The notes under the pieces are model-generated. The model was not told the DNA's origin. It did not search any database and worked only from the letters and a program-made list of their open reading frames with translations. Shown piece after piece: positions 1-40,973 of a stretch of 40,973 nucleotides of DNA (the first letter of the stretch is position 1; each line of letters opens with the position of its first letter). The stretch is from an uncultured bacterium (GTDB lineage: Bacteria; Cyanobacteriota; Vampirovibrionia; Gastranaerophilales; Gastranaerophilaceae). Both the position numbers and the translations under genes were made by a program. Location of the stretch: positions 1-40,973 of the forward strand of contig CACXCI010000009.1 of NCBI GenBank assembly GCA_902766105.1, read 5' to 3'.

Positions 1-64
1 AATTCAAATGTTATAGTAAACAAAATTATTAGTCAACAAATGACGAAGGGAATGGTTAAATATT

Positions 65-856
65 ATGAAGAAAAATATAGGTTTTATCGGTTGTGGAAAG
101 ATGGCAAGCGCTATTATTGGCGGTATTGAGGAAGAAAACATACTCGGTGCGGAAATAAATGAAGAATTTGCAAAATCTGCTTCTAAAAGATTAGGAATAG
201 ATGTAATTACTGATAATACAGAACTTGTTAAAAAATCAGATATAATTTTTATTGCTACAAAACCTAATCAAGTTTTAGATGTTCTAAATGAAATAAAAGA
301 CTTTGTAACAGGTGAAAAGCTTGTAGTATCTATTGCTGCGGGTGTAACCTTATCAAAAATTCAAAATATATTAACCAATGCAAGAGTAGTACGCATAATG
401 CCTAATACCCCTGCTCTTGTTAAACTTGGTATGTTTGGGGTTTGCGGGGGTAATTTAGCAAGCGATGATGATGTGAATTTTGTAATTAATTTATTATCAA
501 AAATAGGCAAATGTATAAAAGTTGAAGAATCTCAAATGGATATAGTAACAGCAATATCAGGTTCAGGACCGGCATTTTTCTATCAGGTGATTGAGGACAT
601 GGCTCGTGCAGGTGAAAAATTAGGTTTAGAATATGAAAAATCACTGATTCTTGCAACTCAAACAGCTTTAGGGTCTGCTCAAATGGTATTTAACAGAGGA
701 GAAACTCCCGTTCAGACATTGATAGATAATGTTGCAACAAAAGGCGGTTGTACTTTTGTCGGAATTTCTGAAATGAAAGAATATGACAGTACAAAATTTT
801 TCTATGATGTTATAGCAAAAACCACTCAAAAAGCGCATGAACTTGGGGGTAGATAA
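65..856 (+). CDS. proC: Pyrroline-5-carboxylate reductase
   Basis: Catalyses the last step of proline synthesis, NAD(P)H-dependent reduction of 1-pyrroline-5-carboxylate to proline, in the cytosol. The 263-aa length is normal for the family. The N-terminus has the Rossmann motif GFIGCGKMASAIIGG (residues 6-20). The C-terminal half carries the substrate-site stretch SGSGPAFFYQVIEDMARAGE and the family signature around VATKGGCTFVGISEM. A GAAGGGA ribosome-binding site lies about 13 nt upstream of the ATG. The gene converges on rsmG with a 9-bp gap and no visible terminator. The preceding 64 bases hold no identifiable gene end. The assignment is secure. Confidence 0.95.
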   Translation: MKKNIGFIGCGKMASAIIGGIEEENILGAEINEEFAKSASKRLGIDVITDNTELVKKSDIIFIATKPNQVLDVLNEIKDFVTGEKLVVSIAAGVTLSKIQNILTNARVVRIMPNTPALVKLGMFGVCGGNLASDDDVNFVINLLSKIGKCIKVEESQMDIVTAISGSGPAFFYQVIEDMARAGEKLGLEYEKSLILATQTALGSAQMVFNRGETPVQTLIDNVATKGGCTFVGISEMKEYDSTKFFYDVIAKTTQKAHELGGR

Positions 857-865
857 TTTCTCAAT

Positions 866-1459
866 TTATTTTTTGTTTATAATAATTAAATTTCTTACAA
901 GTATTTCCTCAAGCGGAAGTTCATATTCAATTATATCAATCACTTGTGCTTTGTATTTATTTAGAACGGTTTTTGCTTCTGCTATTTCTTCGTGTGCTTT
1001 TTTTGATTTATATGCGATAAAATAGCCATCCTTTTTAAGTTTTGGCAGAGCATATTCGCAAATGTTTTTTAATGAGGATACAGCTCTTGATACTACAATA
1101 TCATATTCTCCGTTTAAGTTTTCCACTCTTGAGCATATCGGATTAATATTTTCAAGCCTAAGCTTGTCGGCAATTGCTAAAACTGCTTTGATTTTTTTGC
1201 CTATGCTGTCAACTGCAGTAACTTTGATTTTAGGATAGGTAATTGCAATAGGAATTGAAGGAAATCCTCCGCCTGTTCCTATATCCAAAACAGTTTCAGC
1301 TTTGGGGTTGTATTTGTCAAAGAATTTGGAAATTGCAAGAGAATCAAAAATGTGTTTTTCCCAAAGATATTTTTCATCATTTTTTGAAATTAAATTTACT
1401 TTGGAATTTTCTTCCAAAAATATTTTCATGTAGTTTTCGTATAAATTTTTATTTGTCAT
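866..1459 (-). CDS. rsmG: 16S rRNA (guanine-N7) methyltransferase RsmG
   Basis: Methylates N7 of G527 in 16S rRNA using SAM. The protein shows the family's KHIFDSL motif, SAM motif I (VLDIGTGGGFPSIPIAI) and the following acidic motif AVDSIGKKIKA. I chose the ATG at 1459 (197 aa) because AGGACGA lies just upstream and the family homology begins near there. A GTG at 1498 would add 13 residues. The chosen start overlaps the end of the upstream STAND/TPR gene by 11 bp, so the two are probably translationally coupled. Loss of RsmG in other bacteria gives low-level streptomycin resistance (established knowledge). Confidence 0.93.
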   Translation of the reverse strand: MTNKNLYENYMKIFLEENSKVNLISKNDEKYLWEKHIFDSLAISKFFDKYNPKAETVLDIGTGGGFPSIPIAITYPKIKVTAVDSIGKKIKAVLAIADKLRLENINPICSRVENLNGEYDIVVSRAVSSLKNICEYALPKLKKDGYFIAYKSKKAHEEIAEAKTVLNKYKAQVIDIIEYELPLEEILVRNLIIINKK

Positions 1460-3872
1460 ATTCGTCCTGATACTGTTTAAATTCTCTTTCTGACACACGG
1501 CGTTTAATATCTTCTATTCGGGAGCTGATTTTATTTAGATTTTCTTTTGTGAATGAATGTTCTGCCACCTTGTAGGCTTCAGAGTAATACTTGTATGACA
1601 ATTTATAGTTAGCTCTTTTGTAATAAAAATCACCTATATTAAGATTTGCATCAGCAATATAAAATGCTTCTTTAAGAATTTTGGCATATTCTAATGCAGT
1701 ATTCATACATTTGAATGCTTTAGTATCATCTTTTGATGCAAAAATTTCTCCAAGGTGTGTATATGAATAAAATAATCCGTTATAATTTTTCATTTCGCTG
1801 TCAATTTTTATACTTTTTGAGTAGTAATTGATTGCCTGATTGGTTAAGCCGGCTTCATCATACAATTCTGCAAGGTTAGATAAAGCCATTGATAGATAAG
1901 GATTAATATTTGGGTTTTGTTCAAGCTCTATACATTTTTTATAGAATTGTACGGCTCCTCTTGGAATATCTCTTTCATCATTTGCAACAGCATATTTATA
2001 ATAAAGTTCTGCTGTAATTTTTTTATCTGTATTGATTTCTACCAGAGGTATTGATTTTTTGTAATATTGATATTCTTTTTCCGGATTATTTTCAAGTTTT
2101 GCGCAGGCTAAATTTATTTTTATTTGTAATTCGTTAGGAATATTTGGGGTTTTTTCAAGTTCTTTTAATATAAATTTAGCATTATCGTGTTTATACATTA
2201 TGTAATAGATGTTTGCAATTTCAAGTTTTATTTCTGCAATTTTTTCATTGTTTGAAGTATTTACGTAGAAATCTTGAGCCTGAGTATAACACTCCAGTGC
2301 TTCGTACCAATCTGACAGGTGTTGATATGCTTTTGCAAGTTTTATGTATATTGTTGGTAAAAACGTATAAAAGTTTTCATCTTCCGTTTTGGTCAATGCC
2401 TGATGATAAAGTTTTACAACATTTTTATAATTATATTTGTCTTCTTCTGATTTAGCGGAATTTAAAAGTTGAGTAAGGTTCATTCCAAGACTTTCTTCTT
2501 CAAATCTTTTATTTTCCAAACTTGTGTCGATAAAATCTTTGATTGAATCTGCAATATTATCCAATGTTTCATCTTCTACAACAAAATTGATTTTGTTAAT
2601 TTTATCTTCTATAGATTCTTCTGCAATTTGTGCAGGTGTTGGCGGCTCGTGTTCAATTTCGGGGTTAACCATTTTTAGTTCCCCTTGTTGTGCCAGTACA
2701 GGTTCGATAGGAATTTCTTTTACCGGTCTGGTAATAACAGGTTTTTTCGGGATGAATAGACTGTGGTATTCAATTTCGTTGCGCATAGTTTGACGGGATA
2801 AGATTAAATCCCTTTCTAACGGTTTTAAAGGTAATTGTGTTTTATATAACTCAATACATGCGCTGTGAAGTTTTATTCTTACGTTTTCAGGAATTTGCCG
2901 CTCTATAATTTCTCTGAAATAATCTTTTAAATATATATGATCACCGTTTGTTGACAATATTGAGTTCTGTACGTAAAAATTTACCCTATCGCCGTCAAAC
3001 AAATGAAGGGACTGTAAAAGATTAATATGGATAGGTATTCTCATAACAGTTAACAGCCTGAATAAGTGTATGCTAACAGGATCAACAAGCTCCATAGCTT
3101 CTCTTATTAAAAAATCAGGAAATGATGTGTAACTTTTTGAATACATTTCTATAAATTTAACAAGGTTTAATTGCCGTAATTTCATAAGGTTCAAGCTCAA
3201 GACAAGGTTTTGATAGTAGCCTTTAGAAAGTTTGTATAATTCGTTAGAAATCACACCAATTTGTTTAATTCCGTTATTTCTTAGAAATTTTTCAAATATT
3301 TTTTGAGAAAACGGAAGAATTGAAATTTGGTTATATGCAGTATCCGAAAACTCTTCTGTTGGCGGAGTTTTTGAGACAATGATAACTTTTATATTTGGAA
3401 AAGATGTTAAATGTTTTATAAAGTCAACAATAGGAGTAACATTTCCTTTCATAATTGATTCAAAAGAATCCAATATAATCAATGTTGGAGATGTTATTGA
3501 ATTAAAATAAGAATTGATTTTTTGGTTAAAATTATCTGCTTTAGACTGGCGGTTTGTAATTTTTCCGACAAGAGCATAGTATTTGAACAATTCAAAAAAG
3601 CTTAAAAGCATATCATCAAGAATTGTAGTTTCTAAACAAGTATAATTGAGAACGATTGACTCAGGGTTAATAGAATCTGCTATAAAATTTGCAATTTTGG
3701 TTTTCCCGCTGCCTTTGTATCCGTTTATAAAAAGTAATTTAATATTGCTTTGCAGAAAATCGCAAATTTCGCCTATTTGTTTTTCATTATTTTCTAACAG
3801 GCATGGATCAATTAAATATTCCTTAGGAACATCTTTTATTGATATAGGTTTTTCTATAAATTTGTTGTCCAT
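1449..3872 (-). CDS. STAND-like P-loop NTPase with TPR repeats
   Basis: An 807-aa protein with no recognised specific function. An N-terminal P-loop NTPase is visible: Walker A GYKGSGKT at residues 51-58 and a hydrophobic Walker B ending LIILD at about 131-135, followed by an alpha-helical region. A Pro/Glu-rich linker sits around residues 370-410. From about 470 onwards there are repeated TPR-like helical pairs, for example DWYEALECYTQAQDFY and NQAINYYSKSIKI. NTPase plus helical domain plus C-terminal TPRs is the STAND layout (signal-transduction ATPases that oligomerise on ligand binding). There is no obvious N-terminal effector domain: only about 30 residues precede the NTPase region. It starts 6 bp after the CHASE2-GGDEF gene and overlaps rsmG, so it is likely in that operon. 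The family call is inference from motifs. Confidence 0.75.
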   Translation of the reverse strand: MDNKFIEKPISIKDVPKEYLIDPCLLENNEKQIGEICDFLQSNIKLLFINGYKGSGKTKIANFIADSINPESIVLNYTCLETTILDDMLLSFFELFKYYALVGKITNRQSKADNFNQKINSYFNSITSPTLIILDSFESIMKGNVTPIVDFIKHLTSFPNIKVIIVSKTPPTEEFSDTAYNQISILPFSQKIFEKFLRNNGIKQIGVISNELYKLSKGYYQNLVLSLNLMKLRQLNLVKFIEMYSKSYTSFPDFLIREAMELVDPVSIHLFRLLTVMRIPIHINLLQSLHLFDGDRVNFYVQNSILSTNGDHIYLKDYFREIIERQIPENVRIKLHSACIELYKTQLPLKPLERDLILSRQTMRNEIEYHSLFIPKKPVITRPVKEIPIEPVLAQQGELKMVNPEIEHEPPTPAQIAEESIEDKINKINFVVEDETLDNIADSIKDFIDTSLENKRFEEESLGMNLTQLLNSAKSEEDKYNYKNVVKLYHQALTKTEDENFYTFLPTIYIKLAKAYQHLSDWYEALECYTQAQDFYVNTSNNEKIAEIKLEIANIYYIMYKHDNAKFILKELEKTPNIPNELQIKINLACAKLENNPEKEYQYYKKSIPLVEINTDKKITAELYYKYAVANDERDIPRGAVQFYKKCIELEQNPNINPYLSMALSNLAELYDEAGLTNQAINYYSKSIKIDSEMKNYNGLFYSYTHLGEIFASKDDTKAFKCMNTALEYAKILKEAFYIADANLNIGDFYYKRANYKLSYKYYSEAYKVAEHSFTKENLNKISSRIEDIKRRVSEREFKQYQDEYDK

Positions 3873-3878
3873 ATTTGT

Positions 3879-5594
3879 TTAGTTTACTCTGTTTCTGCCA
3901 TTGTTTTTGGCGTTATATAATCTTTTGTCTGCGGTTTCAATAAGTTCGGAAGGTGTTTGTCCGTCATTTCCGTAGGTTGATACTCCTAAGCTTATTGTAA
4001 CATTACTTTCTCTGTTGCCGCTGAGTTTACATTTCTTTTCTTCGACAAGAGAGCGTAATTTTTGTGCGATAGCAACGGCTTCGTCGTATTTTGTATTAGG
4101 TAAGATGATACTCATTTCTTCGCCGCCGTATCTACATACTATATCTGTCATTCTGACATTTCGTTTTAATATTGCCGCAACTTGTTTTAATACGGCATCT
4201 CCTGATTGGTGTCCGAAGGTATCGTTGAACTTTTTAAAGAAATCTATGTCAATTATAATAAGCGACAATGGAACTTCATAACGTTGTGAATGTGATATTT
4301 GATTTTGTAATTGCTCTTGAAAATATCTGTGGTTATACAGCTCTGTTAATCCATCTGTTGTTGCAAGCTTATACTGTTGATCAAAATCTCTGGATTTAAT
4401 CAGATATTTGATAATTACGGCAAGGATGAAGGTGAATAGGGCAAAATTTAATGGTGAGATTATTTCAAACCATAAATTTTTAAATTCCATGGCAAAATAT
4501 GTAAATGTTACATATATTGCGTAAATTGTCATTGATGTTCCAAATGCAACAGGCATGGAGCTTATTTTCATTACACAAATTATTGTAATAAGGGACAATA
4601 ATATTGTCAGAATGATGTTTATTCCAAATGGTACTTTGCGGATAATACTTCCGTCGATAATGTTATTAACGTATGTTGCTTGCACTTCAACCCCAGGGTA
4701 AACTTTATCAACCGGTACGGTTTTTATATCAAACAGGCTTGCTGCTGTTGCTCCAAAATATACAATTTTATTATTGAAATTGTAATCAAATTTATCTTTT
4801 CCTTCGACGGCTTTTAAAAGTTTATACATAGGTATGTTTTCAAAAGTTCCCGCAGGACCGTACCAGTTAAGAATTACGCTTCCTGTCTCATCGGATTTTG
4901 AAATTACACTTTTATAAATGTCGCTATTTACATTTGTTCCGACCAAGTATCCCAATTGAGGATAAAGTTTGCCCTGATATTTTAAATATAATGGCATTTG
5001 TCTTAATACCCCATCATCAGAGCGTGATACATTTATCATTCCAATATTTTGCGTAACGTCAAGAATTCCTTGTAAAATAGCTCTGCAATTTGTATATTCA
5101 ATTCCGTCAAAATCAAGTCCGCCGGTTTCAAGTGCAAGTCCTTCAGGTAGTGTTGGCGGAGTTCTTAAATCTGACGGCTGATTGTCAAGATTCATTGCAG
5201 TATATATGTTATCATATTTTTTAAAGGTATTGATAAGCGCTAAATCATCTTGCTGTCTACTTTTTATGGATTTGACAAACATAAGGTCAAAAGCGATGCT
5301 TTTCGGATTTTGTTTTTCAATAAATTCTATCATTTTGGCATACATATCTCTGCGCAAAGGCCACTCGCCATATTTATCCAAAATGTATTCATAACTTGCA
5401 TCATCAATTGCAACTATTACTATATTGTCATTGTGTTTTCTGGCACCTGAATTTGTAAGAACTTTTTGTCTTATATCAAAGGTAGCATTTTCCATTGAAT
5501 TCATAAAGGATAAAAAGCTGCCGTTTTTTACGACAACACACAAAAATGCAATAAATAAAACTGCCCATAAGATATATAAAATTTTTTTAAGCAT
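3879..5594 (-). CDS. CHASE2-sensor diguanylate cyclase (GGDEF)
   Basis: Membrane sensor predicted to make cyclic di-GMP from two GTP. Order of parts: TM helix at about 5-22; an extracytoplasmic CHASE2 domain at about 30-310 (typical AIDDASYEYI and WPLRRDMYAKMIEF motifs); three closely spaced TM helices at about 325-400; and a C-terminal GGDEF domain. The active-site loop reads GGEEM (about 490-494) instead of GG(D/E)EF. The allosteric inhibitory site RxxD is present as RMTD just upstream, so product feedback is expected. Near-consensus motifs suggest an active enzyme, though the Met in the last position is unusual. It lies between a 58-aa ORF and a STAND NTPase on the same strand, with 10- and 6-bp gaps. 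No EAL or HD-GYP phosphodiesterase gene is in the window. Confidence 0.9.
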   Translation of the reverse strand: MLKKILYILWAVLFIAFLCVVVKNGSFLSFMNSMENATFDIRQKVLTNSGARKHNDNIVIVAIDDASYEYILDKYGEWPLRRDMYAKMIEFIEKQNPKSIAFDLMFVKSIKSRQQDDLALINTFKKYDNIYTAMNLDNQPSDLRTPPTLPEGLALETGGLDFDGIEYTNCRAILQGILDVTQNIGMINVSRSDDGVLRQMPLYLKYQGKLYPQLGYLVGTNVNSDIYKSVISKSDETGSVILNWYGPAGTFENIPMYKLLKAVEGKDKFDYNFNNKIVYFGATAASLFDIKTVPVDKVYPGVEVQATYVNNIIDGSIIRKVPFGINIILTILLSLITIICVMKISSMPVAFGTSMTIYAIYVTFTYFAMEFKNLWFEIISPLNFALFTFILAVIIKYLIKSRDFDQQYKLATTDGLTELYNHRYFQEQLQNQISHSQRYEVPLSLIIIDIDFFKKFNDTFGHQSGDAVLKQVAAILKRNVRMTDIVCRYGGEEMSIILPNTKYDEAVAIAQKLRSLVEEKKCKLSGNRESNVTISLGVSTYGNDGQTPSELIETADKRLYNAKNNGRNRVN

Positions 5595-5604
5595 ATATTC
5601 TGCC

Positions 5605-5781
5605 CTATGTTAATTCCACACCTTCAGTATAATTTAGCGAGGAAATATTGACAAGAATATTTTTCATAATAAATTTTTGCTCGAGTATTTTGTTGTTCAG
5701 TTTCAAAATCTCTGTAGTATATGATAATTCATCAGGATACTGTAGGTATCTTAGCAAACACTTTTCATTGATATTATTCAT
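5605..5781 (-). CDS. Small hypothetical protein, 58 aa
   Basis: A short ORF read directly from the minus strand. It begins MNNINEKCLLRYLQYPDE and ends NYTEGVELT before a TAG. A good ribosome-binding site, GAGGAAAGAGC, sits just upstream of its ATG. The stop codon is 10 bp before the start of the CHASE2-GGDEF gene, so it is probably the first gene of that operon. The composition is ordinary for a soluble helical peptide (central KLNNKILEQKF segment), with no signal peptide or membrane helix. Function unknown; it might be a small partner of the downstream signalling proteins, which is inference from position only. Confidence 0.55.
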   Translation of the reverse strand: MNNINEKCLLRYLQYPDELSYTTEILKLNNKILEQKFIMKNILVNISSLNYTEGVELT

Positions 5782-5894
5782 TGATGCTCTTTCCTCTAAA
5801 AGGTGATAACAGTTTTATTATTTCAAATTTTCATTAAAATTAAATCAACCTTTTAAATAGTAAAAGCCCAATTATCTACACTAAATATAGTATA

Positions 5895-6218
5895 TCAATG
5901 GATTGATGTTATAAGTCTTAAACCGGTTATACCGCCTAAAATCATTGTTATACAAATAAAACGCATTATGCTTGCGGGTTCTTTAAATAAAATTATTCCC
6001 AAAATGACTGTTCCGACAGTTCCGATTCCTGTCCATACAGCATAGGCTGTCCCCAATGGCAATTGTTTTAATGCCAATGCCAAAAAGTAAAAACTTGCAA
6101 TCATTCCGACTACGGTAAACAAGCTCACAAATGGTCTGGTAAAACCGTGTGAATATTTCATTCCTATTGCCCAGCTTATTTCAAATAATCCTGCAATAAA
6201 TAAATTTATCCATGCCAT
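5895..6218 (-). CDS. gdx: Guanidinium exporter Gdx (SugE-type SMR)
   Basis: A 107-aa small multidrug resistance protein with four TM helices that functions as a dimer and exchanges protons for guanidinium at the inner membrane. The coupling glutamate lies in the first helix (LFEISWAIGMKYSHGF), and the central LPLGTAYAVWTGIGTVG stretch is the pattern of the SugE/Gdx subgroup rather than EmrE. GGAG precedes the ATG. A guanidine-I riboswitch with a terminator occupies its whole 5' leader, which supports guanidinium rather than quaternary ammonium as the natural substrate. The gene was historically called sugE. Confidence 0.93.
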   Translation of the reverse strand: MAWINLFIAGLFEISWAIGMKYSHGFTRPFVSLFTVVGMIASFYFLALALKQLPLGTAYAVWTGIGTVGTVILGIILFKEPASIMRFICITMILGGITGLRLITSIH

Positions 6219-6236
6219 TTTTATCTCCTTTATAAA

Positions 6237-6351
6237 AATAAAGCCGGAGAGATTTTTAAATCTCCCTGGCTTTTATCCTTCCGTGTACACTCTATATCAA
6301 AGTGCGTATTCTCTCGGACCGAACCGGTGTTAACCGTGGAACCCTAGAATA
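6237..6351 (-). promoter_or_regulatory. Guanidine-I (ykkC) riboswitch with intrinsic terminator
   Basis: Read on the minus strand, the leader contains the conserved blocks of the guanidine-I aptamer in order: CTAGGGTTCC, GGTCCGAGAGA, ACACGG and GGATAAAAGCC followed by GGGAGA. The last block forms the 5' arm of a 14-bp hairpin (one mismatch; loop at about 6255) whose 3' arm is followed by the U-rich TTTATTTTTAT. The arrangement fits an ON switch: guanidine stabilises the aptamer, sequesters the terminator arm and allows transcription of gdx. The aptamer begins about 6 nt after the ctpA stop codon, and I see no convincing separate promoter between them. Confidence 0.93.
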
Positions 6352-6355
6352 CTTT

Positions 6356-7576
6356 TTATTTTTTTACAACATAGTTGCCTGTTGATAAATCTTGAGCAAC
6401 TTGTATTGCTTTTTTCAATTGGACATCATTTTTATTTTTGATGTCGTCTTCTGACAATTCAACCAAAATATCCGGAGTAATTCCTTTTTTGTGAATATCA
6501 GTACCGTTTGGGGTTAAATATTTTTGAATAGTAATATTTATACCTGCGTTATTTGGAAGTTTGTTAATTTCCTGTACCAAACCTTTTCCAAAAGATTGCG
6601 TTCCGACAATAACGGCACGTTTGTTATCCTTCATTGCACCTGAGAAAATTTCACTGGCAGATGCAGAACCTTTGTCCACCAAAATTACAACAGGTTTTGT
6701 TGTCAATACACCTTTTGATGCTTTTTGAGTTTCTTTGTAACCATCTCTGTCGACCGTACTTACAATTGAGCCGCCGTTCAGGAACATATCTGATATGTAA
6801 ATTGCATTGCTTAACAACCCTCCGGGATTTGAACGAAGGTCAACGATGAATGCTTTTTTATCGGTTGAATTGGTTAAAATTGAAGAAAACTCTTTAGACG
6901 CATTTCTGCTGATAAATGAACTAAGTCTGATATATCCGATATCTTTAGGCATTTGTACATTATTTGGAACTTTTTGAGAAACTGATTTGATTTCAATTTC
7001 TGCACGGGTAATTGTATATGATTTTGGCTCTTGGTCTTTTCGTTTAATAACAAGAGTAACCTGAGTGCCTTCTTCCCCTCTGATTTGCTCAGCGGCTTTA
7101 TCAACTGTTATACCTTTTGTGCTTTTACCGTCAATTGATAGGATTTCGTCATCTGCCAAAAGTCCTGCTTTTTCAGCCGGAGTATCTTCAATTGGTGCAA
7201 TAACCATCAATTTGCCGTCTTTTACCCCGATTTGAATACCGATACCTTTTAATGAACCTTTAATTGAGCTGGTTTCTTCCTGAAATTCTTTTGGATCTAA
7301 AAATTTTGTATAAGGATCGTTCAAACTTGCCACCATTGTTTCTATTGCTACATAAGCATCTTTGTCTGTTTTAATAACATTGTCATATTTGTGGCGCCAT
7401 TTGCTCCAATCTTGTTCGTTATTGGTTTGGTCTACGTATTTGTTGTTAATCAGTCTCCATACGTTGTCGTAAAGTTCAACGGGGGTAGATGCGTGAACAT
7501 TTGATCTGATTACCCATCCAAACATGACTAAAAATGCGACCAGTGATATAATGCTTTTTTTCATAATTTTTCTCAT
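6356..7576 (-). CDS. ctpA: Carboxyl-terminal processing protease (S41 family, CtpA-like)
   Basis: A 406-aa serine protease exported to the periplasm. An N-terminal signal/TM segment spans about residues 6-30. A PDZ domain follows at about 100-180 (GIGIQIGVKDGKLMVIAPI). The S41 catalytic core has FIVDLRSNPGGLL, then GSASASEIFSGA with the likely nucleophile Ser306, and SFGKGLVQ with the general base Lys331, so the Ser-Lys dyad is intact. The family cleaves C-termini of envelope and secreted proteins. A strong GGAGGTG ribosome-binding site precedes the chosen ATG at about 10 nt. The riboswitch-controlled gdx follows immediately and may share the transcript. Confidence 0.93.
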   Translation of the reverse strand: MRKIMKKSIISLVAFLVMFGWVIRSNVHASTPVELYDNVWRLINNKYVDQTNNEQDWSKWRHKYDNVIKTDKDAYVAIETMVASLNDPYTKFLDPKEFQEETSSIKGSLKGIGIQIGVKDGKLMVIAPIEDTPAEKAGLLADDEILSIDGKSTKGITVDKAAEQIRGEEGTQVTLVIKRKDQEPKSYTITRAEIEIKSVSQKVPNNVQMPKDIGYIRLSSFISRNASKEFSSILTNSTDKKAFIVDLRSNPGGLLSNAIYISDMFLNGGSIVSTVDRDGYKETQKASKGVLTTKPVVILVDKGSASASEIFSGAMKDNKRAVIVGTQSFGKGLVQEINKLPNNAGINITIQKYLTPNGTDIHKKGITPDILVELSEDDIKNKNDVQLKKAIQVAQDLSTGNYVVKK

Positions 7577-7677
7577 TCTTGTTTTACACCTCCAAACAAT
7601 CCTTCTTCTATATATGACGAAACTTGTTCAAAAAAGTTTCATAAAAAAGGGGATTGTTCTGAAGATAATCATACCAC

Positions 7678-7710
7678 AATAAAACAAAATGTGAAATCAT
7701 AAATTCCACA
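7678..7710 (-). terminator. Putative intrinsic terminator of tdk
   Basis: On the minus strand, downstream of tdk, an imperfect hairpin (GTGGAATT / ATTTCAC arms around a TATG loop) is followed by TTTTGTTTTATT. The stem is short, so this is a moderate-confidence call. The rest of 7577-7753 holds the ctpA leader and no ORF. Confidence 0.5.
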
Positions 7711-7753
7711 TTTGTATAAAATATTATTATTAGCTTTTAATTTATATTTGTTG

Positions 7754-8371
7754 TTAGTCTTTTGAAAATTGTAATAAGCGCAATCCCAAAGTCTTTTTCT
7801 TCTCTTGAACATCAGGAAGTTCGTAGCATTTGATACATCTTGCTTCGTAGGTTTCATCTCCGCCTATCATAATAAGCGGTGAATTTTTATCGGCAGGCTT
7901 GCCGTCAATTAGTCTTTGGGTTCTTGTTGCATGCTCGCAGCCACATTTCATACATACTGCGTGCAATTTATCAACTTTTGTTGCAATACACATCAATTCA
8001 GGCATTGATCCGAACGGTTCTGCTTTAAAATCAAGCTCTAATCCTGTTCCGATTACTTTTTTACCTTCGTTCATAAGTTGGGTAATGACCTTAACGATAT
8101 TGGCATCAAAGAATTGTAATTCGTCAATTGCCACAACTTGAGCATCTCTTGCGGCACTCAAAATTTGAATAGAATGTTTAACTTTGATTGCATCAAGCCA
8201 CAAGCCGTTGCGGGATTCTATATAATCTCCTTTTGCTCTTGTATCAACATCAGGTGAGATAACTTTTACTTTTTTCTTTGCAATAATACAACGTCTGATT
8301 CTGCGAAGAAGTTCCTCCGTTTTTCCGCAGCTCATAGGACCCGTAATCAATTCAAAACTATATCCTTCCAT
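7754..8371 (-). CDS. tdk: Thymidine kinase
   Basis: Phosphorylates thymidine with ATP (pyrimidine salvage). The P-loop GPMSCGKT lies near the N-terminus. IDELQFFD contains the likely catalytic Glu and the Walker B region. EPFGSMPELM belongs to the substrate lasso. Two Cys pairs (CMKC and CIKC) form the structural zinc site of type II TKs. I chose the ATG at 8371 (205 aa) because a GGGGGA sits at suitable spacing and the homologous region starts with MEGYSFELITGPM. An ATG at 8395 would add 8 residues but has no ribosome-binding site. Transcribed towards ctpA, with its own terminator in the 177-bp gap. Confidence 0.94.
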   Translation of the reverse strand: MEGYSFELITGPMSCGKTEELLRRIRRCIIAKKKVKVISPDVDTRAKGDYIESRNGLWLDAIKVKHSIQILSAARDAQVVAIDELQFFDANIVKVITQLMNEGKKVIGTGLELDFKAEPFGSMPELMCIATKVDKLHAVCMKCGCEHATRTQRLIDGKPADKNSPLIMIGGDETYEARCIKCYELPDVQEKKKTLGLRLLQFSKD

Positions 8372-8473
8372 CATTTCCCCCAAAATCATGTTCAATTTTT
8401 ATTAATTATAAAACTTGAATTGATTTTTTAAAAGTAAAAATTTGTAAAAATTAATATACTGAAACAATACTTT

Positions 8474-8540
8474 CCACTCCCTAATCAGGGAGGACTTACT
8501 ATTTTTCCTCCCTTGACAGGGAGGGATATGGTGGGTTGCT
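8474..8540. repeat. REP-like palindromic repeat pair
   Basis: Two imperfect palindromes lie side by side between tdk and the TrmB-family gene: CTCCCTAATCAGGGAG and CCTCCCTTGACAGGGAGG, the second followed by GATATGGTGGGTT. GC-rich inverted repeats like these stand out in an AT-rich gap and resemble dispersed intergenic palindromes. They could also help end transcription of the TrmB-family gene, although no clean U-tract follows. A similar motif (CCCTCTCCT / AGGAGAGGG) occurs at 16009-16033. Confidence 0.5.
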
Positions 8541-8552
8541 ATTTATTTACCC

Positions 8553-9353
8553 CTAATGGATGTTAAAATCTGTTCTTTTATCAAGAATTTTCTCTTTTAA
8601 TTTTTTGAATCCTGAACCATAGAAATATTTCAATTGTTCAGGGAAATTGGCATTTACATCAAGCAAATACATATCGTGAACCGTAAATTCCTTTATTAAA
8701 ATTGCAATATCATGATTTTTTGTCCAAATAGCTTGTTTTTCTATTTTGCCAAATAAAGATTCTTCATTGTCAGACAGCAGGTATATTAAACGGCTTCCCA
8801 TAGCCTGTTCAATTTCTTTTGCTCCATCGTGCTTATAGACAAGTCCGTATACGGTATCGAAATTATCATAAGCAACGATTTTGATATTTACTCCTCTGTC
8901 ATAAGCTTTTGATATTTCTTTTTCAATTTGTCTGAAATCCTCTGCCCAGATTTCTAAAAATAGAGATATTTTTGAGTTATTAACAATTTCTTTTATCTTA
9001 TTTATAATGTTTTCGTATTCATATATATAGTGAATCGGTTCATTATAATTTTCTTTGATATTCGGTAGCTTTTTTTCAAGATAATCTATTGTCGAATTAA
9101 TTTTTCTTTTAAACCTTTGAGTTAATTCTTTTGGAGAAATAGGTGTGTATTTTTGTGGTTTTTCTTTTGTTGAATAAACTATACTTTCTGTTTCCAATGA
9201 TTTTAGAGCATCGTAGGCTCTGGATTGTGGAATATCTGCCATTTGAGAAATTTCGTATCCTGTTGCAGGATATTTTTTCAAAAGTGCAATATAGACTTTT
9301 GCTTCGTAAGAGTTAAATCCAAATTCTTTGAGTTTTTCAACGATATCATTCAT
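8553..9353 (-). CDS. TrmB-family transcriptional regulator
   Basis: A 266-aa DNA-binding regulator. The N-terminal winged helix-turn-helix (about residues 1-70) has the typical TrmB opening, LKEFGFNSYEAKVYIALLK, followed by IPQSRAYDALKSLE as the recognition region. The remainder (about 110-260) resembles the C-terminal effector domain of TrmB proteins, which bind small ligands, often sugars in archaea. It is transcribed divergently from a dicarboxylate/amino-acid symporter, and a 30-bp inverted repeat lies 27 bp upstream of its ATG. Local, possibly autoregulated control of the symporter is a reasonable inference. The ligand is unknown. Confidence 0.82.
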   Translation of the reverse strand: MNDIVEKLKEFGFNSYEAKVYIALLKKYPATGYEISQMADIPQSRAYDALKSLETESIVYSTKEKPQKYTPISPKELTQRFKRKINSTIDYLEKKLPNIKENYNEPIHYIYEYENIINKIKEIVNNSKISLFLEIWAEDFRQIEKEISKAYDRGVNIKIVAYDNFDTVYGLVYKHDGAKEIEQAMGSRLIYLLSDNEESLFGKIEKQAIWTKNHDIAILIKEFTVHDMYLLDVNANFPEQLKYFYGSGFKKLKEKILDKRTDFNIH

Positions 9354-9379
9354 ATACTGATACTATCAAATTTTTCTCT

Positions 9380-9409
9380 AATTGTAAAATATAACTAAAT
9401 TTTACAATT
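9380..9409. promoter_or_regulatory. Candidate operator (11-bp inverted repeat)
   Basis: AATTGTAAAAT and ATTTTACAATT form a perfect 11-bp inverted repeat with an 8-bp spacer, in the divergent gap between the TrmB-family regulator and the symporter. Half-site centres are about 19 bp apart, near two helical turns, as expected for a dimeric wHTH regulator. A looser outer pair (ACTATCA at 9362, TGATAGT at 9428) frames it. Confidence 0.55.
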
Positions 9410-9445
9410 ATGCACGCTCTAATGTAATGATAGTTATGTTTGTAT

Positions 9446-9451
9446 TATAAT
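9446..9451 (+). promoter_or_regulatory. Candidate -10 box for the symporter gene
   Basis: A perfect TATAAT stands about 20 bp before the TTG start codon. No good -35 is visible, consistent with an activated or regulated promoter next to the inverted repeat. Confidence 0.4.
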
Positions 9452-9470
9452 TTGTAAGAGAGGTTATAAC

Positions 9471-10787
9471 TTGAAACATTCACGACTGACATTTTTTATA
9501 TTTTTAGCACTGGTATTGGGTGTTTTATTCGGTCATTTTGCCCCGCATTTAGCAGTCAAAATGAGGGCTTTGGCATTAATCTTTTTACGTATGGTGAAAA
9601 TGATTATTGCTCCTTTGCTGTTTGCAACTCTTGTTACGGGAATTGCAGGACACGGCAGTGCTAAAAAATTAGGTAAAGTCGGAATAAAAACGATTGTATA
9701 TTTTGAAATTGTAACAACATTGGCTCTTATCATCGGGCTTACAATGGGAAATATTTTTAACCCCGGCAAAGGTTTTGTATCAGGTACTGTAGCAAACCCC
9801 GAGTTATTGAAAGAAGCAGGATTGATGGCTGTTACAACTCCGCATACCTCTGTTTCCGAGATGATTGTTAATGTATTTCCGACAAGTATAATTCAGGCTA
9901 TGGCTGAAGGTAATTTATTACAAATTGTAGTGTTCTCAATCTTTATGGCGGTAGCTATTGTCGCAGTTGGCGAAAAAGCAAAGCCTGTTATGGATGTGCT
10001 GCATTCGGTATCTCAAATAATGTTTAAATTTACCGAATATGTCATGTATTTTGCCCCTTTGGGTATTTTCGGCGCAATAGCATCAACTGTTGGAATGAAC
10101 GGACTGTCAATTCTTAAAAACTATGCAAAGATAATATTTTCACTTTATACAGCGCTTGCTGTATTTGTAATTTTAGTATTATTTATCGCTTGTAAGTATG
10201 CGAGAATTTCATTTAGAAATTTGTTGAAAGTAATTCAAGAACCTGCAATTTTGGCATTTTCTACCGCAAGTTCAGAGGCAGCTTTTCCTAAAGCAATAGA
10301 AATTATGGAAAAATTTGGTGTGCCTCAAAATATTGTAAGTTTTGTTATGCCGACAGGTTACACTTTTAATCTTGACGGAAGTACACTGTATCTTGCAATG
10401 GCAGTAATTTTTTCATCTCAAATTTGCGGTATAAATTTGGATATAAATCAGCAAATTTTAATGATGCTTGCTCTAATGCTAACCAGTAAAGGTATTGCAG
10501 GAGTTCCGAGAGTTTCACTTGTTGTTTTGGCAGGTACTTTATCGAGCTTTAATATTCCGATTATCGGAGTTGCAATATTGTTAGGTATAGACCAAATTCT
10601 TGACATGGGAAGAACGACAGTCAATCTGATTGGAAACTGTGTTGCAACTGTTGTTATTGCTCGTTGGGAAAACGAATTTGATTATGATAAAATGAATACA
10701 TTCATAAAAGATTTTGAAGTCGAAAAAACAGATTGGAGTGTAGGCTCTTTAAAAAATTTGTGTAAAAAAGAAGAAACAAAAGGATAA
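9471..10787 (+). CDS. Dicarboxylate/amino acid:cation symporter (DAACS family)
   Basis: A 438-aa inner-membrane transporter of the GltP/DctA fold. Multiple TM helices begin near residue 7. The hairpin motif is AFSTASSEAAFPKA. The substrate and sodium-site motif PTGYTFNLDGSTLY matches the PTGYSFNLDG pattern of C4-dicarboxylate carriers, followed by SKGIAGVPRVS. These do not settle whether the substrate is glutamate/aspartate or succinate/fumarate/malate. The start codon is TTG, with AGAGAGG about 8 nt upstream. The gene is divergent from a TrmB-family regulator, its likely controller, and ends 4 bp before ileS, so the two probably share a transcript. Confidence 0.88.
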   Translation: MKHSRLTFFIFLALVLGVLFGHFAPHLAVKMRALALIFLRMVKMIIAPLLFATLVTGIAGHGSAKKLGKVGIKTIVYFEIVTTLALIIGLTMGNIFNPGKGFVSGTVANPELLKEAGLMAVTTPHTSVSEMIVNVFPTSIIQAMAEGNLLQIVVFSIFMAVAIVAVGEKAKPVMDVLHSVSQIMFKFTEYVMYFAPLGIFGAIASTVGMNGLSILKNYAKIIFSLYTALAVFVILVLFIACKYARISFRNLLKVIQEPAILAFSTASSEAAFPKAIEIMEKFGVPQNIVSFVMPTGYTFNLDGSTLYLAMAVIFSSQICGINLDINQQILMMLALMLTSKGIAGVPRVSLVVLAGTLSSFNIPIIGVAILLGIDQILDMGRTTVNLIGNCVATVVIARWENEFDYDKMNTFIKDFEVEKTDWSVGSLKNLCKKEETKG

Positions 10788-10791
10788 AAAA

Positions 10792-13614
10792 ATGGCAGAA
10801 AGTACAAAAACCGAATATAAAAACACTTTGAATTTACCTCAGACAACTTTAGCTATGAGGGCTAATGCAACTGTCAGAGAATTGGAAATACAAAAATTTT
10901 GGCAGGATAATGACATTTATAACAAAATTTTGGAAAGTAAAGATAAATCAAATTCTTTTGTATTGCACGACGGACCTCCATATTTGAGTTCTGAAAAAAT
11001 TCACGTCGGAACTGCAATGAACAAGATATTGAAAGATATTTTGATTAAATATAAATCTCAAAAAGGGTTTTATGCTCCAATGGTTCCGGGGTATGACGGA
11101 CACGGTTTGCCGATAGAAAATGCGGTTGTTAAAAATATCAAAGGCGGCAGACATTCAATAACAGAGGTTGAACTAAGGGCAAAATGCCGAGAATTTGCGC
11201 ATAAAAACCTAAAAGGACAAGAATCAGAGTTCAAACGTCTTGGAGTTTTGGGCAACTGGGAAAATCCATATTTAACAATAAATCCTGAATACGAAGCAGA
11301 GCAAGTCAGAGTATTTGGTGAAATGTATAAAAAGGGTTATATTGAAAAAGGCTTGAAACCTGTTTATTGGTGCGCATCTTGTGAAACTGCACTGGCAGAA
11401 GCTGAAGTTGAGTATGCTGATCACACCTCAACATCAATTTATGTTCGCTTTAAATTTGATGATGACAGTATAAATAAACTTCGTAATAAGCTTGCCTTCC
11501 TGACATCTTGTCCGCTTGACATCTACTCTGTTATTTGGACAACAACACCTTGGACAATTCCATCTAATATGGCAATTTCTATGCACCCAAGATTTGAATA
11601 TACCTTCTTTGAGGGGGTAAATGATAGCAGTATCTATGTTGTTGCTACAGAATTGCTGGATTCTTTTCTTGCAGATGTAGAATGGGAAAAATCTGATATC
11701 AAAGTTTTGGGTACTTGCCAAGGTCAAGATTTAGAACTGCTAAATACAAAACATCCTTTAATAGACAGAAAATCTCCTATAATTTTGGGTGAACACGTTA
11801 CATTAGATGCCGGTACAGGTTCTGTTCACACAGCTCCCGGACATGGTTTAGAGGACTACGAGGTTGGGTGTAAATATAATATTGAGGTATTTTCGCCATT
11901 GGATGGAGAAGGTGTTTGGAAAGATGAGGTAGGTATTCCTGAACTAATTGGTGTTCCTTATTACAAGGGTAATGCAATGGTTATTGAAATGCTTGAAAAA
12001 TGCGGAGCATTGTTAAAGGCGCAGGATATAAACCACAGCTATCCTCACTGCTGGAGATGTAAGCACCCTGTAATTTATCGTGCAACTCCTCAATGGTTTG
12101 TAAAAGTGGATAAATTCAGAGCGAAAGCAATGGAGGCAATTCATAATGTCAAATTTATTCCGGCAAGTGGAGAAAACAGAATAGGTAACATGGTCGAAAG
12201 TCGTGCTGATTGGTGTATCTCAAGACAAAGAGCATGGGGTGTACCGATTCCGATATTTTATTGTGAAGATTGCGGAGAAGTTATCTGTACTGACGAAACA
12301 ATTGAACATGTTGCTAAATTGTTTGAGCAAGAAAGTTCCGATGCGTGGGTAAAATACTCTGAAAACGAGTTGTTACCCCAAGGCTTTGTATGTCCTAAAT
12401 GCGGAAAAAATCACTTCCGTAAAGAAAAAGACATTATGGATGTTTGGTTTGATTCAGGTATTTCTTGGCGTGCTGTTGTTGAAAAAAGAGCTGATGAACT
12501 CGGTCATACCCCTGTTGATATGTACTTAGAAGGTTCTGATCAGCACAGAGGCTGGTTCCAATCATCACTTTTAACATCAATTGCGACTCAGGAAAAAGCT
12601 CCCTATAAACAAGTCTTAACTCACGGTTTTGTATTTGGGGAAGACGGTCGTAAGATGTCAAAATCTTTAGGCAATTACATAAGACCTGATGATATTATTA
12701 AAAATTATGGTGCAGATATTCTAAGACTTTGGGCTGCCTCAGTTGATTACAGAAACGGTATCAAAATCGGTAATAATATCATTGGTCAATTAACAGAAAT
12801 CTTCAAAAAAACAAGAAACACTGCAAGATTTTTAATCGGTAACTTGTTTGACTTTGACCCGAAAACAGATTACGTTCAGTATGATGAATTGAAACCGATT
12901 GATAAATTTGCACTTCACAAATTGAACAAATTAATTGAAGAGGTTACCGTAGCTTTTGAAAATTATGAATTTTATAAGTATTTCCAAAGTTTACAAAATT
13001 TTGCAGCAGTTGATTTAAGTTCATTCTACTTGGATATTGTAAAAGACAGACTATATACAGCAGGTAAAAAATCATTATCTCGCAGGGCTTGTCAAACTGT
13101 TTTATATGAAAATTTGATGGCATTAGTTAAGATTTTAGCTCCTGTAATGCCACATCAGGCTGAAGATATTTGGCAAAATATTCCTGAAATTCAACGTGGC
13201 GGTTTGATAAGTATATTACTGTCGGATTTCCCTGTTGTAAATGAAAAATGGAATAATGTACAATTAGAAGAAGATTTTACGAAAATTTTAAAATCTCGTG
13301 AAGTTGTATCTCGTGCAATAGAACCCCTAAGAGCTGATAAAAAAGTCGGCAGCTCGTTAGAAGTTGCGGTATATGTAAAAGCTGATGATAATTCTGTTTT
13401 GAAGGCTAATGAAGCTGATTTAGCAGATATTTATATAGTATCTCAGGCTTATTTAACTGATACGGCACCATCTGAGGTTATGAATGAACACTCGGAAGAG
13501 GGGTATACCGTTTGGGTTACAAAGGCTCATGGCGAAAAATGTGTCAGATGCTGGAAATATCGTGATTTGAATGATGATGGTATTTGTCCGGATTGCGTGG
13601 AAGCTGTTAAATAG
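10792..13614 (+). CDS. ileS: Isoleucyl-tRNA synthetase (HIGH motif reads HVGT)
   Basis: A 940-aa class I synthetase charging tRNA-Ile. Evidence: DGPPYLSSEKIHVGT in the first active-site region; the CP1 editing domain including WTTTPWTIPSN and GTGSVHTAPGHG; WCISRQRAWGVPIP; DGRKMSKSLGN as the KMSKS loop; an anticodon-binding domain; and a C-terminal Cys4 zinc site (CVRCWKYR and CPDC). The zinc finger and length point to the common bacterial type (IleRS1). The HIGH signature is H71-V72-G73-T74, so the second histidine is replaced by threonine. The codons are unambiguous, and the rest of the enzyme looks intact. It is 4 bp downstream of the symporter gene and is followed by a hairpin terminator. 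Confidence 0.96.
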   Translation: MAESTKTEYKNTLNLPQTTLAMRANATVRELEIQKFWQDNDIYNKILESKDKSNSFVLHDGPPYLSSEKIHVGTAMNKILKDILIKYKSQKGFYAPMVPGYDGHGLPIENAVVKNIKGGRHSITEVELRAKCREFAHKNLKGQESEFKRLGVLGNWENPYLTINPEYEAEQVRVFGEMYKKGYIEKGLKPVYWCASCETALAEAEVEYADHTSTSIYVRFKFDDDSINKLRNKLAFLTSCPLDIYSVIWTTTPWTIPSNMAISMHPRFEYTFFEGVNDSSIYVVATELLDSFLADVEWEKSDIKVLGTCQGQDLELLNTKHPLIDRKSPIILGEHVTLDAGTGSVHTAPGHGLEDYEVGCKYNIEVFSPLDGEGVWKDEVGIPELIGVPYYKGNAMVIEMLEKCGALLKAQDINHSYPHCWRCKHPVIYRATPQWFVKVDKFRAKAMEAIHNVKFIPASGENRIGNMVESRADWCISRQRAWGVPIPIFYCEDCGEVICTDETIEHVAKLFEQESSDAWVKYSENELLPQGFVCPKCGKNHFRKEKDIMDVWFDSGISWRAVVEKRADELGHTPVDMYLEGSDQHRGWFQSSLLTSIATQEKAPYKQVLTHGFVFGEDGRKMSKSLGNYIRPDDIIKNYGADILRLWAASVDYRNGIKIGNNIIGQLTEIFKKTRNTARFLIGNLFDFDPKTDYVQYDELKPIDKFALHKLNKLIEEVTVAFENYEFYKYFQSLQNFAAVDLSSFYLDIVKDRLYTAGKKSLSRRACQTVLYENLMALVKILAPVMPHQAEDIWQNIPEIQRGGLISILLSDFPVVNEKWNNVQLEEDFTKILKSREVVSRAIEPLRADKKVGSSLEVAVYVKADDNSVLKANEADLADIYIVSQAYLTDTAPSEVMNEHSEEGYTVWVTKAHGEKCVRCWKYRDLNDDGICPDCVEAVK

Positions 13615-13619
13615 AATAT

Positions 13620-13647
13620 AAAGGTCGGTTTTTTGAAACCGACCTTT
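13620..13647. terminator. Bidirectional hairpin terminator
   Basis: A perfect 12-bp stem (AAAGGTCGGTTT / AAACCGACCTTT, 4-nt loop) lies between the convergent ileS and a small membrane-protein gene. It begins 6 bp after the ileS stop codon, and AT-rich sequence flanks both sides. Confidence 0.85.
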
Positions 13648-13655
13648 ATTGTATG

Positions 13656-14036
13656 CTATTCCTCTGTTGCGTTTTGAGTATCATCTTTTTTTTCGGATTC
13701 TTCCTCCTCGCATAAAGATTTTACCGTATCTTGCATCGCTATTTTCAAATTTTTGAAGGCATAGTTCAGCTTGCCTTTATATCTGCGTGCAATTATGTAT
13801 AAAAGAACAATCCAACCGATTGGGGTGAAGATTAAGAAATTTTTTGCAATTTCACGAATCATAATCTGCAAAGGTCTTTCCGTAAAATCGCCTACTGCTG
13901 AACTAATAATATCAGACATACATTCCTGATCTTTTGTTTTGCTAACGAACTTAAACCCTGCATCTTTTGAAAAATCAACTTGATTTTGAGAATTGGTTAT
14001 TACTGTTCCAAAAGGTTTATATGTTGAAATCGTCAT
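13656..14036 (-). CDS. Hypothetical single-pass membrane protein, 126 aa
   Basis: Not recognised. One hydrophobic helix is visible at about residues 67-86 (NFLIFTPIGWIVLLYIIARR), followed by a basic stretch (RRYKGKLNYAFKNLK) and a highly acidic tail rich in Glu/Lys/Asp. The positive-inside rule would place the C-terminus in the cytoplasm. AAGGATGG precedes the ATG at good spacing. It converges on ileS and is divergent from dnaB across a 198-bp AT-rich gap, so it appears to be a single-gene transcript. Confidence 0.65.
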   Translation of the reverse strand: MTISTYKPFGTVITNSQNQVDFSKDAGFKFVSKTKDQECMSDIISSAVGDFTERPLQIMIREIAKNFLIFTPIGWIVLLYIIARRYKGKLNYAFKNLKIAMQDTVKSLCEEEESEKKDDTQNATEE

Positions 14037-14234
14037 TATCCATCCTTAATAAAATATATACTATATATATAAAGTAGTATATAATATAAATATTGCTAAT
14101 TCTATTTTATATTTTTAACATTTGTTAACATTGGTAAAATAAAATTGTATGTTAAATTTATTTAACGATATTACTTATTTAAAAGTCATAATGATTTTTG
14201 TGTAATATTATATTAATGAGGAAGGAAATATAGT

Positions 14235-15623
14235 ATGCCGTCTGCTACAAATTCAAAAAGAAAAGTTGATGAAAATTTAATCCCGCAAAATATCGAAGCT
14301 GAAGAAGCTGTATTAGGGGCAATTTTAGTTAATCCTGAAACATTATCCAAAGTTTCTGATACTTTAAAGCCGGCAAGTTTTTATAAGCCTGCTCACAGGC
14401 AGATTTATGAAGCTATGCTTCAATTATTTAACAACAACGATAATATTGATATTGTTACGGTGTCAGATGTTTTAAGCTATAGTGGAAAACTTGAATCTGT
14501 CGGCGGTCGTGCATATATTAATGATTTGGTTGAAAACACAATAACGACATCAAATATTGTATATTATGCCAAAATAATTCAGGAAAAAGCTATAAAAAGA
14601 GCGTTAATCAATGCAGGTTCCGAAATAGTTTCAAAAGGTTATGATTTAGAGCCAAGTGATGCTTCGTTAGAACAGGCTGAAAAATTAATTTTTGATATAG
14701 GTTCAAGTAAGGCAACTACGGATTTAAAACACGTTAAGGATATGGTATTAGATGCTTGGGATAGTATCGAATACAGATATAATCACAAGGATGAATTATC
14801 AGGATTGGCAACAGGATTTACCGAGTTAGATTCTCAGTTGGCGGGTTTGCATAAATCGGATTTGATAATTTTGGCAGCACGTCCTGCTATGGGAAAAACT
14901 GCATTGGCATTGAATATTGCGCAAAATGTTGCGATAAAAGAAAATGTTCCTGTTTGTATATTTTCTCTTGAAATGTCATCAGCTCAATTGGTACAAAGAA
15001 TGTTATGCTCTCATGCTGAAGTTGATGCGCAGAGATTAAAAACGGGTAATATGCTTCAAAAGGACTGGGAAGCTTTAACTAATGCGATGAATGATTTTAG
15101 TCAGGCTCCGATTTATATTGATGATACGAGTGGTTGCACAATAACGGATATTCGTACAAAATGCCGCAGGTTAAAAACCCAGCAAAAAGATTTGGGATTG
15201 ATTGTAATAGACTACCTTCAACTTATGGAAGGCGGCGGAAAAGATGACCGCTTACAGCAAATTTCTGCAATATCAAGGGGTTTAAAAATTCTTGCAAAAG
15301 AACTTGATGTTCCTATTATTTGTTTATCGCAGTTATCTCGTGCGGTTGAAGGTCGTAATGATAAACGCCCAATGTTGTCAGATTTGAGAGAATCAGGCTC
15401 AATTGAACAAGATGCCGATATTGTTATGTTTATTTACCGTGAAGATTATTATAACAAAGGAGAAAATGAGGAAGAAGAAAGTATTAAGGCTTCTTCTAAG
15501 GGATTGTCCGAAGTTATTATTGCAAAACACAGAAACGGCCCTGTCGGAACGGTTAAATTGTTGTTCCAAGGCAATATTACTAAATTTAAAAATCCGATTG
15601 ATCAGGCTTTTGACGCCTTCTAG
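14235..15623 (+). CDS. dnaB: Replicative DNA helicase DnaB
   Basis: Hexameric 5'-3' helicase of the replication fork. The N-terminal domain opens with PQNIEAEEAVLGAILVNPE. The RecA-like C-terminal domain has Walker A ARPAMGKTALALNIAQ, Walker B LIVIDYLQLMEG, and the later motif LSQLSRAVEGRNDKRPMLSDL followed by LRESGSIEQDADIVMFIYR. The 462-aa length is normal and there is no intein. GAGGAAGGAA lies upstream of the ATG. The 198-bp upstream gap is very AT-rich with several -10-like hexamers and contains no ORF. Downstream lies a repeat array. Confidence 0.96.
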   Translation: MPSATNSKRKVDENLIPQNIEAEEAVLGAILVNPETLSKVSDTLKPASFYKPAHRQIYEAMLQLFNNNDNIDIVTVSDVLSYSGKLESVGGRAYINDLVENTITTSNIVYYAKIIQEKAIKRALINAGSEIVSKGYDLEPSDASLEQAEKLIFDIGSSKATTDLKHVKDMVLDAWDSIEYRYNHKDELSGLATGFTELDSQLAGLHKSDLIILAARPAMGKTALALNIAQNVAIKENVPVCIFSLEMSSAQLVQRMLCSHAEVDAQRLKTGNMLQKDWEALTNAMNDFSQAPIYIDDTSGCTITDIRTKCRRLKTQQKDLGLIVIDYLQLMEGGGKDDRLQQISAISRGLKILAKELDVPIICLSQLSRAVEGRNDKRPMLSDLRESGSIEQDADIVMFIYREDYYNKGENEEEESIKASSKGLSEVIIAKHRNGPVGTVKLLFQGNITKFKNPIDQAFDAF

Positions 15624-15833
15624 TGGGGGGGTAAATATTGTTACCGACCGTAGTGCATTTCTACGACCGTTGTTTTAGGGGTAAATGTTACTACCAACCG
15701 TAGCGTGTTTCTGCGACCGTTGTTTTAGGGGGTAAATGTTGCTACCAACCGTAGCGTGTTTCTGCGACCATTGTTTTAGGGGGTAAATACTGCTACTAAC
15801 TTTAGAGTGTTTTCGCAATCATCGTGCTAGGGT
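15624..15833. repeat. Degenerate 51-bp tandem repeat (4 units)
   Basis: Directly after the dnaB stop codon, units that begin with GTAAAT recur at 15631, 15681, 15732, 15783 and 15834, a period of 50-51 bp. Each unit has the body 'CTACCAACCGTAGCG' and ends near 'GACCGTTGTTTTAG', with the last unit most diverged. Each contains a small hairpin (CGTAG ... CTACG in unit 1, CGTAG ... CTGCG in units 2 and 3), so pairing is kept through a G-T wobble. I see no coding sequence in it. Confidence 0.75.
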
Positions 15834-16033
15834 GTAAATGTGGCATGTCATTACGAGCGAACGAAAGTGAGCGTAGTAATCTCAGTGGTAAATGTAATAT
15901 GTCATTACGAGGAGTTGACTTAGGCAACGACGTAGTAATCTCATTAGTCAATGTTGCACAGCATTGCGATTGCGACGAAAATCAATGATTTTCTCGCAAT
16001 GACATATCCCCTCTCCTAAAGAGTAGGAGAGGG
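15834..16033. repeat. REP-like elements appended to the tandem array
   Basis: Two units keep the GTAAATG head of the preceding array but then carry a different core, from GTCATTACGAG to GTAGTAATCTCA (15847-15884 and 15901-15942). A third inverted element follows (ATTGCGA at 15963 and TCGCAAT at 15994, enclosing the dyad GAAAATCA/TGATTTTC). Finally there is a 9-bp palindrome, CCCTCTCCT/AGGAGAGGG, with a 7-nt loop (16009-16033). These resemble the dispersed GTCATTGCGAG-type intergenic repeats of many bacteria. No gene lies in 15624-16093. Confidence 0.65.
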
Positions 16034-16093
16034 TGTTTTCTGTGTGTCTGCCTTACGCTGGCACTAATTCTAATCTTTAGACGAGGGTATATA

Positions 16094-17419
16094 CTAATTT
16101 TTTTCAGATAAATATTTAACCATTCTGGACAAGTCTTTGTTCCAATCACCGTACCAGTTTTTCAAAATTACATCGGCAGGAGTTATGTTATTAAAAGTAT
16201 ATTCTTTAATTGAATCTATGAAAATATCTTCTCCGGTTTGCATTTCTTTTAAGGATTTTTCTGCAATATTTATTATTTCTTTTGCGTAGTCTGATATTTT
16301 TAATTTTTTTACAGGGGTATCAAGTGCGTATTTTGGAACATTATAGCGTATTTCAGAAAAATCATTGTATTGAAGATGTTTCAATAATTCTTCGCATTCT
16401 TCCATAGCAGATTCGTTGTACATTATTCCCTTGTATATTGCCAAAATTGCGTATTTTAAATCCCCGCCAACGCAGTCGTGGTTTCTGATTTCAATAAAAT
16501 TACGCATTCTGACCTCAGGGAAATACAGATTTGCTTGCAATTCATAATCTTCAATTGTTGCCTCAGCACCGTTATAACCATTTTTTATATACTCACCAAA
16601 GGTTATATCTCCGTTTATTTCAAATTGAAGATTATCTTTTTGAATAAATATCATAGGCGTTTTTAATACGCAATCAATATAATCTTCAAATGAAAATTCT
16701 TCACTGATTTTTCCTGCAAAGCCGCATCTGTCATTATCGGTATTCAGCCAGCTCAATGCCCTGAATGATTTATAACCCGTATCAACACCGCCTCGAATTG
16801 GGGAATTTGCAAACATAGCGCACATAAAAGGACTTAATTTGTTTGCCAGTTTAAATTTTCTCATTGCATCTTCTTCTGATGAAAAATCAATACAACATTG
16901 TATTCCTGCCGTTTCTCTCATCATAACATCAGACAGTATTCCCCATAAATATCTTGCCATTATACGGTATCTGTTTTTAGGGATAATATTTATTGATTTG
17001 TATGTAGAAAGTGGTGATACTCCATAGTTTAAAAGAGTTATATTCAAATTGTCGGTTATTGGTTTTAAAGTATTGTTAATGGAATTAATTTTTTCTTTAA
17101 GATGAAAAATAGTTTTTTCAGGCTTGGTGCTGATTTCAACCTGACTGCCAGGTTCTAATGTAATGGTATCATGTACTTTTTGTATACCTATAATGTTTTT
17201 ATTATCTAAAATGTAATCCCAAGTTTCTTCTTTTGAGTATTTTTCAAGTAAATTTTTAATTCCGTATTTTGCCCAATAATCAACAGTTTTCCCTGATGAT
17301 AAGGATATCGGAAGCCTTTCATATTCTATTCCGATTTGAAAATGTTCTCTTTTTTTATAACCCTTTGTATATAATTTTATAATTTCTTGTTTTTCTAATT
17401 TTTGTTCAAGTTTTAACAT
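16094..17419 (-). CDS. gshA: Glutamate-cysteine ligase, plant/GCS2 type
   Basis: Predicted to join glutamate and cysteine with ATP to give gamma-glutamylcysteine. The 441-aa protein follows the plant/alphaproteobacterial GCS2 pattern: FQIGIEYERL near residue 30; ITLEPGSQVEIS, the glutamate-site strand; MPKGRY-like IIPKNRYRIM; the TAGIQCCIDFSSEED core; and ANSPIRGG followed by LSWLNTDNDRCGF. The related EgtA acts in ergothioneine synthesis, but no egtB/egtD or gshB is in the window, so the pathway end product is unknown. AGGGG lies upstream of the ATG. The gene is divergent from rsmA (73-bp gap) and ends in the repeat region behind dnaB. Confidence 0.85.
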   Translation of the reverse strand: MLKLEQKLEKQEIIKLYTKGYKKREHFQIGIEYERLPISLSSGKTVDYWAKYGIKNLLEKYSKEETWDYILDNKNIIGIQKVHDTITLEPGSQVEISTKPEKTIFHLKEKINSINNTLKPITDNLNITLLNYGVSPLSTYKSINIIPKNRYRIMARYLWGILSDVMMRETAGIQCCIDFSSEEDAMRKFKLANKLSPFMCAMFANSPIRGGVDTGYKSFRALSWLNTDNDRCGFAGKISEEFSFEDYIDCVLKTPMIFIQKDNLQFEINGDITFGEYIKNGYNGAEATIEDYELQANLYFPEVRMRNFIEIRNHDCVGGDLKYAILAIYKGIMYNESAMEECEELLKHLQYNDFSEIRYNVPKYALDTPVKKLKISDYAKEIINIAEKSLKEMQTGEDIFIDSIKEYTFNNITPADVILKNWYGDWNKDLSRMVKYLSEKN

Positions 17420-17492
17420 GAATTACCCCTATATATAAACAATAATATAACAATATTTAAAATATCAAATAAAATTTTGTAAACATTTACCC

Positions 17493-18350
17493 ATGTGTGT
17501 TATTATAAATACTGAGATGAATTATTTTGAACGAGCAAAATATTTTAGAACTAAAAAACGTCTTGGACAAAACTTCTTGATTGATGGAGAAGTTATTCAA
17601 GATATTATTGAGTATGCAAATATTCAACCCGACGATACGGTTGTAGAGATTGGGCCGGGAGTAGGTTTTGTTACAGAACAATTGATTAAATATGCAAAAA
17701 AAGTTATTGCGATAGAACTTGATGAAGAAGCTATCAAAGAGTTAGAAAAATTAAAAGCTCCAAATTTGGAAATTATACATAAAGATATTTTAAAAACTGA
17801 TTTATCAGAGCTTTGCGAAGGTCAAATAAAAGTTGTTGCAAATATTCCTTATTATATTACAAGTCCTATTATCGCTCATCTTTTGGGTGAAATAGATGAC
17901 CTGAATAATAAAAATCGGAATAAAATTACAGATATAATCCTTATGGTTCAGGAAGAAGTTGCAAGAAGAATGGTCGCAGATGAGAATTCCCAAGGTAAGC
18001 AATATGGGCTTTTAACCTTGTTATCACAATTTTGGGCAGATGTTGAAATTATGAGAACTGTTGGCAGAAGAGCATTTTTCCCTGCTCCGAAGGTAACATC
18101 CGCTATAGTAAAACTTATCGTAAGAAAAGAACCAAAATTAAAATTGACAGATTACTCTCATTTCAGAAAAACTATAAAAGCAGGATTTGCTCAACGCAGA
18201 AAAAATCTGAAAAATTGTTTGATAAATGGCGGATTTCCAAAAGACAAAGTAATCGATGTTCTGTCAAAATTAGGTATAGACGAAAATATAAGAGGAGAAA
18301 AGCTTTCTGTTGAGATGTTTGGAAAACTCTCAGAAGAACTTTTAAAATAA
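17493..18350 (+). CDS. rsmA: 16S rRNA dimethyladenosine transferase RsmA (KsgA)
   Basis: Dimethylates two adjacent adenines (A1518/A1519, E. coli numbering) in 16S rRNA during 30S maturation. Motifs: KKRLGQNFLID at the N-terminus; SAM motif I VVEIGPGVGFVTEQL; the acidic VIAIELDEEA; and the catalytic NIPYYITSPI (an N-[IL]-P-Y motif). The ATG at 17493 gives 285 aa. An in-frame ATG at 17517 (277 aa) fits the family start equally well and lies just after TATAAA-like sequence. Neither start has a Shine-Dalgarno, so a leaderless or near-leaderless start is possible. ispE follows after 2 bp. Confidence 0.93.
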   Translation: MCVIINTEMNYFERAKYFRTKKRLGQNFLIDGEVIQDIIEYANIQPDDTVVEIGPGVGFVTEQLIKYAKKVIAIELDEEAIKELEKLKAPNLEIIHKDILKTDLSELCEGQIKVVANIPYYITSPIIAHLLGEIDDLNNKNRNKITDIILMVQEEVARRMVADENSQGKQYGLLTLLSQFWADVEIMRTVGRRAFFPAPKVTSAIVKLIVRKEPKLKLTDYSHFRKTIKAGFAQRRKNLKNCLINGGFPKDKVIDVLSKLGIDENIRGEKLSVEMFGKLSEELLK

Positions 18351-18352
18351 TC

Positions 18353-19156
18353 ATGACTAGTGTAAAGGTACAATGTCCCGCAAAAATAAATTTGGGTTTG
18401 AAAGTTATAAATAAACGTGATGACGGATTTCATAATATTGAAAGTGTTATGCAGACAATAAGTTTGTACGATTATATTACGATTACAATGATTGATTCCG
18501 ATAAAAATGAAATCCATCTTGAGGGTAACAGCAAAGAAATCCCCTATGATGAAACAAATTTAGTGTATAAAGCGGCTATGCTGTTTTTAAAAACTGTTAA
18601 AATCGGCAAAAGAAGTGTTTTTATTTATATTGAAAAAAATATTCCAATTGCTGCAGGCCTTGCAGGGGGCAGTACGGATGCCGCCGGTACAATTTATGGG
18701 CTAAATAAGTTGGCGGGAGATATTTTATCTGAAGATGAAATGCACAAATTATGTTCACAACTTGGTTCTGATTTGAATGTATGTTTAAAAGGCGGTTGCA
18801 TAAAAACCTCCGGCAGAGGAGAAATACTTGAGCCTGCAGAGTTTGAAGAATTTAATGTAAGTCTTATAAAACCTGTAAATTTAGGAATAAGTGCAAAAGA
18901 GGCATATACAAAATTTGGAGTAAAAATAAAAAATAAAGCAAGTGTTGATACCCGCAAAGAATATGTAAATGATTTAGAATGGGCAATTATTGGTGATTAT
19001 ACAGAGCTTCAGGCAATTAAGGCAAAATATCCGAAATCTATAATGACTGGTTCAGGCTCTACATATTTTATGATAGAAAATGATTTTGAATTATCTGACG
19101 GATATTGGGTTAAAAATGGTTTAAAAGCAGTTGCTAATGGTGTGAAGCTTGTTTAG
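18353..19156 (+). CDS. ispE: 4-diphosphocytidyl-2-C-methyl-D-erythritol kinase
   Basis: GHMP-family kinase of the MEP isoprenoid pathway that phosphorylates CDP-methylerythritol. The N-terminal CPAKINLGLKV motif, the glycine-rich ATP loop PIAAGLAGGSTDAAGTIYGL and the C-terminal MTGSGSTYF motif are all present. The 267-aa length is slightly short but normal. It sits 2 bp behind rsmA, the rsmA-ispE order seen in many bacteria, so it is probably co-transcribed with and translationally coupled to rsmA. Confidence 0.94.
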   Translation: MTSVKVQCPAKINLGLKVINKRDDGFHNIESVMQTISLYDYITITMIDSDKNEIHLEGNSKEIPYDETNLVYKAAMLFLKTVKIGKRSVFIYIEKNIPIAAGLAGGSTDAAGTIYGLNKLAGDILSEDEMHKLCSQLGSDLNVCLKGGCIKTSGRGEILEPAEFEEFNVSLIKPVNLGISAKEAYTKFGVKIKNKASVDTRKEYVNDLEWAIIGDYTELQAIKAKYPKSIMTGSGSTYFMIENDFELSDGYWVKNGLKAVANGVKLV

Positions 19157-19157
19157 C

Positions 19158-19185
19158 TTGAAAATATATATTTATAAATTATAAT
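19158..19185 (+). promoter_or_regulatory. Predicted sigma-70 promoter
   Basis: TTGAAA (19158-19163) and a perfect TATAAT (19180-19185) separated by 16 bp, starting right after the ispE stop codon and about 40 bp upstream of the alcohol dehydrogenase start. This is one of the best promoter matches in the window. Confidence 0.65.
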
Positions 19186-19226
19186 TTGATTGCATTGGTG
19201 TTTTGTTATATGAAAGGAGAGAAATT

Positions 19227-20426
19227 ATGTGGGAAAAAGACATTAATATCCATGATGTACGTGAAATTCGTACTAGAACAAATGTTTATTTTGGTGTTGG
19301 CGCAATTCAAAAAATTCACGATATTGCAAAAGATATTAAATCAAAAGGACTGGATAAGGTTATTGTGATGTCAGGTCGTAATGCCTATAAAGCAACAGGA
19401 GCTTGGGATGTTGTAGAAAAAGCATTAAAAGAAAACGGTATAGGTTATATCAATTTTGATCAGGTTACACCGAATCCGACAACACACCATGTTAATGATG
19501 CAGTAAAAATGGCAAAAGAATTTGGTGCAAAGGCAGTTATCGCAATAGGTGGCGGTTCTCCTACAGATGCCGGCAAATCTGTTGCAATATTATTAAAATA
19601 TCCTGATAAAACAGCAGAAGATCTTTATGAATTCAGATTCACACCGACAGAAGCTGCGCCTATTATTTCAATCAATTTAACTCATGGTACAGGTACGGAA
19701 ACCAATAGATTTGCTGTTGTTTCAAACTTGGAAAAGAATTTCAAGCCTGCAATTGCGTATGATTGTATTTATCCGATGTATGCGATTGATGATCCTCAAT
19801 TGATGACAAAGTTATCTCCAAAACAAACCAGATATGTATCAATTGATGCTGTTAATCACGTTGTAGAAGCGGCTACATCCGCTGTTGCATCTCCATATTC
19901 AATAATGTTGGCAAAAGAGGTTATTGAACTTGTTGCGAAATATTTGCCAAAAGCAATCTCAAATCCTGAAGATTTGGAAGCACGTTATTTCTTAGCTTAT
20001 GCAGCAATGATGGGTGGGGTAAGCTTTGATAATGGTTTATTACACTATACACATGCTTTAGAACACCCGCTAAGTGCGGTTAAACCTGATTTATCTCATG
20101 GTTTAGGTTTGGCAATATTGCTGCCTGCTGTTATTAAAACAATATACAAGGATAAACCTTCAACCTTAGCTGATATTTTAGCACCGATTGTTCCAAACCT
20201 GTCAGGTAATCCTGATGAGGCTCAAAAAGCCGCAGATGGGGTTTATAACTGGTTAAAATCAGTAGATGTACCTGAAAAATTAACCGATATCGGTTTTAGC
20301 GAGGCTGATGTTGAAAAGTTGACTGATTTGGCATTTACCACACCATCATTAGACGGGTTAATAAATATCGGTCCAAGCGGAAATTCCCGCGAAATTGTTC
20401 GTGAAATTTATCAAAATTCATTGTAA
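19227..20426 (+). CDS. Iron-containing alcohol dehydrogenase
   Basis: NAD(P)-dependent group III alcohol dehydrogenase that interconverts an alcohol and an aldehyde or ketone. The nucleotide loop is AIGGGSPTDAGKS, followed by THGTGTETNRFAV. The metal ligands Asp-x3-His (SIDAVNHVVEA) and two later His (THALEHP and LSHGLG) are in place, so it should be active. I chose the ATG at 19227 (399 aa) because GGAGAG lies 6-10 nt upstream. The substrate cannot be read from sequence; the role could be fermentative butanol, ethanol or lactaldehyde metabolism. It has its own promoter and is followed by a strong hairpin at 20435. Confidence 0.88.
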   Translation: MWEKDINIHDVREIRTRTNVYFGVGAIQKIHDIAKDIKSKGLDKVIVMSGRNAYKATGAWDVVEKALKENGIGYINFDQVTPNPTTHHVNDAVKMAKEFGAKAVIAIGGGSPTDAGKSVAILLKYPDKTAEDLYEFRFTPTEAAPIISINLTHGTGTETNRFAVVSNLEKNFKPAIAYDCIYPMYAIDDPQLMTKLSPKQTRYVSIDAVNHVVEAATSAVASPYSIMLAKEVIELVAKYLPKAISNPEDLEARYFLAYAAMMGGVSFDNGLLHYTHALEHPLSAVKPDLSHGLGLAILLPAVIKTIYKDKPSTLADILAPIVPNLSGNPDEAQKAADGVYNWLKSVDVPEKLTDIGFSEADVEKLTDLAFTTPSLDGLINIGPSGNSREIVREIYQNSL

Positions 20427-20434
20427 GTTTGTAT

Positions 20435-20464
20435 AAGGTGATGAAGATTTTTCTTCATCACCTT
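20435..20464. terminator. Strong hairpin after the alcohol dehydrogenase
   Basis: A perfect 12-bp stem (AAGGTGATGAAG / CTTCATCACCTT, 6-nt loop) begins 8 bp after the stop codon. The sequence after it (AAAATTAAAGG) is not U-rich, so it may act as an mRNA 3'-end stabiliser or partial terminator rather than a classical one. Confidence 0.45.
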
Positions 20465-20483
20465 AAAATTAAAGGATTTATTT

Positions 20484-20939
20484 ATGGAATTTATTATTAT
20501 TTTTTTAGCTGTAATTTTAGTCGTTTTACTCTTTGTATGGCAAGGTAAGGTGTTATTTAAATATTTAAAGTGCGATGTGTTAAAAATTGATACGGTAAAT
20601 AGGATTATTCTGGTTAACAATCAAATCATTTCTTTTAGTGATATAAGAAGTGTCAGTGTTGAAATTATAGAAACTCCAAGTTTTACAGAAAGATATTTTA
20701 CTCGATATGCACACAACCATACAATGTACAAAATTATATTTTTTATGAATAATGGAGCTCAAAATGAATATATCGTAAATTCTACAGGAATTTTATATAA
20801 ATATTTAAGTATTTTAAATCCATATGTAAAAATTAATGCAGATATTGAGGAATTTAAACCGAAATTTGTTGATGGTCCTGTTATTTTTGGAATTAGTTTA
20901 GCAATTATATATTTTTTAATAAAATTTATTAATGGCTAA
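20484..20939 (+). CDS. Hypothetical two-helix membrane protein, 151 aa
   Basis: Not recognised. A hydrophobic helix at residues 2-20 (MEFIIIFLAVILVVLLFVW) and another at the C-terminus (about 132-150, GISLAIIYFLIKFING) bracket a beta-rich central part of about 105 residues. That central part looks like a PH-like or YcxB-like small domain (VLKIDTVNRIILVNNQIISF, then a YTRYAHNH segment). AAAGGA precedes the ATG. Its TAA overlaps the TAG of the convergent mutS2 by 3 bp. Function unknown. Confidence 0.65.
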   Translation: MEFIIIFLAVILVVLLFVWQGKVLFKYLKCDVLKIDTVNRIILVNNQIISFSDIRSVSVEIIETPSFTERYFTRYAHNHTMYKIIFFMNNGAQNEYIVNSTGILYKYLSILNPYVKINADIEEFKPKFVDGPVIFGISLAIIYFLIKFING

Positions 20940-23305
20940 TTGATATCAACAACACTAACACCATCGCCGCCTTCAGAATCTTCTCCCGGTCTGAATTTTG
21001 CGACATAAGGTGAGGTTGATAGAAAATCTCTGACAGCTTGTTTCAATGCTCCTGTTCCGTGTCCGTGTATAATATATACAGGTGAAAGATTTGCCAAGCT
21101 TGCTTTATCCAAGTAGCTTTCGACCTCATCTAAGGCTTCTTCCACTCTGTAACCTCTTAAATCCAAAGTTTGTGACATTGCATAACGCTTTAGCTCAAAC
21201 TTGTTAAAAGATGTTCCGGGAATTTTTACTTTGGTTGGCTCTTTATATTTTTCATCCAGTATTGCAAGTTCATCTTTTTTTACTTTCATTTTCATTGCGC
21301 CCATATCAACATATAGTTTTTTGTTTTTGTCAGGCAGAGAAACAACAGTAACTTTTTGATGAAGTTCTTTGAGCATCAGGGTATCTCCAATTTGAACTTT
21401 GTCCCAATCTATTTCAATATATTTATTTTTGTCAGAAACGCTGTCTAAATCTTCATTAAAACTCTGTTCAAGTCTTGCCAGACGGGAATATGCCCGGCGT
21501 GCTATTTTTTCAGATTTTTCTTTTCTGAGTTCATCTAAGATTTGTTTTATTTCCCCTCTTGCTTCAAGCATTTCAAGGTCAAATTTGTTTTTGATGTTTT
21601 TAATTGTTTTTTTCTTATCTTTTTTTATTTGGTTTAGATTTTCTTCGTATTCCTGCTTAATTTCCTGTGATGTTTCCTTTAGTTCCTGCGCTTCTTTCAA
21701 GTTTTTTGAAATCCTTTGATGAGTTTCCTGTAGTTTTTCAACAACGGCTACAGTCGGATCTTTTTGGGTAATTAGTGTGTTTTTTGCCTTATCAACAATA
21801 TCTTTATCCAAACCCAGATTTGAGGCTATTGATATTGCATTACTTAACCCCGGAATTCCTATCAACAGCTTGTATGTCGGTTTTAAAGTTTCTGTATTAA
21901 ATTCAACCGAGGCATTTTTAAAAAAGTTGTTTGAATATTCCAGCGCTTTTAATTCACCGTAATGGGTTGTGATTACGCTGGTTACCTCTTTTTGTGCAAG
22001 TTTCTCTAAGATACTTTGAGCTAAGACTGCGCCTTCAACAGGATCTGTGCCTGCACATATTTCATCTAACAATACAAAACTCTCATCGGTACTCCTTTTT
22101 AGTATCTCAATAATATTGGTCATGTGTGAAGAAAATGTGGATAAACTTTGCAGGATATTTTGAGAATCGCCGATATCTGCAAAAACATCTTTAAAGGGGT
22201 AAATTTTAGCGTGTGTACATGGAAGAAACATTCCTGCTTTTGTCATAAGTATAAACAGTCCGATTGTTTTAAGTGTTACGGTTTTTCCTCCCGTATTTGA
22301 ACCAGTAATTATTATTGAGCGATAATCTTTACCTATGCTAAAAGTATTAGGTATAACATTTTCTGTTATCTTCATCAAAAGCGGGTGCTTCATATTTTCA
22401 AAATATATTTCTTTTTCTTCGCACAATTCAGGTTCTGTTGCATGAAGTTTTACGGCATATCTGGCTTTTGCAAAATGAAAATCAATTTCTGCCATAATTC
22501 TTTCGCATAGTACTAAATCAGGCATAATTTCTTTTATGCTGTCGGTCAATGATACCAATATTTTTATGCATTCTGCATGAATTTTTGATTTTATTTCTCT
22601 GATTTTGTTGTTTAACGGAACAAGCTGGGCAGGCTCTATATAAAAAGTTTTGGCTGAAGATGATACATCATGTACAATACCGGGAATTTTGGTCTTATTT
22701 GATGCCATAACCTGAAAAACTATTCTGTCATCTCTTTGAGTATAAATATTTTCCTGCAAATATTTTGAAAAATTCGGATTGTTTAGCAGGGAATTTATGT
22801 TGTCCCTTAAATTTTGTTCGGTATCTTTAAGGGATGAATACAACCCTTTTAATTCGGGGGTTGCGTTTTGTTTAATCCTCAAATTTTCGTCAAAAGTTTC
22901 AAAAATTTTATCTTCGGTTTCTTTTTCTGCTATTAGATTAGATGCTAAGTTTTTTAGCAAATAGTCCTGTTGAGAATTTTCCAAGATAAATCTTTTCAAA
23001 AGTCTTGAAGATTTCATTGTTTTGGCAGTGCTAATTAATTCTTCTTCTGTTAAATACGACACACCGGAATTATTTTTGATTAGAGCCATATCAGCAATAT
23101 ATTCAGCAGGAGTTTCTTTCGCCAAATCAAGAATTTTTTTAGCCTCATGCGTATATTCAAGTTGCTGTTTAATTTTTTGAATATCAGATAGCGCTGGTGC
23201 AATTAAGCAAAGTTTTTTGCTTTGTTCAAACTTTGCAAATTGGGCAAGTTCTTCTTTAACTTTGTCAAATTCTAACGTTGTATAACTTTTTAAAACTATA
23301 TCCAT
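20936..23305 (-). CDS. mutS2: Endonuclease MutS2
   Basis: MutS-family ATPase with a C-terminal Smr nuclease domain. It is known to suppress recombination in some bacteria and to split collided ribosomes in Bacillus. Visible parts: N-terminal clamp/lever region (MDIVLKSYTTLEFDKVKEEL); ATPase with Walker A GSNTGGKTVTLKTIG, then FVLLDEICAGTDPVEG; a long coiled coil rich in Lys/Glu (about 515-620); and the Smr domain with LDLRGYRVEEALDEVESYL and IIHGHGTGALKQAV. I chose the ATG at 23305 (789 aa) because the family begins there; an upstream ATG would add a non-conserved 23 residues. There is no ribosome-binding site. An extended -10 (TGTTATCAT) sits 6 nt before the ATG. Confidence 0.94.
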   Translation of the reverse strand: MDIVLKSYTTLEFDKVKEELAQFAKFEQSKKLCLIAPALSDIQKIKQQLEYTHEAKKILDLAKETPAEYIADMALIKNNSGVSYLTEEELISTAKTMKSSRLLKRFILENSQQDYLLKNLASNLIAEKETEDKIFETFDENLRIKQNATPELKGLYSSLKDTEQNLRDNINSLLNNPNFSKYLQENIYTQRDDRIVFQVMASNKTKIPGIVHDVSSSAKTFYIEPAQLVPLNNKIREIKSKIHAECIKILVSLTDSIKEIMPDLVLCERIMAEIDFHFAKARYAVKLHATEPELCEEKEIYFENMKHPLLMKITENVIPNTFSIGKDYRSIIITGSNTGGKTVTLKTIGLFILMTKAGMFLPCTHAKIYPFKDVFADIGDSQNILQSLSTFSSHMTNIIEILKRSTDESFVLLDEICAGTDPVEGAVLAQSILEKLAQKEVTSVITTHYGELKALEYSNNFFKNASVEFNTETLKPTYKLLIGIPGLSNAISIASNLGLDKDIVDKAKNTLITQKDPTVAVVEKLQETHQRISKNLKEAQELKETSQEIKQEYEENLNQIKKDKKKTIKNIKNKFDLEMLEARGEIKQILDELRKEKSEKIARRAYSRLARLEQSFNEDLDSVSDKNKYIEIDWDKVQIGDTLMLKELHQKVTVVSLPDKNKKLYVDMGAMKMKVKKDELAILDEKYKEPTKVKIPGTSFNKFELKRYAMSQTLDLRGYRVEEALDEVESYLDKASLANLSPVYIIHGHGTGALKQAVRDFLSTSPYVAKFRPGEDSEGGDGVSVVDIN

Positions 23306-23361
23306 AACCGAATGATAACATAAGGGGCAAATATATTCTACAGGTTGAAAAAATAAAATTG

Positions 23362-23370
23362 TGTTATAAT
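23362..23370 (+). promoter_or_regulatory. Extended -10 promoter of hemW (leaderless)
   Basis: TGTTATAAT, a TGn plus perfect -10, ends 6 nt before the hemW ATG, which would put transcription start at or next to the A of the ATG. There is no Shine-Dalgarno. A mirror-image case (TGTTATCAT) serves mutS2 on the other strand at about 23312-23320. Confidence 0.5.
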
Positions 23371-23376
23371 ACAATT

Positions 23377-24462
23377 ATGGTAAAGAGTGCTTATATACAT
23401 ATTCCGTTTTGTAAATCAAAGTGTCATTATTGTTCATTTGTGTCATTTGCTGATATGCGCCTAAAAACAGAATATCTGCAAGCACTAAATTCTGAAATAT
23501 ACATGGCGTATCAAGAAGAAATTATGGATACATTGTATATAGGCGGAGGGACTCCGTCAGTTTTACAAGTTGAAGAAATTGAAAGTATTATAAAAAATTT
23601 TAATGTAAACCCAAATACCGAAATTACTATGGAAATAAATCCGGATGATGCTGATTATGGGTATTTAAGAGGTTTATATGATATTGGTATTAACAGATTA
23701 AGTTTCGGGTGTCAAACTTTTAATGATGATATTTTAAAAATAATAAACCGCAGGCACAATGCCGGACAAGTGATTGATTCTGTTAAAATGGCGCAGGATG
23801 CGGGCTTTAAGAACATAAGCTTGGATTTTATTTACGGATTACCAAATCAGACACCTGACATGTTTTATAATGATTTAAAATTGGCTGTGCTTTTAGGTGT
23901 AACTCATATTTCTTTATACGGGTTAACTATTGAGCCGGACTGTTATTTTTATAAAAATACATCTTTAACTCCTGATGATGATATGCAAGCAGATATGTAT
24001 ATAGGTGCTTGTGAACTTTTATTGCCTTCAGGATTTGAACATTATGAAATAAGTAATTTTTCTCTAAAAGGGTATAATTCACGACACAATCTTAACTATT
24101 GGAATAATAAAGAATATTATGGCTTCGGTGTTGCGGCTCATGGGTATGTAAACGGTATTCGTTATGGTAATAAGGTCGATTTGGAAGAATATATTGAAAA
24201 TCCTTATGACCATAATGAAGAAAAATTTGTTACAGAAGCTGAAAAATTAGAAGAAACTATATTCCTCGGGTTTCGCAAAATGGCCGGTATAGATGTAGAA
24301 AAGATAAATTGTGATTATGATATTGATTTTGAAGAAAAATATGGTGATGTTATAAAAAAATACAAGGAAATAAATCTTATAACAGATACGGCAAAAGGAT
24401 ATGCCCTTACTCACGCAGGTGCTTTGGTAAGTAATACAATTCTTGCTGAGTTTATAGAATAG
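23377..24462 (+). CDS. hemW: Radical SAM heme chaperone HemW
   Basis: Related to HemN, but the HemW subgroup binds heme and is thought to deliver it to respiratory proteins. The radical SAM cluster motif is CKSKCHYC near residue 10 (CxxxCxxC), followed by TLYIGGGTPSVL. NRLSFGCQTFNDDILKIINR and ISLDFIYGLPNQT are typical of the family, and the C-terminal HemN-type domain ends the protein. The ATG at 23377 (361 aa) is preferred over an ATG 18 bp upstream that would lie on the promoter. Divergent from mutS2, convergent with purB. No heme-synthesis gene is in the window, so the heme source is open. Confidence 0.88.
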   Translation: MVKSAYIHIPFCKSKCHYCSFVSFADMRLKTEYLQALNSEIYMAYQEEIMDTLYIGGGTPSVLQVEEIESIIKNFNVNPNTEITMEINPDDADYGYLRGLYDIGINRLSFGCQTFNDDILKIINRRHNAGQVIDSVKMAQDAGFKNISLDFIYGLPNQTPDMFYNDLKLAVLLGVTHISLYGLTIEPDCYFYKNTSLTPDDDMQADMYIGACELLLPSGFEHYEISNFSLKGYNSRHNLNYWNNKEYYGFGVAAHGYVNGIRYGNKVDLEEYIENPYDHNEEKFVTEAEKLEETIFLGFRKMAGIDVEKINCDYDIDFEEKYGDVIKKYKEINLITDTAKGYALTHAGALVSNTILAEFIE

Positions 24463-24481
24463 AACATAATTAAAATGAATA

Positions 24482-25774
24482 TTATGATAAAACTCTGTCG
24501 TATATTGAATTTATATTTTGCAAAAAGGCATTTGGATTAAATATTTCGTTAATTTCAGCAGTTGATAAAAGCTCTGTTACGTCACTGTCTTTTAACAGGT
24601 TTTCCTTAAAATCTCCGTGATTTTGGAAAGCATTAAGAGCGTTTCGCTGAACAATGACATAGGCATCTTCTCTTGATAGACCTTTTGCGACAAGTGAAAG
24701 TAATACTTTTTGCGAATAAACAATTCCGCCAAATTCATTGGTATGAGCCAGCATATTATCTTTATGCACAACAATATTTTCCATAATTCCGTTAAAGCGG
24801 TTTAACATAAAATCAACCAAAGTTAAACTATCAGGGAAAATTATACGCTCGGCAGAACTGTGAGATATATCTCTTTCGTGCCAAAGAGGTATATTTTCCA
24901 AAGCTACAACAGAATTTGCTCTGACAACTCTGGCAAGTCCGCACAGATTTTCGCTTAATACGGGATTTTTCTTGTGTGGCATTGCAGATGAACCTTTTTG
25001 CCCTTTTGCAAATCCTTCCTCTAATTCCAAAACCTCTGTTTTTTGGAGATGTCTTATTTCTGTTGCAAATTGCTCAATAACGCTTGCAATAAGAGCTAAA
25101 GATTGCATAAAATATGCGTGATAATCTCTTGAAATTATTTGTGTTGAAACTTTTGCCGGTTTTAAGCCTAGATTTTTGCAGGTTATTTCTTCAATCTCGG
25201 GCGAAATGTTACTGTATGTGCCGACAGGACCTGAGATTTGTCCTACTCTGATTTGTTCCAGTGCGTGTTCAAAATTTTCTTTTTGTCTTGACAGAATATC
25301 TATCCAATTGCACAATTTTACGCCAAATGTCATTACTTCTGCGTGTATTCCGTGTGATCTGCCAATACAGAGAGTTTGCCTATGTTCTTTTGCTAAATTT
25401 TTTAATGTTTCAATAGTTTTTGACAAATCTTCAAGAATAATTTTGCCGCTGTCTTGTATTTGGAGAGCAAAAGCTGTATCTATAACGTCAGAGCTTGTCA
25501 TTCCAACGTGTACATAGCGTCCTAAATCACCCAAACTTTCGTTTACGCAGGTTAAAAACGCAATTACATCATGGCGAACTTCACGCTCAATTTCATCAAT
25601 TCTTTCAACTGAAAAAGAAGCTTTTTGTCTGATTTGTTTTGCAATATCTTTCGATATTGTACCGATTTGTGCGTAAGCATCGCATACTGCAAGCTCTACT
25701 TGCAGGTAATAGTCAAATTTGGAATTTAATTCCCAAATTTTTGCCATTTCTTTTCTTGAATATCTATCTATCAT
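24482..25774 (-). CDS. purB: Adenylosuccinate lyase
   Basis: Acts twice in purine synthesis, releasing fumarate from SAICAR and from adenylosuccinate. The 430-aa protein has the fumarase/aspartase-superfamily signature GSSAMPHKKNPVLSE (flexible catalytic loop with Ser), MTSSDVIDTAFALQ and GRSHGIHAEVMTFG. It is the short bacterial (B. subtilis-like) form. No Shine-Dalgarno is visible before the ATG. Upstream lies a 385-bp intergenic stretch with palindromic repeats and a gene remnant. Confidence 0.95.
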   Translation of the reverse strand: MIDRYSRKEMAKIWELNSKFDYYLQVELAVCDAYAQIGTISKDIAKQIRQKASFSVERIDEIEREVRHDVIAFLTCVNESLGDLGRYVHVGMTSSDVIDTAFALQIQDSGKIILEDLSKTIETLKNLAKEHRQTLCIGRSHGIHAEVMTFGVKLCNWIDILSRQKENFEHALEQIRVGQISGPVGTYSNISPEIEEITCKNLGLKPAKVSTQIISRDYHAYFMQSLALIASVIEQFATEIRHLQKTEVLELEEGFAKGQKGSSAMPHKKNPVLSENLCGLARVVRANSVVALENIPLWHERDISHSSAERIIFPDSLTLVDFMLNRFNGIMENIVVHKDNMLAHTNEFGGIVYSQKVLLSLVAKGLSREDAYVIVQRNALNAFQNHGDFKENLLKDSDVTELLSTAEINEIFNPNAFLQNINSIYDRVLS

Positions 25775-25859
25775 AACAAGTTAATGTTACCATGAAAATA
25801 GAAATTTAACTTTTTATTTGTAGTCAGATACAATGCTAATATGAATAAATCATTTAACA

Positions 25860-25984
25860 GTCATACTGAATTGACTAGAAAATTTGTTGAGCAAAGCGGA
25901 ACTTAATTTTCTGTTCCTACTAGGTGTTTCAGCATCTTTTGTCTTTACATTTAAGATAAGATTCCGAAACATGTTCGGAATGAC
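25860..25984. repeat. REP-like inverted element
   Basis: The stretch opens with GTCATACTGAATTGA and closes with TTCGGAATGAC, so its ends are inverted relatives (GTCAT...GAA / TTC...ATGAC). Inside the right end is a perfect 8-bp dyad, ATTCCGAA/TTCGGAAT, with a 5-nt loop. This is the layout of common dispersed intergenic palindromes (GTCATnCTGAA type). There is no ORF. Confidence 0.5.
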
Positions 25985-26047
25985 AATATAATTAAATTTA
26001 AGATATATCTTGTAGAATAGGCTTTAGTCAACAATTTGTATTCTGCT

Positions 26048-26067
26048 GTCAGCATAGTAATGCTGAC
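26048..26067. repeat. Perfect 8-bp hairpin
   Basis: GTCAGCAT, loop AGTA, ATGCTGAC. It stands just upstream of the short gene remnant and may mark the junction at which the rest of that gene was lost. Confidence 0.45.
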
Positions 26068-26085
26068 CTACTTTCTATAGAATAC

Positions 26086-26157
26086 CAACCGGCAGGACAG
26101 TATTACCTGATTAAATATGAACGTGGAGATACAAGAGCTTGGGGTGCAATAAAGTAA
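26086..26157 (+). pseudogene. Possible C-terminal remnant of a lost gene
   Basis: One frame reads a natural-looking C-terminus, QPAGQYYLIKYERGD then TRAWGAIK and a TAA, with no start codon and no coding-like sequence before it. It ends 2 bp before the tgt 3' end. I cannot name the parent family. Because the fragment is only 23 codons, chance is a real alternative. Confidence 0.3.
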
Positions 26158-26159
26158 AT

Positions 26160-27320
<1,161 letters not shown>

Positions 27321-27343
27321 TCAGGAGATAATTACATTTACTC

Positions 27344-27817
27344 CTAATTAGCATCAAGACTTTCTATAACAAGTTCTGACATACATTTGCCTTCAGGAAA
27401 AAGTTCATTTTCATTAAAATAAATCGCAATTTCTCTTTCTGCACTTTGAACAGAATCTGAACCATGTACAATATTGTATTCCATAACTTGTGCAAAATCT
27501 GCTCTGATAGTACCGACTTCAGCTTTATCAGGATCTGTTGAACCCATCAAATGTCTTGCACCTGCAACAGCATTGTACCCTTGAATTACCATTGCAACAA
27601 TCGGTCCGCTTTGAATGTATCTGATAAGTCTTGGATAAAAAGGTTTTCCTTCATGCTCCGCATAATGCGCTCTTGCTTGTTCATCTGTAACATGAAGCAT
27701 TTTCAAACCAATTACTTTATAACCTTTTGTTTCAAATCTTTTTACAATTTCACCAATAAGACCTCTTTGAACACCATCCGGTTTTACTGCGATAAAAGTT
27801 CTTTCTTCAGTATGCAT
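27344..27817 (-). CDS. ndk: Nucleoside diphosphate kinase
   Basis: Transfers the gamma-phosphate between nucleoside triphosphates and diphosphates through a phospho-histidine. RTFIAVKPDGVQRGLIGEI opens the protein, and the active-site NIVHGSDSVQSAEREI carries the catalytic His. The ATG at 27817 gives 157 aa, the usual size, with GAGGAG 8 nt upstream; a longer reading from 27886 adds 23 unrelated residues. It lies 62 bp upstream of tgt on the same strand, probably in one transcript. Confidence 0.95.
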   Translation of the reverse strand: MHTEERTFIAVKPDGVQRGLIGEIVKRFETKGYKVIGLKMLHVTDEQARAHYAEHEGKPFYPRLIRYIQSGPIVAMVIQGYNAVAGARHLMGSTDPDKAEVGTIRADFAQVMEYNIVHGSDSVQSAEREIAIYFNENELFPEGKCMSELVIESLDAN

Positions 27818-27940
27818 ATATTTTCTCCTCTTCCAAGTTTCATACAGCCCGATTGTATCATAAAATAACTTTTTTGAAAAGTTCATATTTTAATTTTTTT
27901 GTTGTAAAATCAGACAATAAATGGGGGATATGAATAAATC

Positions 27941-28357
27941 ATGACAATCATAAATAATATGTTCACCGTTCACACAAAAGGTAATACCGATATAATCGAT
28001 ATTACTCCGCAAATAAGGAATGTGGTATATAATCACGAGCTTCAAAATGCTGTTGTGTTTATATATGCGCAGGGCAGTACGGTTTCTGTAACAAATATAG
28101 AGTTTGAACCCGGATTACTTGTAGATTTGCCGGAAGCCTTGGATAGAATAGCTCCAGATGACAAACAATATCACCACGATGAAATGTGGCACGATGGAAA
28201 CGGATATGCTCATGTCAGAGCATCAATTGTCGGAAATTCAACTCATGTACCCCTAATTGACGGGGTATTACAGTTAGGACAATGGCAGCAGGTAGTATTA
28301 ATTGACTTTGATAATAAAGCAAGAGCAAGACAAGTTAACGTACAAATTATCTATTAA
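27941..28357 (+). CDS. yjbQ: YjbQ / UPF0047 family protein
   Basis: A 138-aa member of the YjbQ family (beta-sandwich trimer), some members of which have thiamine-phosphate synthase side activity. The conserved block HDGNGYAHVRASIVGNSTHVP with DGVLQLGQWQQVVLIDFD is the family signature and contains the conserved His residues. GGGGGA lies about 12 nt before the ATG. Between them is a 4-codon ATG...TGA whose stop overlaps the yjbQ start (ATGA). Divergent from ndk. The biological role is unknown. Confidence 0.88.
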   Translation: MTIINNMFTVHTKGNTDIIDITPQIRNVVYNHELQNAVVFIYAQGSTVSVTNIEFEPGLLVDLPEALDRIAPDDKQYHHDEMWHDGNGYAHVRASIVGNSTHVPLIDGVLQLGQWQQVVLIDFDNKARARQVNVQIIY

Positions 28358-28508
28358 CATAGTTAATTATTGTTAAATTAGTGTTCTGCAGACAAATAAT
28401 AATGTATAATTTTATTGTAATTAAATGAACAATAGATACAAATAATCGTTATTTTATAATAAATCAATTAAATACTTAAAAGTAATTAAATACAAAAGGG
28501 TTTAATTA

Positions 28509-29810
28509 ATGAAAAAGATTTTTGCACTTATAATAGCTTTTATTTTCCTGACATCAAATGCCGGTTTTGCTTTTAGCGAACTGTATTACTTGCATAATAT
28601 CTCAGAACAAAAAGCAAATTCTATCGTAAAAACCAGTTTGCAAAATTTGAATTACAGACTGGAAAGTGAAAACCCTTATTATGCAATATACAATAAAAAT
28701 CCTGATGATAATGCGGTTATAATTATTCAAGCCAGCGGCTCTAATGTATATTATTACTATTATACAGAAAAAAAGCGCAACAAAGAACTGAATAATGCCT
28801 TATTAAGAACATTTAGAAGTTACAGAATAAACTATGACAATCAATCACAGAACACTAATGTTTTAAATGTGTATGATAACATTGCGCAAAAAACAATAAG
28901 TTCATCAGGATCTATCAATAAATACGATTTTGGAGATGATGACAACAATTATATAACGACGTCTACAAAGAGAAATGTCGTAACAATTCCTCAACAATAC
29001 AATTATTCAAACAGTCAACTTTCGCAAACTTATAACCCGCAAATAACATATAATAACCAAAATCAAAATAACACCTATAAAACAAACACATATACCAATA
29101 CAAATACCAATGCGTATTCCACACAAAATAATACGAAAAGAGAACCAAGAATAACATATCCTGCGAATACACAATATGTACCGTATGACAACAACAATAC
29201 CCAAACAGCCTACTTAACCCCGGGAACAACGCTAAAATCACAACAGGCAACCGTTCTTAAAGGTTCAGTTGTATCAATTGATTCGGGAACAAAAATAAAT
29301 ACATATCTTCAAAATCCGATAAACACAGCTTCCGCAAACGTAGGAGATAAAGTTGTTGTAGTATTAACAGACGATTTAAAATATAACGGAGTATTAGCTA
29401 TTCCACAAGGAAGCCTGGTTTACGGAACACTATCAAAAGCAAGACATGCAACATACGGTTCTCGTAACGGAAGAGTTGTAATAGAATTTAACCAACTCGT
29501 AACTCCTGATAATAAAGTATATGAAATTTCAGCAGAAAAAATTGATTTTACAGTAACAAATGACGGTAAAGTCGGAAGAACTGTCGGAAATGCCGTTGCC
29601 GGTGCCGCAGTCGGCGCATTAGCAGGCTTGCTGTTTGGAGCATTAGGAGGGGGCAACATTGGTACGGCTGCCGCAATCGGTGCAGGAGTCGGCGCAGGAA
29701 CATCTTTAATAGGTTCCGGTGCAGAAAGAGGTGTTGATGCCGAAATTCCATCCTTCACACAGCTTGAATTAACCCTGACAAAACCGGTAAGAGTTTCTGT
29801 CAGCTACTAA
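28509..29810 (+). CDS. Secreted VirB10-like/glycine-zipper protein
   Basis: A 433-aa exported protein of unknown function. Residues 1-21 form a signal peptide (MKKIFALIIAFIFLTSNAGFA). A globular N-terminal part follows (about 25-120), then an Asn/Gln/Thr-rich low-complexity linker (about 160-240). The C-terminal region (about 250-350) has the pattern of TrbI/VirB10-like domains: NPINTASANVGDKV, LAIPQGSLVYGTLSKAR and FNQLVTPDNKVYEI. It ends with a glycine zipper (about 355-402, VGNAVAGAAVGALAGLLFGA) and a short beta tail. The zipper may insert into or oligomerise at a membrane. First gene of a five-gene operon: the next starts 10 bp later. VirB10 resemblance is by motif only; no other type IV secretion gene is present. 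Confidence 0.6.
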   Translation: MKKIFALIIAFIFLTSNAGFAFSELYYLHNISEQKANSIVKTSLQNLNYRLESENPYYAIYNKNPDDNAVIIIQASGSNVYYYYYTEKKRNKELNNALLRTFRSYRINYDNQSQNTNVLNVYDNIAQKTISSSGSINKYDFGDDDNNYITTSTKRNVVTIPQQYNYSNSQLSQTYNPQITYNNQNQNNTYKTNTYTNTNTNAYSTQNNTKREPRITYPANTQYVPYDNNNTQTAYLTPGTTLKSQQATVLKGSVVSIDSGTKINTYLQNPINTASANVGDKVVVVLTDDLKYNGVLAIPQGSLVYGTLSKARHATYGSRNGRVVIEFNQLVTPDNKVYEISAEKIDFTVTNDGKVGRTVGNAVAGAAVGALAGLLFGALGGGNIGTAAAIGAGVGAGTSLIGSGAERGVDAEIPSFTQLELTLTKPVRVSVSY

Positions 29811-29820
29811 AAGAGGTAAA

Positions 29821-30489
29821 ATGAATAAACAACTTATTGCAATAGGAATATTTATACTGGGAATATCAATTTTTGCCAAATTGATGTTTGTATTGAGCAA
29901 AAATATTCAAGTTGATGAATTTCATAAGGCTGCGGTAATCTTTGTACTTGATGCAACAGCATCAAATAAAAACACATTACCTCAGCAAATTCAATATCTA
30001 AAAAATCTTAGCGCAATATTAGACCCTGAAGATGAAATAAAAATAATTAAAGTTTCAGACTCAGCATATCTTATATATGAAGGTTCTCCCGGTGATACAA
30101 AAAATATTACAAAAGCGGTTTCCACTTTTGCAAAACCTGAAAGAGTAGAACACGGAACTGCTTATGGAGAAGGAATTAAAAAAGCTGTTGAACATTGTCT
30201 TACAATGAAAAAAGAAGGCTATAGACCGGCAATTGTAGTTTCCGGCGATTTGGCAAGCGATGGAGATATTACAAAGCAAATTAACTGGGAAACCCTTCCC
30301 AAAAATATTCAAAAAACAAAACAGTACATCCCGGAATTGGCAATGATGTTTGTATATGCGCCACCTGAAAAACTGGATATGGCAAAAACCAAGCTTAATC
30401 CAATACTAGGAGAAAAGAAACTAATTATAGCTAACAGCGAAAACGTTGGTAAAGCCAGCAGCAAATTTTTAAAAGCAATAGGACGATAA
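29821..30489 (+). CDS. Membrane-anchored VWA-like protein
   Basis: A 222-aa protein with an N-terminal TM helix (about 5-26, probably an uncleaved anchor) and a von Willebrand factor A-like domain. The strand AAVIFVLDATAS gives a MIDAS-like DxTxS at residues 44-48, followed by HGTAYGEGIKKAVE (the conserved Thr position) and IVVSGDLASDGD (the Asp position). Metal-dependent protein binding on the periplasmic side is therefore plausible. AGAGGT lies before the ATG. It is the second gene of the operon, with 10 and 13 bp to its neighbours. Confidence 0.65.
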   Translation: MNKQLIAIGIFILGISIFAKLMFVLSKNIQVDEFHKAAVIFVLDATASNKNTLPQQIQYLKNLSAILDPEDEIKIIKVSDSAYLIYEGSPGDTKNITKAVSTFAKPERVEHGTAYGEGIKKAVEHCLTMKKEGYRPAIVVSGDLASDGDITKQINWETLPKNIQKTKQYIPELAMMFVYAPPEKLDMAKTKLNPILGEKKLIIANSENVGKASSKFLKAIGR

Positions 30490-30502
30490 AGAGGAAAATA
30501 TT

Positions 30503-32101
30503 ATGACATTTTCAATAAGCTCTAAAAATGGTGAAAAAATCTTTACCAATAAACAGGTAATATACATAAGTTCAAAACAGGGTTATGACTATTATTTGAA
30601 CACCGGTTTTGATTTTACGCTTACCGTTCAATATGATGCAAAATCAAACAAATGCGTAATTTTAAATCAATTTAATACTAAGAAATTCCTCTTTAAAGGT
30701 CAACCGATTCCGCCCAGACTGGAAGTCGAAAAAATTTGCAAAATTATGGCAGAAGGCTCAGATGAATTTATTACAATCAAAATTATTGAGAATAACGAAC
30801 GAAAAGAATTTTCTCAAAATAAAACTCCAAATGAAGGAATTCGCACAACATACACACACGCAGCAAATACATCAGCAAAAACCGATATTGAAAAAAAGAA
30901 AAGCGAAATAGAAACGGCAAGAATTGCCATCATTAAACAAGTAGGCGGAAAAATAAACGACATTAAACGTAAGATTTCAATGAATTCAAAAGCCGGAATT
31001 TTTCTTCATATCGCATTATTTCTAGCATCATTTGTCTGCTCATTTGGAATTGCCAACTATATGACCGGACTTCCGCTGCAAGAAGCCGGCGGAGTAATTC
31101 AAATGCCTTCAAATCTTAAATTGATATTTATATATGCTGTAATACTTTATGGAATAAATACCATCTTAAAACAGGGGACATTTCTATATATGCAAAACAG
31201 ACTCGGGTATAACAATCAGGCATCTTATGCTGCCGAAAGAATTATGATTGTTTTAGCCTCGATATTTTATACAGCAATATATTTCGTAAATCTTTTGTAT
31301 TATTTAACGCCCAAAACATTTTCTCTGTTTGCTGTTTTAATTTCTTTATTCTTTGTGGGTACTTGTGCTGCGCTTGCTGTGGCATGCGGATATTTTAAAA
31401 GTAACAGCATAGAACTCAGAAAAGAATTATCACAATATGAGTACAGAGAAGATTTTGAATACGTTATAAAAGAATATCAAAATTGGATTGAAAAATTTGT
31501 AAACACTCTAAATATGTCAAAAATACAAGCTATAAAAGATAAAATGGTCAATCTCCAGATGAAATCCGCAGGTGAAACCATTATAGGAATGTTTACTGCC
31601 CCATTTTTGGCTTACGGAGTTTCAAACACTCTTGCCGGTTGTTTCCCTGAAGCGGCTGGCTGGGTAAGGATTTCAGGTTTAAGATTGAGTCCTATATTTT
31701 TAGTTCTGGCAACATTTTTGATTATATTTGCATTCTTCAATTTCGTAAACGGATTTTTCTGCGGAAAGAAAATTCAAGCATCAAATGTTATTAAACAAGA
31801 CGGCTACAGTAATTATATCCAGCACGGCGCAGAAATATACGGACTTGAAGGAGTTAAAAAACTTGATATAGAGATGAGAAGATCATTTATAATAGGTATT
31901 TCAATTATATTCATAGAATTTTCAATGAATGTTTCCTTTTTTATGCAGTCAATAGGCGGTGATTTGAGCGGATTGATGCTGTCTGCGGTTACAGCACTTG
32001 TTCCGACAGCACTTTTGATTGCGGAAACATTTATGCTTAGTTCTACTAAATTTGAAATATTTGCGTGCGACTCACTAATTTCTAAAAACGACAGAGAATA
32101 A
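30503..32101 (+). CDS. Polytopic membrane protein, about 8 TM helices
   Basis: A 532-aa protein not recognised as a known family. Residues 1-100 form a beta-rich soluble domain with a weak FHA-like look (FLFKGQPIPPRLEVEKICKI), then a charged helix (130-160). Hydrophobic helices lie at about 164-187, 204-222, 245-268, 273-297, 363-385, 402-425, 471-490 and 498-522. Between TM4 and TM5 is a roughly 65-residue amphipathic, coiled-coil-like loop. The layout does not look like ExbB/TolQ (3 TM). It could be the energy or scaffold partner of the two TonB-like proteins that follow, but this is inference from operon position. Its TAA overlaps the next ATG by one base (TAATG). Confidence 0.6.
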   Translation: MTFSISSKNGEKIFTNKQVIYISSKQGYDYYLNTGFDFTLTVQYDAKSNKCVILNQFNTKKFLFKGQPIPPRLEVEKICKIMAEGSDEFITIKIIENNERKEFSQNKTPNEGIRTTYTHAANTSAKTDIEKKKSEIETARIAIIKQVGGKINDIKRKISMNSKAGIFLHIALFLASFVCSFGIANYMTGLPLQEAGGVIQMPSNLKLIFIYAVILYGINTILKQGTFLYMQNRLGYNNQASYAAERIMIVLASIFYTAIYFVNLLYYLTPKTFSLFAVLISLFFVGTCAALAVACGYFKSNSIELRKELSQYEYREDFEYVIKEYQNWIEKFVNTLNMSKIQAIKDKMVNLQMKSAGETIIGMFTAPFLAYGVSNTLAGCFPEAAGWVRISGLRLSPIFLVLATFLIIFAFFNFVNGFFCGKKIQASNVIKQDGYSNYIQHGAEIYGLEGVKKLDIEMRRSFIIGISIIFIEFSMNVSFFMQSIGGDLSGLMLSAVTALVPTALLIAETFMLSSTKFEIFACDSLISKNDRE

Positions 32102-33222
32102 TGAATTACAAGGTACTTTTAACAACATTACTAATATTAACGGCAATTGCGACTATATTTATATGTATAGCCAGACCTCAAATGCACAAATCAGTTTTAG
32201 TATATAGTTCTGAATTTAAAATTGTACCGCAAAATGAAATTGAAATAGAGGTTCAAAACATACCAACAATAACTGTTGTCGATAACACTCCAATAAACAC
32301 AGGTCAAGGGATAAACATTACATCAGATCAGAACATTTCAACGCAACAAGTTACTACCCAAGGAATAAACATAAACCAAAATCAAAATTATATCCCTCAA
32401 AAAATTACGACACAAGGAGTAAATATAAATGCAAATCAAAACTTTGCCCCGCAAAAAGTTACTACACAAATGGTAAACGTTAATCCCAATCAGGGTATAA
32501 AAATAGCCTCAAATCAAAGTTATCCTCCCCCAAAAATTACAACACAAGGTATAAAAACAACAACTCCAGCAACAAAACCTTCAAACCAAGGGGTAAAAGT
32601 AAATTATCCTCAATTAGAAAACACCAATATCAAAACGACATCACCTCAAATAGATATTCAGAAAATACTTGATAATAACAAAAAAATTCAGGCAGCAAAT
32701 CAGCATGTTACACCAGATCCGATTACAGCAAAAAATGTAACAACAACTCCTGCCGGAATAAACACAAACAAAATAGCCCAAACACCTGTAACTCCAAAAG
32801 TTGTAACAACACCTGCAAAAACAATTCCGACAACAATTCCGTCGCAAAATACTGTATTGACACCTCAGCAGGAGCAAATTGCATGGCAAGTTTGGCGTTC
32901 AAATCTTCAAAATAAAATTATGCAGGATGTAAGATTACCAAATGTTCCACAAGGTACAATTTTTAAATTTTCATTTGACGTTGACAGGTACGGAAAAATA
33001 ACAAACGTTCACACAACATCAACAAATTCTGCATACACACCGTATGCAATACAATATATAGCACCTGTTATAAAAAGTTATCAGGGACGCTCCATTCTGA
33101 ATTTTCCAAGCGGTTCCAAAAGAACTACCACAGAATTTATCGGCTCATTCAGAATAAATAACAGCAGCAATAAATACAGCACAACTCAAGACTATAGAGA
33201 TACGGAAAGGATTACTAAGTAA
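32101..33222 (+). CDS. TonB-like protein with Asn/Gln-rich repeat linker
   Basis: A 373-aa protein with the TonB plan. A single N-terminal TM helix (about 5-25, VLLTTLLILTAIATIFI) is followed by a long, disordered periplasmic linker. Residues 64-155 of the linker contain about four imperfect 21-residue repeats built on TTQGINI-NQNQNY-PQKI. The C-terminal domain (about 262-352) resembles TonB/TolA: WQVWRSNLQNKIM, then FDVDRYGKITNV and a later strand FIGSFRIN. No Pro-Glu/Pro-Lys spacer typical of E. coli TonB is present. It is translationally coupled to the 8-TM gene (TAATG), and the next gene starts 2 bp after its stop. Partner receptors are not in the window. Confidence 0.65.
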   Translation: MNYKVLLTTLLILTAIATIFICIARPQMHKSVLVYSSEFKIVPQNEIEIEVQNIPTITVVDNTPINTGQGINITSDQNISTQQVTTQGININQNQNYIPQKITTQGVNINANQNFAPQKVTTQMVNVNPNQGIKIASNQSYPPPKITTQGIKTTTPATKPSNQGVKVNYPQLENTNIKTTSPQIDIQKILDNNKKIQAANQHVTPDPITAKNVTTTPAGINTNKIAQTPVTPKVVTTPAKTIPTTIPSQNTVLTPQQEQIAWQVWRSNLQNKIMQDVRLPNVPQGTIFKFSFDVDRYGKITNVHTTSTNSAYTPYAIQYIAPVIKSYQGRSILNFPSGSKRTTTEFIGSFRINNSSNKYSTTQDYRDTERITK

Positions 33223-33224
33223 AC

Positions 33225-34508
33225 ATGTTTAAGTGTGTAGAATGCGGAACAGAATACAAAATCAAACCGGACTATTGCGATTGCGGGAATGATATGTTTG
33301 AACTGGTAGAGGATATGCCGGAAATCGAAATGAGGGAAGATTTGTCGGAAACCAAACAATATTTCCCGCAACAAGAGGAATTTCACAGCTCTCTAAATTC
33401 AAATCCGTTATCATTTGATACAAAATCCATAACCATTTTTGCTTTGTGCATATTGTTTGCATTTCTAACCCTGTTTTTTATAGGAAATCCTAAACAAACT
33501 CCTCAGGCTCAACAAAAAAAATCAACTCAAACAACCGAGCAAAATGTACAAAATATTCCGTCCGTAGATTCATTTTGGGACAATTCCACAGAAGGTATAA
33601 ATTCTGATAATGTTATCGCTAAAAATACAACCGAAATTGAGGTTAACAAACAAAATAACCAACAAACACAACATCAACAGGTTAAGCCTACAGAAACCGT
33701 TGATCCGTTTACGGCAAGATTTGAAAGATGGCTTAATCAACCAAGCAGATACGAGCAAAATACTGTATCTCAACCTATTAAATCAAATACTCAAACTCAA
33801 AAAACCACAGCACAAAAAACGGTTCAACAAAATAAAACAATAACGGTAAAAACACCATCAAGTACAATCAATACACAAACCCAACAGGCTAAAAAACAAA
33901 CTCAAGCAAACAACTCTCAAAAAGATTTAATTGCAAAAATACAAAAACAATACAGTACGCAAAAAACAAATGCACCACAAACCACAAATAACACTCAGCC
34001 TAAACAAACAACTCAGAATATAACAACAATTCAAAAAACAACCAATTCAACCCAGCAAAAAACAGCCGAAAACTCAAGACCAAAAGATCCAATGACCGAT
34101 TTCTTTGACAAAACTCAAACAACAGCAAAAAATTCCCCTACCGAAAATAAAACAATCACAACACACACAACCCCAAAAGTTGTACAGAAAGGGAAAAGCC
34201 AAGCTCAACTGCAACAAGAATTAACAACATACAAAGCCTCATTAAGAAATAATATCGGCAGAAAAATAAATTTTGCACATATTGTGGGCGACGGCAATTG
34301 CGCAATTACCTTCAACATAAATTCTTCCGGAAAACTTACAAATCGAAAATTTTCACAACAATCAACAAATATCACATTAAATGATGCCGTATATAGCGCA
34401 ATGATGTCAACTCCGAGTTACAACCCGCCGCCGGAAGGCTATAAAAACGAAACTCTTACATTTCACGTAAAAATATACAACGGTAATTACGAAATTTCTC
34501 TTAAATAA
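33225..34508 (+). CDS. Zinc-ribbon, TonB-like membrane protein
   Basis: A 427-aa protein with an unusual build. A small cytoplasmic zinc-ribbon (C4, C7, C18, C20: MFKCVECGTEYK and YCDCG) is followed by an acidic stretch and one TM helix (about 68-88, SITIFALCILFAFLTLFFIG). A very long Gln/Thr/Asn/Lys-rich disordered linker (about 90-330) leads to a C-terminal TonB/TolA-like domain (about 336-425, YKASLRNNIGRKINFAHIV with ITFNINSSGKLTN). It shares the C-terminal fold and topology with the preceding gene but has a different N-terminus. Last gene of the operon; the convergent VWA gene ends 3 bp away, leaving no room for a terminator. Confidence 0.62.
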   Translation: MFKCVECGTEYKIKPDYCDCGNDMFELVEDMPEIEMREDLSETKQYFPQQEEFHSSLNSNPLSFDTKSITIFALCILFAFLTLFFIGNPKQTPQAQQKKSTQTTEQNVQNIPSVDSFWDNSTEGINSDNVIAKNTTEIEVNKQNNQQTQHQQVKPTETVDPFTARFERWLNQPSRYEQNTVSQPIKSNTQTQKTTAQKTVQQNKTITVKTPSSTINTQTQQAKKQTQANNSQKDLIAKIQKQYSTQKTNAPQTTNNTQPKQTTQNITTIQKTTNSTQQKTAENSRPKDPMTDFFDKTQTTAKNSPTENKTITTHTTPKVVQKGKSQAQLQQELTTYKASLRNNIGRKINFAHIVGDGNCAITFNINSSGKLTNRKFSQQSTNITLNDAVYSAMMSTPSYNPPPEGYKNETLTFHVKIYNGNYEISLK

Positions 34509-34511
34509 GAT

Positions 34512-35477
34512 CTAGTAAATATCTTCAGCATCTTTAACAAATTCATAGTATTGCTGTTGACCGTTATTAATTGTATTCGGAGCAGATGTCGGCTGCGATT
34601 GAATAGAATTTGTTATTGTTGTTGAAAAATCAGAAAGATTATTTATATTATAAAAATGTCCGCCTGTTGTTGTTGCAAGGCATGACAACGCTCTTGAATT
34701 TGATGAAACAAGAACAACATCAATATGAACATCACTACGCTTGCTCATCAATCTGCGTGCAAACTCGCAAGGATCTCCTCCGCAATTTTCACCACCATCA
34801 GTTATTAAAACAATTTTTTTTGGTGTTATATTATCAAAACTAACAAAATCTTGATATACAGCTCTGTCTAAAGCATATACCAAAGGAGTTGCACCACCCA
34901 AATCCACTGAATTCATACCGTTTAACAAATTTTGTCCGTTAGCAGCATATATACCTGCAACCTGCTGGGTTGCAGAGCATGCTCCTGTTGTTCTTCCGGT
35001 AGGATTTGCCTTTGTTACCACCTTAAACTTATTCTTACCGGTGCTTACAATTTGTTTAACTTCTTGAACCATCGGAATATTTGGGTTATTCCCATAGTTG
35101 TTATGTCCAAATACTCTAAAACCTAATTTTGTTGATGGAGGAATTTGAGCAACAATTGATGTCATGCTCCGTTTTGCTACCCCAATCCAATTTGACATAC
35201 TACCGGAAAAATCCATAACAATCTCAACTATTCCGACCTGATTTGCATTTACCTGATTATTAGCGACATAAGAAGGTGCCATATAATTGTTGTAATAATT
35301 ATAGTTGTAGTTGTAACCATAATTTGGGTTTTGATTATAAGAATTGTTCGGAGCAGAAATTACATTTCCGGAATATTTTACAACACCGGAGGAATTAACT
35401 CTATATTTTGTTGCTGCAAACACACAACAGCATGATAATATACCCAGTACCAATAAAACCAATGCAATCTTTTTCAT
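34512..35477 (-). CDS. Secreted VWA-domain protein
   Basis: A 321-aa exported protein. The N-terminal signal sequence MKKIALVLLVLGILSCCCVF ends near AAT; no standard lipobox fits. A short Asn/Tyr-rich linker (about 44-66, repeated YNYN) precedes a well-formed von Willebrand factor A domain with an intact MIDAS: DFSGS at 89-93, the Thr in GGATPLVYALD, and ITDGGENCGGDPCEFARRL. Three Cys pairs (for example CGGDPC) suggest periplasmic disulfides. It faces the TonB-like operon tail to tail with a 3-bp gap and starts 268 bp from the first FHA-like gene on the other strand. Confidence 0.75.
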   Translation of the reverse strand: MKKIALVLLVLGILSCCCVFAATKYRVNSSGVVKYSGNVISAPNNSYNQNPNYGYNYNYNYYNNYMAPSYVANNQVNANQVGIVEIVMDFSGSMSNWIGVAKRSMTSIVAQIPPSTKLGFRVFGHNNYGNNPNIPMVQEVKQIVSTGKNKFKVVTKANPTGRTTGACSATQQVAGIYAANGQNLLNGMNSVDLGGATPLVYALDRAVYQDFVSFDNITPKKIVLITDGGENCGGDPCEFARRLMSKRSDVHIDVVLVSSNSRALSCLATTTGGHFYNINNLSDFSTTITNSIQSQPTSAPNTINNGQQQYYEFVKDAEDIY

Positions 35478-35745
35478 ATTTCTTACCTCTTTGCCACATT
35501 ATACCACAAGATGTGCGTATGAAATAATAACGATTCAACACTAAAAATGTTTAAAATTTTTACATAAATTAATTATTCAAAAAAATATGTCAATTTGTAA
35601 TAAAAATATGTTTTTAATATTATATGAGATATAGTGGGGATATATTTAGCCATATTAAGAATTGTAATATATTTTAAATATAATGGCAAAATTTATTCTT
35701 TAGGGATTTAAAAAAGACATAAACCCAAAAAAGGAGAAAAATTAA
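35478..35745 (+). promoter_or_regulatory. Intergenic leader of the first exoprotein gene
   Basis: A divergent, very AT-rich 268-bp gap with no ORF of note. It holds promoters for the VWA gene (leftwards) and the exoprotein (rightwards). Several -10-like hexamers occur (for example the ATATTATAT region near 35615-35625), but no single promoter stands out. AAAAAAGGAGAAAAATTAA gives the exoprotein a strong ribosome-binding site. Confidence 0.4.
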
Positions 35746-38061
35746 ATGAACAAAAAATTAATTTTAGCAGCAATCGCTGTAGCTTTAACAGCAAGCTGTG
35801 CTCAAGCAACAAACATTACCGGTGTTACAGGCAACAATGGTGTTTATAACATCAAACCGGAACACTATAGCGGAAATGCAGGCTATAGACAATACACAAA
35901 CTTTACACTTGATAAAGGTGATGTAGCAAACTTAGAATTTGTAAGAAACGGAAAAGCTAATCCGGACACATTCGTAAACCTTGTTAACAACAAAGTTAAC
36001 ATCAACGGTTTATTAAATACTACAAGAAACGGAGCTTTCTACAATGGTCATGCCGTATTTATTACACCGGGCGGATTTGTTGTAGGTTCATCAGGCGTTT
36101 TGAATGTCGGAAGATTATCTGTTGCAACACCAACAGCTAAAAAATACAAAGAATTAACCGATGAATACGAAAAAACAACAGCTCAATACCAAAAAATCGG
36201 TCAACAAATTTCAAAATTAACTCAAAACAGCACCGGTGAAGCAGGCGCAGCAGATATTACTATCAACGGTAAAGTATTTGCCCGTAACGGTGTTGAAATG
36301 ACCGGTAAAAATGTTAATATTTCAGACGCAGTTTTCAATGGTGTACCTACCGATAAACTGAATGATTACAATAGAGTATTAACAAGCGAAGATCAGGCAA
36401 AAGCTATGTTTAATGCTTTGGTCAATACAGACGGTTTAGTACCGGAATGGCAAGGCGAAAGCGAAGATTTTATTACTAAATTCGAACCTAACGGTTCAAG
36501 AATTTTAATTAAATCTACAAATGGCATGAACGTTTCAGGTTCTGTTGCTAACGGTGCAGGAAATGTTTATTTAACAAACAATGGCGCTGACGGAATGAAA
36601 GTTAGCGGAAATGTTGATGCATACAACTTAGCTAGACTATACAGCACAAAAGGTGATTTAACAGTTAATGGTAATGCTGTTGTTCAAGGCAGATTTGATA
36701 GTGCTGTTATACAAAATAAAGGTAATAACTTAACATTAGGGAAAAATACAAACGTAAAATCTAATAATAATGTTGAAGTAATCAATCAAGGCTCCGGAAG
36801 ATTGACAGCATCCGGAGATATCAGCAACGGATATGATCCAAGCGCTGGTGGCAAAGGGCATATTGCACTAATCAACAAAGGTTCAGGTATGACTGTTGAA
36901 GGCAATATCTCTTCAAATAAATTGAATGATGCGGGTGAAGTTGCAATTACTAACCACAACGGCGATTTAATTGTAAACGGCAGAATTGACAATAACGGAA
37001 ATCTTGGCATAATTAACTATGGTTCAGGTGCAACAATTACTAAAAATGCCGATATTGAAAACATAGGTAAAATCAAAATCGCTAACACAGGTGCTAATGG
37101 CTTAACCGTTGTTGGTAAAGTAAATAACGATGGTGAAATTCGTATCTACAATGATAACGGAAGATTAAAATTTACTACAGATTCCGCTAACATGACAGCT
37201 GCTAGTATTGCAAATAAAAACGGTAAATTATATATTGCATCAAGAAAAGAAGGTACCGGTATTGAAATGTCATCAAAAGCAGCTATTGTGAACGAAAACG
37301 GTAATATCGTTATCAGAAATTCAGGACAAAAAACAGCTGCAGGTACAAGAGGTACAGACCTTCAAGGTACTATAAAAACTTCTAACGGTACTATCGCTAT
37401 TAACAATGATTTTGGTGATATGTATGTTTCAGGTGATATTTCTACAACAAAAGGTAATATGGGTATCATCAACAGAAAACACGGCGGTGAAATGCTATTA
37501 TCAAGCAATGGTAAAGTTAGCGTTACTGACGGTAACTTAAATATCAAAAACTATGGAACAGGCGATATGACAGTTAACAGCGAAATCAATCACAATGGAC
37601 GTGTTAACGTATTAGCTAATGCAGGTGCATTACAATTAGGCGCTAAAGTTCACAACAACAGCGGTAAGTTAAGTGATAACGGCGGCTTCTATGCAGCAGC
37701 AAGAGCTAAAGGTACAGGCGTTAATGTAACAAGTGAATTTGCTGTTGACGGCAACGGTGAAGTTCTTATCAAAAACATCTCCGGAGAAAACGGCTTACGC
37801 TACAACGGAAAAATCAATACAACAAATAACCAAGCAGCTTTGGTTAACAAAAAAGGTAATATGGATATTTACGGCAGCGTAACAACAACGAATGCACCAG
37901 TTATAATCTCTAACCAAGGAAAAGGTTTAACAGTTTATAATTCAGCCGTTCTTAACAGCGGTACAGAAGGGACATTGGTTAACACCGGTTCTGAAGAAGG
38001 ATTAATTGGTACGGGCGCTACATACAACAACATGAAAATATACGAACAATTGAAAAAATAA
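35746..38061 (+). CDS. FHA/TPS-domain exoprotein, paralogue 1
   Basis: A 771-aa secreted protein. The signal peptide MNKKLILAAIAVALTASCAQA is followed by a haemagglutination-activity (TPS) domain (about 25-150) with NPDTFVNLVNNKVNINGL, then HAVFITPGGFVVGSSGVLNV. From about 240 to 750 it consists of short glycine/asparagine-rich repeats of the kind GxVxxxGxxxIxNxGxGxxV, predicted to fold as a right-handed beta-helix fibre. There is no C-terminal beta-barrel, LPXTG or PEP-CTERM sorting signal; it ends with a short EQLKK tail. No TpsB transporter is in the window. It is closely related along its whole length to the next gene. A role as adhesin or surface filament is inferred. Confidence 0.8.
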   Translation: MNKKLILAAIAVALTASCAQATNITGVTGNNGVYNIKPEHYSGNAGYRQYTNFTLDKGDVANLEFVRNGKANPDTFVNLVNNKVNINGLLNTTRNGAFYNGHAVFITPGGFVVGSSGVLNVGRLSVATPTAKKYKELTDEYEKTTAQYQKIGQQISKLTQNSTGEAGAADITINGKVFARNGVEMTGKNVNISDAVFNGVPTDKLNDYNRVLTSEDQAKAMFNALVNTDGLVPEWQGESEDFITKFEPNGSRILIKSTNGMNVSGSVANGAGNVYLTNNGADGMKVSGNVDAYNLARLYSTKGDLTVNGNAVVQGRFDSAVIQNKGNNLTLGKNTNVKSNNNVEVINQGSGRLTASGDISNGYDPSAGGKGHIALINKGSGMTVEGNISSNKLNDAGEVAITNHNGDLIVNGRIDNNGNLGIINYGSGATITKNADIENIGKIKIANTGANGLTVVGKVNNDGEIRIYNDNGRLKFTTDSANMTAASIANKNGKLYIASRKEGTGIEMSSKAAIVNENGNIVIRNSGQKTAAGTRGTDLQGTIKTSNGTIAINNDFGDMYVSGDISTTKGNMGIINRKHGGEMLLSSNGKVSVTDGNLNIKNYGTGDMTVNSEINHNGRVNVLANAGALQLGAKVHNNSGKLSDNGGFYAAARAKGTGVNVTSEFAVDGNGEVLIKNISGENGLRYNGKINTTNNQAALVNKKGNMDIYGSVTTTNAPVIISNQGKGLTVYNSAVLNSGTEGTLVNTGSEEGLIGTGATYNNMKIYEQLKK

Positions 38062-38090
38062 TTACCTTAGTTCATTTAATAAATTATAAA

Positions 38091-38126
38091 AAAATAGCGT
38101 ATCTGAATTTTCGGATACGCTATTTT
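38091..38126 (+). terminator. Intrinsic terminator
   Basis: A near-perfect stem (AAAATAGCGTATC / GATACGCTATTTT, extendable by two pairs to a 6-nt loop) 30 bp after the first exoprotein gene. Its 3' arm ends in TATTTT. Confidence 0.85.
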
Positions 38127-38404
38127 GATAAATATGTTTATTAAGAAAAATTAACAATCTTAATTCCCTGAAAATTCAAAGTATATCAGGTATAACTAAG
38201 CTTTTTTCAACTAAATCATATTATTAAGAAATGTAATAATTTATAAAGACATGGAAAAAAAATACCGACCAAGGGTTTATATATAATATAGAGTATATAC
38301 TAAAGATATACAAATGCCCGATAGTACGAGTGTGCGCAAACAGAAAGACATTTACCAAGAATGATTATGAGAAAAAAGAAAAATACACGAATAAAGGAGA
38401 TTGT
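38127..38404 (+). promoter_or_regulatory. Leader region of the second exoprotein gene
   Basis: 278 bp without a convincing gene. The first part is AT-rich, with a TATAAT at 38282-38287 flanked by GTATATAC-like dyads, a plausible promoter but without a clear -35. From 38314 a GC-richer patch (ATGCCCGATAGTACGAGTGTG, split here as motif only) may be a structured 5' leader. AAAGGAGATTGT supplies the ribosome-binding site. It differs from the leader of paralogue 1, so the two may be regulated separately. Confidence 0.35.
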
Positions 38405-40753
38405 ATGAACAGAAAGTTAATCTTAGCAGCTATTGCTGTAGCGTTGACTGCCGGATGTGCAGCACAAGCAACAAACATTTCAGGAGCAACAAATAACGGA
38501 AATATTTATTCGGTAAAACCTGAACATTTCAGCGGGAACGCAGGATATCGAAGATACGAAAACTTTTCTCTGGACAGAGGACACGTATTGAACTTGGAAT
38601 TTATCAGAGAACAAGCTGGAAAAGCAAATCCTGATACTTTTGTAAACTTGGTTGATTCAAAGGTAAACATTAACGGTTTGGTCAACACAACAAGAAACGG
38701 GGCATTTTATAATGGGCATGCGGTGTTTATTGCGCCAAACGGATTTGTTGTAGGCTCATCAGGCGTTTTGAATGTAGGAAGATTGTCAGTATCAACACCT
38801 ACAAGTAACACATATAATAAATTATTAAGCCACGATGGTAAAAACTTTGGTGATGCTGATTTCAATTATGCAGAAGCAATCGGACATAATCTGTCAAAAT
38901 TAACACAAAATTCTGACGCAAATTTACCTGCAGGCGCATCAGAGGTAGCAATCCACGGCTTAGTATTAACGAATAAAGGTGCAGAAATGAGCGGTAATAC
39001 AGTTAACGTTTCAGGGCATCTGGTAAACGGGGTTAAAAACCAAACAGCATTGACAACAGAAGAGGCTGCAAATAACTTGTTCACCTCACTTGTTAATACA
39101 AACGGCACATTAAAAGATGCTTCAAAATTTGAAATTAACGGCTCAAGAATATTACTCAAATCTGCGGAAGATATGTCAGTATCAGGTTCAGTTACAAATG
39201 GAGCTGTAGCAGCAAACAATAACATATCAACAAAAGGAACCTTCTTAACAAACAACGGAACCGGCGGAATGGTTGTAAGCGGTAAAGTTTATGATAATTC
39301 ACAAGTAAGACTTTATAACAAGGCCGGTAAACTTGAAATTAATAACGGCGCAGAAATTAATGCTAAACATGCAATTGCTCACAATTTGAGCGGTACAAAC
39401 TTAACACTTAACAGCGGTGCAAAAATTACAGCAACAGACAAAGCACAGGTTGTAAACAACGGCACAGGTAACTTGACATTAGCTGAAGGTTCAACTGTTC
39501 AAGCACCTAAAGTCGAAATTATAAATGATGGTAATGGCAAATTATCAGCATCTGGAACTATCAATGCAGATGGCGAACTTGCATTCAGAAACAACGGCGT
39601 TTCAATGCTGATTGAAGGTACTGCAACAAATAATTCAGGTGAAACTGCAATTCGCAATAAAAACGGTAATGCAACAATCAACGGCAATATTGAAAATCAA
39701 GGCAATATGGGCATAATAAACGAAGGCGGCGACTTGGAATTAAGCTCAACTTCTAATATAACAAATGAAGGCAAATTAAAAATTGCAAGCACAAAAGATG
39801 CAACAGGCGATATGAACCTGAACGGAAAAGTAGATAATGCCGGCGAAATTCGTATCTATAATGACCATGGAAGACTTGCTTTTGGTGTAACATCTAATAT
39901 CGCAAACGAAAACGGTAAGTTATATATCGTATCAAGAAAAGAAGGCACCGGTATTGAACAAGCAGCAAGCTCATCAATTACAAACCAAAACGGCAATATT
40001 GTTATAAGAAACTCAGGCACAAAAACAGCGAAAACGGAAAAAGGCTTAGACCTAAAAGGTACAATCAAAACAACAGACGGTGTAATTGCCATAAACAATG
40101 ACTTTGGCGACATGTACGTATCAAGTGATGTAACAGCACAAAGAGGAAACGTTGGGATTATCAACCGCAGCGGCGGCAATAATATGTCAACCAATGGCAA
40201 AGTAACAGTTACAGACGGCAACTTGAATATCAAAAATTACGGAATGGGTAATATGTCCGTAAATTCAGAGATTACACATGACGGGCGAGTTAACGTATTA
40301 GCTAACGCAGGTGCATTACAATTGGGAGCTAAAGTACACAACAATAGCGGAGCTTTAGGTGAAAATGGCGGATTCTATGCAGCTGCAAGAGCAAACGGAA
40401 CCGGAGTTAAAGTAACAAGCGAATTTGTTGTTGACGGAAACGGCGAAGTCCTAATTAAAAATATTACAGGCAACAACGGTTTGGAATATGAAGGCACAAT
40501 CAATACGACAAACCACCAAGCTGCGCTGGTAAATAAAAAAGGCAATATGACAGTAGCAGGCAATATAAAAACAACAAAAGCACCTATAGTCATATCAAAC
40601 CAAGGTAAGAAACTAACAGTCAGCAATTCAGCAAACTTGAATAGCGGAACACAAGGGGTATTGGTAAATACCGGTTCTGAAAAAGCTGACTTTGGTAATC
40701 CAACCTTAAATAATATAAAAACACTTGAACAACTAAATTACGCAGGAAACTAA
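38405..40753 (+). CDS. FHA/TPS-domain exoprotein, paralogue 2
   Basis: A 782-aa paralogue of the preceding gene with the same order: signal peptide MNRKLILAAIAVALTAGCAAQA, TPS domain (NPDTFVNLVDSKVNINGL; GFVVGSSGVLNVGRLSV) and Asn/Gly-rich beta-helix repeats to the C-terminus. The ATG at 38405 is chosen because AAAGGAG stands at the right distance; the in-frame extension to 38330 is non-coding in character. The C-terminal third is most similar to paralogue 1 (for example RVNVLANAGALQLGAK in both), while the segment after the TPS domain is diverged and has different insertions. No anchor or TpsB partner is visible. Confidence 0.8.
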   Translation: MNRKLILAAIAVALTAGCAAQATNISGATNNGNIYSVKPEHFSGNAGYRRYENFSLDRGHVLNLEFIREQAGKANPDTFVNLVDSKVNINGLVNTTRNGAFYNGHAVFIAPNGFVVGSSGVLNVGRLSVSTPTSNTYNKLLSHDGKNFGDADFNYAEAIGHNLSKLTQNSDANLPAGASEVAIHGLVLTNKGAEMSGNTVNVSGHLVNGVKNQTALTTEEAANNLFTSLVNTNGTLKDASKFEINGSRILLKSAEDMSVSGSVTNGAVAANNNISTKGTFLTNNGTGGMVVSGKVYDNSQVRLYNKAGKLEINNGAEINAKHAIAHNLSGTNLTLNSGAKITATDKAQVVNNGTGNLTLAEGSTVQAPKVEIINDGNGKLSASGTINADGELAFRNNGVSMLIEGTATNNSGETAIRNKNGNATINGNIENQGNMGIINEGGDLELSSTSNITNEGKLKIASTKDATGDMNLNGKVDNAGEIRIYNDHGRLAFGVTSNIANENGKLYIVSRKEGTGIEQAASSSITNQNGNIVIRNSGTKTAKTEKGLDLKGTIKTTDGVIAINNDFGDMYVSSDVTAQRGNVGIINRSGGNNMSTNGKVTVTDGNLNIKNYGMGNMSVNSEITHDGRVNVLANAGALQLGAKVHNNSGALGENGGFYAAARANGTGVKVTSEFVVDGNGEVLIKNITGNNGLEYEGTINTTNHQAALVNKKGNMTVAGNIKTTKAPIVISNQGKKLTVSNSANLNSGTQGVLVNTGSEKADFGNPTLNNIKTLEQLNYAGN

Positions 40754-40778
40754 AAAATTATTTCTGAACATACAATGG

Positions 40779-40809
40779 GAATCGGGTTCTAAAATAGAGC
40801 CCGATTTTT
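40779..40809 (+). terminator. Intrinsic terminator
   Basis: A 12-bp stem (AATCGGGTTCTA / TAGAGCCCGATT, one G-T wobble, AAA loop) followed by TTTTC, 25 bp after the second exoprotein gene. Confidence 0.88.
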
Positions 40810-40828
40810 CAATGTAAATAGATTACAC

Positions 40829-40857
40829 TTGATTTTAATTTTTTAGCGTTACATAAT
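40829..40857 (+). promoter_or_regulatory. Predicted promoter of tRNA-fMet
   Basis: TTGATT (40829-40834) and CATAAT (40852-40857) with a 17-bp spacer, about 40 bp upstream of the tRNA and downstream of the exoprotein terminator. Confidence 0.6.
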
Positions 40858-40898
40858 ATGGATGTTGAAAGTATTTCAGCAAAATAAAAATTAAATAA

Positions 40899-40973
<75 letters not shown>

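Follow-up and report, generated by a model that had tools for sequence, protein, structure and literature searches.

A conserved six-gene locus of Gastranaerophilales, tentatively read as a Ton-like trans-envelope machine

Several described bacterial systems use the same kinds of parts as the locus reported here. The threonine-phosphorylation pathway of type VI secretion (TagQRST, PpkA, Fha) works with FHA and VWA domains, and FHA domains bind phosphothreonine through a conserved arginine. In the Agl-Glt machinery of Myxococcus, GltJ is laid out as a zinc ribbon, a transmembrane (TM) segment and a TonB domain. GltG, which unites a cytoplasmic FHA domain with a TonB domain, interacts with AglR in a two-hybrid assay (excerpt of PMC3169522), and CglB and CglD carry VWA domains (excerpt of PMC4488436). 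VWA proteins have also been proposed to serve attachment in the related Vampirovibrio (excerpt of PMC4451040).

The window analyzed here is a stretch of 40,973 nucleotides from an uncultured bacterium of the Gastranaerophilales (assembly GCA_902766105.1, contig CACXCI010000009.1). It carries ORFs g1 to g5 on the forward strand and a convergent g6 on the reverse strand, with successive gaps of 10, 13, -1, 2 and 3 bp (Table 1). The ORF coordinates thereby bear out a preliminary description, made from the letters alone, of five co-directional genes followed by a VWA gene in the opposite direction. The locus was not described in the titles and abstract openings found for Gastranaerophilales or Melainabacteria together with TonB, von Willebrand, ExbB or gliding, most subscription journals lying outside the coverage of that search. 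When the window's own six proteins were compared with curated families, only g6 cleared a cut-off, with g2 and g5 just below. A PADLOC search returned one partial match of g3 to an ATPase model (E = 0.009) and nothing for the other five proteins, and a reading as a defence system was dropped on this result. A scan for promoters gave 29 against 33.0 in shuffles, and for terminators 7 against 5.2.

Table 1. Positions of the six genes and their features in the window
Feature	Position	Strand	Description
g1	28509-29810	+	433 aa; predicted exported (read from sequence); glycine-zipper family, VirB10/TrbI resemblance
g1 glycine-zipper stretch, residues 359-398	29583-29702	+	PF13441 and PF13436, both below cut-off
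g2	29821-30489	+	222 aa; N-terminal TM anchor (read from sequence) and VWA domain with MIDAS residues
g3	30503-32101	+	532 aa; predicted FHA fold and duplicated 4-TM unit
g3 residues 1-96, predicted FHA fold	30503-30790	+	
g3 membrane repeat 1, residues 122-313	30866-31441	+	half-against-half profile alignment
g3 membrane repeat 2, residues 314-532	31442-32098	+	half-against-half profile alignment; invariant E472, N476, S478, T502, E508, T509
g4	32101-33222	+	373 aa; TM anchor, low-complexity rod, C-terminal domain akin to that of g5
g5	33225-34508	+	427 aa; four-cysteine (likely zinc-ribbon) motif, TM, rod, TonB domain
g5 residues 4-20, invariant C4, C7, C18, C20	33234-33284	+	19/19 rows
g5 TonB-like C-terminal domain, residues 336-413	34230-34463	+	PF13103; family 18/19
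g6	34512-35477	-	321 aa; predicted exported VWA protein, complete MIDAS, convergent

Conservation was assessed in 26 stretches from relatives (20 stretches from 18 genomes and six public loci). All six genes are found in order, g1 to g5 and then the convergent g6, in 12 of them, in one of which g5 and g6 are some 0.8 kb apart. Four more hold g1 to g5 with g6 not in the stretch, and three hold all of g1 to g5 in a spread-out arrangement with another gene at the place of g6 (g5 being two ORFs in one of these). The remaining stretches have g1 to g4 only (two), g2 to g5 only (one), g2 and g3 only (one), or lack g2 (three), and g3 adjoins g4 in 25 of the 26. The flanks vary, the commonest flanking cluster, prepilin-like by eye, being present in 6 of 27 stretches. 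Because the six genes are conserved together in relatives, chance ORFs can be ruled out. These are genuine genes, and their locus is conserved in many members of one Gastranaerophilales family, bacteria related to cyanobacteria and associated with the gut. The preliminary description had made its reading depend on the genes staying together in related genomes, as they do.

Taken alone, g5 lies below the Pfam TonB cut-off; across its family, TonB_2 matched in 18 of 19 members at E 0.1. Its profile matched the TonB family of a second cluster in the same genome, on contig C19 (86%, E = 5.3e-6, 87 columns), and PDB TonB chains were matched at E = 0.013. By sequence comparison, g5 has one TM anchor and bears a TonB/TolA-type domain at its C-terminus. 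Its N-terminal four-cysteine motif, invariant across the family, is likely a zinc ribbon. No TonB match was obtained for any of the 21 g4 members or by direct profile comparison, and the attempt to assign g4 directly failed; g4 is linked to TonB only via g5, which it resembles (hhalign 87%, E = 3.8e-6). Two TonB/TolA-like C-terminal domains on single anchors had been claimed from the letters, and that of g5 holds directly whereas that of g4 holds only through this relation.

g3, which had been described simply as an 8-TM protein, shows some eight hydrophobic segments, including a weak one. It is more than that: an FHA fold is predicted at its N-terminus, and its membrane part consists of a 4-TM unit duplicated in tandem (score 30.4, compared with 8.1 for the reversed sequence and no more than 5.8 among 40 shuffles). 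Both features, as well as the four-cysteine motif of g5, had been overlooked. Where the arginine that binds phosphopeptides would be expected, equivalence being judged by eye, the FHA domain has S, T, N or K in 65 of 65 rows. The residues listed for repeat 2 in Table 1 are likewise invariant in 65/65 rows. The membrane part found no confident match in the PDB. No known family was matched by g3 in the libraries searched, no transporter family among them (a match of that kind had been named as evidence against the preliminary reading), and neither g3 nor g4 matched anything meaningful in the family search. Kinship of g3 with ExbB/TolQ was rejected after its halves scored 0.2 and 1.6% against 30 ExbB sequences. 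MotA and ExbB folds were absent among the PDB rows listed for g3, a listing that does not exclude such folds.

Matches to g3 were found in 194 of the 286 genomes of the order, and full matches in 183. The difference is made up of G010 (E = 6e-4, unconfirmed) and ten genomes of the genus labelled g6, in which only the FHA part was matched: eight with ORFs of 99 aa, together with G142 and G280, dropped by E-value and genus. In those eight genomes (L090-L097) the 99-aa ORF consists of the g3 FHA-like domain by itself, and a protein that looks TolC-like by eye adjoins it in L090, L094 and L095, the three with neighbours printed. A phylum-wide sample gave g3 in 129 of 386 genomes, all from the window's family bar one at E = 9.8e-4; G020, a 66% complete assembly from outside this family, has a strong match. 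Among 7995 candidate proteins scored, 1210 were homologues of g3 at E ≤ 0.001, and the best 120 of these had no Pfam domain and, where named, were called hypothetical. g3 thus represents a widespread family with no named homologue among the matches listed and with a membrane fold that found no confident match.

Both proteins named as MIDAS-type VWA proteins in the preliminary description could be confirmed as such. g6 exceeds the Pfam VWA cut-off (26.0 versus 23.8 bits), and its five MIDAS residues (DxSxS, T, D) are invariant in 16 of 16 rows. g2 alone is under its cut-off (23.5 versus 27 bits); VWA_2 matched in 24 of 26 members of its family at E 0.01, and each MIDAS residue is present in 24 or 25 of the 26 rows, the window's own g2 having T for the middle S. 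Profile searches of the PDB gave nothing for g2 and a single chain for g6, named only Conserved protein (E = 2e-7). Of the order's 286 genomes, 274 have a loose VWA match to the g6 profile. Strong g6 matches were defined by E ≤ 1e-80, a cut-off chosen after a gap between 6.0e-89 and 1.4e-71 had been seen. They occur in 75 genomes, all of which have a full g3 (75/75), and in none of the 103 genomes without a full g3, the Fisher values for this association ignoring descent. Of 32 genomes in genus g14, 12 have both genes, 18 neither, two g3 alone and none g6 alone; in 11 of the 12, g3 and g6 lie on different contigs. No other gene of the set was found within about 5 kb of g6 in six of these split genomes, and the one g3 locus among them that was examined further (L142) has g1 to g5 together. 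We conclude that g6 is coupled to the rest of the set, the co-occurrence counts being ones that ignore descent.

In the g1 family (A8), Gly-zipper_YMGG matched 10 of 20 members, TrbI five and ComB10 one (2.9e-8). The window's own g1 yielded weak glycine-zipper matches only and no TrbI match, and the best TrbI match of the family, 34.4 bits against a curated cut-off of 35, belongs to the paralogue on C19. The likeness to VirB10 put forward in the preliminary description is thus weak: it is seen in a quarter of the family rows but not in the window's own protein. Its further term, secretin-like, drew no support from the family searches. A PDB profile search with g1 gave nothing credible, and the TagQ model matched four of the 20 members (best E = 6.8e-5). 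Compared with VirB10, TrbI and ComB10 of type IV secretion, the locus shares these family matches but differs in that g1 has no evident inner-membrane anchor or proline-rich part and that no VirB7, VirB9 or ATPase was found among the six proteins.

The C19 paralogue, which scores 94 bits against the window's g1 (phmmer), lies beside a TonB-ExbB-ExbD-ExbD cluster (L067, 1335-5674). An hhalign comparison of A8 with the C19 g1-like set (100%) was set aside as circular, because A8 includes one C19 protein, and the phmmer score was used instead. The C19-type TonB was matched in 60 of 60 family genomes searched. In the 30 best-scoring TonB loci of these genomes (L106-L135), ExbB follows in all 30, and a g1 homologue precedes in 29, the remaining one meeting a contig edge. 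The Plug domain of TonB-dependent receptors, the one model with which receptors were sought, occurs in 11 of 97 family genomes, the window's genome not being one of them. Since a g1 paralogue adjoins TonB-ExbB-ExbD-ExbD this regularly although Plug domains are rare, our data suggest that g1-type proteins are TonB partners in this family. The frequency of TonB and the rarity of Plug raise the question of what a receptor-less TonB acts on, and g1-type proteins are a concrete candidate for its target here.

The locus resembles Ton and Tol systems in that g5, and by relation g4, combine a TonB-type domain with one TM anchor and a long rod of low complexity, and in that a genuine TonB-ExbB-ExbD-ExbD cluster of this genome is paired with a g1 homologue. 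The locus differs in that none of the six proteins matched ExbB/TolQ or ExbD/TolR, in that g3, g2 and g6 have no counterpart there, and in the rarity of Plug domains in the window's family. The only PF01618 match in the genome is at C19, which agrees with the earlier view that this is not a standard Ton or Tol system with its own ExbB/ExbD.

We tentatively propose, with a confidence just short of an even chance, that the locus encodes a Ton-like trans-envelope machine. By prediction of topology and localization, g3, with its FHA fold and duplicated 4-TM unit, would be an inner-membrane hub holding the rods g4 and g5 and the VWA protein g2, and would stand in for ExbB/ExbD as a platform. The rods would likely reach the glycine-zipper, VirB10-like g1, which is placed putatively at the outer membrane. 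The exported VWA protein g6 could be the binding part, acting through its metal site, and the cytoplasmic FHA and four-cysteine domains may link the machine to signals inside the cell. Power might come from the single ExbB-ExbD set of the genome acting in trans, or from g3 itself, and the assembled machine would transmit force or signals to the surface of the cell.

We favour this Ton-like reading mainly because a g1-type and a TonB-type protein pair repeatedly, once with ExbB-ExbD and once with g3-g2. Also counted for it are the conserved block with its variable flanks, the TonB domain of g5 and the relation of g4 to it, the predicted FHA fold and the duplication in g3, and the co-occurrence of g3 and g6. 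Against it, the VirB10 resemblance comes mainly from the C19 paralogue and is weak for the window's own g1. Further, no g1 lies in the stretches around the g3 copies L057, L062 and L064, or in four of five copies from genus g20 (L083-L087, 1.5 kb on each side), the fifth having a 12.9-bit match. In addition, g4 has no direct TonB match, g2 is missing from three of 26 stretches, and the FHA domain is without its binding arginine.

A bolder proposal, which we consider improbable, is that g3 is a new ion-conducting membrane motor driving the TonB-like rods in place of ExbB-ExbD and gated from the cytoplasmic side by a non-phospho FHA domain. The conducting element would be the duplicated 4-TM unit, which has the invariant E472, T502, E508 and T509 in repeat 2. 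In this proposal, VirB10-like g1 proteins would also replace TonB-dependent receptors as the clients of the family's Ton systems. If g3 does replace ExbB/ExbD, it would represent a new way of powering or organizing the outer membrane.

The same parts could be assembled differently, as a surface adhesion or gliding machine like Agl-Glt, with FHA and zinc ribbon inside, TonB-like rods across the periplasm and g6 as a surface foot. We think this unlikely. The layout of g5 can be likened to the zinc-ribbon/TM/TonB order of GltJ. The six genes also share FHA, TonB and VWA part types with GltG and with CglB and CglD (excerpts of PMC3169522 and PMC4488436), the MIDAS of g6 is perfect, and an attachment role has been proposed for the Vampirovibrio proteins (excerpt of PMC4451040). 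However, the domains are dealt out otherwise, the FHA fold lying on g3 and TonB on g4/g5 and not on one bitopic protein as in GltG, the polytopic FHA protein g3 is new, and genes for an AglR/AglQ/AglS motor are not in the locus, the one PF01618 gene of the genome being that at C19. The GltJ model (NF033761) matched three of the 19 members of the g5 family, at best with E = 8.7e-4 and far under its 450-bit cut-off, and in the window's protein only the low-complexity middle, which falls short of establishing homology. The excerpt of PMC3787301 reports no gliding of these bacteria, and a literature search for GltJ with zinc, MglA or focal adhesion found nothing. Because the domains are differently arranged and the motor is missing, membership in Agl-Glt fails and the analogy stands.

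Two cytoplasmic signalling-type domains joined through TM proteins to VWA domains, in a locus without a motor gene, would suit a force-free complex that senses envelope stress or ligands with its VWA and TonB-like domains and relays the information from periplasm to cytoplasm by way of its FHA and four-cysteine domains. The FHA and VWA domains and the TagQ matches in the g1 family are also points of likeness to the type VI threonine-phosphorylation pathway, but no kinase, phosphatase, ABC transporter or regulator was found among the six proteins. As the FHA domain has no binding arginine, and as sensing would not account for the size and conservation of the membrane part or for its invariant acidic and hydroxyl residues, we regard this reading as distinctly unlikely. 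Very unlikely, in our view, is the idea of the preliminary description that the machine loads or anchors surface proteins such as the exoproteins just downstream. These are two adjacent, similar filamentous-adhesin proteins (NF012204; window positions 35746-38061 and 38330-40753; 151.6 and 127.4 bits), g1 belongs to a VirB10-like family, and full g3 and NF012204 co-occur above the expectation for independent genomes (both in 143 of 286 genomes, g3 only in 40, adhesin only in 47, neither in 56), the Fisher value ignoring descent. Yet neither adhesin found a match in the 26 stretches from relatives, NF012204 went unmatched in 40 of the 183 genomes that carry a full g3, and 47 genomes have adhesins but no full g3; the idea was rejected on neighbourhood and co-occurrence alike. 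There are four NF012204 matches in the window's genome, and some relatives carry the domain in open frames of more than 5000 residues. The Ton-like reading thus keeps from the preliminary description an unrecognized set of predicted envelope-spanning proteins, whose role across the periplasm would be as proposed above, and leaves behind the loading of exoproteins and the secretin.

Variants of the locus were also seen. A second copy in the window's genome, on contig C10 (L064), is shorter and comprises g2, g3 (40% identical) and g4, and the short stretches examined around the five genus-g20 copies contain g2-g3-g5. Two genomes, G216 (L056, L057) and G025 (L061, L062), each have a g3 copy without g2 in its operon and a second g3 copy with g2 elsewhere, as if g2 could act in trans. 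A small extra ORF (71-106 aa) lies just upstream of g1 in 10 of the 26 stretches (L007, L008, L009, L043-L048, L050). It encodes a TM segment and an MHKPFS-type motif reminiscent of the beginning of g4; in the window, the gap ahead of g1 contains no such ORF. In three relatives (L058 5129-5917, L059 4591-5400, L060 11128-11889), a different convergent gene stands where g6 would be; its product is predicted to be exported and has a TonB-like domain at its C-terminus.
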